Part shown: one piece after another, positions 1 to 64,000 of the stretch
Layout: the number at the start of each line of letters is the position of its first letter
How positions within the stretch are numbered: the first letter of the stretch is position 1
Assembly: GCF_000968135.1 (NCBI RefSeq)
Contig: NZ_FO538765.1
Span: 3,050,001 to 3,114,000 of the forward strand
Reading direction: 5' to 3'
DNA length: 64,000 nt
Origin: Magnetospira sp. QH-2
GTDB taxonomy: Bacteria > Pseudomonadota > Alphaproteobacteria > Rhodospirillales > Magnetospiraceae
The notes under the pieces: model-generated
The model's input: the letters and a program-made list of their open reading frames with translations, nothing else
What the model was told of the DNA's origin: nothing
Databases searched by the model: none
Made by a program: the position numbers and the translations under genes

Positions 1-1
1 C

Positions 2-1294
2 GACGGCTCCATGGCCCAACTGCCCGCGCTGACCAAGCTGATTGATGCGCTGAAAGACAGTGGCGGCGCCTGTCATCTCATGGGTCTGATGTCTCCGGGG
101 GGCGTGCATTCGCACCAAGATCAGATGGCCGCCATTGCCCAGGTGGTGTCCGAGGCCGGGGTACCGGTGATCGTCCACGCCCTGCTGGATGGCCGCGACA
201 CACCGCCTTCCAGCGCCTTGGGGTACCTGGAGAAATTCCTCGGCGATTGCGCGGGCCTGAAGGTGAGCGTCGGGGTGGTTTCCGGTCGCTATTACGCCAT
301 GGACCGGGACAAGCGGTGGGAACGGGTGGAACTGGCCCACAAGGCCCTGGTCGACGCCGACGGTGAACGGGCCGACGATGCCCTGGCCGCCATCCGCCAG
401 AGCTATGACAATGGCAAGACCGACGAATTCATGCTGCCAACGGTGATCGGTGGATATACGGGCATGCAAGACGGCGACGGCCTGATCATGGGTAATTTCC
501 GCGCCGATCGGGCCCGCGAGATCCTCGCCGCCCTGGTCGATCCGGCCTTTGATGGCTTTGCCCGCCCTCGGCAGATCACCTGGGCTGGAAAGCTGGGTCT
601 GGTGGAATACTCCAAGGACCTGAACGCCTATTTGGACATCATGTTCCCGCCGGAGGAACTGCACCATATCTTGGGTCAGGTGGTTTCCGAGGCCGGACGC
701 ACTCAATTGCGCATCGCCGAGACCGAGAAGTATGCCCATGTGACCTTCTTCCTCAACGGTGGTACCGAACTGGTATTCCCCGGCGAAGAGCGGATCCTGA
801 TCCCCTCGCCCAAGGTGGCTACTTATGATCTACAACCGGAAATGTCCGCTCCGGAAGTGACAGACCGGTTGGTGGAAGCCATTGATGGTGGGACCTTTGA
901 TCTTGTCATCGTCAACTTCGCCAACGGCGATATGGTTGGCCACACCGGCATTCTCGAAGCCGCCATGACGGCGGCTCGGACCGTTGATGCCAGCCTGGCA
1001 CGGCTGGAAGATGCGGTGATCCGCGCTGGAGGTACCCTGTTCATCACTGCCGACCACGGCAATTGCGAGCAGATGGTGGACCTGGAAAGCGGCCAGCCCC
1101 ATACGGCTCATACCCTCAATCCGGTCCCGGCAATCCTGGTCAACGCGCCCGCTTGGGCCAATGGACTGCGCAGCGGACGCCTGGCCGACGTGGCTCCGAC
1201 CTTGCTGCGGCTGTTGGATTTGCCCCAGCCGGAAGCCATGACCGGGCAGTCGCTGATTGTCGAAACGGGAGAGCAGGTTGCCGCTGCTCAATAG
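2..1294 (+). CDS. gpmI: 2,3-bisphosphoglycerate-independent phosphoglycerate mutase, 5' end missing
   Basis: Cytosolic Mn-dependent enzyme that interconverts 3- and 2-phosphoglycerate in glycolysis and gluconeogenesis. The reading frame is open from the first bases of the window (DGSMAQLPAL...), so 430 residues are visible of a family that is usually about 510; the missing part carries the N-terminal metal site and catalytic serine. Visible family signatures are GRYYAMDRDKRWER, FRADRARE, the metal-binding NGDMVGHTG and the C-terminal TADHGNCEQM. The ATG at position 11 is internal and is not the true start. The 3' end overlaps the next gene, suggesting an operon with envC-like and ctpA genes. 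Confidence 0.95.
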   Translation, partial: DGSMAQLPALTKLIDALKDSGGACHLMGLMSPGGVHSHQDQMAAIAQVVSEAGVPVIVHALLDGRDTPPSSALGYLEKFLGDCAGLKVSVGVVSGRYYAMDRDKRWERVELAHKALVDADGERADDALAAIRQSYDNGKTDEFMLPTVIGGYTGMQDGDGLIMGNFRADRAREILAALVDPAFDGFARPRQITWAGKLGLVEYSKDLNAYLDIMFPPEELHHILGQVVSEAGRTQLRIAETEKYAHVTFFLNGGTELVFPGEERILIPSPKVATYDLQPEMSAPEVTDRLVEAIDGGTFDLVIVNFANGDMVGHTGILEAAMTAARTVDASLARLEDAVIRAGGTLFITADHGNCEQMVDLESGQPHTAHTLNPVPAILVNAPAWANGLRSGRLADVAPTLLRLLDLPQPEAMTGQSLIVETGEQVAAAQ

Positions 1295-2501
1295 GTCCAT
1301 CCTGCTTGCATTCCTGGTCCCGGCTCTGGTCTTGGGGATATGGGGGATCGCTATGGCGGCCCCCGCCGAGCAGGAATTGGAGCAGACCCAAAAGGCGTTG
1401 GAGCAGGACCGGGAACGGCAGAAATCCCTGCAAATCAAGGCCGAACAGGTTAAGCAGGAACTGGAAACCCTGCGCCGCACCTTGGTCAAGGCCGGCAGCA
1501 AGACCCAGGGCCAGGAAAAGGCGGTGGAGAAGATCGAGGACCGCTTGGCCGACCTGGAAACCGAGGAAGCCATCAAGCGCGACGACCTACTGCGCCAGCG
1601 CAAACAATTCGATGGCCTGCTGCTCGCCGTCCAGCGCCTCGCCCGCTATCCACCGGAAGCCTTGCTTGCCCTGCCCAACAAGCCCGCCGAGACAGTGCGC
1701 GCCGCCATCTTGTTGCGCGCCACGCTACCGGAAGTGCGCCAACGGACCGAAGTATTGCGCCAGCAGGTGGCCTCGCTGACCGATACCCGTGCGGCGCTGG
1801 AACGGGAAAAGACCGAACTGCAACGGGCCAATGAAAGCCTGGGGCGCGAACAGCGGGATCTGGACAAGTTGCTCCGCCGCAAGGCCGAGCTCTACAACAG
1901 CCTGAGCCGGGAAAGCGCCGCCGCGGCCAAACGGGTCGCCGCCCTGGCCCGCAAATCGAAAGATCTGCACGATCTCGTCAATAGCCTCGACAAGGAACGC
2001 CAGGAAACCGAGCGGAAGAAAAAGGCCGCCCAAGCCAAGAACGCTCAAAAGCAGCAACAGCAAGCGGCGCGACAGAAAGCCGCCGCCAAACCTCTCTCTG
2101 CCGCACGGGGAAAACTGCCATTCCCGGCTCTGGGCCGCATTGTTGTGCGCTATGGCCAAAAAGAGCGTCAGGGGGCAACGTCCAAGGGCTTGACCTTCGA
2201 GACCCGCCGCAATGCCCGGGTCATCGCGCCCCATGCGGGCAAAGTGGTTTTCGCCGGTCCTTTTCGCGGCTACGGGCGGCTCTTGATCATCGAGCATGGC
2301 GAGGGATACCATACGCTGCTGGCAGGGATGGACCGAATCGATGGCACCATCGGACAGATTGTCCTGGCTGGCGAACCCATCGGCGTCATGGGAACGCCCA
2401 AAACCGGCAGGCCGACGCTGTATCTGGAATTACGCAGAAACAGCCAGCCCATCAACCCCCTGCCCTGGCTGGCAGCGAAAAAAGGTAAGGCAAACGGATG
2501 A
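1278..2501 (+). CDS. EnvC-like murein hydrolase activator (degenerate M23/LytM protein)
   Basis: Exported protein of 407 residues that probably activates cell-wall amidases at division. A TTG start at 1278 is preferred because GGGAG (1267-1271) lies 6 bases upstream; a TTG at 1257 is also open. Order: signal peptide or membrane anchor (about 5-28), a long charged coiled coil (about 30-265), a basic Q/A-rich linker, then a LytM/M23 domain (about 280-400). The usual zinc motifs HxGxD and HxH are absent: their places read SKGLTF and LYLELR. This is what is known of EnvC, which binds and activates amidases without being a peptidase. It overlaps gpmI and is followed by ctpA with an ATGA overlap. 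Confidence 0.82.
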   Translation: MPLLNRSILLAFLVPALVLGIWGIAMAAPAEQELEQTQKALEQDRERQKSLQIKAEQVKQELETLRRTLVKAGSKTQGQEKAVEKIEDRLADLETEEAIKRDDLLRQRKQFDGLLLAVQRLARYPPEALLALPNKPAETVRAAILLRATLPEVRQRTEVLRQQVASLTDTRAALEREKTELQRANESLGREQRDLDKLLRRKAELYNSLSRESAAAAKRVAALARKSKDLHDLVNSLDKERQETERKKKAAQAKNAQKQQQQAARQKAAAKPLSAARGKLPFPALGRIVVRYGQKERQGATSKGLTFETRRNARVIAPHAGKVVFAGPFRGYGRLLIIEHGEGYHTLLAGMDRIDGTIGQIVLAGEPIGVMGTPKTGRPTLYLELRRNSQPINPLPWLAAKKGKANG

Positions 2502-3793
2502 AGACCAAGCTGATCGCGCTCACCCTTCTGGCGACAACGCTGGCGTTCGCGCCCCAGGGCTCCAAACAGGCCTGGGCGGAGGGGCAGAACCCCGCCGAAA
2601 CCTATGAACTGCTCAATTTGTTCGGCGACGTGTTCGAGCGGGTCCGCGCCAACTATGTGGAAGAAACCGCCGACCGGGATCTGATCGAGGCCGCCGTCAA
2701 CGGCATGCTGAAGTCCCTCGACCCCCATTCCAGCTACATGAACAAGAAAACCTACGGCGACATGCAGGTGCAGACCCGGGGCCAGTTCGGCGGCCTGGGC
2801 ATCGAGGTGACCATGGAAGGCGGCCTGATCAAGGTGGTCTCGCCCATCGACGACACGCCTGCCTTCCGCGCCGGATTGAAGACCAATGACTTCCTCACCC
2901 ACTTGGACGGCGAGGCGGTCATGGGCCTAACCTTGGAAAAGGCGGTGGAGAAGATGCGCGGCAAGGTGGGCACCGACATCACCGTCACCGTGCGTCGCGA
3001 GGGCCAGGATGCCTTCGATGTGACCATCACCCGCGCGATCATCAAGCTCCGCTCGGTGCGCTCGCGAACCGAGGACAAGGTGGGTTACGTGCGCATCACA
3101 TCGTTCAGCGAGAACACTTCCAAGGGCCTGGGCGATGCGGTGGACAAGCTGAAGGAAGAAATGGGCGATCAGATGCAGGGCCTGGTGCTCGATCTGCGCA
3201 ACAATCCGGGGGGCCTGTTGGATCAGGCGGTGGCTGTCTCCGACGCTTTCCTGGACAAGGGCGAGATCGTTTCCACCCGCTCCCGCGATCCGGATGAAAG
3301 CCAACGCTTCAATGCCCGCCCCGGGGATATCACCGGCGGGCTACCGGTGGTGATCTTGATCAATGGCGGATCGGCGTCGGCATCGGAAATCGTTGCCGGT
3401 GCGTTGCAAGACCATGGCCGTGCCATCTTGTTGGGGACCAAAACCTTCGGCAAAGGCTCGGTGCAGACCATTGTTCCGCTGCCCGGCCACGGCGCCATGC
3501 GGCTGACCACGGCCCGCTATTACACGCCGTCGGGCCGCTCCATTCAGGCCACCGGCATCGAACCGGATATTCAGGTGGCGCCGGCCAAGGTCGAAGAACT
3601 GGAAACCCGCCATGGCCGTCGCGAAGCGGACCTGAGGGGGGCCTTGGATAAAGGCAAGAATGGACCCGCCGAGGAGGAAGAAAACAAAACCGACAAGGCG
3701 GAAGATGAAAAGAAAAAAGAGGTTTTGGACTTCCAATTGATGCGTGCGGTCGATCTTATTAAGGGAATCGCCATGTTTGGCGGTCAAAAATAG
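2498..3793 (+). CDS. ctpA: Carboxyl-terminal processing protease, S41 family
   Basis: Periplasmic serine protease of 431 residues that trims or degrades exported proteins, often peptidoglycan hydrolases. It has a signal peptide (1-27, cut near AWA), an N-terminal helical cap, a PDZ domain (about 90-170) and the S41 catalytic domain. By family alignment the nucleophile is Ser294 in GSASASEIVA and the general base Lys319 in TFGKGSVQ; their 25-residue spacing matches other family members. The C-terminus is a Lys/Glu-rich linker (about 380-410). Its start overlaps the EnvC-like gene by ATGA, so the two are likely made together; a protease and an amidase activator in one unit suggests control of wall remodelling. 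Confidence 0.93.
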   Translation: MKTKLIALTLLATTLAFAPQGSKQAWAEGQNPAETYELLNLFGDVFERVRANYVEETADRDLIEAAVNGMLKSLDPHSSYMNKKTYGDMQVQTRGQFGGLGIEVTMEGGLIKVVSPIDDTPAFRAGLKTNDFLTHLDGEAVMGLTLEKAVEKMRGKVGTDITVTVRREGQDAFDVTITRAIIKLRSVRSRTEDKVGYVRITSFSENTSKGLGDAVDKLKEEMGDQMQGLVLDLRNNPGGLLDQAVAVSDAFLDKGEIVSTRSRDPDESQRFNARPGDITGGLPVVILINGGSASASEIVAGALQDHGRAILLGTKTFGKGSVQTIVPLPGHGAMRLTTARYYTPSGRSIQATGIEPDIQVAPAKVEELETRHGRREADLRGALDKGKNGPAEEEENKTDKAEDEKKKEVLDFQLMRAVDLIKGIAMFGGQK

Positions 3794-3826
3794 GGCTTTT
3801 AACGGGTCCAACTCAGGGAGCGGGCG

Positions 3827-5293
3827 GTGAACTTCCTCAAAAAGCTGTTCGCCAAGAAAGGCGCCGAAGAGGACGAAGAGGACTACGACGAGGACGACTT
3901 CGACGAAGAAGACGATCCCGATGTCCTTGACGAAGACTTCGACGACGATGATGGCGGGGACGGCGGCGGCACCGATGAGGGTGACGACGGCGAAGACCTT
4001 GGCGACTATGAAGACGAGGACGACGAAGGCTCGGGCAAGCGCAAGTTCGACTTCTCGAAGCTGACCGGCAAACTGGCGCAGAACAAGAAACTGCTGATGA
4101 TCGCCGGTGGCGGCGTCGGCGCCTTGGCGGTGATCGGTGGCGTGGCGGTATTCCTGCTCTCCGGTGGCGATGGTGGCCCGAGCAAAGGGTCCAACGTCGT
4201 TTCCTTACAAATCCCCAATCGAGATGGTACGGGCGGCCTGACTCCCCCCACCGATGGCGATACTCCCACGGAAGGCGAAGAAGGCGCGGAAGGCGGGGAC
4301 ACACCCGAAGGCGAGAAATCCCTGAGCGATCTGGCCAAGGAAGGCGAATCCGAAGGGGCGGGCGCCGGGGTGATTGTCTCTTCCACCCCCGCCACCGCCT
4401 TTGACGAAATGATGATGCCCAAGGCCGAAACGGCTTTGACCCAGGCACCCATCGCCGATGTGACGGAACAGGGAGAAGCTGGCCCCCTGCCCTTGGTCTC
4501 ACCCGAAGGTCTGGAGCCCTGGAAGCTCTATGCCCGGGATTTCCAGGATCCAGGGGACCGGCCCAAAGTGGCGATCATCGTCACCGATTTGGGACTCAGC
4601 CGATCAGCCACCATGGCGGCCATCGAGAACCTGCCGGGCAGTGTGACCCTGGCCTTCAGCCCCTATGGCAAGGACTTGGCGGACTATGCCGCTCTGGCCC
4701 GGGAGAAAGGCCACGAAACCCTGGTCCAGATCCCTCTGGAACCCGAAGATTTCCCGAAGAGCGATCCCGGCCCGTTGGCCCTGCTCAGCCCGCTTGAGTC
4801 CGCGGAGAACAACAAACGCCTCGACCGCATGCTGGCGGCGCTCCCCGGGCATGTTGGCGTCTTGGCCTATATGGGCTCGCGCTTCACCGCCGAGGAAACC
4901 GTCACCACGCCGCTGATGCGGCATCTGAAGGAACGGGGCATTATCTGGGTGGACAACAAGGCCTCGGCCAACTTCAAATCCGTCGGTGTGGCTCAAAAAC
5001 TCGAAGTCCCCTATGCGGTGGTGGATATGCGAATAGGCGACAAGCCGGGTAAGCTCGATATCGACGATAGCCTGCGCAAGATCGTCAGTACCGCTGAGCT
5101 GCAAAAAACCGTGGTAGTGCTGGCCACCCCCTATCCGTCGACCCTCGATCGTCTGAGCCGCTGGATCGCCGTTCTTGAACCCACCGAACCGGTGATCGCA
5201 CCCATTTCCGCTCTGGCTGTCGTCGAACAGGCCCCTGCAACGGAAACCTCCGAGACCATGACCTCCGAGACCACTGAGACAACAGATCAATGA
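3827..5293 (+). CDS. Divergent polysaccharide deacetylase family protein with acidic N-terminus
   Basis: A 488-residue protein starting at GTG with AGGGAG 7 bases upstream. Residues 13-75 are almost only Asp, Glu and Gly. A short basic segment and one membrane helix (about 88-112) follow, then a low-complexity linker (about 120-230), and a C-terminal domain (about 240-460) of the divergent polysaccharide deacetylase type (YibQ, formerly DUF610), with the typical VAIIVTDLGLSRSAT and VQIPLEPEDFP stretches. The acidic tail would face the cytoplasm and the enzyme-like domain the periplasm. Substrate and activity of the family are not well established. The gene ends with an ATGA overlap with rppH. 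In this family the ctpA neighbourhood is common. Confidence 0.8.
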   Translation: MNFLKKLFAKKGAEEDEEDYDEDDFDEEDDPDVLDEDFDDDDGGDGGGTDEGDDGEDLGDYEDEDDEGSGKRKFDFSKLTGKLAQNKKLLMIAGGGVGALAVIGGVAVFLLSGGDGGPSKGSNVVSLQIPNRDGTGGLTPPTDGDTPTEGEEGAEGGDTPEGEKSLSDLAKEGESEGAGAGVIVSSTPATAFDEMMMPKAETALTQAPIADVTEQGEAGPLPLVSPEGLEPWKLYARDFQDPGDRPKVAIIVTDLGLSRSATMAAIENLPGSVTLAFSPYGKDLADYAALAREKGHETLVQIPLEPEDFPKSDPGPLALLSPLESAENNKRLDRMLAALPGHVGVLAYMGSRFTAEETVTTPLMRHLKERGIIWVDNKASANFKSVGVAQKLEVPYAVVDMRIGDKPGKLDIDDSLRKIVSTAELQKTVVVLATPYPSTLDRLSRWIAVLEPTEPVIAPISALAVVEQAPATETSETMTSETTETTDQ

Positions 5294-5772
5294 GCCATGT
5301 CCTCCCCTTTGAAGAGCGGCCCTACCGCCGGGGTGTCGGCGCCGTGCTGTTCAACAAAGAAGGCCTGGTTTTCGGTGCCCAACGCATCGACACCAAACAA
5401 GCGGCTTGGCAGTTCCCGCAAGGGGGCATCGACGACAATGAGCGCCCCAAGGAAGCCCTGCGGCGCGAACTAAAAGAAGAGATTGGCACGGACAAGGCCG
5501 AGATCATCGGCAAGAGCCGTGAATGGTTGTCCTACGATCTGCCTCCGGAAATCGCCGACAAGGTGTGGAAAGGCCGCTATCGGGGTCAGACTCAGCGCTG
5601 GTTCGCCCTGCGCTTTACCGGCAGTGACGCGGACATCGACCTGGAGGCCACCCATGCGGAGTTCAGTACCTGGCAATGGCTGCCTTTTATACAAATGCCG
5701 GACTTGATCGTGCCCTTCAAGCGCCCCCTTTATCTTCAGTTGGTCGATGAATTTCGTCACTTGGTGGAGTAA
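5290..5772 (+). CDS. rppH: RNA pyrophosphohydrolase (Nudix)
   Basis: Cytosolic 160-residue Nudix hydrolase that removes pyrophosphate from the 5' triphosphate end of transcripts and so starts their decay. The opening YRRGVGAVLFN and the Nudix box (GGIDDNERPKEALRRELKEE, followed by IGT) are at residues about 12-63, with the Mg-binding REL-EE helix intact. Length is as in other RppH/NudH proteins. The ATG overlaps the stop of the preceding gene (ATGA), so translation is probably coupled to the upstream wall-related operon; no function linking them is evident. Confidence 0.95.
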   Translation: MSHVLPFEERPYRRGVGAVLFNKEGLVFGAQRIDTKQAAWQFPQGGIDDNERPKEALRRELKEEIGTDKAEIIGKSREWLSYDLPPEIADKVWKGRYRGQTQRWFALRFTGSDADIDLEATHAEFSTWQWLPFIQMPDLIVPFKRPLYLQLVDEFRHLVE

Positions 5773-5848
5773 GCCTTAAGTCCGTGGATGACATCCCGTT
5801 CTCCCGCGACTATAAACATCTTCCCTGTCCCACTCGGAAACGGACGAA

Positions 5849-6820
5849 ATGCTTTACCTGCAGATTGCCCTGGGATTCGTGCTGCTGCTCGGTGGCGCCG
5901 AAGTAATGGTGCGCGGCGCGGTCGCCGTTGCCCGACGCCTTGGCGTTTCAACCTTGATCATTGGCATGACCGTGGTGGCCTTCGGCACCTCGGCCCCGGA
6001 ACTTGTGGTGTCTCTGCAAGCTACCCTGGGCGGCTCTGGCGGCATGGCGCTGGGTAATCTGGTGGGCAGCAATATCGCCAACGTTTTGCTGATTCTTGGT
6101 GCGGCGGCACTGCTCAAGCCCATCGATACCGGCCATGGCACCCTCCTGCGCGACAGCGCCGTCCTTATTGTGGGTACGCTCTTGTTTTCGGGACTGGTCT
6201 TGCGAGGCGAAATCGACATGATCGGCGGCATTGTCCTGATCATCGCTTTTGCCGCCTTCCTGCGCACGACCATGAAGGGCCAAGACGGCGTCAGCGACAG
6301 CCTGTCCGAGGAGGTCGAGGAAATTGGCGAGGTCAAGGGCCCTATCGTTGTTGCCTGGCTGATGACCATCGCCGGTTTGATCGCCTTGCTCTACGGCGCC
6401 GATCAACTGGTGGAGGGCGGCACGGAACTGGCCCGACAATTCGGCGTTTCCGAGGAAGTGATCGGCCTGACCGTCATCGCCTTCGGCACGTCGCTGCCGG
6501 AGCTGGCGGCCTCGGTCGTTGCCGCCCTGCGCGGTCATTCGGATCTGGCCTTGGGCAACGTGATCGGTTCCAATCTGTTTAATATTCTCGGCATCGCGGG
6601 CATCGTCTCAGTGGTGCATCCCATACCGGTGCCCGACCAGATCTTCTATTTCGATATCTGGGTCATGCTGATCGCGACCTTGATCATGATCCCCTTCGCC
6701 ATCACCAACCGGGAATTCAATCGAATCGAGGCCGGCATTTTCCTGTTTGCCTATGGCGGCTATGTGGTGGCCCAGGCCACGCGCTTTCCGGTCAAGGTCG
6801 TGGAGTACTTCACCGCATGA
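5849..6820 (+). CDS. Calcium/sodium antiporter, CaCA family (YrbG-like)
   Basis: Inner-membrane exchanger of 323 residues with about ten membrane helices in two inverted halves. Each half carries an alpha-repeat: GMTVVAFGTSAPEL (about 38-51) and GLTVIAFGTSLPEL (about 207-220), each followed by a GNLVGSNIAN or GNVIGSNLFN motif. These residues form the cation site in the family. A short acidic loop (SLSEEVEEIGEV) separates the halves. The start at 5849 places the first helix right at the N-terminus. The gene ends in an ATGA overlap with the downstream SDR gene, although the transport and folate functions are not obviously linked. Confidence 0.92.
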   Translation: MLYLQIALGFVLLLGGAEVMVRGAVAVARRLGVSTLIIGMTVVAFGTSAPELVVSLQATLGGSGGMALGNLVGSNIANVLLILGAAALLKPIDTGHGTLLRDSAVLIVGTLLFSGLVLRGEIDMIGGIVLIIAFAAFLRTTMKGQDGVSDSLSEEVEEIGEVKGPIVVAWLMTIAGLIALLYGADQLVEGGTELARQFGVSEEVIGLTVIAFGTSLPELAASVVAALRGHSDLALGNVIGSNLFNILGIAGIVSVVHPIPVPDQIFYFDIWVMLIATLIMIPFAITNREFNRIEAGIFLFAYGGYVVAQATRFPVKVVEYFTA

Positions 6821-7575
6821 GCAAGGCGGCATTGGTAACCGGAGCCGGTGTCCGCATCGGTCGCGCCATTGCGCTTGATCTGGCCGCCCAAGGATGGGCG
6901 GTGGCCATTCACTATAATCAATCGGCCGAGCCAGCCGACAAAGTCGTCGCCGATATCCACGCCCAAGGGGGGCGCGCCATCGCCGTCGATGCCGAGTTGG
7001 CCGACGAAGCCCAGGTGGCAACCCTCATTGATCGGGCCGCCAGCAAGCTGGGCCCGCTCTCCTGTCTGGTCAATAATGCCTCGGTATTCGAGCACGACGA
7101 CGCCCTTGGCGCCTCTCGCGACTCATGGGACCGACATATGGAGGTCAACCTGCGGGCGCCTTTCGTGCTGACCCAGGCCCTGGCAGACCAATTGCCCGAG
7201 GCGGCCCAAGGTCAGGTTATCAATATCATCGACCAAAGGGTGTGGAACCTGACCCCGCATTTCACCTCTTATACGCTGAGCAAGGCCGGGCTCTGGACCC
7301 TGACCCAGACTCTCGCGGTGGCCCTGGCGCCGCGCTTGCGGGTCAATGCCATTGGCCCCGGTCCGACCCTGCCAAGCCCGCGCCAAAGCGAACAGCAGTT
7401 TGAAACCCAATGGCGGGCCATGCCCCTGCAACGCCCCGCCGGATTGGACGAGATTTGCGCCGCCGTGCGATTTATCCTTGCGGCGCCCGCCATGACCGGG
7501 CAAATGATAGCCCTCGATAGCGGCCAGCATCTGGGTTGGATCCACCCACCCCACGACGCCCCGCCTGACGAATAG
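6817..7575 (+). CDS. SDR-family oxidoreductase, FolM/pteridine-reductase-like
   Basis: A 252-residue classical short-chain dehydrogenase. The nucleotide site reads TGAGVRIGRAI (7-17), with the Arg that marks NADPH-dependent pteridine and dihydromonapterin reductases. NNAS and the catalytic YTLSK (Tyr-x3-Lys) are present. Its place 13 bases before folB supports a role in reducing a pterin, probably dihydromonapterin or dihydrofolate. This is an inference from motif plus context; other SDR substrates are possible. The ATG overlaps the stop of the antiporter gene. Confidence 0.85.
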   Translation: MSKAALVTGAGVRIGRAIALDLAAQGWAVAIHYNQSAEPADKVVADIHAQGGRAIAVDAELADEAQVATLIDRAASKLGPLSCLVNNASVFEHDDALGASRDSWDRHMEVNLRAPFVLTQALADQLPEAAQGQVINIIDQRVWNLTPHFTSYTLSKAGLWTLTQTLAVALAPRLRVNAIGPGPTLPSPRQSEQQFETQWRAMPLQRPAGLDEICAAVRFILAAPAMTGQMIALDSGQHLGWIHPPHDAPPDE

Positions 7576-7588
7576 GAATGCCTGATCC

Positions 7589-8026
7589 ATGACCGCCGGT
7601 GCCGCCCAAATTATTCAGCCGCAGTATTTTGCCGATGCCCGCAATGCCGTTCGCCATGTATTTATCCGCGATCTGGTGCTGCCCTGCTCCATCGGCATTC
7701 ATGATCATGAGAAAACGGCCCCGCAGCGGATCCGCATCAATCTTGATCTGGCCGTCAGCGAAGAGACAGCCCAGTTGGGCGACGATATCCGCAACGTGGT
7801 CTGCTACGAAGGCATCGCCAACGGCATTCGGGATCTGGTCTCCAGCGATCATGTGAATTTGGTCGAAACCCTGGCCGAACAGGTGGCCGAGATGTGTTTT
7901 TCCGATTCCAGGGTCCGGGTGGCCCGGGTGCGAATCGAAAAACTCGATGTTTTTCAGGACGCTACTAGCGCGGGTGTGGAGATTGAGCGGATCAATCAAA
8001 ACGCAGCCCCGGAGTCCCGCGGCTAA
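7589..8026 (+). CDS. folB: Dihydroneopterin aldolase
   Basis: A 145-residue enzyme of folate synthesis that cleaves 7,8-dihydroneopterin to 6-hydroxymethyl-dihydropterin and glycolaldehyde. Family features are IRDLVLPCSIGIHDHE near residue 30, VCYEGIANGIRDLV in the middle, and VETLAEQVAEMCF. It has about 20 extra residues at the N-terminus compared with the shortest homologues. It follows the FolM-like SDR by 13 bases, presumably in one transcript. No folK or folP lies in this window. Confidence 0.92.
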   Translation: MTAGAAQIIQPQYFADARNAVRHVFIRDLVLPCSIGIHDHEKTAPQRIRINLDLAVSEETAQLGDDIRNVVCYEGIANGIRDLVSSDHVNLVETLAEQVAEMCFSDSRVRVARVRIEKLDVFQDATSAGVEIERINQNAAPESRG

Positions 8027-8344
8027 CGCGTCGAAAAACCCTGCAATTCCGGGCGCCTACAGCACTACCTTCGGAGAGTTGTGCACAGGCGCTGTTTCGC
8101 CTTAATGCGCTTAGTTTGAACCGCCCCCATGAGTCAAGGGGTAGTTTTGACATGAATACGAAAAAATAAAAACATTACATAACAACGACTTACAGAATTG
8201 GCTAATTTTTGTGCAACATTCAGAAAGCCACTGTCTCTGTCGAGTCACGCCTTTGTCATCCAGGTTGCGCACACCTTTATCCACAGAAATCGTGGATAGT
8301 TCGAGAGCCTTGACGGGGCGCGTTAAGGGTCCGTAAATCATTCC
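8027..8344. other. Intergenic region folB-uvrC, AT-rich
   Basis: A 318-base gap markedly richer in A/T than its surroundings, especially 8140-8225. I see no good open frame with a ribosome site and no tRNA. A TTGACA hexamer is present at 8147-8152, but no convincing -10 box follows at the right distance. No GTTC-N7-GTTC LexA box of the alphaproteobacterial type was found, although uvrC follows. It probably holds the promoter for the uvrC operon. Confidence 0.5.
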
Positions 8345-10237
8345 ATGAGCGAAGACCCTAATAACATGAAGGAAATTCCCGAATCGGGGCCTAACGCGGT
8401 CACCGGGGCAGCGTTGATCGCCGAAAAGCTGTCTCAACTTCCTGGCTCCCCCGGTGTCTATCGCATGCTCAATGGCGAGGGCCGGGTGCTCTACGTGGGC
8501 AAGGCCAAGAACCTGCGCAAACGGGTCGTCGCCTATACCCACCCCGAGCGGATCGGGCCGCGGATCCGCCGGATGGTGTTGGAAACCCACTTTCTTGAGA
8601 TCGTCACCACCCATACCGAGGCCGAAGCGCTGCTGCTTGAGGCCGACCTGATCAAAAGCCTCAAGCCGCGCTACAACATCCTTCTACGCGACGACAAAAG
8701 CTTCCCGGAGATCCGCCTGACCCGCGATCATGCCTTTCCCCGGGTGCTCAAGCACCGTGGGGCCCATCAGCCGGACAATCTGTATTTTGGCCCCTTCGCC
8801 TCGGCCTGGGCGGTCAACCAGACCTTGCAGGTGCTGCAACGGGCCTTTTTACTGCGCACCTGCTCCGACAACATCTTTGTCGGTCGTACCCGTCCCTGCC
8901 TGCTGCATCAGATCAAACGCTGCTGCGCCCCGTGCGTGGACCATGTCTCGGAAGCCGAGTACGGAGCCCTGGTGGACCAGGCCCAGGCGTTCCTGAGCGG
9001 TCGTAGCCAGGAAATCCAACAACACTTGGCGAGCCTTATGCAAGCCGCGTCGGACGATCTGGATTTCGAGGCCGCCGCCCAATACCGCGACCGCATCCGC
9101 GCCATGACCCGGGTGCAGGCCCACACGGAGGTGGACCTGTCAGGCGTCGCCGAGGCCGATGTGATAGCCTTGCATCAAGAAGGCGGTCAGACCTGCGTCC
9201 AGGTATTCTTCTTTCGCAGCGGACGCAACTACGGCAACCGGGCTTACTACCCCGCCCATGCCAAGCAAGACGGCACAGGCGAGATCCTGGAGGCCTTCGT
9301 GGGCCAATTCTATGCCAGCCGCCGACCGCCCAAACTGGTGCTCCTGGACCGCCGTCTGCCCCATCATGATCTGGTCACCGAAGCCCTCGGCGTGCGCGCC
9401 AAGCGGAAAGTTCGGGTGGAAGCACCGCAACGGGGCGAAAAGCGGGCCGCCGTGGACTATGCCGCCCGCAACGCCGCCGAAGCCCTATCCCGCCGATTGT
9501 CCGAAACCAGCGCGCAACGCAAGCTTCTGGAAGCCCTGGCCGACGTACTGGGCCTGGAGGGCCCCCCAGGGCGTATCGAAGTCTATGACAACTCCCACAC
9601 CCGGGGCACCCAACAGGTGGGTGGGATGATCGTCGCCGGTCCGGAAGGCTTCGACAAAAAGGCCTACCGCAAATTCAACATCAAAAGCGCCATCGCGCCC
9701 GGTGACGACTACGGCATGATGCGCGAGGTGTTAAGCCGCCGTTTCGGGCGGGCGCTGAAGGAAGACCCGGATCGCCAGTCGGGACAATGGCCGGACCTTG
9801 TGCTCATTGACGGCGGCAAGGGTCAATTGGGGATTGCCACCGAGGTCTTCGCCGACCTGGGTATCGAGGACCTACCCCTGGTGGCGGTGTCAAAGGGACC
9901 CGACCGCAACGCCGGACGGGAACGCCTGCATCGACCGGATCAGCCGGTGCTGGAATTGGAAGCCCGGGATCCGGTGCTCTATTTCATCCAGCGGCTGCGC
10001 GACGAGGCCCACCGATTCGCCATCGGCAGCCACCGCCAGAAACGCGCCGCGCGCACGACGCAATCACCCCTGGACGATATTCCCGGCATCGGCGCCGCAC
10101 GCAAGAAAGCCCTGTTGCATCATTTCGGCTCGGCCCGGGCGGTTTCCGAGGCCGGACTGGCCGACCTGGAGGCTGTCACGGGAATTTCAGCCGCCCTGGC
10201 GAAGAAACTCTATGACTGGTTCCATGGAGGAGTCTAA
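8345..10237 (+). CDS. uvrC: UvrABC excision nuclease subunit C
   Basis: Cytosolic 630-residue nuclease that makes both incisions in nucleotide excision repair, guided by UvrB on damaged DNA. Domains in order: GIY-YIG nuclease (about 35-125; GVYRMLNGEGRVLYVGKAKN), Cys-rich segment (about 170-200), UVR motif that binds UvrB (DFEAAAQYRDRIRAM, about 240-255), RNase H-like nuclease (from about 405, EVYDNSHTRGTQQVGG) and C-terminal helix-hairpin-helix pair (about 575-630; IPGIGAARKKAL). ATG at 8345 is used; ATG at 8369 is an alternative, and neither has a strong ribosome site. It leads a probable operon with pgsA and molybdopterin genes. Confidence 0.96.
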   Translation: MSEDPNNMKEIPESGPNAVTGAALIAEKLSQLPGSPGVYRMLNGEGRVLYVGKAKNLRKRVVAYTHPERIGPRIRRMVLETHFLEIVTTHTEAEALLLEADLIKSLKPRYNILLRDDKSFPEIRLTRDHAFPRVLKHRGAHQPDNLYFGPFASAWAVNQTLQVLQRAFLLRTCSDNIFVGRTRPCLLHQIKRCCAPCVDHVSEAEYGALVDQAQAFLSGRSQEIQQHLASLMQAASDDLDFEAAAQYRDRIRAMTRVQAHTEVDLSGVAEADVIALHQEGGQTCVQVFFFRSGRNYGNRAYYPAHAKQDGTGEILEAFVGQFYASRRPPKLVLLDRRLPHHDLVTEALGVRAKRKVRVEAPQRGEKRAAVDYAARNAAEALSRRLSETSAQRKLLEALADVLGLEGPPGRIEVYDNSHTRGTQQVGGMIVAGPEGFDKKAYRKFNIKSAIAPGDDYGMMREVLSRRFGRALKEDPDRQSGQWPDLVLIDGGKGQLGIATEVFADLGIEDLPLVAVSKGPDRNAGRERLHRPDQPVLELEARDPVLYFIQRLRDEAHRFAIGSHRQKRAARTTQSPLDDIPGIGAARKKALLHHFGSARAVSEAGLADLEAVTGISAALAKKLYDWFHGGV

Positions 10238-10270
10238 GATGCCGCCCCGGCCTGAACGCGGACGTTCCTT

Positions 10271-10843
10271 ATGCTGAGTACCCTGCCCAATATCCTGACC
10301 GTGACACGCATCCTGGCCATTCCGGTGGTGGTGGGGCTGTTCTTCCTGCCCTATCCCTATGGCCATTGGGCTCCATTCGCCGTGTTCACCTATGCAGCCA
10401 TCACCGATTTCTTCGATGGCTATCTGGCGCGCGCCTGGAACCAGCAATCGGCATTCGGACGCATGTTTGACCCCATTGCCGACAAGCTCTTGGTGGCGGC
10501 GGTCCTCTTGATGCTGGTCGGTTTCGAGCGCCTGGGCGGCTTGCATATCCTCCCCGCCGCCGTGATCCTATGCCGCGAGATTCTTGTCTCCGGCCTGCGC
10601 GAAGTCCTCGCCGAAGCCCGAGTCGGGTTACCGGTGAGCCTGCTGGCCAAATGGAAAACAACACTGCAGATCCTCGCCCTGGGCTTTCTCATGGTCGGCA
10701 CCGCCGGACCCGACTTCGGACCCTTGAGCACGTTGCAGATCGGTATTTGGGGCCTGTGGGGAGCGGCACTTCTGACCCTGATCACCGGGTTCGACTATCT
10801 GATCGCCGGGCTGCGCCATATTCGGGAGATGGACGCCCCATGA
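10271..10843 (+). CDS. pgsA: CDP-diacylglycerol--glycerol-3-phosphate 3-phosphatidyltransferase
   Basis: Inner-membrane enzyme of 190 residues making phosphatidylglycerol phosphate, the committed step to phosphatidylglycerol and cardiolipin. The CDP-alcohol phosphotransferase signature D-G-x2-A-R-x8-G-x3-D-x3-D is visible as DGYLARAWNQQSAFGRMFDP followed by IADK (about residues 40-63), and several membrane helices follow. It sits 33 bases after uvrC, a pairing common in bacteria, and overlaps mobB by ATGA. Confidence 0.95.
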   Translation: MLSTLPNILTVTRILAIPVVVGLFFLPYPYGHWAPFAVFTYAAITDFFDGYLARAWNQQSAFGRMFDPIADKLLVAAVLLMLVGFERLGGLHILPAAVILCREILVSGLREVLAEARVGLPVSLLAKWKTTLQILALGFLMVGTAGPDFGPLSTLQIGIWGLWGAALLTLITGFDYLIAGLRHIREMDAP

Positions 10844-11340
10844 AGGCATTCGGCCTGATCGGCTGGAGTGGCAGCGGCAAGACCACCTTGATCGCCAAGC
10901 TGCTGCCAGCGCTCATAGCCCGCGGCCACCGGGTCTCGACCATCAAGCATACCCACCACAAGTTCGACCTGGATACCCCGGGCAAGGACTCCTATCGCCA
11001 CCGTGAAGCCGGGGCAACGGAAGTCATGGTTGCCTCTTCCCAGCGTTGGACTTTGATGCATGAACTGCGGAACGATCCGGAACCGGACATGACCGACCTG
11101 CTGGCTCGCATGGCGCCGGTGGACCTGGTCATTGTCGAGGGCTTTAAGTCCCATGCCTTTCCCAAGATGGAAATTCACCGGCCCGCCACCGGCAAGCCCC
11201 TGCGTGGTGCCGATGACCCGACCGTCGTCGCGGTTGCCAGCGACGCCGAACTGGACTCCTGCCCGCTGCCGGTGATCAACTTGAACGATGTGGACGCCAT
11301 CGCCACTTTTATCGAGACCCATATGGAGCTGATATCATGA
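10840..11340 (+). CDS. mobB: Molybdopterin-guanine dinucleotide biosynthesis adaptor MobB
   Basis: GTP-binding protein of 166 residues that helps deliver molybdopterin to MobA during synthesis of the guanine dinucleotide cofactor. The P-loop is GWSGSGKTTL (about 7-16) and further MobB marks are TIKHTHHKFDLDTPGKDSYR and DLVIVEGFK. The start at 10840 is chosen because its ATG overlaps the pgsA stop and the P-loop then falls at the N-terminus; the frame is open further upstream but lies inside pgsA. moaD and moaE follow directly. Confidence 0.94.
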   Translation: MKAFGLIGWSGSGKTTLIAKLLPALIARGHRVSTIKHTHHKFDLDTPGKDSYRHREAGATEVMVASSQRWTLMHELRNDPEPDMTDLLARMAPVDLVIVEGFKSHAFPKMEIHRPATGKPLRGADDPTVVAVASDAELDSCPLPVINLNDVDAIATFIETHMELIS

Positions 11341-11588
11341 AGATGCTCTATTTCGCCTGGTTCCGCGAACGCATCGGCACCGGCGAGGAAGACCTGACTC
11401 CACCCGCCAATGTAACCACCGTTGGGGCTCTTCTGGACTGGCTCAAAGGCCAAGGCGCGGGCTACGCGGCGGCGCTCGAAGACCCGGCCCTGGTTCGAGT
11501 GGCGGTGAATCAGGACTATGTGGGATCCGACTCGCCGGTCTCGGCCACGGATGAAGTCGCTCTGTTCCCGCCGGTTACCGGGGGCTGA
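11337..11588 (+). CDS. moaD: Molybdopterin synthase small subunit
   Basis: Ubiquitin-like sulfur carrier of 83 residues. It ends in PPVTGG; the terminal Gly-Gly is adenylated and thiocarboxylated and then donates sulfur to make molybdopterin dithiolene. It overlaps mobB by ATGA and is followed after one base by moaE, its catalytic partner. Confidence 0.95.
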   Translation: MKMLYFAWFRERIGTGEEDLTPPANVTTVGALLDWLKGQGAGYAAALEDPALVRVAVNQDYVGSDSPVSATDEVALFPPVTGG

Positions 11589-11589
11589 C

Positions 11590-12048
11590 ATGGTCGTTCG
11601 GGTGCAACGCGAAGACTTCGACGTGGGCGCCGAACTGGCCACCTTTACCGACGGCAACAAAGCCATTGGCGGGGTCTGCCTGTTCGTTGGTTTGGTCCGA
11701 GATTTGACCGGTGGCGAAGGGGCCATGACCCTGGAGCACTACCCCGGCATGACCGAAAAACAACTCGAAAAAATCGAAGCCGAGGCCCGGAAACGCTGGC
11801 CATTGGAAAACAGCCTGATCATCCATCGTTTCGGCCGCCTTGAAGCCGGGGAACAGATCGTTCTGGTGGCTGCCGCATCGGCTCACCGGGACGCCGCCTT
11901 CCAGGCCGCCCGTTTCCTCATGGACTGGTTAAAAACCCAGGCCCCGTTCTGGAAGCAGGAACACGGCGGCGATGGGGATCAATGGGTTGAAGCAAAGGAC
12001 AGTGATGACTTTGCGGCCCAACAATGGAACCGGGAGACGAACCAATGA
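11590..12048 (+). CDS. moaE: Molybdopterin synthase catalytic subunit
   Basis: Protein of 152 residues that, as a heterotetramer with MoaD, converts cyclic pyranopterin monophosphate to molybdopterin. Typical features are GGVCLFVGLVRD, LEHYPGMTEKQLEKI, IHRFGRLEAGE and HRDAAFQAARFLMDWLKTQA followed by PFWKQE, which carries the conserved active-site lysines. The ATG at 11590 follows moaD after one base; the frame is open upstream, but that part overlaps moaD. It overlaps the next gene by ATGA. Confidence 0.95.
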   Translation: MVVRVQREDFDVGAELATFTDGNKAIGGVCLFVGLVRDLTGGEGAMTLEHYPGMTEKQLEKIEAEARKRWPLENSLIIHRFGRLEAGEQIVLVAAASAHRDAAFQAARFLMDWLKTQAPFWKQEHGGDGDQWVEAKDSDDFAAQQWNRETNQ

Positions 12049-12866
12049 ATGGCGACGATGACCTGCCGGAACTGTCCTACCTGGACGATAGTTTCTTGGA
12101 ATCCCGCGACGGTCGCCCTTTGCGTATCTTGGCGGAACACCTAGGTCCTCAGACCCGGTTCGAAAAACACCACATCACCGACACCATCGTCTTCATGGGC
12201 TCGGCCCGCACATTGCCCCGGGTAAAGGCCGAGAAACGCCTGCAGAAAGCCCTCGACAAGGACAAGAAGGACAAGATCAAGCAGGCGGAAATCGACCTGG
12301 AAATGTCGCGCTACTATGAAGATGCCCGGGAACTGGCCTACCGCATGACCGAATGGTCAAAAAAACTGGATCACTCCCACAAACGCTTCGTCGTGTGCAC
12401 CGGCGGCGGGCCGGGGATCATGGAGGCGGCCAATCGGGGCGCCTCGGAAGCCAAGGGGTTGAACGTGGGACTCAACATCAAGCTGCCCCATGAGCAAGGC
12501 GGCAATCCCTATACCACTCATCACCTGTCGTTCCAGTTCAATTACTTCTTCATGCGCAAATTCTGGTTCATGTACCTGGCCAAGGCGCTGGTCATCTTCC
12601 CTGGCGGCTTTGGCACCCTGGATGAGTTGTTCGAGACCCTAACGCTCGTGCAGACTCAGAAACTGACCAAGCCGCTGCCCATTGTGCTCTATGGCTCCGA
12701 GTTTTGGAATCAGGTGATGAACCTGGAGGCCATGGCCCGTTGGGGCACCATTGATCCGGCGGACCTGAAACTGATGCAGCGCTGTGATTCCGTGGATGAC
12801 GCCTTTGACTATCTGGTCGACCAACTCAACCAGCATGCCCTCGGCACGCCGGGCGGCGGATTGTAG
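12045..12866 (+). CDS. LOG-family protein (TIGR00730-like)
   Basis: A 273-residue nucleotide-binding protein of the LOG / 'lysine decarboxylase-like' family, members of which are nucleoside-monophosphate phosphoribohydrolases. The two family motifs are present: GGGPGIMEAANRGA and PGGFGTLDELFE, the second carrying the catalytic Glu. A Lys-rich insertion (about 65-95) and an N-terminal extension distinguish it from the short cytokinin-activating LOG enzymes. The start at 12045 has GGGAGA 8 bases upstream and overlaps the moaE stop by ATGA; an in-frame ATG at 12024 lies inside moaE. The substrate is unknown. Confidence 0.88.
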   Translation: MNGDDDLPELSYLDDSFLESRDGRPLRILAEHLGPQTRFEKHHITDTIVFMGSARTLPRVKAEKRLQKALDKDKKDKIKQAEIDLEMSRYYEDARELAYRMTEWSKKLDHSHKRFVVCTGGGPGIMEAANRGASEAKGLNVGLNIKLPHEQGGNPYTTHHLSFQFNYFFMRKFWFMYLAKALVIFPGGFGTLDELFETLTLVQTQKLTKPLPIVLYGSEFWNQVMNLEAMARWGTIDPADLKLMQRCDSVDDAFDYLVDQLNQHALGTPGGGL

Positions 12867-12887
12867 CAAGCTCTAAAGTATTCGCGT

Positions 12888-13565
12888 TTAATCCACGCTC
12901 CACAGCCGCGCCAAATCACCAAAGATCTTCGAAGACCGGCGCTGCTCGGCGCTGTCTGGCATCGCTTTAGAGATTCCCTGGATCAGGATATCCATCTCGG
13001 CCAGGATTTGGCGTTTGTGGGGATCGGCGATACGGCTCTGCATCCAGGTGACCGCCGCCAGCCGCACCCCTGACGTCACCGCCGTGACCTCATGCAATGT
13101 GCCCGTGGGATAGATCACCGCGTCACCCCGGGGCAGTCGGATCTTCTGTGGCCCCAGATCGGTCATGGCCACCAGATCCCCGCCTTCATAGCTGTCTGGG
13201 TCGCTGAGGAACACGGAGCAAGACAGATCGCTGCGCAGTTCCCCCGCCTTGCCGCCAATAAAGGGATTGTCCGAATGAATACCGTAACCCATGCCTACTT
13301 CATAACGGGCGATCATCGGCGCCATGACCCGCACCGGCATGGCCATGGTGCGTATCAGCGGGTGGCGGCTGACAGCCTGGGCAATCAGGCCTTCGACTTC
13401 CTTGGCATCGGGGGTGTTCTCCCGGTCCATCTGTAGGTTGTTCTTGACCTTCTGAGCCTGAGCCCCGGCGGTTTTTTTGCCGTCGATGAACGGCGCTTCG
13501 GCAAGAATTTCGTCAATTCGTGCCAGCGCCTGATCATTGAGAAGCTTTGGAATGCGAACGAACAT
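12888..13565 (-). CDS. Fe(II)/2-oxoglutarate-dependent PKHD-type hydroxylase, PiuC-like
   Basis: A 225-residue dioxygenase of the PiuC/YbiX type, often linked to iron uptake although the substrate is not known. Iron ligands are His and Asp in GIHSDN and a later His in GTLHEV; the 2-oxoglutarate-binding Arg is in SGVRLAAV. The start at 13565 has a strong AGGGAGG 5-6 bases upstream; the frame is open further upstream but that part overlaps glnS. No TonB receptor gene is adjacent here, unlike many piuC loci. It lies 61 bases downstream of glnS on the same strand. Confidence 0.9.
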   Translation of the reverse strand: MFVRIPKLLNDQALARIDEILAEAPFIDGKKTAGAQAQKVKNNLQMDRENTPDAKEVEGLIAQAVSRHPLIRTMAMPVRVMAPMIARYEVGMGYGIHSDNPFIGGKAGELRSDLSCSVFLSDPDSYEGGDLVAMTDLGPQKIRLPRGDAVIYPTGTLHEVTAVTSGVRLAAVTWMQSRIADPHKRQILAEMDILIQGISKAMPDSAEQRRSSKIFGDLARLWSVD

Positions 13566-13626
13566 GGCCCCCTCCCTGTATTGAGCGAAGCCATTGTGCG
13601 GCGATTCCCGACCACGAGCAATGACG

Positions 13627-15324
13627 CTATTTCTGCATCTTCGCCTGGATCTTTGCCCAGCTGTCGCGCAAGCCCACGGTTCGATTGAAAACCAGCTTGT
13701 CCGGTGTGCGATCCGGATCCGCACAAAAATAGCCCTGACGCTCGAACTGCACCGCCTCGCCAACGCCGAAGTCGGCCAACGACGGCTCGAGAATCGCGCC
13801 TTCTTGGACCACCAAGGAGTCGGGATTCATATCATTCAGATAATCGCCATCCGCGCCGGGAGTCTCATTATTGAATAAATGATCATAAATGCGCACATCC
13901 GCGGCAATCCCGTGAGCTGCGGAGACCCAGTGGATCGTGCCTTTGACCTTGCGACCGTCGGGAGCATTACCGCCCCGGGTTTCCGGGTCATAGGTGCAGC
14001 GCAGTTCGGTGATATTTCCGGCCTCGTCCTTGACCACCCCGGTACAGGTGACGAAATAGGCATAGCGCAAGCGCACCTCGCGGCCCGGACCGAGGCGGAA
14101 GAATTTCTTCGGCGGATCTTCCATGAAGTCGGCACGTTCGATAAAGAACTCGCGGCCAAAGGGGACCTCGCGGGTGCCTGCCCTTTCATCCTCGGGATTG
14201 TTGACGGCCGTCAGGGTCTCTTCTTGGCCTTCGGGATAGTTTTCGATCACCACCTTCAGCGGATCCAACACCGCCATGCGCCGATGGGCATGGCTGTTCA
14301 GGTGATCGCGGATGCAGCTTTCCAGCATCGCCACTTCCACCGTGGCGTTGGATTTGGTCACGCCGATCTTCTGAGCGAAATCCCGCAGGGCGGCGGCAGG
14401 CACCCCCCGGCGGCGCATGCCGGAAATGGTCGGCATGCGCGGATCGTCCCAACCCGACACATGACCGTCGGTCACCAGCTGGATCAGCTTGCGCTTGGAC
14501 AGCACCGTAAAGGTCAGGTTCAGGCGCGCGAACTCATACTGATGCGGCCGCGACGGTACCGGCAGGTTTTCGATACACCAATCATACAGAGGCCGGTGAT
14601 CCTCGAACTCCAAGGTGCAAATGGAATGGGTAATGCTTTCGATGGCATCCGACTGGCCATGGGTGAAATCGTAGGTGGGATAGATCCTCCAGGCGTCCCC
14701 GGTGCGCGGGTGATGGGCCTTGAGAATCCGGTAAAGGACCGGGTCACGGAGATTGATGTTGCCCGACGCCATGTCGATCTTGGCCCGCAGCACTTTTTCC
14801 CCATCGCTGAACTCCCCGGCCCGCATGCGGTTGAACAGGTCCAGGTTCTCCTCGACGGAACGGTCGCGGTAGGGGCTTGGCGTACCTGGCTTGGTCAGCG
14901 TGCCACGATATTCGCGGATTTCATCGGCGCTCAGATCATCCACATAGGCTTTGCCTTCGTTGATCAGATGTACCGCCCAATCATATAGCTGCTCGAAATA
15001 GTCCGAGGCAAAATAGAGGTGTTCTCCCCAATCAAAGCCCAGCCAGCGCACATCTTCTTGGATGGAATCGATGTATTCCATCTCCTCCTTCACCGGATTG
15101 GTATCGTCGAAGCGCAGGTGGCAGCGCCCGCCGAACTCCGCCGCCACGCCGAAATTCAGGCAAATGGATTTGGCATGGCCGATATGCAGATAGCCGTTCG
15201 GTTCCGGTGGAAAGCGGGTGACCACGCCGTCGGTGCGGCCTTCGTCCAGGTCCGTACGGATGATGTCGCGGATAAAATCGCGGACGCCCTCTTCCGGGGC
15301 GGTATCGGTGGGATCGTTGGGCAT
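13627..15324 (-). CDS. glnS: Glutaminyl-tRNA synthetase
   Basis: A 565-residue class I aminoacyl-tRNA synthetase that charges tRNA-Gln. The HIGH motif is in [14 protein letters not shown] (about 41-54) and the KMSKS motif appears as VLSKRKL (about 275). The C-terminal beta-barrel anticodon-binding region is complete. The ATG at 15324 has GAGGA about 8 bases upstream. Many alphaproteobacteria lack GlnRS and use the transamidation route, so its presence here is worth noting but is known in the class. Confidence 0.96.
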
Positions 15325-15395
15325 GATCGGTCCTCGGGAGTTGAGCTGCTTGCTATGTACTCCCCGGGGTCCCAGGCGTCCAGACCTTAACCCCT

Positions 15396-15710
15396 TTACG
15401 ACGCATCCCGACTGGCGGCATCGGTCAGGCGGATGAAGTCATAGAGGTCCGAGAGCATGAAATTACGGTTTTCGGCCTGTTCCATCTGCACCACCGTGTC
15501 TTCATGACCATCCAGGTAGCGCTGGGCGGTGAGGCGGAAGGGTTCCGGCAGCGTGGCGTTATAGCCCGATGGCTTAACCAATAGCCGGACCACCTGTTCA
15601 AACAACAGCCGGTAATGCTCTTCATCGGTATCGAGATAGATATCGGACATGTCCCCGCCGTACATCTCGAACAGAGTTCTGTAATCCTTCGCATCCGGGT
15701 GGTCGGTCAT
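15396..15710 (-). CDS. Small conserved-looking protein of unknown function
   Basis: A 104-residue soluble acidic protein with GGGGA 5-6 bases before its ATG. It has no signal peptide and no membrane segment; predicted mostly helical from sequence. I recognise no domain. It lies just upstream of glnS on the same strand with a 71-base gap, so the two may share a transcript. The good ribosome site and normal codon pattern support that it is translated. Confidence 0.65.
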
Positions 15711-15831
15711 GGGTTCCCCGTCAGTTTGCCGTTGTTTACCGGAGTGTTACAGCATGACCAGACGAATCGGGCGGCGTCAAACAAGAATCGTCCGGGTTTT
15801 CCTCGACTGCTTGGTCGGTTAGACTTGGCCG

Positions 15832-16863
15832 ATGCCTGTTTTGATTCTCCTTCTGGCCCTGATTGCCGCCGCTCCCGTACAGGCAGCGCCGCCGGTCAGT
15901 TTCGCTCTGCCCATCGATTGCCAACCGAGCCGGACCTGTTGGATCGCCAATTTCGTTGATTTGGATTCCTCGGCTGACAAGCGGGACTTCGCTTGCGGCG
16001 CGCGCACCTATGACACCCACAAAGGCACCGACTTCGCCCTGCGCGATCTGACAGCCATGAACCGCGGCGTCAAGATTGTTGCTGCCGCACCAGGCGTCGT
16101 AGCAGGCACCCGGGACGGCATGCGGGACGCCAACTTCAAGGACATTGGCGGACGCACGGCGGTCAAGGGCAAGGAATGCGGCAATGGGGTCACCATCGAC
16201 CACGGCAAAGGGTGGTTGACCCAATACTGCCACATGAAAAAAGGCTCGGTAAAAGTGGGCAAGGGCGATGTGGTCACAACCGGCCAGGAATTGGGCTTGG
16301 TGGGACAATCGGGCCTAACCGAATTCCCGCACCTGCATTTTCAGGTCAGTCTCAGCGGCAAGAACAAGCAAGGCAAAAAGGTCCGCGCCACGATCGATCC
16401 GTTCCTGGGCATCAATGGGCGAGAACAGGGGAAATGCGGCGTCGGACGCGAGCCGCTTTGGTCGCCGGAAACTCTCAAGGTCCTGACCTATCGCCCCACC
16501 GAAATTTATAACGCGGGCTTCGCCTATCGAACGCCGAAGCGAGAAGAGCTGCAAAATGGCCTCTTTCAGGCAAAGGAGCTATCTGTCCTCTCCCCCAACA
16601 TGGTGTTCTGGGCCGAGATTTACGGCGTCCGAAAGGGAGATATCATCGTCACGACAATTAAAGACCCAAACGGCAAAACACTCAGCGCAAGTAAGTCCAA
16701 ACTCGACAAAAGCCAAGTCTATACGCTCCATTTCGCCGGCAAAAAGCGCCGTGGCGATCCCTGGCCCGCCGGAAAGTATAAAGGGGAAATCCTGGTGCTG
16801 CATCCCACCAGCGCGAAAAAGGGCACGGGCGTAAGGATGCGCCGGAGCGTAGTGTTGAAGTAA
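15832..16863 (+). CDS. Secreted M23-family metallopeptidase
   Basis: A 343-residue exported peptidase with a signal peptide (1-18, cut after VQA). The M23 zinc site is complete: HKGTDF (His-x3-Asp, about residue 63) and HLHFQV (about 165). An N-terminal Cys pair and additional Cys residues suggest disulfides. After the catalytic domain a beta-rich domain of about 130 residues (about 210-343) follows, of unknown role, perhaps a wall- or protein-binding module. Predicted to cut peptidoglycan cross-links in the periplasm. No strong ribosome site is seen before the ATG. Confidence 0.88.
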   Translation: MPVLILLLALIAAAPVQAAPPVSFALPIDCQPSRTCWIANFVDLDSSADKRDFACGARTYDTHKGTDFALRDLTAMNRGVKIVAAAPGVVAGTRDGMRDANFKDIGGRTAVKGKECGNGVTIDHGKGWLTQYCHMKKGSVKVGKGDVVTTGQELGLVGQSGLTEFPHLHFQVSLSGKNKQGKKVRATIDPFLGINGREQGKCGVGREPLWSPETLKVLTYRPTEIYNAGFAYRTPKREELQNGLFQAKELSVLSPNMVFWAEIYGVRKGDIIVTTIKDPNGKTLSASKSKLDKSQVYTLHFAGKKRRGDPWPAGKYKGEILVLHPTSAKKGTGVRMRRSVVLK

Positions 16864-16874
16864 AAGAGCGCGCC

Positions 16875-19800
16875 CTACTCCGCGGCCGCCAGGCGGTCGC
16901 GGTGCCCCGTGACCCGCTGCTTGAGTTCCCCAAAATCGTGTAGCACCGCCAACAGGCAGGGCACCACCACCAGTACCAGTATGGTCGCCACCATCAGGCC
17001 GAAGACGATGGTCACGGCCATGGGAATGAGGAACTGGGCTTGCAGGCTGGTCTCGAACAGCAAGGGAGTCAAGCCGCCGATGGTCGTGGCCGAGGTGAGG
17101 ATCACCGCGCGCAAGCGGTCGCGGGCGCCATCCAGGATCGCCTCGATGGCGTTGTCGCCCTTCTCTTGATATTCGCTGACAGTGCTAACCAGGATAATCG
17201 AGTCATTGACCACGATGCCCGACAAGCCGATCAAAGAAACCATGGACAGGATGGTCAGATCGTAACCGAGGATCCAATGCCCCAGAGTGGCGCCGACAAA
17301 CCCCAGAGGGATCACCGACATGACCACGATGGGCCGGGAGTAGGAGCCGAAGACCCAGGCCAGAATGATATAGATGGCCGACAGCCCGATCATCGCCCCG
17401 GCACGCATATCGCCAAAGGTTCGGGCCTGTTCCTCGGCCTTGCCGGCGAATCGCACGGTGACACCATTGTCGGCGGCGATTTGGTGGATGCCGTCGCGGG
17501 TCAGGGCTTCGAGCACCTTGTCGGTGGAGATCAGGTCTTTATTGATTTCTGCCACCACGGCGGCCTCGCGCACGCCGTTCTCGCGGCGGATACTGGCGAA
17601 CCCGTCCTTGTCACGGGTGGTGACGATGCTGTCCAGGGGCACCTCGGTGCCATCGGGAGCGGTCAGATATAACTCGGTCAAATGACCCTGGCCCGTATCG
17701 TCACGAGGATGGCGCACGCGCACCACCACTTCCTCGTCGCCCCGGGCAAAGCGCTGGGCGATGGCGCCTTCGAAGGCGTTGCGGACCTGGCGACCAACGG
17801 ACTCGGTGGTGAAGCCCATGGCCCGACCGCGCGGGGTCAGTTCCAAAATCGCTTCCTGCTTACCCCAGGGCAGATTGTCCTCCGGCGCGGTGACGCCGGG
17901 ATAGCGGCGCAGCATGTCGACGACGGCCTCGGTGGTGCGCTTGAGAGCGCCCAGGTCGGTGCCCACCACCCGCACGTCCACGTCGCGGCCCGGCGGGCCC
18001 ACCTGGGCCGGCACAATGGTCAGCAGGTCGACACCGGGGATCTCGCGGGTCTCGGCGATCCAGGCCTCGATGATCTGGGCCGTGCGCACATCGCGCTTGT
18101 CGCCTTCGATTAATTCCACGAACAGGCCGCCCTGGTTATCACCGTTGGTGGGCGAACTGCGGGGATCGCCGCGCCCAACGCCGGTGCCCAGCTTGACCAG
18201 ATATTCCTTGATCAGCCCCCGCTTGCCGTCGGTGAGTTTGTCCTCGGCGGCGAGCAGGCCCTTTTCCAACGCATCCACCATGCGGGCGGTTTCGGCGCGC
18301 GCGGTCCCGGCGACCATCTGCACGTTGCCGTACAAGCGATCGGCCTCGGGTCCCTTGAAAAACTGGAACCCGACCCGGCCACCGGCGACCATGCCGATAC
18401 AGATGATCAGCACGCCCAGTGCCGTGGCCAGGGTGCCATAGCGCCAGCGGATACAAAAGCTAACGAAGCGGGTGAACGGTCCTTGGCGAAATCGGTCGAA
18501 AGCGCCGTCGAAGGCCTGCCGGAAGCGCCCCCGTTCCTCTCGGCTGCCGCGCAGGGCGTGGCGCATATGACCGGGCATGACAAAGAAGCATTCGATGACG
18601 CTGGCGATGATCACCGCGACGATGACCAATGGGATGGCGACGATCATCTGACCGATGATGCTGCTGATCACGAATAAGGGCATGAAGGCGGCGATGGTGG
18701 TCAGGGACGAGGCCATGACCGGCACGGCCATGCGGCGGGCACCCATTTCGGCGGCCTCGATGGCGGCCAAACCCGAACGGCGACGGAATTCCGCATGCTC
18801 GCCGACCACAATGGCATCATCCACCACGATACCGATGGCCATGATCAAGCCGAACAGACTGATCATGTTGATGCTCTGCCCGGTGGCCAGCATCACCAAC
18901 AAGGTGGCGGCCAGGGATACGGGAATGCCCACCGCGACCCAAAAGGCCACCCGGGCATTGAGAAACAGGAACAACACCAACAACACCAGCACCAGACCGG
19001 TGGCGCCGTTGTTGAGCAGCAGATCAATGCGCGAACGGATCAGGTCCGCTTCCACCATGTACTGCTTGACCGACAGGGTTTCGGGTAACGTCGACACCAC
19101 CTCGGCCAGATAGGCATCCACCCGGTCGGCGACCTTCAGCGCATCGGCGGTGGTGGCCCGCTGGATGTGCAGTTCGACGGCCTGATAGCCGCCACGCCGC
19201 GCCACCGGCTCGGATTCGTCGAAGCTTTCGGTCACCCGGGCCACATCTCCCAGGTGGATCTTGCGCCCGTCTTCCGAGGACCGGATCTCGATGTCGCGCA
19301 TGCCTTCGGCGGTCTTGACCTGACCCATGGAGCGGATCTGCCGTTCGGCGCCGCCCTGGGTGGACCCCGACGGCATGTCGCGGCTGGTCTGATCGATGCG
19401 TGATCCAATGTCGGCCAGAGTCAGATCCAGACGCCTTAGGTCCGCCTCGGAAATCTCCACCCAGATCTCTTCGTCCCGGGCGCCGAACAGATCCACCTTG
19501 TCGACGCCACGATTGAGCAGATCGTCTCGGATGCGCTTGGCATAGACCTTCAGCGCGGATTCGGAAAACGGCCCGGAGACAATCAGCCGCGAGATGGTGT
19601 CATAGCGCACCACCCGCCGCACCTCGGGCGTTTCCGCCTCTTCCGGCAGGGTGGTCACCTGCCCCAACGCGGTTTCCACGTTGGACAGAGCCGATTGCAT
19701 ATCGCTCCCGGCAACGAACTCCACGGCGATGGTCGCATTACCTTCCACCGAGGTGGAGCGCACCTTGTCCACCCCGTCCAGAAAGCGCACTTCCGGCTCG

Positions 19801-20030
19801 ATGGCCTGAACGATGGTGGAATCCACGTCCTCGGCACTGGCTCCGGGCCAGGCGACGGTGACACGCACCATGTCGATTCCCGTATCAGGGAAAAACTGGG
19901 TGTTGAGCTTGTACAGCCCGAAAGCCCCGCCGATGAGCATGGCGATCATCAGCAGATTGGCCGCCGTCGGATGGCGGGTGAACAGGCGGATCAAGCCGCC
20001 GCCATGGTCGGGGTGCAAGGAGGGTGACAT
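16875..20030 (-). CDS. RND-family efflux transporter permease
   Basis: Inner-membrane pump of 1051 residues, the usual size for HAE1/HAE-like RND transporters. Helix 1 is at about 20-40, followed by a large periplasmic porter loop; the proton-relay Asp pair in helix 4 is visible in MAIGIVVDDAIVVGEHAE (about 400), and the second half repeats the fold after about 520. It exchanges protons for drugs or other amphiphilic compounds together with the adaptor encoded immediately upstream (stop and start codons abut at 20030/20031). No outer-membrane TolC partner is in the window. Confidence 0.94.
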   Translation of the reverse strand: MSPSLHPDHGGGLIRLFTRHPTAANLLMIAMLIGGAFGLYKLNTQFFPDTGIDMVRVTVAWPGASAEDVDSTIVQAIEPEVRFLDGVDKVRSTSVEGNATIAVEFVAGSDMQSALSNVETALGQVTTLPEEAETPEVRRVVRYDTISRLIVSGPFSESALKVYAKRIRDDLLNRGVDKVDLFGARDEEIWVEISEADLRRLDLTLADIGSRIDQTSRDMPSGSTQGGAERQIRSMGQVKTAEGMRDIEIRSSEDGRKIHLGDVARVTESFDESEPVARRGGYQAVELHIQRATTADALKVADRVDAYLAEVVSTLPETLSVKQYMVEADLIRSRIDLLLNNGATGLVLVLLVLFLFLNARVAFWVAVGIPVSLAATLLVMLATGQSINMISLFGLIMAIGIVVDDAIVVGEHAEFRRRSGLAAIEAAEMGARRMAVPVMASSLTTIAAFMPLFVISSIIGQMIVAIPLVIVAVIIASVIECFFVMPGHMRHALRGSREERGRFRQAFDGAFDRFRQGPFTRFVSFCIRWRYGTLATALGVLIICIGMVAGGRVGFQFFKGPEADRLYGNVQMVAGTARAETARMVDALEKGLLAAEDKLTDGKRGLIKEYLVKLGTGVGRGDPRSSPTNGDNQGGLFVELIEGDKRDVRTAQIIEAWIAETREIPGVDLLTIVPAQVGPPGRDVDVRVVGTDLGALKRTTEAVVDMLRRYPGVTAPEDNLPWGKQEAILELTPRGRAMGFTTESVGRQVRNAFEGAIAQRFARGDEEVVVRVRHPRDDTGQGHLTELYLTAPDGTEVPLDSIVTTRDKDGFASIRRENGVREAAVVAEINKDLISTDKVLEALTRDGIHQIAADNGVTVRFAGKAEEQARTFGDMRAGAMIGLSAIYIILAWVFGSYSRPIVVMSVIPLGFVGATLGHWILGYDLTILSMVSLIGLSGIVVNDSIILVSTVSEYQEKGDNAIEAILDGARDRLRAVILTSATTIGGLTPLLFETSLQAQFLIPMAVTIVFGLMVATILVLVVVPCLLAVLHDFGELKQRVTGHRDRLAAAE

Positions 20031-21305
20031 CTATCGGCCCTCCCCGTCACTTGATTTCACCGCATCGACCCTGACCCCCGGCCCCATTTGCGGAAATCGG
20101 GTGGTGACGATGGCCGCATCCGGCGCGAACGCTCCTTGGATCAGCCAATCCGTGTCGTGGCGGGCGACGACCGTCACCGGCACCGGCTGCAAACGTCCCT
20201 CGGCAATCACATACACTTGACGCCCCTTGTCGGCGGTATCATGCAAGGCGCTGCCGGGCACGGCGATGACATTGTCATGGGTACGATCATCAAGACTGAC
20301 CTCGATGAAGGCGCCGGGCCGAATGGAGGCATCGGCGGGCATTTTACCCAAGGTGGCGATGAGCCGCACGCCACCGCTCGAAGCATCAATGGCGCCCTCG
20401 GTCCGTTCCACCATGGCGGCAAAGGACACCGTCTCACCGCCCAGCTTCCAATCCACCTGGGCCGGGCGACCCTGGTAACCGCCACTGGCCAAAACCCGGG
20501 CATATTGGCGGTCGCTGACCACGAAACGGGCTTCCAGACGGTCCGCATCGATCAAACTGGCCACCCGATCGTTGCTACTGACCTGCTTGCCCACCGCCGC
20601 GTTGACGTCTTGCAAATAGCCATCATGGGGCGCGATAAGTCTGGTGTTGGCCAGATCCCGCTCGGCGCGCGACAAGGCCACGCGGGCCTGTTCCACCGAC
20701 GCCCCGGCCTGTGCCACGCGCGCTGCCTTGGTTTTCAGAGACTGGCTGCGCGAGGTCACCCGTTGCTCTCCGGCGATCAACGACAGCCGGGCATCATCCA
20801 GGGATTTCTGGGTCCCGGCTCCGGTTTTCAACAGCTTTTCCCGACGCGCGGCCTCGTCGCGGTTCAGTTTCAATTGGCGCCGGTCCTCGCCCAGCATGGC
20901 CCGCTCGCCGGTCAGGTCGCTTTCCAGCTCGGCCAGCCGGGCCTCGGCCTCGGCCAGTTTGGAGCGACGGTCGGCCACGTCGGTTTCATAGTCAAAGGGA
21001 TCGATGGCGATCAGCAGGTCCCCGGCGCGGACAACGCCACCCTCGACCACGTTGTCGCCCACTTCGACGATCCGACCGGCCACCAGAGGCCGCAGCTCCG
21101 CATCGCGCCCCGAGACGATCTCGCCATAGACCCTGATTTCCGGAGTCACCGATTGGCCGGTCGCGGGAACCGTGGCAACGGTCCAACTGCGCTCGACGAC
21201 CGGGACGTTTTCCACCATCGGCTTGGTCGCCTTGAGCACGGCAAAAGTGCCCAGAGCCCCCACAAGAATGACGATGGGCAGAATGATCTTCAACAACGGG
21301 CGCAT
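20031..21305 (-). CDS. RND efflux periplasmic adaptor (HlyD/AcrA type)
   Basis: Membrane-fusion protein of 424 residues linking the RND permease to an outer-membrane channel. An N-terminal membrane anchor (about 5-23) is followed by the lipoyl/biotinyl half-motif, a coiled-coil hairpin (about 105-200), the second lipoyl half (APHDGYLQDVNAAVGKQVSS), and beta-barrel and membrane-proximal domains. The ATG at 21305 is chosen; a TTG at 21311 is also open. First gene of the pump operon, directly downstream of the palindromic operator and divergent from the TetR gene, which very probably controls it. Confidence 0.92.
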   Translation of the reverse strand: MRPLLKIILPIVILVGALGTFAVLKATKPMVENVPVVERSWTVATVPATGQSVTPEIRVYGEIVSGRDAELRPLVAGRIVEVGDNVVEGGVVRAGDLLIAIDPFDYETDVADRRSKLAEAEARLAELESDLTGERAMLGEDRRQLKLNRDEAARREKLLKTGAGTQKSLDDARLSLIAGEQRVTSRSQSLKTKAARVAQAGASVEQARVALSRAERDLANTRLIAPHDGYLQDVNAAVGKQVSSNDRVASLIDADRLEARFVVSDRQYARVLASGGYQGRPAQVDWKLGGETVSFAAMVERTEGAIDASSGGVRLIATLGKMPADASIRPGAFIEVSLDDRTHDNVIAVPGSALHDTADKGRQVYVIAEGRLQPVPVTVVARHDTDWLIQGAFAPDAAIVTTRFPQMGPGVRVDAVKSSDGEGR

Positions 21306-21340
21306 GGCCAATTCACCGCTTCAAAGGTTGACGTTTTCGG

Positions 21341-21362
21341 TACTGTACCGTACGGTACGGTA
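21341..21362. promoter_or_regulatory. Palindromic operator between RND pump operon and tetR-type gene
   Basis: A 22-base inverted repeat with a single mismatched pair; its centre, GTACCGTACGGTAC (21345-21358), is a perfect 14-base palindrome. It lies midway in the 106-base divergent gap, 36 bases from the adaptor start and 50 from the regulator start. Position, length and symmetry are those of TetR-family operators. It is likely that the adjacent TetR protein binds here and represses both directions. Confidence 0.8.
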
Positions 21363-21411
21363 ACAGCCAAGGCGTTTTTTGTAACTCATTGTAACCATTT
21401 GGAACCGGGGC

Positions 21412-22032
21412 GTGGCCGAGTCAGAGGAAAAACAGCGGCGGCGTCAGGAGATCCTCGCCGCCGCCTTCGAAGTGTTCGCCGAGAAGGGGTTTCGCGGCGC
21501 TAGTATGCTTGCTGTCGCCCGCCGCGCCCACTGCTCGAAGGAAACTCTTTACAGCTGGTTCGGCGGCAAGGAGCGGTTGATCGAGGAGATGGTGCTGTGG
21601 AAATCCGGTGGCCTACAGGCGGCGCTGGAACAGATGATCGACACCGAACCGGATGACGTGGCGGCGGTGTTGAACCGCTTTGGCATTTTGTTGATGACCA
21701 CATTCGTCAGTTCTCCGGCCATGCTGCTCAACCGCATTGCCATTGGCGAGGCCGGACAGGCCCCCGAACTGGGTCGGATCATGATCGACAAGGGGCGCAA
21801 CCGCATTCTGCCCCGGTTCCAGCAATACCTGCTGGCCATGCGCGACAAAGATCTTCTGACTTTCGATGATGTGGACCGGGCGTCGGATCTGTTTGTCGGC
21901 GTGCTACAGGGCGACCTGCGCATTCGGGTGCTCATGGGCACTGAACCGGCCCCCGACCAAGCCACCATCCAAGCCCGCGCCGCCTGGGCAACGGATTGTT
22001 TCATGGGGCTGTTTGGAACTCGACGAACATAG
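21412..22032 (+). CDS. TetR/AcrR-family transcriptional regulator
   Basis: A 206-residue repressor starting at GTG. The N-terminal helix-turn-helix is clear (AAAFEVFAEKGFRGASMLAV followed by ARRAHCSKETLYSWFGGKE, about residues 15-55). The C-terminal ligand domain resembles the AefR-like type but its inducer cannot be read. It is divergent from the RND pump and probably represses it through the palindrome at 21341-21362; drugs or metabolites exported by the pump would be the expected inducers. Confidence 0.92.
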   Translation: MAESEEKQRRRQEILAAAFEVFAEKGFRGASMLAVARRAHCSKETLYSWFGGKERLIEEMVLWKSGGLQAALEQMIDTEPDDVAAVLNRFGILLMTTFVSSPAMLLNRIAIGEAGQAPELGRIMIDKGRNRILPRFQQYLLAMRDKDLLTFDDVDRASDLFVGVLQGDLRIRVLMGTEPAPDQATIQARAAWATDCFMGLFGTRRT

Positions 22033-22092
22033 TTGATCGCTCCACCCGCAGGCGCCTTGGCGGTGGCACACAGATCGATTATACCTCCGAAC

Positions 22093-23265
22093 ATGCAAGA
22101 CCATGACGTCGTGATCATTGGCGCGGGCGCCGCGGGCCTGATGTGCGCCGCGCAGGCTCAAAAGCGCGGGCGCCGAGTCATGGTGATCGACCATGCCAAG
22201 GCGGTGGGGCAGAAAATCCGCATCTCGGGCGGCGGGCGATGCAACTTCACCAACCGATATGCCTCTCCGGCGGACTATCTCTCCGCCAATCCGCGCTTTT
22301 GCGTGTCCGCTTTGAAACGCTATACCCAGCACGATTTCATAGAATTGGTGGAGCGCTACGGCATCGCCTATCACGAACGGGACCATGGTCAGCTTTTTTG
22401 CAATGGCTCCGCTCAGCAGATCATCGACATGCTGTTGGCCGAGGCCCAGGGGTGCCAGATCCAAACCAGCACCAAGATTGCCCTCCTTGCCAAGGATGAA
22501 ACCGGATTCACCATCGTGACCGACCGAGGGAGCCTGCATGCCGGGTCCGTGGTTATCGCCACCGGCGGGCCATCGATCCCGAAAATGGGATCCAGCGGGT
22601 TCGGCTATGCCATTGCCAAACAGTTCGGCCTGAAGGTCATAGACCCTCGCCCTGGATTGGTGCCGCTCACCTTTGACGCAGAGACCCTGGCCAAGCTGAA
22701 TGGATTGGCGGGGATTTCCCTGGATGCTCGGGTCAATCTCGGCAAAGTACGATTCCAAGAAGCCCTGTTGTTTACCCATCGAGGACTAAGCGGCCCGGTG
22801 ATTCTGCAAATCTCGTCCTATTGGCGGCCGACAGAGACCCTCATTGTCGATCTCCTGCCAGACACCGATCTGTTTCAAGTTCTCAAGGCGGCGAAGCACG
22901 ATCAGCCCAAGAAAGACGTGCGGACGATTCTGGCTCAGCACCTGCCCAACCGCTTGGCGGATCGCTTTCTTGAGGGGGCCGCATGCAAGGGACGCTTGGC
23001 CGAGACCCCCGACAAGGCCTTGCGGCGGCTGGCCGACAGCATCAACGCCTGGCCCGTGACTCCCAATGGCTCCGAAGGTCTGCGCACAGCCGAAGTCATG
23101 GTGGGTGGTGTGGATACCCGAGAGCTGTCGTCAAAAACCCTGGCTACCAAGGCGGTTCCCGGCCTGTACTTTATTGGCGAGGCGGTCGACGTCACCGGCC
23201 ATCTGGGCGGCTTCAATTTCCAATGGGCCTGGGCATCAGGACACGCCTGCGGACAAGCGGTATGA
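22093..23265 (+). CDS. HI0933/BaiN-like flavoprotein (NAD(P)/FAD-dependent oxidoreductase)
   Basis: A 390-residue FAD protein. The dinucleotide site is VVIIGAGAAGLMCA (about 6-19), followed by the family mark GQKIRISGGGRCNFTN (about 41-56), and a second conserved stretch (VIATGGPSIPKMGSSGFGY). The C-terminal FAD contact LGGFNFQWAWASG is intact. The ATG at 22093 gives the family's usual length; a TTG at 22033 is open, and no strong ribosome site is seen before either. The family is widespread and mostly uncharacterised; assigned roles include reduction of unsaturated steroid rings, so no substrate is claimed. Confidence 0.88.
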   Translation: MQDHDVVIIGAGAAGLMCAAQAQKRGRRVMVIDHAKAVGQKIRISGGGRCNFTNRYASPADYLSANPRFCVSALKRYTQHDFIELVERYGIAYHERDHGQLFCNGSAQQIIDMLLAEAQGCQIQTSTKIALLAKDETGFTIVTDRGSLHAGSVVIATGGPSIPKMGSSGFGYAIAKQFGLKVIDPRPGLVPLTFDAETLAKLNGLAGISLDARVNLGKVRFQEALLFTHRGLSGPVILQISSYWRPTETLIVDLLPDTDLFQVLKAAKHDQPKKDVRTILAQHLPNRLADRFLEGAACKGRLAETPDKALRRLADSINAWPVTPNGSEGLRTAEVMVGGVDTRELSSKTLATKAVPGLYFIGEAVDVTGHLGGFNFQWAWASGHACGQAV

Positions 23266-23616
23266 CCAAGGTTGAGACCGAAGGCGCCCAGGTCACCGGG
23301 CTGCTCCTTGCGATCCAACCGACCGACACACACCCCCTCTCAATCATCTAAAAACCAAATTAATTTTTCCGGCCTCCTGTAACATATTGAATTCATTACC
23401 CTGTGACGCTCATCACAGTGATTGGCATCACTGCGTCCACGGTCGGGCAAGGCTATTCTGGGATCATAAAGAAGAGCAAGAACCCAGACCACACGACGAC
23501 CGAAAAATAAAAACAACAGACAGCGAAGCGGCTGACCGAAAAAGAAGAATAGAAAGCCCAGCGCCCGTCGATTCTCAGTTCACGATCAAACGACGCCCTA
23601 CTCTAGGAGAGACAAA
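23266..23616. other. Intergenic region with CRP-type site upstream of a small unknown gene
   Basis: A 351-base AT- and A-rich stretch. No open frame with a ribosome site is seen before 23617. The only clear signal is a near-ideal cAMP-receptor-type palindrome at 23401-23418. Position 23470-23560 is purine-rich, as in a long untranslated leader. A ribosome site AGGAGA lies at the 3' end, 8 bases before the ATG of the 67-residue gene. Confidence 0.55.
23401..23418. promoter_or_regulatory. CRP/CAP-type binding site
   Basis: CTGTGA-N6-TCACAG: an exact two-fold palindrome that matches the core of the CRP consensus TGTGA-N6-TCACA at all ten defined positions. It lies in the non-coding gap, 136 bases after the flavoprotein stop and 199 bases before the small gene start. 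It is too far from the ATG to be judged as activator or repressor without a mapped promoter. A CRP-family protein of the genome is the likely binder. Confidence 0.65.
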
Positions 23617-23820
23617 ATGTTGGTCCAGGTCAAAAACCACAACGATCGCAGCAGTACCTGGTGGAATCCGGCGCATCATGCCAATGGCACCAAGGTCAAG
23701 GCCTTGAACATGGTCCTGAGCCTTTCCGGTCGGGTCAGTCATTCCGTAGAAAGCAAAGCCTGGAAGCCCAGCGCAGCCAATGGCTTCGTGCGCTGCGCGG
23801 TGATCGGCACCACCTCCTGA
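23617..23820 (+). CDS. Small protein of unknown function (67 residues)
   Basis: Start ATG with AGGAGA 8 bases upstream, one of the better ribosome sites in the window. The protein is basic (several His, Lys, Arg), rich in Ser and Asn, with a Trp pair (TWWNP) near residue 14 and a single Cys near the end. No signal peptide or membrane helix is evident, and I recognise no family. It stands alone, preceded by the AT-rich gap with the CRP-type palindrome, and converges on rsmD with a 4-base gap. The ribosome site and regulated-looking leader argue that it is real; the lack of any known domain keeps confidence moderate. Confidence 0.6.
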   Translation: MLVQVKNHNDRSSTWWNPAHHANGTKVKALNMVLSLSGRVSHSVESKAWKPSAANGFVRCAVIGTTS

Positions 23821-23824
23821 TCTC

Positions 23825-24385
23825 CTACCCCCGGCGCAGGACCACCACCCGCGCCGCGCCATGGGTCCGGTCATCCAGCTGTTCAAAGCCCGGACCGATC
23901 ATCAAAGGCTCTTCCGCCCCCACTTCCACCACCACAACCGCATCCCCGGCCAGCCAGCCCCGTTGGGCGAGGCCGAGCAAGGCCGGTTGGGTCAGGCCCT
24001 GACCATAGGGCGCATCCAGAAACGCCAGGCCGCAGGGCGCCTCGGCGGCGCGCGGTGGCGGCGGCAAACGGGTGGCATCCAGTTTCAGGCACAAAACCCG
24101 CTTGGCTTCCCCCAAAGAGGCAGCGTTGCCTTGAGCACATTTCAGCGCCTGGCGGTCAAAATCGACGAAAGTAATTCGCCCGGCACCCCGGGACAGCGCT
24201 TCCAAACCCAATCCGCCACTACCGGCAAACAGGTCCACCACACTGAGATTGGTGAAGTCCAACCCGACCCCATGGATCAGCACATTGAATAAAGATTCCC
24301 GGGTTCGGTCGGCGGTGGGCCGGGTGTCGCGGCCTTTGGGCGCCTGGAGGGTCCGTCCCTTATACTGTCCGGCGATGATACGCAT
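23825..24385 (-). CDS. rsmD: 16S rRNA (guanine966-N2)-methyltransferase
   Basis: A 186-residue SAM-dependent enzyme that methylates G966 of 16S rRNA during 30S assembly. It opens with MRIIAGQYKGRTLQAPKG and TRPTADRTRESLFNVL, typical of RsmD; the SAM site is DLFAGSGGLGLEALSRGA and the catalytic motif IV appears as FLDAPYG, where DPPY or DPPF is usual. Located 3 bases downstream of rluB on the same strand, the common alphaproteobacterial arrangement. Confidence 0.94.
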   Translation of the reverse strand: MRIIAGQYKGRTLQAPKGRDTRPTADRTRESLFNVLIHGVGLDFTNLSVVDLFAGSGGLGLEALSRGAGRITFVDFDRQALKCAQGNAASLGEAKRVLCLKLDATRLPPPPRAAEAPCGLAFLDAPYGQGLTQPALLGLAQRGWLAGDAVVVVEVGAEEPLMIGPGFEQLDDRTHGAARVVVLRRG

Positions 24386-24388
24386 GTT

Positions 24389-25141
24389 CTACCGATGCCG
24401 CTTGCTTTTATCGGCGGTCAGGCCCAGTTGCTCGCGTAGCACCTTGGGCCGGATTTCCTCCACCTGCCCCCGGTCCAACTTGCCCAACTGGAACGGGCCG
24501 TAAGCGGTGCGGATGAGCCGCCCCACGGGATAGCCAATATGGTCGAATACCTTGCGGATTTCGCGGTTTTTGCCTTCGGCCAGGGATACGGTGAGCCAGG
24601 CATTGGCCCCCTTCTGCACATCCAAAATCGCCTGGATCCGGCCATAGCGCTGGCCCTCGACGGTCACTCCCTCGGCCAGCTTGGCCAGCTTGTTTTCATC
24701 CACCCGCCCGTTGACCCGCACCCGGTAGCGGCGCAGCCAGCCGGTGGAGGGCAATTCCAATCTCCGGGCCAGGCCACCATCGTTGGTCAGCAACAAAAGG
24801 CCCTCGGAATTGAGATCCAGCCGACCCACCGAAATGACCCGAGGCATTTTTTGTGGCATTTTCTGAAAGATGGTCGGGCGTCCCTCGGGGTCGCTATGGG
24901 TGGTCAGCAGGCCCGCCGGTTTGTGATAGCGCCACATGCGCGGCTCTTCGGCGTCGGGCAGCGGGTTGCCATCCACCAGCACCTGATCGTCCCCGGTCAC
25001 CGTGACCGCCGGCGTGGTCAGCTTTTGGCCGTTGACCGACACGCGACCCGCCTCGATCCAGCGTTCCGCCTCGCGGCGGGAACAAAGACCCGCGCGGGCC
25101 AGGACCTTGGCGATACGATCACCTTTCATTGCGTCATTCAT
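24389..25141 (-). CDS. rluB: Pseudouridine synthase, RluB/RsuA family
   Basis: A 250-residue enzyme that isomerises a uridine in rRNA, probably U2605-equivalent in 23S rRNA. The N-terminal S4 RNA-binding domain (RIAKVLARAGLCSRREAERW, about 8-27) is followed by the catalytic domain with the active Asp in SVGRLDLNSEGLLLLTNDG. The start at 25141 gives TGATG coupling with the upstream amidotransferase gene; an ATG at 25129 is an alternative. The short C-terminus lacks the long basic extension of many alphaproteobacterial homologues. RluB, RluE and RluF cannot be fully separated by eye; the rsmD neighbour favours RluB. Confidence 0.9.
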   Translation of the reverse strand: MNDAMKGDRIAKVLARAGLCSRREAERWIEAGRVSVNGQKLTTPAVTVTGDDQVLVDGNPLPDAEEPRMWRYHKPAGLLTTHSDPEGRPTIFQKMPQKMPRVISVGRLDLNSEGLLLLTNDGGLARRLELPSTGWLRRYRVRVNGRVDENKLAKLAEGVTVEGQRYGRIQAILDVQKGANAWLTVSLAEGKNREIRKVFDHIGYPVGRLIRTAYGPFQLGKLDRGQVEEIRPKVLREQLGLTADKSKRHR

Positions 25142-25866
25142 CACACACCATGGGCTCGGGCCGCCGTTATGAAAGCCTCGAACAGCTTCCCATCGGCGGG
25201 GGATATATGAAACTCCGGGTGCCATTGCACACCAATACAAAAAGATTTGTCCGCCACTTCGATGCCCTCGATCACCCCATCCGGGGCATAGGCGTTGACC
25301 GTCACGCCTTCGGGCACATCCTCGGCGGCTTGATGATGGGCCGAGTTCACCGGAATATCCATCTCGCCGACAATGCGAAACAGACGGGTGCCGGTGACGA
25401 TCTTCACCTCATGCCCGGCTTCGTCGCGCGGATTGGGTTGCTCATGGGCCAGACAGCCGGGAACGCTTTCGGGAATATGCTGGATCAGCCGACCGCCCAG
25501 GGCCACGTGCAGCAATTGCTGTCCGCCGCAGATACCAAGAATCGGCATGTCGCGCTCCAAGGCACCCCGGACCATGGCCATCTCGAAAGTGGTGCGGTTG
25601 TCCTTGGTGACCACGGTTTCATGCCGCTGCTCATGGTCGCCGAACAGGGCCGGATCCACGTCGAAGGCGCCGCCGGTGACCACCAGCCCTTGAATATGAT
25701 CGAGCATCTCTTCCGCCAGATCAGGCGCATGGGCCAGCGGCCAAGGCAGGCCGCCCGCCTCGCTGACCGCACTGCAATAGTTCTCGCGCAGGGCATACCA
25801 GGGAAACTTGGAATAGCCGCCCGCTTCTTCGTGGTCGAGAGTGATGCCAATCAGGGGTTTGTTCAT
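25141..25866 (-). CDS. Class I glutamine amidotransferase, PuuD-like (peptidase C26)
   Basis: A 241-residue cytosolic hydrolase. The nucleophilic Cys is in ILGICGGQQLLH and the His/Glu pair in GVQWHPEFH, giving a full catalytic triad. It resembles gamma-glutamyl-GABA hydrolases of putrescine breakdown, which release gamma-aminobutyrate, but no other Puu gene is nearby, so the substrate is uncertain. ATG at 25866 is used; ATG at 25878 would add four residues. Its stop overlaps the rluB start by one base. It starts 83 bases from the divergent methyltransferase gene. Confidence 0.85.
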   Translation of the reverse strand: MNKPLIGITLDHEEAGGYSKFPWYALRENYCSAVSEAGGLPWPLAHAPDLAEEMLDHIQGLVVTGGAFDVDPALFGDHEQRHETVVTKDNRTTFEMAMVRGALERDMPILGICGGQQLLHVALGGRLIQHIPESVPGCLAHEQPNPRDEAGHEVKIVTGTRLFRIVGEMDIPVNSAHHQAAEDVPEGVTVNAYAPDGVIEGIEVADKSFCIGVQWHPEFHISPADGKLFEAFITAARAHGV

Positions 25867-25948
25867 GAGCCGCACCATAGGCGCCCGATCCCATAGCGGC
25901 AAGAACGGACTGGTGGCCTCCGCCTTTCCCCTCTGGCATGATGCGGCC

Positions 25949-26719
25949 ATGAACGCCCCATCCCGCCCCTGCAAAATCTGCGGCAGCAACGCGCCCTTTT
26001 TCGGCGCCGTGGATTTTAACAAGAACTGCGAGGAAAGGCGGGGGTTAAAGCTGCCTCCAAAGGGCGAAGAGGTGGCCTATTATCGCTGTGTGGACTGCGG
26101 TTTTTTGTTTAGCCCGTTGATCGACTCTTGGACCACATCGTCATTGATTCAGCGGATTTATAATGCCGACTATGCCCGCATCGACCCAGACTATGAAGCC
26201 GGTCGTCATCGCGTGGCCGCCACATGGATCGATGACACCTTCAACCATGTGCGGGACAAACTGCATATCTTGGACTATGGCAGTGGGACCGGGCAGTTGC
26301 TGACGACCTTGGAAACCCGAGGCTATCAACATGTGGACGGCACCGACCTGCTCACCCAGGCGGAAACCATTCGACCCTTCGGGCGATACGATCTGGTGAC
26401 CTGTTTCGAAACCTTGGAGCATAGCCCCAATCCCATTCAGCTCGTCTCGGATTTGACGGCATATGCCGGTCCCCAAGGCTTAGTCATGTTTTCCACCCTG
26501 GTTCAACCGGATGACATCCAAGAGCAGGGTCTGGACTGGTGGTATGCAGCCCCCCGCAATGGCCATGTCTCCTTGTACAGCACCAGATCCCTGGACTTGC
26601 TATGGGCCCAACAGGGGTTCAAGGTCGGACACTTTTATCCGCATCTGCATCTGGCTTACCGGGACTTCCCTGCGTTCGCCGGACATCTCTGGTCTCTTTT
26701 CGAAGGACCCCAATCATGA
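25949..26719 (+). CDS. Class I SAM-dependent methyltransferase with N-terminal zinc ribbon
   Basis: A 256-residue protein. Two CxxC pairs (CKIC near residue 7, CVDC near 53) suggest a small zinc-binding module. The SAM site is LDYGSGTGQLLTTLE (about 108-122), followed by CFETLEHSPNP (motif post-II/III). This layout is seen in methyltransferases of the Methyltransf_23 type that act on sugars or small metabolites. The ATG at 25949 is chosen because the zinc module then begins the protein; the upstream open frame overlaps the divergent gene. It ends with an ATGA overlap with tadA. Substrate unknown. Confidence 0.82.
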   Translation: MNAPSRPCKICGSNAPFFGAVDFNKNCEERRGLKLPPKGEEVAYYRCVDCGFLFSPLIDSWTTSSLIQRIYNADYARIDPDYEAGRHRVAATWIDDTFNHVRDKLHILDYGSGTGQLLTTLETRGYQHVDGTDLLTQAETIRPFGRYDLVTCFETLEHSPNPIQLVSDLTAYAGPQGLVMFSTLVQPDDIQEQGLDWWYAAPRNGHVSLYSTRSLDLLWAQQGFKVGHFYPHLHLAYRDFPAFAGHLWSLFEGPQS

Positions 26720-27165
26720 CCCCCATGGAGCGCGCATTCCTGGAAGCTGAAAAAGCCGCATCCCGGGGCGAGGTCCCGGTGGGCGCGGTTATCGTTGATG
26801 GGGAAAGCGGGAATATCCTGGCCGCGGAGGGCAATCGCACCGAGGAACGGAACGACCCCACCGCCCATGCGGAACTCCTGGCCATTCGTGCCGCCGCCGC
26901 CACCCGGGGCGAGCCCCGACTGCCCGATTGCGATCTCTATGTGACCCTGGAACCCTGTGCCATGTGTGCCACGGCGATCTCTTTCGCCCGCATCCGACGG
27001 CTCTATTTCGCCGCCTATGACCCCAAGGGCGGTGGCGTCGAACATGGCCCGCGTCTGTTCCAGCAGCCCACCTGCCACCATCGGCCGGATGTCTATGGCG
27101 GGCTGGAGGAACGGCGCGCGGCGACCCTTCTCAAGGCCTTCTTCGCAGCGCGCCGCGAGTCGTAA
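26716..27165 (+). CDS. tadA: tRNA-specific adenosine deaminase
   Basis: A 149-residue zinc enzyme converting A34 of tRNA-Arg(ACG) to inosine. Zinc ligands and catalytic Glu are in AHAELLA and PCAMC; GEVPVGAVIV and YVTLEPC are typical. The ATG at 26716 overlaps the methyltransferase stop (ATGA); the upstream frame is open but lies inside that gene. The common alphaproteobacterial pair tadA / rluB-rsmD is here separated by two inserted genes. Confidence 0.93.
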   Translation: MTPMERAFLEAEKAASRGEVPVGAVIVDGESGNILAAEGNRTEERNDPTAHAELLAIRAAAATRGEPRLPDCDLYVTLEPCAMCATAISFARIRRLYFAAYDPKGGGVEHGPRLFQQPTCHHRPDVYGGLEERRAATLLKAFFAARRES

Positions 27166-27265
27166 TCTCCGGCCAATTGGTGTATAATCAGTCCGGCGGT
27201 CAAGATGACTCAAGGCCGCCAGTGTGAACGCAACGAGGCCGACCGCTTGGTCGGGGGAGGGTTGC

Positions 27266-28387
27266 GTGGACGCGAACAAGGAATGGGCCAATACCCGTCT
27301 GAAACTCGCCCATCACCGGGTGATGGCCCGAGCGCTGAAGGCCCGACCGGGTTACTTGGACGAAGCCCGCAACGTTTTGCACGCCTGGACAAAATGCAGC
27401 TTTCGCCCGGCCTTTGTGGATACCTGGAAACGGCTTTTGGATTCGCCACTGCATTGCATCCGCCGCGAGATCGTGCTCGACAACCCCCATGCCGACTGGC
27501 TACGGGGCAGTTCGCCCTTCTCTCTCATCCCCTCGCAACCGCTCAATTGCAATCAGGTGCGCCGGCTGTGGCGGATCGCCGCCTCGCGCGCCATTCGCAT
27601 TCTTGAGCCGGAGGAATACCCACTATTCGCCGCACACCTGAAGAATCTGGATAGCGCGGATCGCGTGAGGCGATTTTGGAATGATCGATCCGATTACTGG
27701 ATTGACAGCTACACGGCCTCCCTGGGGGAAAAGGATGCGGTTATCGGTCATTTCAACGAAGCAGTGGCGTTGGACGGCGCAGCCCATGTGGGACTCATCG
27801 ACAAAGATGCGGAACGCATGGTGGAAATAGGCATCAGTGTCTTGGAAAGCGCCCGGCATCATGGCATCGCCCACCACCTGATGGAGCGGGCCATCCTTTG
27901 GGCACGCAACCATCAGGCCACCAGTCTGCACGCGGTCTGCATGACCTCCAACCGGAGCATGATCCATCTGGCCCGGGATCACGACATGGAGATCTTCCGC
28001 GAGGAGGATAGCCTGGAAGGCCTGCTGCACATGCCACCGGGCAATGCGGAAACCCGCTCGCTGGAAATCCTCGAAAACCAGTTCGGCGATTGGGACTATT
28101 GGAACAAGGCACACAAAACCGCCTACGCCCTCGCCGTCGGGCCACCACCGGTGCTCACCGACGGGGAGCAGGCCTCCCGTCTCGACCAATTGGCCGCCCA
28201 GGGCCGTACCGACCTGCTGGCCTCCTATGTAATCATCATGCGCTACATGCTGACCCACGCCGGTCTCACTGACGCGGCCCATATGCAGTCCCTGGCCAAG
28301 CTGCGCGAACGGCTGGAGCCCAAGGTCGCCCACGACAGTCACCTGCTGTCCTTCGTCCGCGCCCTGCCTGGCACGACCTTGCACTAG
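27266..28387 (+). CDS. GNAT-like acetyltransferase domain fused to an unknown N-terminal domain
   Basis: A 373-residue protein read from GTG at 27266, which has a very strong GGGGGAGG 5 bases upstream; a GTG at 27224 is open but lacks one. Residues about 1-105 form a Trp/Arg-rich helical domain (WANTRLKLAHHRVMARALKA, then LRGSSPFSLI) that I cannot name. Residues about 110-265 look like a GNAT fold, with VGLIDKDAERMVEIGISVLE, the acetyl-CoA-binding-like SARHHGIAHHLMERAI, and HAVCMTSNRSMIHLARDHDM. The last 100 residues are helical and unassigned. The acceptor is unknown, and the P-loop-like motif of GNAT proteins is degenerate. Confidence 0.72.
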   Translation: MDANKEWANTRLKLAHHRVMARALKARPGYLDEARNVLHAWTKCSFRPAFVDTWKRLLDSPLHCIRREIVLDNPHADWLRGSSPFSLIPSQPLNCNQVRRLWRIAASRAIRILEPEEYPLFAAHLKNLDSADRVRRFWNDRSDYWIDSYTASLGEKDAVIGHFNEAVALDGAAHVGLIDKDAERMVEIGISVLESARHHGIAHHLMERAILWARNHQATSLHAVCMTSNRSMIHLARDHDMEIFREEDSLEGLLHMPPGNAETRSLEILENQFGDWDYWNKAHKTAYALAVGPPPVLTDGEQASRLDQLAAQGRTDLLASYVIIMRYMLTHAGLTDAAHMQSLAKLRERLEPKVAHDSHLLSFVRALPGTTLH

Positions 28388-28490
28388 CGCTTGCCGGGCT
28401 CAACCGGACAGCGTTCGAATCCGCTCCCTCGGTATCGCTTTATAGGATATCCTAAAGACCCGCAAAGCGAACCCAGACAGGCAATAGACG

Positions 28491-30167
28491 GTGACAGGCA
28501 CGATCAACTTCCTGACAGACATTGCGATCCTGCTCGCCGCGGCGGTTGTCGCGGTTCCGGTTTTTCAGCACCTGCGCATGGGAGCGGTTTCGGGCTTCAT
28601 CCTCGCCGGTGTGCTGGTTGGGCCTCATGGCCTCAAACTGATCAACAATGTCACGGAAATTGGCCATCTTTCTGAGTTGGGCGTGGTGCTGCTGCTGTTC
28701 ATCATCGGCATCGAGCTCAACCCCAACCGCCTTTGGATGATGCGGCGCTTGTTATTCGGATTGGGCACCTTGCAGTTCGTCTGCACGAGTTTGGTTTTCG
28801 TGGCCTTGGCCCATTTCCTGTTCGGCATTCCGATTCGAACCGCCGCTTTGGTCGGGCCCGCACTGGCCCTCTCTTCAACCGCCTTCGTACTGCAATTGCT
28901 GACCGAGCGCCGCATGCTCACCTCCAAACAAGGCCGCGCCTCCATCGCCATCTTGCTGCTTCAGGATCTGGCCGTGGTGCCGCTGTTGGCCTTGGTTTCC
29001 CTTTTGATGGCGCCGGAACTCTCCCTAACAGCCGATATCGCCCTGGCCCTTGGCGAGGCGGTGCTGATCATTGGTTTGGTGGTTCTCATTGGCCGTCTGT
29101 TTCTCCATTCCCTACTCCATCTTGTCGCCAAATCCCACAGCCCGGAGGTCTTTACGGCCTTTGCCCTGTTGATCGTTCTGGCCACGTCGCTGGTCATGGA
29201 ACATATCGGCCTCTCCATGGCCATGGGCGCCTTCCTGGCCGGACTGTTGATCGCGGATTCGGCCTTCCGGCATCAGATCGTCGCCGAAACGCAGCCCTTC
29301 CGGGGTCTGTTCCTGGGATTATTCTTCATGTCCATGGGCATGACTCTCGACCTGACGGAGCTGCTGGGCAATCCCATGGGCGCCCTTGGCCTTGTTATTG
29401 GTCTGATGGTTCTAAAAACGCTAATAATCTGGCCCCTGGGACTACTGTTCGGCCTTGGCGGAAAGAGCGCTCTTTCTGTGGCAATGATCCTGTCTCAGAG
29501 CGGCGAGTTTGCATTGGTGGTCTTCACGGCCGCATTTGCCGCCGGGCTTCTGCCCACCCATTTATTCCAGGTGCTGCTGCTCATGGCCATGCTGAGCATG
29601 CTGATCACGCCTTTGATGGCCAAGTTCGCTGACGGACTGAGAAAGTCGGAGACCGGACCGGCCCCCTTGGCACCGGATCCCGAAACCGTGAGCGATCCCG
29701 TTTCAAAATCGGTGGTGATCATTGGCTTCGGCCGCATGGGCCACCGTATCGGCCAGTTGTTGGCCGCCGCCGAGGTCCCTTTCGTCGCCATGGATAAGGA
29801 TCCGTCGGTTATCGCGAAAGGCCACGCCCTGGGTCAGCCGGTCTTCTACGGCGATGCCGAGCAAACCATGGTACTGCGAACGCTGGGCCTCGATCAGGCG
29901 CGCACCGCCATTGTCGCCTTGGATGATCGACAGGTGGCCGAACGGCTGGTGACCACGTTGCGGCAGAACTTCCCTGACCTGACCATTCTCGCCCGCGGCC
30001 ACAATGCGGAACGCTGCCGCAAACTCCGTCAACTGGGCGCCAATGTGGCCGTGTCGGAAACCTTGGAAACCAGCATCGAACTGGCCCGCATCACGCTGAC
30101 CCACGAAAAACGCTCAACGGACGAGATCGGCTCCTTGGTGGAGGCGTTCCGACGCCTTCAAAGTTAG
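28491..30167 (+). CDS. CPA2-family cation:proton antiporter with RCK domain (KefB/YbaL-like)
   Basis: Inner-membrane protein of 558 residues, start GTG at 28491. About twelve membrane helices (residues 5-385) form the Na_H exchanger fold, including GVVLLLFIIGIELN and AMGAFLAGLLIADS. A cytosolic RCK_N/TrkA-N domain (about 403-530; VVIIGFGRMGHRIGQLL) binds nucleotides and gates the transporter. Likely moves K+ or Na+ against protons. It is transcribed alone; a 12-base palindrome (28443-28454) lies 37 bases before the start. Confidence 0.9.
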   Translation: MTGTINFLTDIAILLAAAVVAVPVFQHLRMGAVSGFILAGVLVGPHGLKLINNVTEIGHLSELGVVLLLFIIGIELNPNRLWMMRRLLFGLGTLQFVCTSLVFVALAHFLFGIPIRTAALVGPALALSSTAFVLQLLTERRMLTSKQGRASIAILLLQDLAVVPLLALVSLLMAPELSLTADIALALGEAVLIIGLVVLIGRLFLHSLLHLVAKSHSPEVFTAFALLIVLATSLVMEHIGLSMAMGAFLAGLLIADSAFRHQIVAETQPFRGLFLGLFFMSMGMTLDLTELLGNPMGALGLVIGLMVLKTLIIWPLGLLFGLGGKSALSVAMILSQSGEFALVVFTAAFAAGLLPTHLFQVLLLMAMLSMLITPLMAKFADGLRKSETGPAPLAPDPETVSDPVSKSVVIIGFGRMGHRIGQLLAAAEVPFVAMDKDPSVIAKGHALGQPVFYGDAEQTMVLRTLGLDQARTAIVALDDRQVAERLVTTLRQNFPDLTILARGHNAERCRKLRQLGANVAVSETLETSIELARITLTHEKRSTDEIGSLVEAFRRLQS

Positions 30168-30241
30168 GCATCGGTGAGGGAGCTTGACGCCGCGGGCGGC
30201 CACCGGAGGCCATCACAATGGGTCATATTAAACGCGAAAGG

Positions 30242-30393
30242 CAGGCTGCTGAAAAAGTGTTGTCCTACGGCCCGCCTCGCCCTTCGACAAGCTCAGGGTG
30301 AGGCTAACATGTTGAAAATTCAAAGGCCCTCATGCTGGGCTTGTCGAACCATGTGTCGCCACGCGCTCGAAATCGGACTTTTTCAGCAGCCTG
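30242..30393. repeat. Small inverted-repeat element (MITE-like) with 17-base perfect ends
   Basis: A 152-base non-coding unit bounded by CAGGCTGCTGAAAAAGT (30242-30258) and its exact reverse complement (30377-30393). Inside, an imperfect second inverted repeat reads TTCGACAAGC near 30283 and GCTTGTCGAA near 30339. No transposase frame is present. The right end extends by about six bases (to 30399) that match a solo copy at 51809-51831. It is therefore a dispersed repeat of this genome, either a non-autonomous transposable unit or a REP-like element. Its right border touches the helicase stop codon. Confidence 0.8.
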
Positions 30394-31647
<1,254 letters not shown>

Positions 31648-31910
31648 AAATCGTCTTTCTTTCTCGATCGAATACGTCAAAAAACCCGCCGTTCCTTCAA
31701 GGACCGGTGGGAGTGCATGCATCATGCAAGCGTGGTCGACACGGCGCGCCAGGAGCGCTAACCGGCCTCACGAAACGCCCACATCTATCGGAAAGATTGG
31801 AGGTCGACCGTCGATCTCATGGTCGAGGCGCGGTCGAAACAGGGACCGCGAAGGGAGTGTCGCTTACCGTGATAAATGGTCTTGGGCTGGTCGAAGTCAA
31901 GGGAATTCAA

Positions 31911-32465
31911 TCAATGAAGCACTTTGCCCCCCTCTCCAGCCGCCAGCACTCCGTCACCGACGGTCAGGTCCAGATCCCACTCGGCACCGACGGCGGTCTC
32001 CACCAAAAGATGGCATAGGGCATGCAGCAGGCGCTCGTCCAGATTGAGGTTAATGGCCTTGCGGCTGCGGGTTTTCAGGGTCAGGGTGATAACTCCGTCG
32101 GTTTCGGTGGGCTTCACACCGGCCCCCACCAGCATCGGCACGCGCTTGGGCAGATCCGAGTTCTCCTGGCGCGGGGTCGCAAAGTCGCTTTGCTGCAGGG
32201 CGTCGTGATGGCGCATGGACATCATGGCCTGGCGGGCATCTTCGTTGACCACCCGCTTCAGGTCGGGAAAGATCTCCATACCCTTGAGCAGTACGCCCCA
32301 AAGGCCACGGGCAAACCGGCGGGTGATCCAGAACCGCATGTCCGGTCCGTTATCGACAATCAGGATCAACTGTGCCCGATCTTCCAACGGCACGTAGGAC
32401 ATGGAAATCTGCGACAGGGCCCCACTGGCTTGCCGCTTGGGCTCCGGCGCGGTTTTCTCGGTCAT
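31911..32465 (-). CDS. Protein of unknown function downstream of purD
   Basis: A 184-residue soluble protein starting at ATG 32465, 4 bases after the purD stop, so very probably co-transcribed with it. No signal peptide or membrane helix. The sequence is regular enough to be a folded domain (SYVPLEDRAQLILIVDNG; RKAINLNLDERLLHALCHLL), but I recognise no family. The end, ETAVGAEWDLDLTVGDGV, is acidic. The tight link to purD suggests conservation in related genomes. Confidence 0.68.
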   Translation of the reverse strand: MTEKTAPEPKRQASGALSQISMSYVPLEDRAQLILIVDNGPDMRFWITRRFARGLWGVLLKGMEIFPDLKRVVNEDARQAMMSMRHHDALQQSDFATPRQENSDLPKRVPMLVGAGVKPTETDGVITLTLKTRSRKAINLNLDERLLHALCHLLVETAVGAEWDLDLTVGDGVLAAGEGGKVLH

Positions 32466-32469
32466 GGCC

Positions 32470-33744
32470 TCAAGACCGTTTGAGCGCCCGCCAGCCGATA
32501 TCCCGGCGGCAGAACCCTTCGGGCCAATCAATCTTGTCGACCGCGGCATAGGCGGTCTTTTGGGCCTCGGCCACATCCTTGCCAATGGCCGTTACACCAA
32601 GCACGCGCCCACCCACGGCAACAACCTTGTCGCCATCGGCCTGGGTCCCGGCATGGAACACGGTCACTGCGTCATCCGCTCCGGCCTCGTCCAGGCCACG
32701 GATCTCCGAGCCCTTGTCATAGGCCCCTGGATAGCCCTTGGCGGCCATCACAACGACCATGGCCGTCTCATCCCGCCATTGCAGATCCAGGTCGCTCAGC
32801 CGCTCCTCGGCGCAAGCCAACAGCATCTCCAGGGCGTTTGATTGCAGCCGCATCATCATGGGCTGGCATTCCGGGTCGCCAAAACGGACATTATATTCGA
32901 GCAGCTTGGGGACGCCGCCTTCGATCATCAGACCGGCGAACAGAACCCCCTTATAGGGCATGCCTTCGGCAACCATGCCATCCACTGTCGGCTGGATGAT
33001 GGTGCGCATCACCTGTTCCTGGATCTCGGGGGTCATCACCGGCGCCGGGGTATAGGCGCCCATACCGCCGGTGTTGGGGCCCTCGTCGCCATCATAGGCC
33101 GCCTTGTGGTCCTGGGCCGATACCAAGGGCAGTGCCGTCTTGCCATCTACCAAGGCAAAGAAGCTGACTTCCTCGCCGGTGAGGAATTCCTCCACCACCA
33201 CACTGTCGCCGGCCTCACCAAAGGAGCGTTCGCTCAGAATATGGTCGATGCCGGCGAAGGCTTCGTTGAGATTGCGGCACAGGATGACTCCCTTACCCGC
33301 CGCCAACCCGTCGGCTTTGATGACGATGGGGGCACCCTGAGCACGGATGTACTCCTTGGCTCCATCGCATTCGTCAAAACTCTCGAATTTCGCTGTCGGA
33401 ATGTCGTACTTGGCGCAGAGGTCCTTCATGAAGGCCTTGGAGCCTTCGATGCGGGCCGCCGCCGCGCTGGGGCCAAAGGCGGTGATCCCGGCTTTTTCCA
33501 ATTTGTCGGCCAGTCCCGCTACCAATGGCGCTTCCGGGCCAATGACCACGAAGTCGATCTTGTTCTTCTTGGCAAAGGAAACCACACCGGCCACGTCGTC
33601 CGACGCCACATCCACACATTCGGCCACGGCGGCAATTCCAGCGTTGCCAGGCGCGCAGAACAGCTGTTCGCATTTGGGTGATTGGGCGATGGCCCAGCAC
33701 AGGGCGTGCTCGCGCCCCCCCGATCCGACGACCAGAACCTTCAT
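32470..33744 (-). CDS. purD: Phosphoribosylamine--glycine ligase
   Basis: A 424-residue ATP-grasp enzyme for the second step of purine synthesis. It starts MKVLVVGSGGREHALCWAI, and shows IKADGLAAGKGVILC and the metal-binding LEYNVRFGDPECQ. AGGAG lies about 11 bases before the ATG at 33744. It is divergent from xseA with a 58-base gap that must hold both promoters, and is followed by a small unknown gene 4 bases downstream. Confidence 0.96.
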   Translation of the reverse strand: MKVLVVGSGGREHALCWAIAQSPKCEQLFCAPGNAGIAAVAECVDVASDDVAGVVSFAKKNKIDFVVIGPEAPLVAGLADKLEKAGITAFGPSAAAARIEGSKAFMKDLCAKYDIPTAKFESFDECDGAKEYIRAQGAPIVIKADGLAAGKGVILCRNLNEAFAGIDHILSERSFGEAGDSVVVEEFLTGEEVSFFALVDGKTALPLVSAQDHKAAYDGDEGPNTGGMGAYTPAPVMTPEIQEQVMRTIIQPTVDGMVAEGMPYKGVLFAGLMIEGGVPKLLEYNVRFGDPECQPMMMRLQSNALEMLLACAEERLSDLDLQWRDETAMVVVMAAKGYPGAYDKGSEIRGLDEAGADDAVTVFHAGTQADGDKVVAVGGRVLGVTAIGKDVAEAQKTAYAAVDKIDWPEGFCRRDIGWRALKRS

Positions 33745-33802
33745 GGTGGGTTTTTCTCCTCGTTATTGCGATGCCCCATTCCCGCATGTTACGGAATTCC
33801 CC

Positions 33803-35215
33803 ATGATGGACAATGAAGAAATAGGCGGCAACCTTCCGGTCTTTAGTGTCGGCGAGCTATCGAGCGCCCTGAAACGCACGGTGGAAGACGCTTTCGCCCT
33901 GGTTCGGGTGCGTGGAGAAATCTCCGGATTCAAGCGCGCCGCCTCGGGACACCTCTATATGGCCCTCAAGGACGAGGACGCGGTGATGGACGCGGTCTGT
34001 TGGCGCGGCACCGCTTCCCGCCTGGGTTTGCAGCCCGAAGACGGCATGGAAGTGATCGCCACCGGACGCCTGACCACCTATCCCGGCCGGTCCAAATATC
34101 AGATCGTCATCGAGTCGCTGGAATTGGCGGGCGAAGGGGCGCTGCTCAAACTGTTGGAGGACCGGCGGCGAAAGCTGGCCGCCGAAGGCCTGTTCGACCA
34201 AGACGCCAAGGAGGAACCCCCTTTCCTGCCCCGACGCATCGGTATTGTCACCTCGCCCACCGGCGCGGTCCTCCGCGATATCCTGCATCGGCTTTCCGAC
34301 CGCTTTCCCTGCCCGGTTTCCCTCTGGCCGGTGGTGGTGCAGGGCGATGCCGCCGCCGAACAGGTGGCCGCCGCCATTGAAGGCTTCAACAGGCTGGTGG
34401 AAGATGGCGACCCGCCGCGCCCGGACGTGATTATCGTCGCCCGGGGCGGCGGATCATTGGAAGACCTGATGGCCTTCAACGAGGAAGTGGTGGTCAGGGC
34501 CGCCGCCGCCTCGGATATCCCGCTGATTTCCGCCGTCGGCCATGAGACCGATACCACCTTGATCGATTTCGCCGCCGACCTGCGCGCGCCCACTCCCACC
34601 GCCGCCGCCGAACTGGCGGTCCCGGTACGCGGCGAGTTGCTGGCCCAGGTGCTCGACGACGGCGCCCGGTTGGTTGCCGCCATGACCCGCCTGCTCGATA
34701 GCCAAGAAAGCAAGCTCGAAGGTTTGGCCCGGGGATTGATCGATCCCCGGCGGCGGCTGGATGACCTGGCCCAACGGTTGGATGACCGGGCCGAACGGCT
34801 GGACCAGGGCCTGGCCACCTGGCTCGACCGCAAGCAGGCCAGCCTGGCCCAATGGGCCGCCCGGCTGCCCGATCCCCGCCCCCGCCTGACCGAGTCCGAA
34901 GCCCGGCTGAAAGCCGAAGGCCGGGCATTGGACGCGGTGGGACGCAACTTGTTGCGGGAGCCGGAAACCTGGCTCACCCATCTGGGCAAATTGCTCGACA
35001 GCTATTCCTATCAAAAGGTTTTGGAACGGGGCTTCACCCTGGTGCGGGATGAACATGGCAAGCCATTGACCTCAATCTCCGGCATCGCCTCCGGGCAAGC
35101 CCTGACCGTCACCTTCCAAGATGGCGATCTGGCCGCCGTTGCCACCGGCGGACCGCCGCCGAAGAAACCCAAGCGTAAATCCAAGAAATCCGTGGATCAG
35201 GGGGACCTATTCTAA
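33803..35215 (+). CDS. xseA: Exodeoxyribonuclease VII large subunit
   Basis: A 470-residue nuclease subunit that degrades single-stranded DNA in both directions. It has the N-terminal OB fold (FSVGELSSALKRTVEDAF, RVRGEISGFKRAASGHLYM), the catalytic domain (PRRIGIVTSPTGAVLRDIL; IIVARGGGSLEDLMAFNEE; GHETDTTLIDFAADLRAPTP) and a long C-terminal coiled coil (about 295-430), ending in a Lys-rich tail. The ATG at 33803 is the start; the upstream open frame is antisense to purD. xseB is not in the window. A one-base overlap (TAATG) couples it to the next gene. Confidence 0.95.
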   Translation: MMDNEEIGGNLPVFSVGELSSALKRTVEDAFALVRVRGEISGFKRAASGHLYMALKDEDAVMDAVCWRGTASRLGLQPEDGMEVIATGRLTTYPGRSKYQIVIESLELAGEGALLKLLEDRRRKLAAEGLFDQDAKEEPPFLPRRIGIVTSPTGAVLRDILHRLSDRFPCPVSLWPVVVQGDAAAEQVAAAIEGFNRLVEDGDPPRPDVIIVARGGGSLEDLMAFNEEVVVRAAAASDIPLISAVGHETDTTLIDFAADLRAPTPTAAAELAVPVRGELLAQVLDDGARLVAAMTRLLDSQESKLEGLARGLIDPRRRLDDLAQRLDDRAERLDQGLATWLDRKQASLAQWAARLPDPRPRLTESEARLKAEGRALDAVGRNLLREPETWLTHLGKLLDSYSYQKVLERGFTLVRDEHGKPLTSISGIASGQALTVTFQDGDLAAVATGGPPPKKPKRKSKKSVDQGDLF

Positions 35216-36024
35216 TGCGCCTCTGGGTTCTGATGGTATTTGTCTTCCTGGTCTTTGGCCCCCCCGCCGGGGCTGAAACCGTCTTTAATGGGACCTTTTC
35301 CCAGGGTGGTCTGGTCATCGGTCAGGCACCTCCCGGCTCTCGGGTTTCGCAGGATGGTCGAACGGTGCGGGTGGCGGCGGATGGCACCTTTCTGCTGGCA
35401 TATGGACGAGACGCCAAGCCGGAAAGCCGGATCGAGATCATCGGTCGAGACGGCGGCAAGTCGGTGCGCCAATTCCATGTGGCGGCCCGGGACTGGAAAA
35501 TCCAGGCTATTGATGGATTGCCATCAAAGAAGGTCACGCCACCGAAAATGGACTGGGACCGCATCAAGGCCGAAGGCGCCTTGATCAAGCAAGTACGCAA
35601 GATCGACGGCGCGGAGCCCATGTTCACCTCGGGATTTCAATGGCCGGTAGCCGGACCGATCAGTGGAGTCTTCGGCAGCCAGAGAATTTTGAACGGAAAG
35701 CCGAAAAACCCTCACAATGGGGTCGATATCGCCGCCCCACGCGGCACGCCCATCGGCGCCTGCGCCGATGGGGTGGTGGCTTTGGTGCATGACGACATGT
35801 TCTATACGGGCAAGACGGTGATGCTGGACCACGGCCATGGCCTGACCAGCGTCTATATCCACATGGACAGCCTGCTGGTCACCGAAGGCCAACGCCTGAC
35901 CAAGGGCCAGATCCTGGGTACGGTCGGCAGTACCGGGCGCGCCACCGGGCCGCATCTGCATTGGGGGGTCAGCCTGTTCGCCACCCATGTGGATCCGCAG
36001 TTGCTGGTCGGCGAAATGCCCTAA
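35215..36024 (+). CDS. Exported M23-family metallopeptidase
   Basis: A 269-residue exported peptidase. Signal peptide 1-20 (cut near AGA). A small beta domain (about 25-95) precedes the M23 domain with an intact zinc site: HNGVDI (about 162) and HLHWGV (about 244). Expected to cut peptidoglycan peptides. It is translationally coupled to xseA (TAATG) and its stop overlaps the stop of the convergent acyltransferase gene by three bases. The DNA-repair/peptidase pairing recurs in alphaproteobacteria, without known reason. Confidence 0.9.
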   Translation: MRLWVLMVFVFLVFGPPAGAETVFNGTFSQGGLVIGQAPPGSRVSQDGRTVRVAADGTFLLAYGRDAKPESRIEIIGRDGGKSVRQFHVAARDWKIQAIDGLPSKKVTPPKMDWDRIKAEGALIKQVRKIDGAEPMFTSGFQWPVAGPISGVFGSQRILNGKPKNPHNGVDIAAPRGTPIGACADGVVALVHDDMFYTGKTVMLDHGHGLTSVYIHMDSLLVTEGQRLTKGQILGTVGSTGRATGPHLHWGVSLFATHVDPQLLVGEMP

Positions 36025-36911
36025 TTTTTGGGCCAGCGGTTGTGCAGCCAAAGCCATTGACCGGGCCGTTCCCGGATCCAGCTTTCCAGCAAGGCGTTGA
36101 CCCGGGTCATAAACTCGGCCACGTCGGCGGACCGGTTTCCCGTATGGTTGATTTCCATGGGCGGAAAAAAGGTGCAGCGGAATCGCGCGCCGCCAATCCG
36201 TTCCGTGCGGCTGGGAATAACCGGGCAATTGTACTTCAGCGCCAATTCCGCAAGGGCAGGAGCGGTCATGGCGTCACGGCCAAAAAAAGGAACCGCGATG
36301 CCGTCATTCATTTTCTGATCCACCAACATACCCACATGGCGCCCGTCGCGGAGAGCCTTCAATAGTATCCGCGCGCCCTTTGGGCCCTTGGGTATGAGCT
36401 GGCCGCCGATCGGCGCCCGGCCTTTTTGGTATAACCAGTCCATATGGGGATTATTCGCCGCCCGATAGACAACATCAATGACGATCCCGCGCTGCGCAGC
36501 GACAATGGAAATGACCTCCCAATTGGCCAAGTGGCCGGAAAAGAACAGGCCTTCGCGGCTATCATCGCGCATCAGGTCCAGGTTTTCGCTGCCCACCACC
36601 TCGATCCGTCCGTCGGCCTCTGGACCAAAGATCCTCAGCCGGTCGAGATGCGGGTGCTCGGCGACCGTCCGCCCCAAATTCTCCCACATTTCCCGCAAAG
36701 TGGCTTCTCTCTCGTTCTCACTCATTTGCGGGAAGGCCGCGCCTATGTTGTTCCGAGCCCTGCGGGTCACGGGAAGTTTCGGTCCCAGCCAAGCGGCAAG
36801 TCGGCCAAGCACCGCCGATGAAATATCAACCGGGATCCATCGCAATCCATGCCACAGCAGCCAAACCACGACGGCTTCCAAGGGTTGCACAAAATGGGTC
36901 TTCAGGCTCAC
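36021..36911 (-). CDS. Lipid A biosynthesis acyltransferase (LpxL-like)
   Basis: Inner-membrane enzyme of 296 residues that adds a secondary acyl chain to Kdo-lipid A precursor. An N-terminal hydrophobic helix (about 8-28) anchors it; the catalytic HxxxxE motif is GHLANWE (about 126-132), and PIGGQLIPKG and GMLVDQKMNDG are family marks. GTG at 36911 is the likely start because it overlaps the lpxK stop (GTGA). Last gene of the five-gene lipid A block. Confidence 0.88.
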   Translation of the reverse strand: MSLKTHFVQPLEAVVVWLLWHGLRWIPVDISSAVLGRLAAWLGPKLPVTRRARNNIGAAFPQMSENEREATLREMWENLGRTVAEHPHLDRLRIFGPEADGRIEVVGSENLDLMRDDSREGLFFSGHLANWEVISIVAAQRGIVIDVVYRAANNPHMDWLYQKGRAPIGGQLIPKGPKGARILLKALRDGRHVGMLVDQKMNDGIAVPFFGRDAMTAPALAELALKYNCPVIPSRTERIGGARFRCTFFPPMEINHTGNRSADVAEFMTRVNALLESWIRERPGQWLWLHNRWPKN

Positions 36912-37891
36912 GGTAATTGGTCTCCAAGCCCTGTGGTCAGCCAATCGTCGAGGGCGGATTGGTTTTCCCAACTCAGGTCCACTTCCACTACCTGAACCCG
37001 GCTCCGCCACGTCGGAGACAATCGCACATGATCCTTGGCCGTGGTCATCATCACCGCGCCTTCGCGTTCCGCCAGATCACACAGATCATGGATCTCGCTG
37101 TCCTTATAGGGGTGATGATCGGCGAAGGCCCGCGATTCCACAATCCGGCACCCCAGATCACGCAGCGTATCAAAGAATTTATCCGGACGACCGATTCCCG
37201 CGAAGGCGACGACACTGAGACCATCCAATTCATCCATGGGTTCGCGGGGTCGATAATGACCATGAAACAACGGAAGGGGCGTCACTTGCTCGGCGATACC
37301 CCTTGAGTCTCCGCCGATCAGCACAACACCTTGGGCCCTGGCTAAACCATCGGCGGGCATCTCTCGCAGGGGCCCGGCCGGAAACACCCGGCCATTGCCG
37401 AACCCGCTACCACCATCCACGACGATCAACGACAGGTCCTTATGGAGAGACGGGTTTTGAAAGCCATCATCCATGATCAGCAGATCGGCGCCCGCCGTCA
37501 TGGCTGCCCGGGCTCCGGCGGGCCGGTCGACGGAAACCCAGGTGGGAGCCGCACGGGCCAACAATAGCGGTTCGTCGCCCACATCCGCGGCTGAATGGCG
37601 CTCGGGGTCAACCCGCAACGGCCCCTTTTCTCGACCACCATAGCCCCGCGAGAGGATCTGCGGGTGATAGCCAAGCGCTGTAAGGCGGCGGGATAGGGAC
37701 AGCGCCACGGGCGTCTTTCCGGCCCCACCCAGGGTCAGATTTCCAATACAGATGACGGGTACCGAAGCCTTGAAGGGGGTCGTCGAAGCCAACCGGCGTT
37801 GACCCGCCTTACGGTAAAGAGCCGACAGCGGCATCAGGAGCAAGGACCCCAGGCTGTCGCCGGGCCGGGTCCAAAAATCAGGAGGCCGCAT
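36908..37891 (-). CDS. lpxK: Tetraacyldisaccharide 4'-kinase
   Basis: Membrane-bound kinase of 327 residues that phosphorylates the 4' position of lipid A disaccharide. The P-loop is in GNLTLGGAGKTPVAL (about 52-66), followed by LSRGYGG and DDGFQNPSLHKDLSLIVVDG. An N-terminal helix anchors it to the inner membrane. It overlaps kdtA upstream by 14 bases and the acyltransferase downstream by GTGA. Confidence 0.95.
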   Translation of the reverse strand: MRPPDFWTRPGDSLGSLLLMPLSALYRKAGQRRLASTTPFKASVPVICIGNLTLGGAGKTPVALSLSRRLTALGYHPQILSRGYGGREKGPLRVDPERHSAADVGDEPLLLARAAPTWVSVDRPAGARAAMTAGADLLIMDDGFQNPSLHKDLSLIVVDGGSGFGNGRVFPAGPLREMPADGLARAQGVVLIGGDSRGIAEQVTPLPLFHGHYRPREPMDELDGLSVVAFAGIGRPDKFFDTLRDLGCRIVESRAFADHHPYKDSEIHDLCDLAEREGAVMMTTAKDHVRLSPTWRSRVQVVEVDLSWENQSALDDWLTTGLGDQLP

Positions 37892-39167
37892 GCCCGTTCT
37901 CCCCCAACGCCTCCAAAACAGGCGTCAATCGATGCATGATGTCGGGAAGGACCGATGCCTTGCCTTGCGCTTCCCGCCGCGCGGCCTCACCGATCTCCGC
38001 AACTCTGTTCGAATCGCCCAGGAGGCGACCTATGGTTTCGGCCAACATCACCTCGTCATCCACCGACAGACATCCGCCGGTCGCTATCAGGTCCTCGGTC
38101 ACCGTCACGAAGTTACCCATGTGGGGGCCGACCACGATGGCACAGCCCAGCCGCGCGGGCTCCAACGGGTTCTGACCACCGCGACCAATCAACGACTTGC
38201 CGATAAACACCAATGGACATAGCCGGAAGAATAGCCCCAGTTCACCCATGGTATCAGCCATGTATATCTGCGTCTCTGGTCCTGGCTTCTCCCCCAGGGA
38301 CCGCCGCGCCACCCTTAGACCATTGGCGGTCAAGTCGTTCGCCGCGTCCGCCCCCCTCTCCGGATGGCGCGGCACCACCACCGTCAGCACCTCCGGGTAT
38401 TGGTTGGCCAAAGCCTGGTGGCAGCGGCCCACCGCCGCCTCTTCGCCCGGATGGGTACTGGCCGCCAGCCAAAGGGGTCGATCAGCCACACTTCGACGAA
38501 GATCGTCGAGGGCGGCTTGGTCCACAGGCAGCGGCGGAGACGCGTATTTCAGGTTGCCATCGCAATGGGCTTCCTTGGCCCCCAGAACCCGCAACCGCTC
38601 GGCATCCAATTCGGATTGCCCGAGACAAAGGCTGAACCCGCCGAGCAATTGGGCGATACTGCGTGGGAAGCGTTGCCACCGTTCGAATGACCGGTCGGAG
38701 ATACGACCATTGATCAAAACCATAGGCACGCCGCGCCTTTCCGCCTGATCCACCAGATTGGGCCAAAACTCGGACTCAGCCCATAGGGCCAAATCCGGGC
38801 GCCAGTGCTCAATGAACCGCGCCACCCAACGGGGACGATCCACCGGGACATAGTGGTGGAAGGCGCGATCCGGTAGTCGATCACCCAGCAAGCGAGCCGA
38901 GGTCACCGTCCCGGTGGTCACCATGACCGACAGATCGGGTTTTGCCTCCAACAAGGCCGAAATCAACGGCAGCACCGAGAGGGATTCCCCCACCGAAGCC
39001 GCGTGAATCCATACCAACGGTCCCTCGGGACGGGCGCGGCCCGGATGCCCCAATCGTTCCTTGAAGCGGGCGGCATCTTCTTTGCCCCGCGCCCGGCGGC
39101 GGATCAGGTGCCAATAGATGGCCGGCCCCATGAAACGGGTCGCCCAGCGATAGACGGTCAGCATCAT
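37878..39167 (-). CDS. kdtA: 3-deoxy-D-manno-octulosonic acid (Kdo) transferase
   Basis: A 429-residue GT-B glycosyltransferase (WaaA) that attaches Kdo to lipid IVA at the inner membrane. Typical segments are IHAASVGESLSVLPLI (about 47-62), TTGTVTSARLL, WRPDLALWAESEFWPNL and FIGKSLIGRGGQNPLEPA. The start at 39167 has GGAGG 7 bases upstream and overlaps the stop of the DUF374 gene (ATGA). Whether it adds one or more Kdo units cannot be read. Confidence 0.95.
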   Translation of the reverse strand: MMLTVYRWATRFMGPAIYWHLIRRRARGKEDAARFKERLGHPGRARPEGPLVWIHAASVGESLSVLPLISALLEAKPDLSVMVTTGTVTSARLLGDRLPDRAFHHYVPVDRPRWVARFIEHWRPDLALWAESEFWPNLVDQAERRGVPMVLINGRISDRSFERWQRFPRSIAQLLGGFSLCLGQSELDAERLRVLGAKEAHCDGNLKYASPPLPVDQAALDDLRRSVADRPLWLAASTHPGEEAAVGRCHQALANQYPEVLTVVVPRHPERGADAANDLTANGLRVARRSLGEKPGPETQIYMADTMGELGLFFRLCPLVFIGKSLIGRGGQNPLEPARLGCAIVVGPHMGNFVTVTEDLIATGGCLSVDDEVMLAETIGRLLGDSNRVAEIGEAARREAQGKASVLPDIMHRLTPVLEALGENGHAAS

Positions 39168-39868
39168 GCCGCCACCTCCGCCGGTCGGACCGGCTCTCGT
39201 CCGCACAAACGATCGGCCTCCTCTGTCAGGGCATTGAGGCTATCTTCCACCTGTTTGCGACAGGTCTCCAACTCACTCTCGTCGGCGTCTTTGGCCACAT
39301 CGATGGGCTCTCCCCATAAGATCACCCCCCGGGTGAAAAAGCGCGGCAGCAAAAATCGGTCCCAGCTCTTCAGAGTCTTACCCCGACGCACCGAGTAGCT
39401 TACCGGGATGACCGGCGACCCGCTCAACCGGGCGGCCTGCACCACACCGATGCTGGCCCGCATTCGGGGTCCACGGGGGCCATCGGGGGTGAAACAGACA
39501 TACCCTCCGTCCTTGAGAATAGCGAGAATCGACCGCAGGGCCGATGCACCACCGCGCGAACTGGAGCCAGACACGGTCTGGATGCCCAGATGGCTGATCA
39601 CCCTGGAAATCAATAGCCCGTCACGATGCCGCGAAATGAGCATATGGGCTTGATTTGCGTGGCGCCAGGCAAAGGGCATCATCAGCAGGCGGCCGTGCCA
39701 GAAGCAGCCGATGAAGGGTTTGCCCTGAGCATGTAAGCGCTCGCCGATCTCCTCGCCGCGAATCTCCCAGCGGCCGCTGGCATGCAACAGCTTGATGACC
39801 CCCGCCCCGAACCAACAGAGGACCCGCTGGACCCGATCATTCTTGAGCATCCGTTTGAGCGGCCTCAC
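39164..39868 (-). CDS. Lysophospholipid acyltransferase family protein (DUF374)
   Basis: A 234-residue protein starting at GTG 39868, overlapping the upstream ABC transporter stop (GTGA). DUF374 marks are FWHGRLLMMPFAW, ISRHRDGLLISRVISHLG, GSSSRGGASALRSIL and FTPDGPRGPR. It is a relative of PlsC-type acyltransferases, with HxxxxM in place of the usual HxxxxD, as expected for the family. Its place between msbA-like and kdtA genes suggests acylation in lipopolysaccharide assembly, but its substrate is not established. Confidence 0.88.
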   Translation of the reverse strand: MRPLKRMLKNDRVQRVLCWFGAGVIKLLHASGRWEIRGEEIGERLHAQGKPFIGCFWHGRLLMMPFAWRHANQAHMLISRHRDGLLISRVISHLGIQTVSGSSSRGGASALRSILAILKDGGYVCFTPDGPRGPRMRASIGVVQAARLSGSPVIPVSYSVRRGKTLKSWDRFLLPRFFTRGVILWGEPIDVAKDADESELETCRKQVEDSLNALTEEADRLCGREPVRPAEVAA

Positions 39869-41730
39869 GGTGTGTCATCTCCGACAACCTCGGGATCTGT
39901 TTCGACCACGGCTTCCTCGCGCTCGTCAAACTGCAGCGCATAGAGCCGGGCATAGATTCCGTCCGCGGCCAGCAATTGGTCATGTGTGCCGGATTCCACC
40001 ACCCGGCCCCGGTCGACCACATGGATCAAATCAGCCTGCACGACAGTGGACAGGCGATGGGCGATAACCAATGTGGTCCGATCCTTCATGAGCTCATCCA
40101 GGGCGGCTTGGACCTGGCGTTCGGATTCCGTATCCAGCGCCGACGTGGCTTCGTCCAGCAACAGGATCGGGGCATTCTTGAGCATGGCGCGGGCGATGGC
40201 CAAGCGTTGCCGCTGCCCGCCCGACAGCTTTACCCCTTGCTCGCCGACCATGGTGTCGTAGCCTTGTGGCAGCTTGAGGATAAAGTCGTGTGCCGCGGCG
40301 TGACTTGCGGCGAGTTGGATGTCTTCTTCCGAGGCGCCGAAGCGGCCATAGGCGATATTGGCGCGCACCGTATCATCGAACAGGGTGATTTCCTGGCTGA
40401 CCAGGGCCATGGCCCCGCGCAGGGACGTGAAGGTCACATCCTTGATATCCTGGCCGTCGATGACCACCCGACCACTATTGAGATCATAAAACCTGGGAAT
40501 CAGGTTAAGCACCGTCGACTTACCCGCGCCGGACGGTCCGACCAGTGCCACCGTTGATCCAGCCGGCACCTCAAGGGATAGGCCGTCCAGGGCATTGTTT
40601 TCACCATCATAGCTGAACCGGACCTTTTCCAAGGAGACAGAGCCGCCCGCGACATCCAAGTCCTTGGCGTCCACCGCCTCGACCAGATCCGATGGATTGT
40701 CCAGCAACTGGAACATGCGCTGCGCCCCGGCCAGACCCTCTTGCAACGAGGCATTCAGATTGGCTAGCCGCTTCATGGGCTCATAGGCCATCAACAACGC
40801 AGCAATGAAGGCGATCAAGGCACCCGAGCGCATATCCTCGTGGATCACCCGATTGCCCGCATAAGCGATCACCGCCGCCACCGCCAGCCCGCCCAGAGTC
40901 TCCATGATGGGGCTGGAAAAGGCCCGGGTACTGGCGGCCTTGACCGCCAGGGCATAGATGCGGTCCGTTAAGGTCACCACCCGTTCCGTCTCGTAGTCTT
41001 CCATGCCATAGGCCTTAACCACGCGGATGCCCTGGAAGCTTTGTTCCAAGGTCGTGGTCAAAAGGCCCATCTCCTGCTGGTTGTTGGCCGTGACCTTGCG
41101 CATGCGCTTGCCCAACCGGGCGATGGGATAGATGGCGGTGGGAAAGGCCACCAGCGCAATCAACGACAATTGCCAGTCTTCGTAAAACATCACCCCAACC
41201 AGCGCGATTAAGGTCAACAAATCCTTGCCCAGGGCGGTCAGTCCGTTGGATACCGCGACCCGCATCTGGGCGATATCGACGGTGAAACGCGAAACCAGCG
41301 TGCCGGTCGGATTGGCATGGAAAAACGTCAGATCCATTCGAGCCAGATGACGGAAAAGACGGTTCTGATTATCGGCGATGATGCGCAGCCCGACGCGCGA
41401 CATCAACAAAGTCTGCATATAGTTGGCACCGCCTTTGACAACAAAGGTCGCCAGGATCGCCGCCACCAGCGGCCAAACCAGGTCATGACGCTTCTCGTCA
41501 AAGATATAAGTAATAACCGGATCCAACAGGTAGGCCGTGAGGCCCGTGCTGGCCGCCACCACGGCCATGAACAAAAGTGCCCAGAATATCCACCATTTAT
41601 AAGGTGCGACATTTTCACGCAGCAACCGCCCCAGCAAGACGGATGTGGCGTTGGGGTCTTTGGTTCGAGCACTGCTTTCGGGTTCGGACAAGGAACGGTT
41701 TTCTCTACTGGCGAAACGGTGGCGGACCAT
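39865..41730 (-). CDS. msbA: ABC transporter, MsbA-type lipid A flippase
   Basis: A 621-residue half transporter with six membrane helices (about 42-330) fused to an ATPase. Walker A is GPSGAGKST (about 400), the signature LSGGQRQRLAIARAML, Walker B ILLLDEATSALD, and the switch His in VIAHRLST. It would flip lipid A-core across the inner membrane as a homodimer. Context with DUF374, kdtA, lpxK and an LpxL-like gene supports the MsbA role over a drug exporter. First gene of the block, divergent from the FecR gene across 219 bases. Confidence 0.88.
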   Translation of the reverse strand: MVRHRFASRENRSLSEPESSARTKDPNATSVLLGRLLRENVAPYKWWIFWALLFMAVVAASTGLTAYLLDPVITYIFDEKRHDLVWPLVAAILATFVVKGGANYMQTLLMSRVGLRIIADNQNRLFRHLARMDLTFFHANPTGTLVSRFTVDIAQMRVAVSNGLTALGKDLLTLIALVGVMFYEDWQLSLIALVAFPTAIYPIARLGKRMRKVTANNQQEMGLLTTTLEQSFQGIRVVKAYGMEDYETERVVTLTDRIYALAVKAASTRAFSSPIMETLGGLAVAAVIAYAGNRVIHEDMRSGALIAFIAALLMAYEPMKRLANLNASLQEGLAGAQRMFQLLDNPSDLVEAVDAKDLDVAGGSVSLEKVRFSYDGENNALDGLSLEVPAGSTVALVGPSGAGKSTVLNLIPRFYDLNSGRVVIDGQDIKDVTFTSLRGAMALVSQEITLFDDTVRANIAYGRFGASEEDIQLAASHAAAHDFILKLPQGYDTMVGEQGVKLSGGQRQRLAIARAMLKNAPILLLDEATSALDTESERQVQAALDELMKDRTTLVIAHRLSTVVQADLIHVVDRGRVVESGTHDQLLAADGIYARLYALQFDEREEAVVETDPEVVGDDTP

Positions 41731-41949
41731 AGCATGACCACCCGCCCGGTCAAACGGATCGCTGCCCTCCTATCTGTGACTGCACGGCAACACTTCGTGA
41801 TATTTTTGCAGAAACCCCCAACTGGCGGTCGCTTTGTACGATACCCATATCTACACTGTGGTCACTTGTGGCAGGGATTGCCTGGGTCGTGTGATCGCGC
41901 CCCGGCGTTGAACCTGTTTGAAAACGGGACGAATGCGGGAAGGAAGACC

Positions 41950-43440
41950 ATGGTCGGAACAAGATTATGCCATACCCCCTCACGGGCGCCGCTTGCGCGC
42001 CGGATCGGGTATCCGGGCCTCAATCAGGGCCTTGTGCTGTTCCTTCTTGTGGCCTTTGTCGCCGCAGTTGCCGCCCCCACGGCCAGTTGGGCTCAAACAG
42101 CGGCAAAAGAAGCCGTGATCGGCGTGGTTAAGCTGGTTAAAGGGCGCGTCGATGCGGCCCGCGCCGGTGATGTCGTCCTATTGAAAAAGGAAGACCCGAT
42201 CCATCAGGGCGATACGCTGCAAACCGGCATCGGCGGTAAACTGGGTGTGGTGTTCACGGACGGCAGCACCTTCAACATGGACGAAAACTCCATGATGACG
42301 ATCGACGAAATGGTCTATGACCCGGCGCAAGGTACCGGGCGAATCGCCTTGAACGCGGTACGCGGCCTCTTTGCTTTCGCCTCCGGCGCCATTACACGCA
42401 ACACCGCCGAAGGCATGACCATTCGCACACCCGTCATGAACATCGGGATCCGAGGCACTGTGAAGAACGTTTCCGCTGCCCCGGTCGGCGAGCTCAACAC
42501 CGCCGCCGCCCAATCGGGATCGGCGCGTGTGTTCAATACCGCCGATTCCCAGGTGATCAACGCCGGGCAAAAAGCCGAAACCGATTCGCCGACCAATCCA
42601 ATCACCGTCTCCTCGGTCACGCCTGCCGATCAGCAGCGCTTCCAAGGCGTTCGTGAGGCGAACAAGGAAATTGAAGAATTCGGTGAAACCGGTCAGATCG
42701 AGAATCAGCTAAAACAGCAACTCCAAGGCACGCCGGAAGGTGCCGTTCTAGATCGCTTGTTGGCTGAATTGGATCAGTTGGAATCGGCCGGCAAGGCGGT
42801 CATGGATGGTGGACCGACAGCGACGCCGGGAGCCAGAGATGCCCTGCAGCAATCCGTCGATCGTGCGGGCGCCGATATGAAGGCCCTTGAGGATTCCGCC
42901 GCCGTCCAGAACCTGGTCAATCAAAACCCGGCCGTGGGCACGTACTTGCAGGGACTGCGCTCGGTGATCATCAACAACTCCTTGCTGCTGGCGCCTGGGG
43001 ATACCGGCGGTGCCGGTCCGGGAGCGCTGCCGCCCTTCCGTCCGGACGGTCAAAGCACCGCCTTGCTGCACGATATGCGTAACATCGCGGGCTACAATCC
43101 GACCACTTTGGACCCGACCGGCATCGTGCCGTCCGATGCGGGTGTTGAGTTGCCGTTCTGTGTCTCTCAATCGGGCAGCGGTTATTACTTTGTGATCAAT
43201 GATGACGGTACCCTGGATGCTGGATCGAGCATTACGGGCAACCATACCTTTGCCTGTTTCGATTTGGGCGGGTCATCCGGTTATTGCTCTTGCAGTTCAT
43301 CATGCAGCTTTAACCAGACATCCTCGAGTGGCTCCACTGTCGTCACGGGCACCTTCACAACCTCCGTCGGAACGTTCGATGCCAGTGGCCAAATGATTGG
43401 TAGCCAAGGCTGCGTCACCGATTGGGAACAGATAAATTAA
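41950..43440 (+). CDS. Secreted FecR-domain protein with Cys-rich C-terminus
   Basis: A 496-residue exported protein. ATG at 41950 has GGAAGGAAG upstream; the longer open frame runs antisense through msbA and is not coding. Signal peptide about 25-52 (hydrophobic core LVLFLLVAFVAAVAA, cut after SWA). A FecR domain follows (about 60-160): LKKEDPIHQGDTLQTG, VFTDGSTFNMDENSMMTIDE and TPVMNIGIRGT. Residues about 225-330 are helical; the C-terminus (about 405-496) is Ser/Gly-rich with seven Cys, including YCSCSSSCS. This is the secreted FecR type, not the anti-sigma signalling type, as no sigma factor gene is adjacent. It leads a three-gene unit with an exported protein and an outer-membrane barrel. 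Confidence 0.82.
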   Translation: MVGTRLCHTPSRAPLARRIGYPGLNQGLVLFLLVAFVAAVAAPTASWAQTAAKEAVIGVVKLVKGRVDAARAGDVVLLKKEDPIHQGDTLQTGIGGKLGVVFTDGSTFNMDENSMMTIDEMVYDPAQGTGRIALNAVRGLFAFASGAITRNTAEGMTIRTPVMNIGIRGTVKNVSAAPVGELNTAAAQSGSARVFNTADSQVINAGQKAETDSPTNPITVSSVTPADQQRFQGVREANKEIEEFGETGQIENQLKQQLQGTPEGAVLDRLLAELDQLESAGKAVMDGGPTATPGARDALQQSVDRAGADMKALEDSAAVQNLVNQNPAVGTYLQGLRSVIINNSLLLAPGDTGGAGPGALPPFRPDGQSTALLHDMRNIAGYNPTTLDPTGIVPSDAGVELPFCVSQSGSGYYFVINDDGTLDAGSSITGNHTFACFDLGGSSGYCSCSSSCSFNQTSSSGSTVVTGTFTTSVGTFDASGQMIGSQGCVTDWEQIN

Positions 43441-43453
43441 GGACGGGAGACGC

Positions 43454-44026
43454 ATGACCATGTCTTGCAGTTGCACAATGAAACGTCGTCGCTCCGTTAT
43501 CGCATCGCTTGTGGCCCTGGGCGCGTTCACTGGCCTCATCGTCTTCGACGCCATTGCCCCTGCTGACGCTGGGGAAATGCGCACCTTGCGGCGTATTTTC
43601 TCGCCCCATAAGGGACTTTCTGGTGGGGCCATCACGGCTCCTGGCGATATTACCGATTTCACGGGTATTCCCAAGAACATCGACCGAACCGTGGTTGACA
43701 AGGCGGTAAGGGACATGGCGGCCAAATGGAATACGCCCGCTTTCAGCGGAATCCTGTCTCCGACGTTTGCCGGGTTGGGACGGCTCCAGGATTCGCTCAG
43801 CCAGCTACCGAACAATGCCCGAATGGAAGTGGTTCGCATCAACGGTCTGCAGCCGATCTCCCGGAACATCACCAAAAGAGATGATGCGGGTACCAAGGTC
43901 ATGGTTCGCGACCGCGTTGCGGTGGAAGTGGAAATTCGGGTGACCTATACGAACACCGGTGGACTGAAGACCGTCGATGGTACCAATGAGTTCATCATCG
44001 ACATCAATCAGGGGTATAGTCGATGA
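43454..44026 (+). CDS. Small exported protein of unknown function
   Basis: A 190-residue protein, ATG at 43454 preceded by GGGAG 6-9 bases upstream; a second ATG at 43460 is possible. A short Cys-containing leader (SCSC) and Arg run come before a hydrophobic segment (VIASLVALGAFTGLIVF), cut near ADA, so it is probably periplasmic or surface-exposed. The mature part is mixed alpha/beta, with VAVEVEIRVTYTN and [12 protein letters not shown] at the end. I recognise no family. It lies 13 bases after the FecR gene and overlaps the barrel gene by ATGA, so it should act with them. Confidence 0.75.
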   Translation: MTMSCSCTMKRRRSVIASLVALGAFTGLIVFDAIAPADAGEMRTLRRIFSPHKGLSGGAITAPGDITDFTGIPKNIDRTVVDKAVRDMAAKWNTPAFSGILSPTFAGLGRLQDSLSQLPNNARMEVVRINGLQPISRNITKRDDAGTKVMVRDRVAVEVEIRVTYTNTGGLKTVDGTNEFIIDINQGYSR

Positions 44027-46320
44027 CGCAGTTACGAAGAATAAACGGAATTTGGGGGGCCGCCGCGGTCCTCGGACTGATCGTCGGCAGCGAAGCCCGG
44101 GCAGCCGAGCCGAACTACGCGTGGTATAAAGAAATCTATGAGCCCGGCGATTACCTCTTCAACTACTCGATTTTCGATGACTGGGATATCCACTATGATT
44201 CCGGTTTGGCCTATGAGGCCTATCCCCTGTCCGGCAACACCAGCCTCGGGCCCTATCAAGACACCGGCTCTCATGGCTATTACGAATTCAATCTCGTAGG
44301 GACGCGGGAATACTCTCCGTTCCACCGCCTGCGGACACAGTTTTCCGGCGTCTATAATCTCAGCGATTATCGGCATCGGGAGTACGGTTTCGTTCCGGAA
44401 AGAATTAGTATTCTCAAGGAAAATGGCGAATCCAAGATCCCCAACCGGTTGGAATTGGGAAACTTCTACGGTGAGTTCACCAACCGGACCTTGCAAACCT
44501 CCCTGAAGGGCGGCAGTGTCGAATTGCAGCCCACGGAAAGCTGGCGCGGTGAACAGCATTCGGTTCAGCTTTTGGCCGCCAGCGGCGTGACTCGATGGGA
44601 CCGCGACAATTTCAACGACGACTTTTACTTTGGCGGCTCTTGGCTTGTAGATGCCACTCGCATCGGTGCTAACCAGGCGGACTATGGGACCTGGTCGGTA
44701 AACTGGGTCCGCAACCTGCGCCCAAAACAACCGCTTGAAGGGTTTATCAATAATCGCACGCAGGATGTTTTCAGCATCGCCGGAAGCAAGGATTTCACCG
44801 GCCCGATGGGACATCAACTCACCTTAGAGGGTGAGATGGCCGCCATGACCGGCGACCATGAGCTCAACAGCGATGACAGCCTTGATCGAGACCAGTTCGG
44901 TCAGGGGACATTCTTCCAGCTGACCGGCAGCGCCCCCAATATCCCGTTGGACTATCGGGCTCGTTTTGAAACCAACACCAATGATTTTGCTCCGCTCGGA
45001 GCCTCTTCGGTGACCTCTGATTTCAAGGGAACCGAGTTGCATGGTGGATGGCGTTTCGAAAAGGGTGTCCGCATGCGTTTGCGCGATACGCGGTATCGGA
45101 CAGCGGAAAGCTCTGGCAATCAGACACAGACCATCACGGATGGGGTCACCTTTACCGGCCCGCTGCTCACCTACTTCAAGCCCGAATGGGGGAACGTGAC
45201 GGGGGCATTGGACCTATATCGCCGTCGGACAGCGGATTCCACTATCGGCACACAAGCCGTGTTGCGCGTGGCTGACTTGAATTTGAACACGCCCCTGCCG
45301 CGAGACTGGACCGGGCGCTTCGGATTCAAACTGCAGGACAATCACAACATCATTACTCAATCCACCCTGCTGTCCAAAGAAATCTCGTTGAGCGCCGATC
45401 ACGCCATGACTTTCCGCAAGTGGTCCGGCACCGTTACGCCGGGACTGATCCTGCGCACCGCCGACGGACAGGACGTGGACAATGACGACTATCAACCCTC
45501 TGTGGGCTTCAATTTGACTCGCGGCAATGAAACCCTGAACGCCAATTTCGGCTTCTATTACCAGAACGCCAAGGATAGTGGGGATACGGACACGGTCGAT
45601 TGGACCTTTAGCGGGGCCTATGCGTACAACATGGGCCCGCACGTGTTTCGTCTGGAAGCCGACTACCTGAATCGGGACATCGACCTTAACGACAATACGG
45701 ATCAGACCCGGGTGGCCTTTGTCTGGCGCTACAACTACGACAAACCGTCCAAGGCAGCAGAGGAAGCGGCGGCGGCGAGAGCCCTCACCACGGCCCCCCT
45801 GAGCGGCACCGGGTCCGATATTCGCGTCGGATCCATTGCCCTGGGCAGCCCGGCGGCCGATGCTTTCAAATTGCTGGCTGACGATGGTTTCGGCTCAGGC
45901 GCCTCGCAGTCCGGCGCAAATCTCTATGAGAGCCAGATGATCCCGTCGCTGAGCGAACGCCAACGCCTGGTGGTGCTGCATGAAGGCGGCAAGGTCACCG
46001 GCACGGGAGCCATCATCGAGTTTGATGATACCACAAACGTTGCCGGCATGCAGCGCAGCTATGCCCGTGTTCTGGCCGACTTGCTGGCCCTTTATGGGAG
46101 CCCGACCGAGATCTACGAGGATGGGTTCTTCATGGCGACCATTGCCACCGACCTGCGGAACGGAACCTTCCGCCGTATCGTCGAATGGCAGCGCGATGGT
46201 CAAGTCATCCGGTTCGGCGTCCCGCGCCGCCTGGACAACGACGTCCGCATGGAAATCGTCAATGCGCCGAGTTTCCCGGCCAAGTCTCAGCCGGTCTGGG
46301 GCCTGACCAACATCAAGTAA
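44023..46320 (+). CDS. Large outer-membrane beta-barrel-like protein with C-terminal soluble domain
   Basis: A 765-residue protein with a signal peptide (1-27, cut after ARA). Residues about 28-585 consist of many short amphipathic strands rich in Tyr, Trp, Phe and Asp/Asn turns, with repeated x-h-x-h patterns (for example [18 protein letters not shown]), as in outer-membrane barrels. The pattern [20 protein letters not shown] resembles strands bordering a plug. After an Ala-rich linker ([11 protein letters not shown], about 588) comes a globular domain (about 605-765) with [18 protein letters not shown]. No TonB box or POTRA domain is evident. ATGA overlap couples it to the upstream exported protein. 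Cargo or ligand is unknown. Confidence 0.78.
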
Positions 46321-46792
46321 TATCCCAAGAAACGCCCTCGATCTGCGGATCGGGGGCGACTTCGGCAACACCGAGGCGGGCCAAAGCGTCCGCCCGTTCG
46401 TTTTCGGGGTGTCCGGCATGCCCCTTGACCCAGTGCCAGTCTACTTGATGTCGGGCCATGGCCTGATCCAACCGCTCCCACAGATCCTGGTTCTTCACCG
46501 GCTTCTTGGCGGCCGTGCGCCAGCCATTGGCCTTCCAGCCATGAATCCATTTGGTGATGCCATCGCGCACATAGGTGCTGTCGGTAAACAGATCCACCGA
46601 GACCGGTCGCTTCAAGGTTTCCAAGGCCTCGATCGCGGCGGTCAGTTCCATGCGGTTGTTGGTGGTCTCGGGCTCGCCGCCATACAATTCCTTTTCGGTA
46701 CCCTGCCAGCGCAGCACAACCCCCCAGCCGCCTGGCCCGGGGTTCCCGGAACAGGCCCCGTCCGTATAGATTTCCACCCGCTTAGACTCCAA
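46313..46792 (-). CDS. rnhA: Ribonuclease HI
   Basis: A 159-residue enzyme that cuts RNA in RNA:DNA hybrids. The acidic catalytic set is visible: Asp in [16 protein letters not shown], Glu in [13 protein letters not shown], Asp in [12 protein letters not shown] and Asp in NERADALAR, with the flexible-loop His in [11 protein letters not shown] prefer TTG at 46792 as start because GGAGG lies 7 bases upstream and the length then fits; ATG at 46810 is open without a ribosome site, and GTG at 46777 is another option. Start overlaps the thrB stop. Its stop overlaps that of the convergent barrel gene, and a strong hairpin (46333-46358) lies within its 3' coding end. Confidence 0.93.
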
Positions 46793-47747
46793 GATCTTTC
46801 CTCCACTCATCGGCATGCTTGCGATGAAACAACAGTTTTCGCCAATACTCCTCGGGATCCTTGCGGGTCACCAATAGGCCGTCGTCCTCTTGCCGCCAAT
46901 CTTGCAAGCGGGTCAGCAGGAAACGCAGGGCGGCGCCCCGTGCCAGCCAGGGCAAGGCCTCCCATTCCCCTGGTTCCAGGGATCGGATCGATTGATAACC
47001 CTCTAAAAAGGCTCGTCCCCGTTCCGCTTGCCAGTGGTCTTGATGATCAAAGCACCAGGCATTGAGACAGATGGCGATGTCATAGGCCAGCAAGTCGGTA
47101 CAGGCGAAATAGAAATCGATCAATCCCGAGATTTGGTCACCAAGGAAAAAGACGTTGTCGGGAAACAGGTCCGCATGGATGAGGCCACGCGGCAAACCGT
47201 CCGGCCAATGGGCGGCGCAAAGCGTTGTCTCGTGCTCCAGTTCTCCAAACCATCCAGGACGAACCGCTTCGGCCTGGACCCTGGAGAGCGACAGCATTCC
47301 CGGCCAGGCCGCGGGCCCCAAATCATTGGCCCGGGCCAAGGACAGTTCCTGTCCGGCCAAATGCAACCGCGCCAGAGCCTCGCCCACCGCCCGGCAATGG
47401 GCATGGGTGATTTCACGGGGCCAGGTCCCCTCAAGATAGGAGACCAGCACCGCTGGTTTGTCTGCCAGGGGCCGAATCACCTTGCCATCATCGCCGACCA
47501 GCGGTCGGGGGCACACGATCCCATGCGCGGCCAGACCTTTCATCAAGCGCATGAAAAACGGCAGATCGTTTTCTGACACGCGCTTTTCGAACAAGGTGAG
47601 AATCAGCTTTTCCCGCCCGATTTCGAGTAGGAAATTGCTGTTTTCATTGCCTTCCGCGATCCCCTGGCGGGACCGCAAATCACCCACGGAATACCGGGCC
47701 AGGAAGGCATGCAGATCACGGTCGGAGGGATCGGTAAAAACGGCCAT
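46782..47747 (-). CDS. thrB: Homoserine kinase (APH fold, ThrB type II)
   Basis: A 321-residue kinase that makes O-phosphohomoserine for threonine synthesis. It has the aminoglycoside phosphotransferase-like fold: N-terminal [14 protein letters not shown], catalytic [13 protein letters not shown] (HxDxxxxN) and [19 protein letters not shown]. This alphaproteobacterial form differs from the GHMP-type ThrB of enterics. It overlaps rnhA by 11 bases, the two forming a small operon. It is divergent from the peptidoglycan-binding gene across 76 bases. Confidence 0.93.
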
Positions 47748-47823
47748 GGCGATTACCTAACGCCGATCCCTTGCCAGGTCCAGGCTGTCGGACGATATTG
47801 GGGGTAGATATGATTGGAGTCCG

Positions 47824-49500
47824 ATGGTGCGCTTGCTCGCCGCTTTGTTGATGTTATCGCTTTTGGCCCCGCCCATTGCCTGGGCCGCCAAGCCCATTGG
47901 TCTGCCCCCTTCCCCTCCGCGCAATGACTTTCTGCTGTCAGACCCTCTGGTCGTCCGGGTGCAGCAGGCCCTCGCCGACGAAGGCCTATACAAGGGTCCC
48001 ATCAATGGCTTGATGGGGGCTCCCACCGCCCGTGCAATCCGCGCCTACCAGCGACGGTCCGGACTGAAAGAGGACGGCGCGGTCAGCGAGGAACTGGCCC
48101 AGCATATCGAGACGGCCTTCCAAATCCGCAATCTGTTGCAGCGCTTGGAAAAAGCGCGCTCCACCAACATTGAAAACGCCCGCAAATCCCTGCTCGACAA
48201 TCCGGCCACGCGCCATTTGCTGGACGCGCTTCCCGACGGGGCCGAGATCGCGGACCCAACCCGTGACACGACGGCTTGTTTCAGCGCCCCCACACCGGCC
48301 TGTCTATTGGGGGAAGCCGCCGAGAGCACCAAGGCCGTATCCCGGGACGAATTGCGCTTCTGGGCGCTGGGCGAAGTGCTGGTGGCACAGGCCAAGGCGG
48401 GGTTGGCCGAGGCTGCCACGGAGACCCTGCGCCGCATCGGTGATCCCCGGCTGGTCATGCGGTCTTTGCGCGATATCGCCATCGCCCGCGCCGCCGCAGG
48501 CCGCATCGACGAAGCTCTGGAAGCCGCGGCGATCATCCCTGATCCCCTCCGCCGCGCCGAGGCCTTGACCGCCATCGCCAATGAGTCGAAAGACCGGGGC
48601 CCCCTGTCGCTGGTTCACGCCTCCTTGGAATCGATCAGCGATCAAGACCGGCGTATCGCGTTGATGACCCGTTTGGCCGTGACCCAGGCCCTTCAAGGCG
48701 CGGTGGGTGATGCGGATCACATTCTCCAGCGGGCGGAAAAGATGGCCCGGCGGCCTGAGAACAAAGACATCCTCCAGCCGTCCCTGCGCCGAATTGCCGC
48801 CGCACTGGCCGATATGGGGCACCCGGAAAGGGCCTTATCCCTCCTTGATGAAATGACCGATAGCAGCGAACGAACCGCTGTGTTGATTGCTGCGGCCATG
48901 GCCCAGGCTCGGAAGGGCCAGACGGATGCCGCCTTGATTACCGCTGAAACAATTGTTGCCGAACGCTATCGGCCCAGCGTGCTGGCTCAGATCGCCCTTT
49001 CCCAAGCAAAGGCCGGGGCTCTAACTTCCGCCCGCGCGACCCTCGATCGGGCGCTTAGCGAAGTTGATGCCATCGAATTCCCTTATGCCAAGGCCTATGC
49101 GGCCAGCCGTGCGGTCCTGGCAATGATCGAAATGCTGGCCACCACCAAGGCCTATGACGTGGTGACGGTATTGGAAACCATGGAGCGGATCGAGGACCCT
49201 CGCCTAAAAGCGGAAGCTCTTTGGGCCTTAAGCGGTGTGCTGGCCGACCATCACGAAGCTGATGCTCTGCCGGATGTCCGGTTGCGGGCAGAGCAAACCT
49301 CTGAAACCATCCGCAGCCGCCTCTCGCGAGTCTGGATGTTTGCTGAACTCACCAGTTCCCGCATGCTCAAAGGCGATGTGCCCGCCGCCCACCGGTCGTT
49401 CCGAAAGGGGTTGAGCGTGGCCGCCGACATGGGCAATGCCTGGGGTCGCGCCCGGGCCTTGGCCAAGCTGGCATCAGCTTTGGTGGATCTTGAAAAGTAG
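47824..49500 (+). CDS. Exported protein with peptidoglycan-binding domain and helical repeats
   Basis: A 558-residue protein with a signal peptide (1-22, cut after AWA). A PG_binding_1 domain follows (about 40-98): VVRVQQALADEGLYKGPING and ARAIRAYQRRSGL. From about 165 to 550 the protein is all-helical with 30-36-residue units rich in Ala, Leu and Arg (for example LRDIAIARAAAGRIDEALEA), which resemble TPR/Sel1-like repeats but do not match a strict consensus. It is probably a periplasmic scaffold held at the wall. No enzyme domain is present. Transcribed alone, away from thrB. Confidence 0.78.
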   Translation: MVRLLAALLMLSLLAPPIAWAAKPIGLPPSPPRNDFLLSDPLVVRVQQALADEGLYKGPINGLMGAPTARAIRAYQRRSGLKEDGAVSEELAQHIETAFQIRNLLQRLEKARSTNIENARKSLLDNPATRHLLDALPDGAEIADPTRDTTACFSAPTPACLLGEAAESTKAVSRDELRFWALGEVLVAQAKAGLAEAATETLRRIGDPRLVMRSLRDIAIARAAAGRIDEALEAAAIIPDPLRRAEALTAIANESKDRGPLSLVHASLESISDQDRRIALMTRLAVTQALQGAVGDADHILQRAEKMARRPENKDILQPSLRRIAAALADMGHPERALSLLDEMTDSSERTAVLIAAAMAQARKGQTDAALITAETIVAERYRPSVLAQIALSQAKAGALTSARATLDRALSEVDAIEFPYAKAYAASRAVLAMIEMLATTKAYDVVTVLETMERIEDPRLKAEALWALSGVLADHHEADALPDVRLRAEQTSETIRSRLSRVWMFAELTSSRMLKGDVPAAHRSFRKGLSVAADMGNAWGRARALAKLASALVDLEK

Positions 49501-49504
49501 ATGG

Positions 49505-49885
49505 TCAACGACCGGAATGGAAATAGCGCAGCCAGTGAGTCAGCGCTGTGACCAGCCGCAATAGAAACTGCTTCACCGCCCCCCGGTTGGCCAACGTGGG
49601 CAGGGAGATCGAGGCCGTCACCAAACGCTCGGCCAACAGCAAGGCATGGTCGGGAGTCAATTCCGCATGGATCTCGTCTGCCGGTGACTCGGCATTGAAC
49701 AGACGCAGCAGCAGCACATCGCCGTCCACACGGACCGACAGCCGGACCGGGACGGGTTCGGGTGTCGGTGGCCGTTGCCCATAGGGCAGGCTCGTTGCCT
49801 CGCCGAACAGGTCGGACGAGCCCATGGATGGCGCCAGGCCGCCATTCATGCTGGGCGTCAGTGTCGGGTCGCTTCCCGGCTGCAT
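49505..49885 (-). CDS. Protein of unknown function (126 residues)
   Basis: ATG at 49885 with GAGGTG about 7 bases upstream. The first 45 residues are Pro/Ser/Gly-rich and probably unstructured; the rest is a small alpha/beta domain (VRLSVRVDGDVLLLRLFNAE; LLLAERLVTASISLPTL) without signal peptide. No family recognised. It converges on the peptidoglycan-binding gene with a 4-base gap. The regular strand-strand-helix pattern and ribosome site support a true gene. Confidence 0.62.
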   Translation of the reverse strand: MQPGSDPTLTPSMNGGLAPSMGSSDLFGEATSLPYGQRPPTPEPVPVRLSVRVDGDVLLLRLFNAESPADEIHAELTPDHALLLAERLVTASISLPTLANRGAVKQFLLRLVTALTHWLRYFHSGR

Positions 49886-50044
49886 CGATCACCTCGGAAA
49901 AAAATGCACCAGGATCGAGACTAAAGGCGCTGCCTTATAAAAGGGTTAACGAGGCCCATTACAGTTTGTGATTTTGATAATGACTCGCGATAAGCAGATC
50001 CGTACAATGCGGCGCAGCATTGTCTCTTTTGAAAGACCCGAATC

Positions 50045-51130
50045 ATGGCCAGCCTGTTTCTCGACCAGCTTATGCACTTGTATCTGGAGGCCGCTCCCTG
50101 GCTGCTGTTCGGATTGGTCATCGCGGGCGCCATCAAAGCCTGGTTTCCCGAGGACGGTATCAAACGCTGGCTGGGTGGACGCGGATTGAAGCCGACGGTG
50201 ACAGCCGCCGTGATCGGGGCCCCGCTACCGCTTTGCTCCTGTGGCGTGCTGCCCGCCGCCATCGGCCTTCGCCGGGCCGGCGCGAGCCGCGAGGCAACCA
50301 CGTCGTTCTTGGTATCGACGCCCGAAACCGGGGCCGATTCCATTGCCATTTCCTATGTCCTGCTCGGTCCCTTCATGACCGTGGCGCGACCCGTTGGCGC
50401 CCTGTTCAGCGCCATTGTGACCGGCCTGATGATGATGATCTTACCGCGTGAGCCGGAAAAGACCGCCACGCCCCTGCCCCTTGCCGGACAACCCACCGAA
50501 GCCAGCTGCTCCACCGGATGCTGCGGTTCGGACGCGGCACCGGCTGCCGAAAAGAATTCCGTGGTGGCCCGCACGGTTGCCGGTGTGCGCTATGCCCTTA
50601 CCGATATTCTGCAAGATATCACGCCCTGGCTGGTGTTCGGCTTTCTGGCAGCCGCCGCTGTCGCTGCATTTGTGCCGCCTCAGGCACTGACCCAATGGGG
50701 TACCGGATTGATGGGCATGACCATCATGGTGATCATATCCATCCCCATGTATGTCTGCGCCACCGCCGCGACGCCCATCGCCGCCGGATTGCTGATGGCG
50801 GGTGTGTCGCCTGGAGCTACCTTGGTATTCCTGCTCGCCGGACCGGCCACCAACATGGCCACCATCGGCGTGGTGCGCAAGGAAATGGGCAATCAAGCCT
50901 TGATGGTCTATTTGGGTGGGATCATTGCCACGGCCATCGTGGCCGGGTTCGCTGTCGATTTGATCGCCAACCGCATGGGCATCGATATCGTCGCCGATAT
51001 CCAGGCCGCCACTGAGATCGTGCCGCTTTGGATTGCCTGGGCGTCCGGTGTCTTGCTGATGATCGCCGTGGCCTGGCCGAAATTGACCGCTATGGTGCCT
51101 TCCAAGCAAAAGACCGCCGCCGCCGAGTAA
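50045..51130 (+). CDS. Permease, SO_0444/DUF318 family (putative Cu/Zn efflux)
   Basis: Inner-membrane protein of 361 residues with about eight to ten helices in two halves. Each half carries a family motif: GAPLPLCSCGVLPAAIGLRR (about 58-77) and IPMYVCATAATPIAAGLLM (about 237-255), and a GPATNMATIG stretch. A cytosolic Cys cluster (CSTGCCG, about 158-164) sits in the loop between halves and could bind metal. Relatives are named Cu/Zn efflux transporters or ArsP-like organoarsenical permeases; the Cys cluster favours a soft metal, but the substrate is not proven. Stands alone; no metal-responsive regulator is adjacent. Confidence 0.85.
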   Translation: MASLFLDQLMHLYLEAAPWLLFGLVIAGAIKAWFPEDGIKRWLGGRGLKPTVTAAVIGAPLPLCSCGVLPAAIGLRRAGASREATTSFLVSTPETGADSIAISYVLLGPFMTVARPVGALFSAIVTGLMMMILPREPEKTATPLPLAGQPTEASCSTGCCGSDAAPAAEKNSVVARTVAGVRYALTDILQDITPWLVFGFLAAAAVAAFVPPQALTQWGTGLMGMTIMVIISIPMYVCATAATPIAAGLLMAGVSPGATLVFLLAGPATNMATIGVVRKEMGNQALMVYLGGIIATAIVAGFAVDLIANRMGIDIVADIQAATEIVPLWIAWASGVLLMIAVAWPKLTAMVPSKQKTAAAE

Positions 51131-51136
51131 CGCAGG

Positions 51137-51537
51137 CTATTCCGTATTGAGGGAATTAACCGTTCGCTGATCCTCGACGATCATGTGTCGTACAAGGCGC
51201 GTTTCCACCCAATTTTCCAGGGTCGGACCGATCATGTCCACGAACCCATGAGGTCCTCGCGCCACAGGCTGCGCACCTCTTCCACCAGTTCCGTATGCAG
51301 TTCACGATGGGCATCCAACAGCGGAAAACCCTGTTCGGCGAAAGCCTCTTCTTCTGCCTCAAAATGGTGCTGGGTGTAGAGCAGCAAGGCGTTAAAGGCT
51401 TCCTTTAGGATCAATTTATCCTTTTGCTCGTGGACTGCCTTGTAGAGATGGTTGGCCAATTCGAGCAATTGTTTATGCTGCCGGTCAATCATCGGATGAC
51501 CGGTTAGATAGCTGTCTTTCCAGATAAACCTGGGCAT
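51137..51537 (-). pseudogene. Bacteriohemerythrin, broken by a one-base frameshift near 51243
   Basis: Oxygen-carrying di-iron protein family. From ATG 51537 the frame gives TGHPMIDRQHK, HHFEAEEEAF and HRELHTEL, supplying five of the seven iron ligands, then stops at 51212-51232 after ...LMGSWT. If one T is restored in the TT at 51243-51244, reading continues as VDMIGPTLENWVETRL then VRHMIVEDQ to a stop at 51137. This adds the last ligands (His and Asp of HMIVED) and gives 133 residues, the normal length. As written, the protein lacks the fourth helix and cannot hold the full metal site. A sequencing error or recoding are alternatives. The gene converges on the Cu/Zn permease. Confidence 0.82.
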
Positions 51538-51727
51538 CGCCCCTGCTACCTCGTCATTTGGATTGTCGTCGGTGCCAAAATTTTTGTCTATGCAATGGTG
51601 TAACCTAAAATCGGGCATCCTGTCAAAACCCAGATCACGGTATTTGACCGAATGACCCAACCTCTCCAAGCGGCCTCGCCGAAGGATTGATGTGATGGGG
51701 GAAAGCCTGTATCAACGGACTGGCTCA

Positions 51728-51804
51728 GCGCCCGTAGCTCAGTAGGATAGAGCACAAGATTCCTAATCTTGGGGTCGGGGGTTCGAATCCCTCCGGGCGC
51801 GCCA
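51728..51804 (+). tRNA. tRNA-Arg(CCU)
   Basis: A complete 77-base cloverleaf with encoded CCA. Acceptor GCGCCCG pairs with CGGGCGC (51794-51800); D arm GCTC...GAGC; anticodon stem CAAGA/TCTTG with loop TTCCTAA, giving anticodon CCU that reads AGG; T arm with GTTCGAATC. The decoding of the rare AGG codon fits the low use of that codon in GC-rich genomes. A 23-base copy of the dispersed repeat end lies 4 bases after the CCA. Confidence 0.96.
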
Positions 51805-51808
51805 TTGC

Positions 51809-51831
51809 CTTAACAGGCTGCTGAAAAAGTC
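51809..51831. repeat. Solo end of the dispersed inverted-repeat element
   Basis: Twenty-three bases identical to the reverse complement of the right end of the element at 30242-30393 (including its six-base outer extension). It sits between tRNA-Arg and the stop codon of the histidine kinase gene. No second end is seen within several hundred bases, so it is a fragment or a single REP-like unit. Confidence 0.7.
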
Positions 51832-51841
51832 GCAGAACCCG

Positions 51842-53953
51842 TCAAGAATGACGGCCCTTGGGCAATGTAAACATCACGGTGGTTCCCTCGCTAGGCGCCG
51901 AGTCGATCCAGATCCGCCCACCGTGTCGGGCGACAATCTTGCGACATATGGCCAATCCCACCCCGGTTCCTTCGTACCGTTCGCGCTGATGCAGACGCTG
52001 GAAGATCACGAATACCTTCTCGTGGTAGGCCGGGTCGATGCCGATCCCATTGTCGCGGACCTCGAATAAAACGTGGTCGCCCATCTCCGTGGCAATGATG
52101 GCCACATGCAAAGCGCGATCGGGATGCTGGAATTTGATCGCATTGCTGATCAGTTGATCGAACAGCCGCGCCACTTCATGGGCGTTGCAGGTCAGCAATG
52201 GGTCGTCCTCGGGCAGGACGATCCGGGCTCCCGAAACCTCGGCGCCAGGACCCAAATCCGCCATGACTCCATGGAGAATGGATGAAAGAGAGACCGGTTC
52301 GCTGTCTTTTGGGGCCTGTCCGACGCGCGAATATTGCAGTAGATCCTTGACCAGCTTGTCTAGCCGCAGGGCGCCTTCGCGGGCGTAGGCGATGAACTCG
52401 AGCCCCGAGGCATCCAAGCTGTCCGAGAAATTGCGTTCCAGCAAAGAGACGTAACTGGCGACCATGCGCAATGGCTCGCGCAGGTCATGGGAGGCAACAT
52501 AGGCAAACTGTTCCAGGTCGGTATTGGATTCCTCCAAGCGTGCCACCAGTCGCGACTGTTTGTCTTCTGCTTCCTTGCGCCGGGAAATATCGGTCAAAGA
52601 CAACACAGCACCATGGCTCTCTCCCCCTTCAAGGCCCACAGACGCCATGCTGATCAAAAACGTGCGGCGCCCTTTGTCTTTGATGCTCAAGGAAAGCTCG
52701 ATGCTGAATTCCGTCGTCTCGCCGGTCAGCCCCTGAACAACCTGGACCAAATTGTTGTCTTCGTCTTCATCCAGGAAATCCTGCAAGGGACGATCCACCA
52801 CAAGATCGGGAGAACGCCCCACGAGGTCGCAAAAGGCCCGGTTGAACTGTTCAACTTCTCCCAGGTCGTTGATGAACAGCAAAGGAGTGGGCGCCGCATC
52901 CAAAATGGCTCTGTTCAGGCGGGTCTGCTCCGCCAGGCGGGTCGCGTTGGCATACTCCCTTCGACGGTCCATGCGGATCAAGACAATGGCCAAGGCCAAA
53001 AGGATCACAGTGATGAACAGGCCCACCACCACATAGACGATGATCTGATGGCGCCAGGGCGCCAGGGCCTTGTCCGACGACTGGGCGACGACGGCCACAA
53101 GCGACAGCTTGTCCACAGAGAAATAGCTGATAATTCTGTGCTGGCCATCGGTGACGGTCCGGGTTTCATAGGTGTTGTGCGGGGTATTCTCAATCTGCCG
53201 AAACAACGGCCCATGGAAGAAAGATTTTCCCATCATTTCCGCTTTGAAGGGGGCCCTTGCCACCATGTAGCCATCTCGTCGGACAATGGTCAGGACCACC
53301 CCTGACTTCAGGTCGAAGGCGGCAAAGAACCGGTTCAATTGATCCAGTTCGATGGTCCCCAAGACCACACCGTTGAACCTTCCGGTGTCATCCCGCCGGA
53401 CCCGCGCCACGGGCAAAACCCAGGTGCCGGTGATCTTCCCCAGCATCGGGATGCCGACCAGGGTTTCCAGGTCCGGGTTTTCCTTCAACTTGAAAAAGAA
53501 ATCCCTGTCGGCCACGGAAATTGTGGCGGCCGGCGCATGGAAGGCGCCGTCCCGACCAGGTATGGCACTTTGACAAAACTGACCGTCGGCATCCACGAGA
53601 CTGGCGCTAAATAGGATATCGGTGTCCAACACCATTCGCCCCAGTTGATCGGTGATCTCGGGATCAAACGACCTGGACGGGTCGCAGGCCGGCAGATTGC
53701 CATCCATCAACTGCAGGCGCGTTTCGATCACCGTAAAGGTCCGCTCCGTGTAGGCCGCCAAACCCCGGGCCAGATTCTCAGAGGCCTCACGCACCGATTG
53801 CAACGTGGCATCGCGAGAGCGAAAAATCTCCAGACCGATCCCCGCCCAGACCACAAGCAGGGAAAAAGCTGTCAGAAGTGCCAAAACCAGCATGAAACGC
53901 CCGGATGTAATCCGAGCCTTTTCCTCAAACTGAAGGCCGTTCAATTCTACCAT
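51842..53953 (-). CDS. Membrane sensor histidine kinase with PAS domain
   Basis: A 703-residue kinase (ATG 53953; an upstream TTG at 53974 is possible). Helix 1 (about 20-42) and helix 2 (about 304-326) flank a large periplasmic dCACHE-like sensor region of 260 residues. A cytosolic PAS domain follows (about 345-460; LDAAPTPLLFINDLGEVEQF), then HisKA with His490 in YVASHDLREPLR and HATPase_c (NAIKFQ, DNGIGIDPAY, GTGVGLAICRKI). The C-terminus ends with the kinase, without receiver domain, so the response regulator is encoded elsewhere. This kinase core resembles those of phytochrome-like kinases. Ligand unknown. Confidence 0.9.
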   Translation of the reverse strand: MVELNGLQFEEKARITSGRFMLVLALLTAFSLLVVWAGIGLEIFRSRDATLQSVREASENLARGLAAYTERTFTVIETRLQLMDGNLPACDPSRSFDPEITDQLGRMVLDTDILFSASLVDADGQFCQSAIPGRDGAFHAPAATISVADRDFFFKLKENPDLETLVGIPMLGKITGTWVLPVARVRRDDTGRFNGVVLGTIELDQLNRFFAAFDLKSGVVLTIVRRDGYMVARAPFKAEMMGKSFFHGPLFRQIENTPHNTYETRTVTDGQHRIISYFSVDKLSLVAVVAQSSDKALAPWRHQIIVYVVVGLFITVILLALAIVLIRMDRRREYANATRLAEQTRLNRAILDAAPTPLLFINDLGEVEQFNRAFCDLVGRSPDLVVDRPLQDFLDEDEDNNLVQVVQGLTGETTEFSIELSLSIKDKGRRTFLISMASVGLEGGESHGAVLSLTDISRRKEAEDKQSRLVARLEESNTDLEQFAYVASHDLREPLRMVASYVSLLERNFSDSLDASGLEFIAYAREGALRLDKLVKDLLQYSRVGQAPKDSEPVSLSSILHGVMADLGPGAEVSGARIVLPEDDPLLTCNAHEVARLFDQLISNAIKFQHPDRALHVAIIATEMGDHVLFEVRDNGIGIDPAYHEKVFVIFQRLHQRERYEGTGVGLAICRKIVARHGGRIWIDSAPSEGTTVMFTLPKGRHS

Positions 53954-54209
53954 GGTGGTCCGTTTTTCCCCCAAGCCATCAATATCAGCCCCTATCCGAA
54001 AAGATAAGAAAAAACACCCGGGGACACGGAGGTCGCCTCGCCCAGAGGGTAGAACCGCCCCAATCCGCTTTTGAGATGACCACTATCAATGCCCGATTAA
54101 GCTACTTATACGAAACACAGACCAAAATTCCTCCCGAATAGATAATATGGGCGATCACACCCCCCTCACAATCTCAAAAAAAATATGGGTATTGGTCACC
54201 ATGGCACTT

Positions 54210-54222
54210 GATAATCATTATC
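54210..54222. promoter_or_regulatory. Fur box 1
   Basis: GATAATCATTATC is a perfect 6-1-6 inverted repeat equal to the Fur core, and it continues in phase with CATTAC to the right, as in overlapping Fur-site arrays. It lies in non-coding AT-rich DNA 420 bases before the small membrane-protein gene and 256 bases beyond the start of the divergent kinase, so its target promoter is uncertain. Confidence 0.75.
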
Positions 54223-54547
54223 ATTACCAATATAAAAAACCATAGAAATATTCGGGTTACCTAATTCGATGGCGCGACTTGGCGCGGATGACTCGAATAA
54301 CTGAACCACCAAGAACCTTGTGAGACCGCTATGTTGAATCACTCGAGCCATCAAACCGAGCCGGTTTTCACCACCAGGCGGTCGTCAACCCATCGGATTT
54401 ACCGCTTGCTGGGCGCTATGTTCAGCCCACGCAATGCGCAAGCAACACGGATTCGGTTTCATTAGCCGATTCGGACTCTCTGGGCCCAAGACACTTGAAC
54501 GACAAAGCACTAACTCGTTGATATATTGGAGCACACAAACCACTTGC

Positions 54548-54562
54548 TAATGATTATCATTA
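54548..54562. promoter_or_regulatory. Fur box 2, upstream of small membrane-protein genes
   Basis: TAATGATTATCATTA is a perfect 15-base palindrome that matches the central part of the 19-base Fur consensus. It lies 67 bases before the ATG at 54630, the right place to cover a promoter. Iron-loaded Fur would be expected to repress the two small genes downstream. Confidence 0.78.
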
Positions 54563-54629
54563 ACGATATGGTGCATGAAACAGCCCGATGAGGGCCGCCA
54601 AGACATTCTTTTGATCAGGAGCCAAAACC

Positions 54630-54734
54630 ATGGATCTTATTTCTCTCGCCATCGCCGCCCCCTTGCTAATGCTTTACAATCGCAGCCTTCACAAAGGCGC
54701 CGAACAGAAGTATCCTCGCATTCCGCGCCGCTAA
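54630..54734 (+). CDS. 34-residue membrane miniprotein behind a Fur box
   Basis: ATG with AGGAG 8 bases upstream. The peptide starts with a hydrophobic stretch (LISLAIAAPLLML) long enough for one short membrane helix, followed by a basic tail (HKGAEQKYPRIPRR). Too short to assign a family. It lies 67 bases after Fur box 2 and 26 bases before the Cys-rich membrane protein gene, suggesting a two-gene iron-repressed unit. Good ribosome site and gene order support it; there is no independent evidence of translation. Confidence 0.6.
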   Translation: MDLISLAIAAPLLMLYNRSLHKGAEQKYPRIPRR

Positions 54735-54760
54735 ATCGGATTCTGGGGACCCGCTAGATC

Positions 54761-54943
54761 ATGGATACAGACAGCCTCATATTGGCCGCAATACTTCTCG
54801 CCTGCCTCGCCTATGTGGGCCGCAAGGTTTACCGCATGGTTCGCCCGGGAGCGGGAGGCGCCGCCTGCGGCGGAGGCTGTGGATGTAGTAGCGATACCGC
54901 TGCCAGCTGCGGCGCGGCGCCGCAAAAGCCCGTCGAAAGCTGA
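54761..54943 (+). CDS. FeoB-associated Cys-rich membrane protein-like
   Basis: A 60-residue protein with one N-terminal membrane helix (about 6-21; LILAAILLACLAYVG), a basic stop-transfer region (RKVYRMVR) and a Cys cluster CGGGCGC plus one further Cys in the tail. Helix then basic patch then Cys-rich tail is the layout of the FeoB-associated family, which works with the ferrous iron channel FeoB. Here no feoA or feoB is adjacent, but two Fur boxes precede it, supporting a role in iron handling. It ends just before a strong terminator. Confidence 0.8.
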   Translation: MDTDSLILAAILLACLAYVGRKVYRMVRPGAGGAACGGGCGCSSDTAASCGAAPQKPVES

Positions 54944-54986
54944 CCTGAGCCCCTTCCCCCCCCTCTCTCAGCCAGATTCGACATAT

Positions 54987-55015
54987 ACAAAGGGACCGCT
55001 TAGCGGTCCCTTTGT
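54987..55015. terminator. Bidirectional terminator
   Basis: A perfect 13-base-pair hairpin ACAAAGGGACCGC / GCGGTCCCTTTGT with a three-base loop, with T-rich and A-rich edges so it can act on both strands. It separates the convergent iron-linked small genes and pagL, 26 bases before the pagL stop. Confidence 0.88.
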
Positions 55016-55040
55016 CACGTTCGGATCATTTGAAAAAGAT

Positions 55041-55553
55041 TTATTCCAGCGGCAAGGAATAATAGACTGACAAGGTTTCGGTCCCGGGATTCTTATCACC
55101 CAGCCCCGCATTGGAATAATGGGAAACGGCCAGCCCCAGCCGCGAGCGGTCATCGAACCGGTAAGCCACTTCCAACTGCGAGCGGAATTCCAGAGCATGC
55201 CCCATATCTAGCTTGTCATCACTACCGGTATAAAAATGAGGCGCGAAACTAGGCGTCGCGACCCACCGCCGACCAAAGTAAATATCCCACAATACGCCAG
55301 CCCCGATGAAAGCATGCCCCGAGGTGGCTCCGCCCAAGGCAACAAAAGGCTTGAACTGCACATAGGGCACTTTGTAGTCGGAACGATACTCAAGGCGCAG
55401 TTCCGCACCGGGATCCTTGCGGCGGTTGAAGTCGAACCAACCCGCGCTAAAAGACACAAATGCCGGATCATCCGCACGGGCCGATGACATGCCGCTGGTG
55501 GTGACCAAAGTGCCGACGGCCAGGGCGATCACAATGGCGCGGCCTACAAACAT
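55041..55553 (-). CDS. pagL: Lipid A 3-O-deacylase (PagL family)
   Basis: Outer-membrane barrel enzyme of 170 residues that removes the 3-O acyl chain of lipid A. Signal peptide 1-25 (cut after ARA). The active site is SHYSNAGLGDKNPGTETL (His-Ser with the conserved Asn and later Glu), and the protein ends with an outer-membrane signature (LSVYYSLPLE). Three ATG codons in a row begin at 55559; the third (55553) has GGGAG at the best distance. It shares a terminator with the convergent iron-linked genes. A hairpin lies in its upstream region. Confidence 0.9.
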   Translation of the reverse strand: MFVGRAIVIALAVGTLVTTSGMSSARADDPAFVSFSAGWFDFNRRKDPGAELRLEYRSDYKVPYVQFKPFVALGGATSGHAFIGAGVLWDIYFGRRWVATPSFAPHFYTGSDDKLDMGHALEFRSQLEVAYRFDDRSRLGLAVSHYSNAGLGDKNPGTETLSVYYSLPLE

Positions 55554-55714
55554 CATCATTCTCCCGGAAACTCCCAAAATATCCCAGCATCTTAAGGGAT
55601 CGCCGGTCGGATGCAAGCGGTGTGAACCCCGCCCGATGCCCCGGTGTTGATCCTTGAGACTTTGATTCATTTCCGTTATAAATATGCATTCCAGAGTAGG
55701 TAGAATGCAAAAAA

Positions 55715-55762
55715 CCAACCGACCGTCCCTTTGTCGTATCCGACAGGTGTTCGGCTGGTTGG
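55715..55762. other. Imperfect hairpin flanked by A-tracts, between pagL and hybrid kinase
   Basis: Outer arms CCAACC (55715-55720) and GGTTGG (55757-55762) enclose an inner stem TGTCG/CGACA with a four-base loop (55732-55745) and a partly paired middle. Runs of A flank both sides on the given strand, so read in the minus direction the stem is followed by a T-run, as in a terminator in the untranslated leader of pagL. It might instead shape the leader of the hybrid kinase mRNA. Confidence 0.45.
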
Positions 55763-55824
55763 ATAAAAAAAACTGACAGGGTGTGGCGGCTTGCGTGCCC
55801 CGCGCGAAAGGCAGGCAAAAGGAC

Positions 55825-58800
55825 ATGGTCACCGCATCGCCACTATTTGTCCAGCTTCTTGAAAATACTGCGATTTTCGCCCTTACGCTGGCCCTTTATC
55901 AACTAATCAAGGATAAAGTCCCGCAACCGGAGTTGCGTGATCTTCTCCTCGGTGGTTCGTTTGGCGGCTTGGCTATTTTGGCCATCACCTATCCCATAAC
56001 CATCGCGCCCCATGTCATCGTTGACGGTCGTCATGTGATGATCATTACCGCTGCCATCTATGGCAACTGGCGGGTGGCACTACTCACCGCCCTTGCGGTT
56101 ATCGGATATCGGGTGGGTTGGGTCGGCGGACCAATTGCTCTGACCGCCTTTGCCGCTTCGACCTATGTGACGATCGTCTCAATGCTGGTTGCCCGAGTCT
56201 GGCCCTCTGTCAAAAAGAACCCCTTGATGGTCGCCGCCCTGGCCGTGGCCATCCAGTTCACAGCCCTGTTTGCCCTGATATTCGTCCCCGACCCGGATGT
56301 TGCGTTGAAGGTCTTCAAGCAGTCCGCGGTTCCACTCAGTCTGGCAGTGGGAGTGGGAGGCTTGGTGCTGTCCTATTTATTGCGTCAGGACGACCATCGC
56401 CGCAACGTGGAAGCCCGGCTACGCGCGAGCCAACAACGCCACAAGGGCATCGTCGACAATACGGTTGACGGCATCATTGTCATTGACGAGCACGGCATCG
56501 TCGCCGAGTACAATACGGCCGCAACGACCATCTTCGGCTATAGTGCCGAAGAAGTGATCGGCCACAACATCAACATGCTGATGCCGGAGCCGGACAAGGG
56601 GCGCCACGATTCCTACCTGTCCAATTTCATCCGAACCGGCGATGCAAAAATAATCGGGATCGGCCGCGAGGTTACCGCCCGGCATAAAAGCGGACGCGAG
56701 TTCGCCATGGATTTGGCGGTCAGCGAAGCCCGCATCGGCGGGCGCCGTTATTTCACCGGCGTGGTCCGCGACATCACCGAGCGGCGCGCGGCGGCGGAAG
56801 AATTGTCACGTCAGAAATCCCTGTTCCAGGGCATCATCAATCACATGGCCGATGCCTTGGTGATGACCGATCCGGAGCGGCGGATTGTGTTGATCAACCC
56901 GGCGGTTAGCGAGCTGTTCGGCTATGACATGAACGACTTGAGCGGCCAGACCACCGCTGTGCTCTACGAGAGTACCGAAGAGTTTGAGCGTCAGGGGCGC
57001 TTACGCTTCAACATGACGGCCGAGGAAAAAAGCCGTCCCTACGTGGTTCGCTATAAAGATAAGAATAATCGGGTCTTTTCCGGTGAAACCGTCGGCACGG
57101 CCATTCGCGCCGAAGACGGATTGGTGCTTGGCTATCTCGGAATCATTCGCGACATCACCGACCGATTGGCTGTCGAAGAAGACCTGCGTCACTCCGAATC
57201 CCGCCTGAAGGAGGCCCAGCGTATCGCCCGCATGGGGAGCTGGGAATGGGACATCGAAACAGGAGAGATTTACTGGTCGGAGGAAATCTACCGTATTTTT
57301 GGACGCGACGCGGAGACGTTCACACCCAGCTACGACGCATTCCAGGAGCAAATTCACCCGGATGATCGGGCGGCTGTCCAAGCTTCCAACGAGCGGGCCA
57401 AAAACGGACAGCCTCACGATGTGGAACACCGCATCCTGCTGCCCGATGGCGGCGAGCGCTATGTACACGAACAAGGACAGATGCATTTTGCCGAGGATGG
57501 TTCGCCGTCGCGCATGACCGGGACCGTTCACGACATCACCGACCGCAAAAATGCGGAACTGGCCTTGCAACGGCACAATCGCGGTCTTGAAGCCCTGAAC
57601 GAGATCGCCGCTTTGCGTGATGTGTCGGAGGAAGAGCAGTTGAACCGGGCCTTGAAAGTAGGTTCGGAACACTTGGGGCTGGAAATCGGCATCGTCAGCC
57701 GGGTCAACGGCGACGACTACGAGGTGATGCAATACATCGCCCCGGAAGGCGTGCCGTTGGAGCCGGGGCAGCACTTCCCCTTGGGCAATACCTATTGCGA
57801 GATTACTTTGCGCGAGGATGACGTGGTGGCCATCGACTACATGGGCGGATCGTCCCATGCGGGTCACCCTTGCTACGAAGCCTTCCAATTGGAAGCCTAT
57901 ATCGGGGTTCCCTATTTCATCGGCAATCAATTGGCCGGAACCGTCAATTACTCCTCGCCCACCCCTTACAGGCGACAATTTGACGACGGAGACCATGCTT
58001 TCCTGCGCATGATGGCCCGTTGGGTTGGCGCCGTGTTGGAACGCCAAACAACTCAGCACAATTTGGCGCTGAGCGAATCCCGCATGAATGTCAGCCAGTC
58101 CTTTGCCAATATCGGCACCTGGGACTGGAATATTCAAGATGGCGGTCTTTACTGGTCAGAGCGCATCGGCCCCTTGTTCGGCTATCCCAAGGGCGATCTG
58201 GAGACCAGCTACGAGAATTTCCTCGGGGCCGTGCACCCCGATGACCGACAGGATGTCGTCGACGCGGTCAATGCCTGTGTGGAAACGGGTGCCGAGTACA
58301 ACATCGAGCATCGGGTGGTCTGGCCCGACGGCACCGTGCGCTGGCTGCTGGAAAAAGGCGATGTGGTCCGCGACGGGGATGGCAAGCCGCTGCAAATGCT
58401 GGGCGTGGTTCAGGATATCAATCGGGTAAAATCCGCCGAGGCGGAACTGACGGAGAACAAGGAAGCCCTCGAAGATCTTTACGAAAATGCACCTTCGGCC
58501 TACGTCACGATGGACGTGGAAAGCGGCTTGGTGGTGAGACACAACCAGGCGCTCACCGAGCTGTTGGGCTACAGTCGCGACGAACTGGCGACCATGAACG
58601 TACTGGAATTCTACGCCGAGGGCGCCGATGGCCTGGAGCGCGCCAAGACGGTCATGCATTTACTCAAACAAGGCCGTGCCACCCAAAACGTCGAACTGCA
58701 GATGCAGCGAAAGGACGGCAAGCCCATTTGGGTCAGCCTCTCCGTTTCCCCGCGCACCAATGACAGTGGACAGGTGGTCGAGAGCCGGTCCATCGTTGTC

Positions 58801-60003
58801 GACATCACCAAGCGCAAACAAGTGCAGCAGGATCTGGAAAAGGCCCGCGAGGCCGCCGATGCAGCCAACGCCGCCAAGTCCGAGTTCCTTTCGGCCATGA
58901 GCCACGAACTACGCACGCCGCTGAACGCCATTCTCGGCTTTGCCCAGTTGCTCGACAGCAGTCGGCGGGAACAGCTTTCCGAGAAGCAAAAACGCCATGT
59001 GGACCAAATTCACAAGAGCGGTAAACACCTGCTCGACCTGATCAACGAGGTTTTGGATCTGGCCAAGATCGAAGCCGGCAAACTCTCTGTATCCATCGAA
59101 TCCATCAGCCTGTCTTTGGTACTGCAAGAGTGCCTGGCCTTGGTCGAGTCGCTGGCCCGGGACCGGGATATCGATCTTGTCTACAACGATGATCGCAATG
59201 GCTCGCTTGCCGTTCTCGCCGACTACACCCGTCTGCGGCAGATTCTGCTCAACCTGCTTTCCAATGCCATCAAGTACAACAAGAAAGGCGGGACCGTCAC
59301 GGTGAGCGTCCAAGAACCGGTGGATGAATTCATCCGCATATCGATCACCGACACCGGCCCCGGAATCGCACCGGAAAAACAAGAGGCCTTGTTCGAACCC
59401 TTCAACCGCCTGGGAGCCGAAAGCTCCGAGATCGAGGGGACTGGCATTGGTCTAGCCCTGACGCGGAAGATGGTCGAGCATCTTGGTGGTCGGGTCGGCT
59501 TTAGCAGCACACTGGGTGAGGGCAGCACGTTCTGGATCGAGGTGGCCGTGGGCGAGGATCGGGTGGTGGTCAATACCACCCTTGCCGGAAGCTTGCCTTA
59601 CGATACATTCCAGGATGGCACCCTGCCGCAACGGGTGCTGTATGTGGAAGACAATCCCGCCAATCAGACCTTGATGGAAGAGATCTTTGATGAACTGCCC
59701 GGCCTGACGCTCACGATTGCCAAGGATGCCGAGGTGGGACTCTCCTTGGCCAAGTCCGAAGAGCCTGAAGTTATTTTAATGGACATCAATCTTCCCGGTA
59801 TCAGTGGACTGGATGCCTTGAAGATACTCAAGACCGACAAGGCAACCTTGAATATCCCCGTAATCGCGTTGTCAGCGGATGCCACCCTCTCGACCCAACG
59901 AATGGGCATGGCAGCCGGCTTCACTGCATACTTGACGAAGCCGGTTGAAATCGACGACCTTATGGCAACGCTGCGTTCCGCCCTTGGAGGCAAAAAAGAA
60001 TGA
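55825..60003 (+). CDS. Hybrid histidine kinase: 5TM-LYT membrane domain, FixL-like haem PAS, four more PAS, GAF, HisKA, HATPase, REC
   Basis: A 1392-residue inner-membrane kinase (ATG 55825; GTG 55783 is also open). Residues about 1-190 match the LytS-type 5TM-5TMR domain (IAPHVIVDGRHVMI; VGWVGGPIAL). PAS1 (about 200-325) matches FixL closely: RHDSYLSNF with proximal His261 and IIGIGR with distal Arg281, at FixL's 20-residue spacing; this predicts haem-based O2 sensing. PAS2 (330-445), PAS3 (460-575), GAF (590-745), PAS4 (755-870) and PAS5 (880-1000) follow. HisKA carries His1027 in SAMSHELRTPLN; HATPase_c has GTGIGLAL; the receiver has Asp1320 in ILMDINLPG. ATGA overlap couples it to an HD-GYP regulator. 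Confidence 0.93.
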   Translation: MVTASPLFVQLLENTAIFALTLALYQLIKDKVPQPELRDLLLGGSFGGLAILAITYPITIAPHVIVDGRHVMIITAAIYGNWRVALLTALAVIGYRVGWVGGPIALTAFAASTYVTIVSMLVARVWPSVKKNPLMVAALAVAIQFTALFALIFVPDPDVALKVFKQSAVPLSLAVGVGGLVLSYLLRQDDHRRNVEARLRASQQRHKGIVDNTVDGIIVIDEHGIVAEYNTAATTIFGYSAEEVIGHNINMLMPEPDKGRHDSYLSNFIRTGDAKIIGIGREVTARHKSGREFAMDLAVSEARIGGRRYFTGVVRDITERRAAAEELSRQKSLFQGIINHMADALVMTDPERRIVLINPAVSELFGYDMNDLSGQTTAVLYESTEEFERQGRLRFNMTAEEKSRPYVVRYKDKNNRVFSGETVGTAIRAEDGLVLGYLGIIRDITDRLAVEEDLRHSESRLKEAQRIARMGSWEWDIETGEIYWSEEIYRIFGRDAETFTPSYDAFQEQIHPDDRAAVQASNERAKNGQPHDVEHRILLPDGGERYVHEQGQMHFAEDGSPSRMTGTVHDITDRKNAELALQRHNRGLEALNEIAALRDVSEEEQLNRALKVGSEHLGLEIGIVSRVNGDDYEVMQYIAPEGVPLEPGQHFPLGNTYCEITLREDDVVAIDYMGGSSHAGHPCYEAFQLEAYIGVPYFIGNQLAGTVNYSSPTPYRRQFDDGDHAFLRMMARWVGAVLERQTTQHNLALSESRMNVSQSFANIGTWDWNIQDGGLYWSERIGPLFGYPKGDLETSYENFLGAVHPDDRQDVVDAVNACVETGAEYNIEHRVVWPDGTVRWLLEKGDVVRDGDGKPLQMLGVVQDINRVKSAEAELTENKEALEDLYENAPSAYVTMDVESGLVVRHNQALTELLGYSRDELATMNVLEFYAEGADGLERAKTVMHLLKQGRATQNVELQMQRKDGKPIWVSLSVSPRTNDSGQVVESRSIVVDITKRKQVQQDLEKAREAADAANAAKSEFLSAMSHELRTPLNAILGFAQLLDSSRREQLSEKQKRHVDQIHKSGKHLLDLINEVLDLAKIEAGKLSVSIESISLSLVLQECLALVESLARDRDIDLVYNDDRNGSLAVLADYTRLRQILLNLLSNAIKYNKKGGTVTVSVQEPVDEFIRISITDTGPGIAPEKQEALFEPFNRLGAESSEIEGTGIGLALTRKMVEHLGGRVGFSSTLGEGSTFWIEVAVGEDRVVVNTTLAGSLPYDTFQDGTLPQRVLYVEDNPANQTLMEEIFDELPGLTLTIAKDAEVGLSLAKSEEPEVILMDINLPGISGLDALKILKTDKATLNIPVIALSADATLSTQRMGMAAGFTAYLTKPVEIDDLMATLRSALGGKKE

Positions 60004-61094
60004 CAACGGCCCCCCCGGCCCCAACACAGGCTCTGGACTTGACCACGGCTCGAATCCTGATTGTCGATGACAATCCGGTCAATGTGGCGTTGCTTGAGGA
60101 AATCCTCGAGGACGAGGGCTACAGCAATATTCAAACCAGCACGGATTCCCCCGTGGGGCTGAACATGTTTGAGCAGGAGCGCCATGATCTGGTACTGCTC
60201 GACATTCGCATGCCTGATTTGGATGGTCACGAGTTCATGGCCAGCATGCGGGAGTTGCTGGGCGGTGACTACCTGCCGGTGATCGTCCTGACCGCGCAAA
60301 TCGATGTGGAAACAAAGCATCGAGCCTTGGAAGCCGGGGCTCGCGACTTTTTGACCAAGCCCTTTGATCGGGTTGAAGTGCTGCACCGAATCCGCAACAT
60401 GCTCGAAGTTCGGCTGCTCTACAAAGAGCGCCAGCGGCAAAACGAGCACCTGGAAGACATGGTGCGTCAACGCACCCGCGAACTGGAAGCCACCCGCCTG
60501 GAAATCATCCGTCGGCTTGGCCGCGCGGGTGAATACCGGGACAACGAGACCGGCATGCATGTGATTCGCATGTCCAAGTCTTGTCAGGTCCTGGCTCTGG
60601 CGGCGGGCCTGGGCGAAGAAACGGCGGAAATGATTCTTCAGGCCAGTCCCATGCACGATGTGGGCAAGATCGGGATTCCCGACAATATCCTGCTCAAGCC
60701 CGGCAAGCTGGAAGGCGAGGAGTGGGAGATCATGAAAACCCATGCCGAGATTGGCGGCTCTATTTTGGGTGAACATGACTCACCGATCATGAGTCTGGCC
60801 AGTTCCATCGCCCTGTGTCATCACGAGAAATGGGATGGTACAGGCTATCCCAATGGCCTCAAGGGCGAGGAAATTCCCATCGAGGGCCGCATCGCCGCTG
60901 TCGCCGATGTGTTCGATGCCCTGACGTCAGAACGACCGTATAAAAAAGGCTGGTCGGTGGCCGATGCCCTGAATTTCATCAATGAGCAGTCTGGCAAACA
61001 ATTCGATCCGAAGCTGGTGGTTTTGTTCAACGAAAACCTGGATGCCATCCTGGAGATCCGTGAGCAATACGCCGATCCGGGCCAGTCGGACTGA
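60000..61094 (+). CDS. Response regulator with REC and HD-GYP domains (c-di-GMP phosphodiesterase)
   Basis: A 364-residue cytosolic protein. Receiver domain about 17-135 with acidic pocket VDDN, phosphoacceptor Asp68 in LVLLDIRMPD and Lys in FLTKPF. A coiled-coil link (about 140-165) leads to HD-GYP (about 170-350): HDVGKIGIPD, HHEKWDGTGYPNG and the EEIP-GRI-VADVFDAL segment are intact, so hydrolysis of cyclic di-GMP is expected. Overlapping the hybrid kinase by ATGA, it is the obvious partner for phosphotransfer, linking the kinase signal to c-di-GMP and lifestyle choice. Confidence 0.94.
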   Translation: MTTAPPAPTQALDLTTARILIVDDNPVNVALLEEILEDEGYSNIQTSTDSPVGLNMFEQERHDLVLLDIRMPDLDGHEFMASMRELLGGDYLPVIVLTAQIDVETKHRALEAGARDFLTKPFDRVEVLHRIRNMLEVRLLYKERQRQNEHLEDMVRQRTRELEATRLEIIRRLGRAGEYRDNETGMHVIRMSKSCQVLALAAGLGEETAEMILQASPMHDVGKIGIPDNILLKPGKLEGEEWEIMKTHAEIGGSILGEHDSPIMSLASSIALCHHEKWDGTGYPNGLKGEEIPIEGRIAAVADVFDALTSERPYKKGWSVADALNFINEQSGKQFDPKLVVLFNENLDAILEIREQYADPGQSD

Positions 61095-61099
61095 ATCCA

Positions 61100-62050
61100 T
61101 CACCCTAACAAGTGTTTCATCCGCTCGGTTGCCGCGACCAATTCAGCGCGAATGCCAGGCTCCAATGCCGAATGCCCGGCATCGGGAACGATCGTATAAC
61201 TGGACCCGGGCCAGGCGCGCGCCAAGTCATCGGCACTACAGGGCGGGCAAATCACGTCATAGCGGCCCTGAACGATGGCACAGGGCAGATGAGCAATCTT
61301 TCCAATGCTCTCGAGCAGCGGAGAGTCCAGAAACATGTCGTGGATAAAGTAGTGCAACTCCATGCGCGCCAAACTCAAAGCACCCACATCGCTTTGCCCT
61401 AAGGAGTCCATATCCTTGGGGATCAAGGTCGAGCAACCGGCCTCGTAATCGCGCCAGGCGCGGGCAGCGGGCATATGTATGTCCGGATCCGGGTCTTGCA
61501 ACCGTCGTCGGTAACCGCTCAGAAGATCATCCCGCTCCTCATGGGGAAGGAATTCCACGAACCGCCGTCGGGCTTCGGGAAAGAACAGTCCAATGCCATT
61601 CAAAAACCAATCTGTCTCGTGGGATCGCCCCAGAAACACGCCTCGAAGCACGAAGCCAAGGCATCGTTGCGGATGGGCCACGCCATAGGCCAGGGCCAAG
61701 GTACTGCCCCAAGAGCCCCCAAACAGCATCCATTGGTCGATGCCGATATATTGGCGAAGCTGTTCCAGGTCCGCCACCAAGTGGGACGTGGTGTTGTCAC
61801 GGATTTCCCCATGGGGTCGGGATCGGCCGCAGCCCCGCTGGTCATAGAGGATCACCCGATAGGCATCGGGATCGAAAAAACGTCGATGGACCGGTCCGGC
61901 TCCGGCCCCGGGACCGCCGTGCAGGAAAACCACGGGGATTCCCTGGGGATTCCCCGATTCCTCCCAGTACATCTCATGTCGCGGGTCTAACGGCAGCATG
62001 CCATGGCGTCGGGCCCCGCTGTCAGGGTACAGATCGCTACGCGGACTCAA
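61100..62050 (-). CDS. pip: Prolyl aminopeptidase
   Basis: A 316-residue alpha/beta-hydrolase that releases N-terminal proline from peptides. Oxyanion-hole segment HGGPGAGAG, nucleophile Ser in GGSWGSTLALAYG (about 109-121), Asp in VQGRYDVICPP and His in VPDAGHSALE form the catalytic set. Length and the WYE-like opening (HEMYWEESGNPQG) fit peptidase S33. It overlaps the upstream M48 gene by ATGA. Confidence 0.94.
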   Translation of the reverse strand: MSPRSDLYPDSGARRHGMLPLDPRHEMYWEESGNPQGIPVVFLHGGPGAGAGPVHRRFFDPDAYRVILYDQRGCGRSRPHGEIRDNTTSHLVADLEQLRQYIGIDQWMLFGGSWGSTLALAYGVAHPQRCLGFVLRGVFLGRSHETDWFLNGIGLFFPEARRRFVEFLPHEERDDLLSGYRRRLQDPDPDIHMPAARAWRDYEAGCSTLIPKDMDSLGQSDVGALSLARMELHYFIHDMFLDSPLLESIGKIAHLPCAIVQGRYDVICPPCSADDLARAWPGSSYTIVPDAGHSALEPGIRAELVAATERMKHLLG

Positions 62051-63510
62051 TGGACGATCATTTTTAAATCGCCCCGGTCGGGCAACGGCTGCCCCGGCTT
62101 GAGGTCGTTGAGCACCCGGAAGGCTGCATGGTTGTACTCACCATAGGGAAGGTTGGAGGCCAGGCGATCCAAGGACTCTCGGGTCTGCCCCCGGCTGATG
62201 CGCAGCCGCAAAGGTTTGACATTGGCGGCCTCGCGCTCGCTCAGACGCTTGAAGCTGTAGGTGGTCTCGCGCAGGGCCACGTTGAAGGCGGCGGTCTGCT
62301 GCGGCGGGGTGATAAACAGGAAGCGGAAAACACTTTCCGCGTCATTGCGAAACACCACCGGACGCACATCCTTGCCGGAAATCTTGGTCATCCCCGTTGC
62401 CGCCTGCAATCCGTTGACGGTCAGCGGTTCCACGTCGCTGAAACTGGCCTTGCGACCCCATTCATCGCGGAGGTAGGAAACCACGTCCCTATTCTTTTCC
62501 GGTCGGTCCATATCGAACACGATCGCCGCGCCCTTGGGATGCTTGGCAATCACCTTGCTTTCGGTGTTATGCAACTGGAAGCCCTTGGGCACGGTGAACT
62601 CCATGCGCAGGGTCGGATGCACGAACCGCTGGCCGATGATCAGGCCCTGCTCCGGATCTTCGCCGTATAGCATGCCGTCGATATGGTCCAAGTAGCGCTC
62701 TCTAGCCAGAACCGGATTGGCCGAACGATATTGCTTGCCATGCTCGATGGCGGCCTGTACCCGGTCGACGGTACGGGGATGCGTGGACATCATGTTGAAT
62801 TCGTCCACCGAGCCCTTGGGCAGACCCTTTATTTCCGCTTCCACCTGGCTGTGGTCGCGCAGGGTATCGAGGAAGGTGACCATGGCATCGGGGTCATAGC
62901 CGCTGCGGCTGATATAGCGCACCCCCAGCATGTCGGCCTCGAATTCCTGTTGCCGGGAATAGCTTTGCAAGAAGGCGTTGGCCGCCAGTCCGCCGATCTG
63001 TGACACGGCTGAAGACCCGGTGGCCACGCTCAACACCGTCAGCCCGACCTGCGCCAGCATGGATTGGCTCAGACGCTCGGCGGTATGGCGGGCATTCACA
63101 TGGCCCAGTTCATGGGCCAACACCCCGGCCAGCTCTGCCTCGTTGGACGCCAGTGCCACCAGCCCCCGCGACACCGACACATATCCACCAGGCAGGGCGA
63201 AGGCATTGACAATGGGCGTATTCAAAATGGTGAAGGTATAAGGCAGGTCAGGATGCTCGGTGCGCTTGCCCAGTTCCTTGCCGATGGACGTGACATAGGA
63301 TTCAAGCCGCGCATCTTCATAGCGTCCGCCAAAAGCCTTGACCAAGCCGGGATTTTCCTTCTTTCCCAGGGCCACATCATCATCGATGGAATAGACGCCG
63401 GTAAAGCTGGTCCGCCCGGTGGCCGGATTGGTGGCGATACAGCCGGGGAGGCTTCCCAAGGCCCCGGCGGCCACAAGGCCAGTTGTGAATTGGCGGCGGG
63501 TCAGCGTCAT
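62047..63510 (-). CDS. M48-family metalloprotease, exported lipoprotein
   Basis: A 487-residue protease. The N-terminus has a twin-arginine motif (TRRQFTTGL) followed by a hydrophobic core and a lipobox LPGC, so export folded through Tat and lipidation are predicted, keeping it in the periplasmic membrane leaflet. The zinc motif is HELGH (about residue 130) with a downstream third ligand Glu in the EFEAD segment. Residues about 280-487 form a second domain, as in BepA/YfgC relatives that tend outer-membrane assembly. The ATG at 63510 has AAGGAG 9 bases upstream. Coupled to pip. Confidence 0.88.
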   Translation of the reverse strand: MTLTRRQFTTGLVAAGALGSLPGCIATNPATGRTSFTGVYSIDDDVALGKKENPGLVKAFGGRYEDARLESYVTSIGKELGKRTEHPDLPYTFTILNTPIVNAFALPGGYVSVSRGLVALASNEAELAGVLAHELGHVNARHTAERLSQSMLAQVGLTVLSVATGSSAVSQIGGLAANAFLQSYSRQQEFEADMLGVRYISRSGYDPDAMVTFLDTLRDHSQVEAEIKGLPKGSVDEFNMMSTHPRTVDRVQAAIEHGKQYRSANPVLARERYLDHIDGMLYGEDPEQGLIIGQRFVHPTLRMEFTVPKGFQLHNTESKVIAKHPKGAAIVFDMDRPEKNRDVVSYLRDEWGRKASFSDVEPLTVNGLQAATGMTKISGKDVRPVVFRNDAESVFRFLFITPPQQTAAFNVALRETTYSFKRLSEREAANVKPLRLRISRGQTRESLDRLASNLPYGEYNHAAFRVLNDLKPGQPLPDRGDLKMIVH

Positions 63511-63545
63511 GATCCGGTCTCCTTTGTTGCGAATCATATGGGATT

Positions 63546-64000
63546 TTACTTAGGTGTCGGCAATGGGGCTAGAAGTTCCAGTTGCTCTGGGTGGCTCACA
63601 TCGATCATCGGGCCATTGTACTTCTTCAGCCAGCCCCGCACCCGGACCTTCCGGCCCTTTAGGCTCAAAGGATCGAGCTCGGCCTTTCGGAACAGCTTGG
63701 CCGCCTTCTTTTTGATGCGAATGGTGAAATCCGTGCGCCAGTCCTTGCCGAAATTGAGATAGACCGTGCCGCGTACATCGGCGGCGGCATGCACCCGGCC
63801 TTCCACCAGTTGAAATGTTCCGACCAGTCCATCCAAGCGTTCATGGCGCCGCAGGGCATAGAAGGGATGATCCCAGATCTGGGCCTCCGCCTGCCGGGCC
63901 CGGCGTTCCAGCACCAGCATATCATTCACCAGCGAGCGATTGTCGGGGAAGCTGTAGACCCGCGCCAGTCCCCGCGCCAGCATCTCCCCTTGCAGCCACA
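63546..64000 (-). CDS. Thermonuclease-like (SNase-fold) protein, 5' end outside window
   Basis: Reading frame open to the end of the window; the ATG at 63983 is internal, since the frame continues upstream as WLQGE before it. The visible part starts with ARGLARVYSFPDNRSLVNDM followed by LVLERRARQA, the typical end of an SNase domain, and continues into a second OB-like domain (VRGWLKKYNGPMIDV). The catalytic Arg/Glu cluster would lie in the missing part, so activity cannot be judged. It precedes the M48 gene by 35 bases on the same strand. Confidence 0.82.
   Translation of the reverse strand, partial: WLQGEMLARGLARVYSFPDNRSLVNDMLVLERRARQAEAQIWDHPFYALRRHERLDGLVGTFQLVEGRVHAAADVRGTVYLNFGKDWRTDFTIRIKKKAAKLFRKAELDPLSLKGRKVRVRGWLKKYNGPMIDVSHPEQLELLAPLPTPK

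Follow-up and report, generated by a model that had tools for sequence, protein, structure and literature searches.

A pair of small membrane-protein genes in the window, the whole 64-kb stretch of DNA analysed here, probably forms a two-gene, Fur-repressed iron-starvation unit, read from tandem promoters, that makes a FeoB accessory acting in trans; we give this reading a probability of about 60%. The unit is probably a known type with modest variation, namely a displaced, iron-starvation-induced helper of the ferrous-iron importer, and we found no evidence for the distinct iron route that the preliminary description had considered. The genome comprises a 4,021,307-bp chromosome and a small second contig. 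MamD and Mms6-like proteins are encoded in it, so the host is probably a magnetotactic alphaproteobacterium. Elsewhere in the window, positions 50045–51130 hold the gene for an SO_0444-family Cu/Zn efflux transporter (NF033936, 426 bits).

Both operators and the layout of their promoters can be read directly in the DNA. Fur box 1, TGATAAT-C-ATTATCA (54209–54223), and Fur box 2, TAATGAT-T-ATCATTA (54548–54562), are the two perfect palindromes noticed earlier, each a 7-1-7 inverted repeat, with full extents of 54209–54229 and 54545–54565. No other site in the window comes within three mismatches of the 19-bp Fur consensus (mean in shuffled sequences, 0.01). Genome-wide, box 1 alone matches TGATAATNATTATCA with zero mismatches, two sites including box 2 match with one mismatch, and 14 sites match with up to two, versus 2 for the reversed control pattern. 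The boxes are nearly identical, and each is embedded in a plus-strand promoter. P1 (54207–54236; box TGATAATCATTATCA plus an overlapping second half-register) is sigma70-like, TTGATA-17-TATAAA, and the best promoter-like match (10/12), and P2 (54543–54572; box TAATGATTATCATTA) has the same layout, TTGCTA-17-TATGGT. The box overlaps the −35/−10 region in both, as expected of Fur-repressed promoters. Transcription would start near 54243 from P1 and near 54579 from P2. The frames of P1 (cTTGATAATCATTATCATTACCAATATAAA) and P2 (cTTGCTAATGATTATCATTAACGATATGGT), each with a −35 element, 17 nt, and a −10-like hexamer, are identical to the one found at feoA in this genome (cTTGGTAATGATACTCAGAATCAATAGTAT), and the three elements lie at a common offset in all three promoters. 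In 4.05 Mb, the operator-promoter pattern TTGNTAATNATNNTCANNA is matched exactly only at feoA, P1, and P2; as it was derived from these sites, it fits them by construction, and the informative result is the count of zero other exact matches in the genome. With up to one mismatch allowed, the pattern gives nine matches over both strands, of which P1 and P2 account for four, and the reversed control pattern gives one. A minus-strand promoter-like site (54142–54171) lies ~40 bp from Fur box 1 and would suit the dCache histidine kinase gene at 51842–53974.

The genome encodes three Fur-family proteins, the best of which is a true Fur (PF01475, 135 bits). Its nearest solved structures, 4RAY/4RB0/4RB2 and 4RAZ/4RB1/4RB3, are the set solved for Fur of Magnetospirillum gryphiswaldense MSR-1, and the two proteins are close over residues 17–151 (1.7e-65). 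Lys15, Tyr56, and Arg57, which touch DNA in the MSR-1 structure (PMC4506495), are conserved in an alignment read by eye, the first in the loop GMKMT and the others in TVYRTV. The MSR-1 protein binds a GATAAT-type box in vitro, with structures of DNA complexes available (PMC4506495), and represses both the feoAB1 and feoAB2 operons (PMC3251581). That Fur represses P1 and P2 is thus a well-grounded prediction, since a true Fur of this type is present and the MSR-1 protein has these activities. Together with the operator-in-promoter layout common to the genome's own feoA promoter, this upholds the Fur control proposed earlier.

The distal gene (54761–54943, plus strand) encodes a 60-residue, Cys-rich membrane protein, as first described. 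The product belongs to PF12669, scoring 33.3 bits against a cut-off of 27, and in the genome-wide search it is the sole member above this threshold (32.4 bits). The predicted structure has one N-terminal helix (res. 3–27) followed by a disordered tail that carries cysteines 36, 40, 42, and 50; all relatives keep C40, and nearly all keep C50. Because a basic stretch follows the helix, the positive-inside rule suggests that the Cys tail is cytoplasmic. The start is preceded by none of the Shine-Dalgarno words tested, and the frame scores −3.7 bits for codon use. Scans of the sequence collections found no close relatives, and no solved structure related by sequence was found. The biochemical role of PF12669 proteins is unknown in the literature (PMC8749426, PMC10669500); their presence in species lacking feoC has been discussed, and a 2022 study still left open whether these proteins are produced as functional peptides at all (PMC8749426).

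This PF12669 gene is an orphan by position only. The locus contains no FeoB transporter gene; the genome has a single feoA, which lies with the first feoB at a distance of 2.03 Mb, and a second feoB at 120 kb, so that the reported absence of feoA/feoB nearby and the suggestion of a FeoB encoded elsewhere both hold, with two copies. The feoAB1 genes are followed by a diverged 54-aa PF12669 relative (15.2 bits, below the cut-off). The feoB2 gene comes directly after, and overlaps, a gene for a pyridine-nucleotide-disulphide oxidoreductase-type flavoprotein (L048:6037–9350); an inverted-repeat-like sequence is found directly 3′ of feoB2, and the region has no feoA, PF12669 neighbor, or comparable Fur box. 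In related genomes, a PF12669 gene sits directly 3′ of feoB in most loci, in agreement with the rule that such genes usually follow feoB. The exceptions are the window locus, one further orphan (G037, L018), Magnetospirillum copies that head the mms6 operon, and a few loci that lie at contig ends or show no detectable feoB. TGA-containing Magnetospirillum matches from the order-wide search were partial and low-scoring and were set aside. The window protein aligns best to feoB-linked copies and to the G037 orphan. As most related genes lie directly behind feoB, the orphan Fur-controlled copy is best viewed as a relocation and not as a new system; the simplest history would be that a PF12669 gene once linked to feoB was separated from it and either retained or acquired Fur control of the feo type.

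A different role, in which the 60-aa protein now serves iron handling in magnetosomes instead of general FeoB support, appears unlikely. The mms6-operon gene of Magnetospirillum may be such a case. In the Magnetospirillum genome G101, the orphan PF12669 gene (L049:8281–8484, minus strand) is the first gene of an operon that continues with mms6, mmsF, and two more genes, back to back with mamG-mamF-mamD-like genes; by position it would be mgr4074 of MSR-1, which is listed without a function (PMC3197154). Some mms6-like and mamD-like genes in the genome of the window also have Fur-type boxes in front of them, which fits a report, cited in PMC3251581, that in an earlier MSR-1 fur mutant only Mms6 changed among the island proteins. 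Against recruitment, the pair lies away from magnetosome genes, and the alignment scores of the 60-aa protein are higher with feoB-linked copies (66–100) than with the mms6-linked one (54). The boxes themselves are at L047:8980–8994 (genome position 1076979), before a MamD/Mms6/MamG-like gene 3′ of feoAB; at L068:1501–1515, before an mms6-like/mmsF-like pair or a divergent small membrane gene; and at L074:1501–1515, before a full MamD gene or its divergent neighbor. A further box (L065:1501–1515) lies just upstream of a cation-efflux gene (CDF, PF01545), possibly an iron exporter. In G108, from the same order, a 13/14 Fur-type box (L053:13067–13081) stands ~300 bp 5′ of an ORF whose resemblance to MamI was judged by eye only.

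The proximal gene of the pair (54630–54734, plus strand) would encode a 34-aa basic membrane peptide, MDLISLAIAAPLLMLYNRSLHKGAEQKYPRIPRR, with a single helix. The hydrophobic-basic ORF and the good ribosome site described before are both in place, with AGGAG at 54617–54621 and the ATG 8 nt further on. The window holds 106 ATG ORFs of 30–40 aa, and only two, this one included, combine a 5-base Shine-Dalgarno sequence with a hydrophobic stretch. The frame scores +6.8 bits for the codon use of the window and its shifted frames −12 and −16 bits, although this measure says little about frames so short, as the −3.7 bits of the 60-aa frame illustrates. A helix is predicted at residues 3–27 (mean pLDDT 82). 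Codon use, Shine-Dalgarno sequence, and membrane helix make the frame look translated. The expectation that it would be conserved in relatives was not borne out: the best hits were not credible, at E 0.12 in 150 relatives and, interrupted by an internal stop codon, at E 0.05 in 385 genomes of the class. These samples partly overlap and their nearest genomes belong to other genera, so absence is weak evidence and the gene is neither proven nor killed. Pfam, NCBIfam, and PHROGs gave zero matches. A shared MDxxSLxxAAxLL raised the idea that the peptide is a shortened paralogue of the 60-aa protein, which was rejected as unproven because 7.5% of composition-preserving shuffles reach that score.

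That the 34-codon frame encodes no functional protein and serves as an upstream ORF to control how the 60-aa protein is translated is a possible but minority reading. Its ribosome site is the better of the two, and its end lies 26 nt 5′ of a start that has no tested Shine-Dalgarno word, and the failure to find a homologue in either genome sample suits a merely regulatory frame; its codon use and well-predicted helix better suit a selected membrane peptide, and folding of the leader RNA does not exceed that of shuffled sequences. In size, single helix, and charged tail, the peptide also resembles type I toxin peptides, but a toxin-like peptide is very improbable here: a promoter scan found no antisense promoter-like site over the frame, and the peptide appears to be co-transcribed with an iron-family gene under Fur. 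The P1–P2 interval (54243–54542, plus strand) may be a long leader of the P1 transcript or a separate RNA. As the best promoter-like match, followed by ~300 nt without a coding-like ORF (a 44-aa ORF there is not coding-like), P1 could drive its own Fur-repressed small RNA, a functional analogue of RyhB or PrrF, leaving P2 alone to serve both proteins. We consider this improbable, as no Rfam family scores above gathering in the interval, its folding is not beyond that of shuffled sequences (z −1.2), the terminator scan gave no plus-strand terminator there, and no relative was available for comparison. PreQ1 and STnc540 matches (20.4 and 18.5 bits, below gathering values of 39 and 38) were dismissed as chance. 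Beyond the 60-aa gene, the strong terminator of the preliminary description is only partly borne out: there is a strong symmetrical hairpin (54987–55015; 13 bp, −31.8 kcal/mol with flanks, z −7.9), but it has no downstream U-run and was not reported by the terminator scan. It lies between the convergent 60-aa and PagL-like genes and is terminator-like, possibly for both.

In the favored model of a FeoB accessory unit, Fur-Fe(II) would occupy both boxes when iron is plentiful, covering the −35 hexamer and spacer and blocking RNA polymerase. When iron is low, P1 and P2 would fire along with feoAB, whose operator is the same. By its single helix, the 60-aa product would insert in the membrane, probably with the Cys tail in the cytoplasm, and would act as the trans PF12669 accessory of a distant FeoB, accepting, gating, or sensing Fe(II) on the cytosolic side; this iron response, the metal binding, and the partnership with FeoB we infer. 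The 34-aa peptide may be a lineage-specific single-helix companion, whose translation may aid that of the weakly primed 60-aa frame. Co-regulation favors FeoB1 as the likelier partner, with FeoB2, which has no partner of its own, as the alternative. Several points speak against this model: FeoB1 is already paired with a diverged 54-aa protein, the FeoB2 region has no comparable Fur box, the 34-aa peptide is conserved in none of the genomes searched, and the operator mapped at MSR-1 feoAB1 is of another type than GATAAT (PMC4506495). A bolder version, in which the peptide is a new iron-starvation-induced micropeptide that, with the orphan PF12669 protein, regulates FeoB in trans and tunes ferrous import between general use and magnetite formation, is speculative and improbable. 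With a PF12669 copy uncoupled from feoB under the same Fur operator, the gene can be deleted or tagged with the transporter untouched, which makes PF12669 function testable, and the mms6-operon copy ties the family to magnetosome iron supply.

The 60-aa protein is like known PF12669 FeoB-associated proteins in its family match, single N-terminal helix, short basic stretch, and Cys-rich tail, and differs from them in that its gene lies away from feoB, with tandem Fur promoters of its own and a 34-aa companion. It would share with FeoC the role of a small Feo accessory; FeoC is cytoplasmic, whereas the 60-aa protein is predicted to be anchored by a membrane helix. The orphan mms6-operon gene of Magnetospirillum likewise belongs to a magnetotactic bacterium and is away from feoB, but sits in a magnetosome cluster, has lower similarity, and showed no comparable Fur box. 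The closest regulatory parallel is the feoAB operon, Fur-repressed in MSR-1 (PMC3251581): P1 and P2 follow the operator-promoter pattern of feoA in their own genome, although the operator mapped by footprinting at MSR-1 feoAB1 is not of the GATAAT type (PMC4506495), and where the feoAB operon carries the transporter, the window pair carries the accessory alone.
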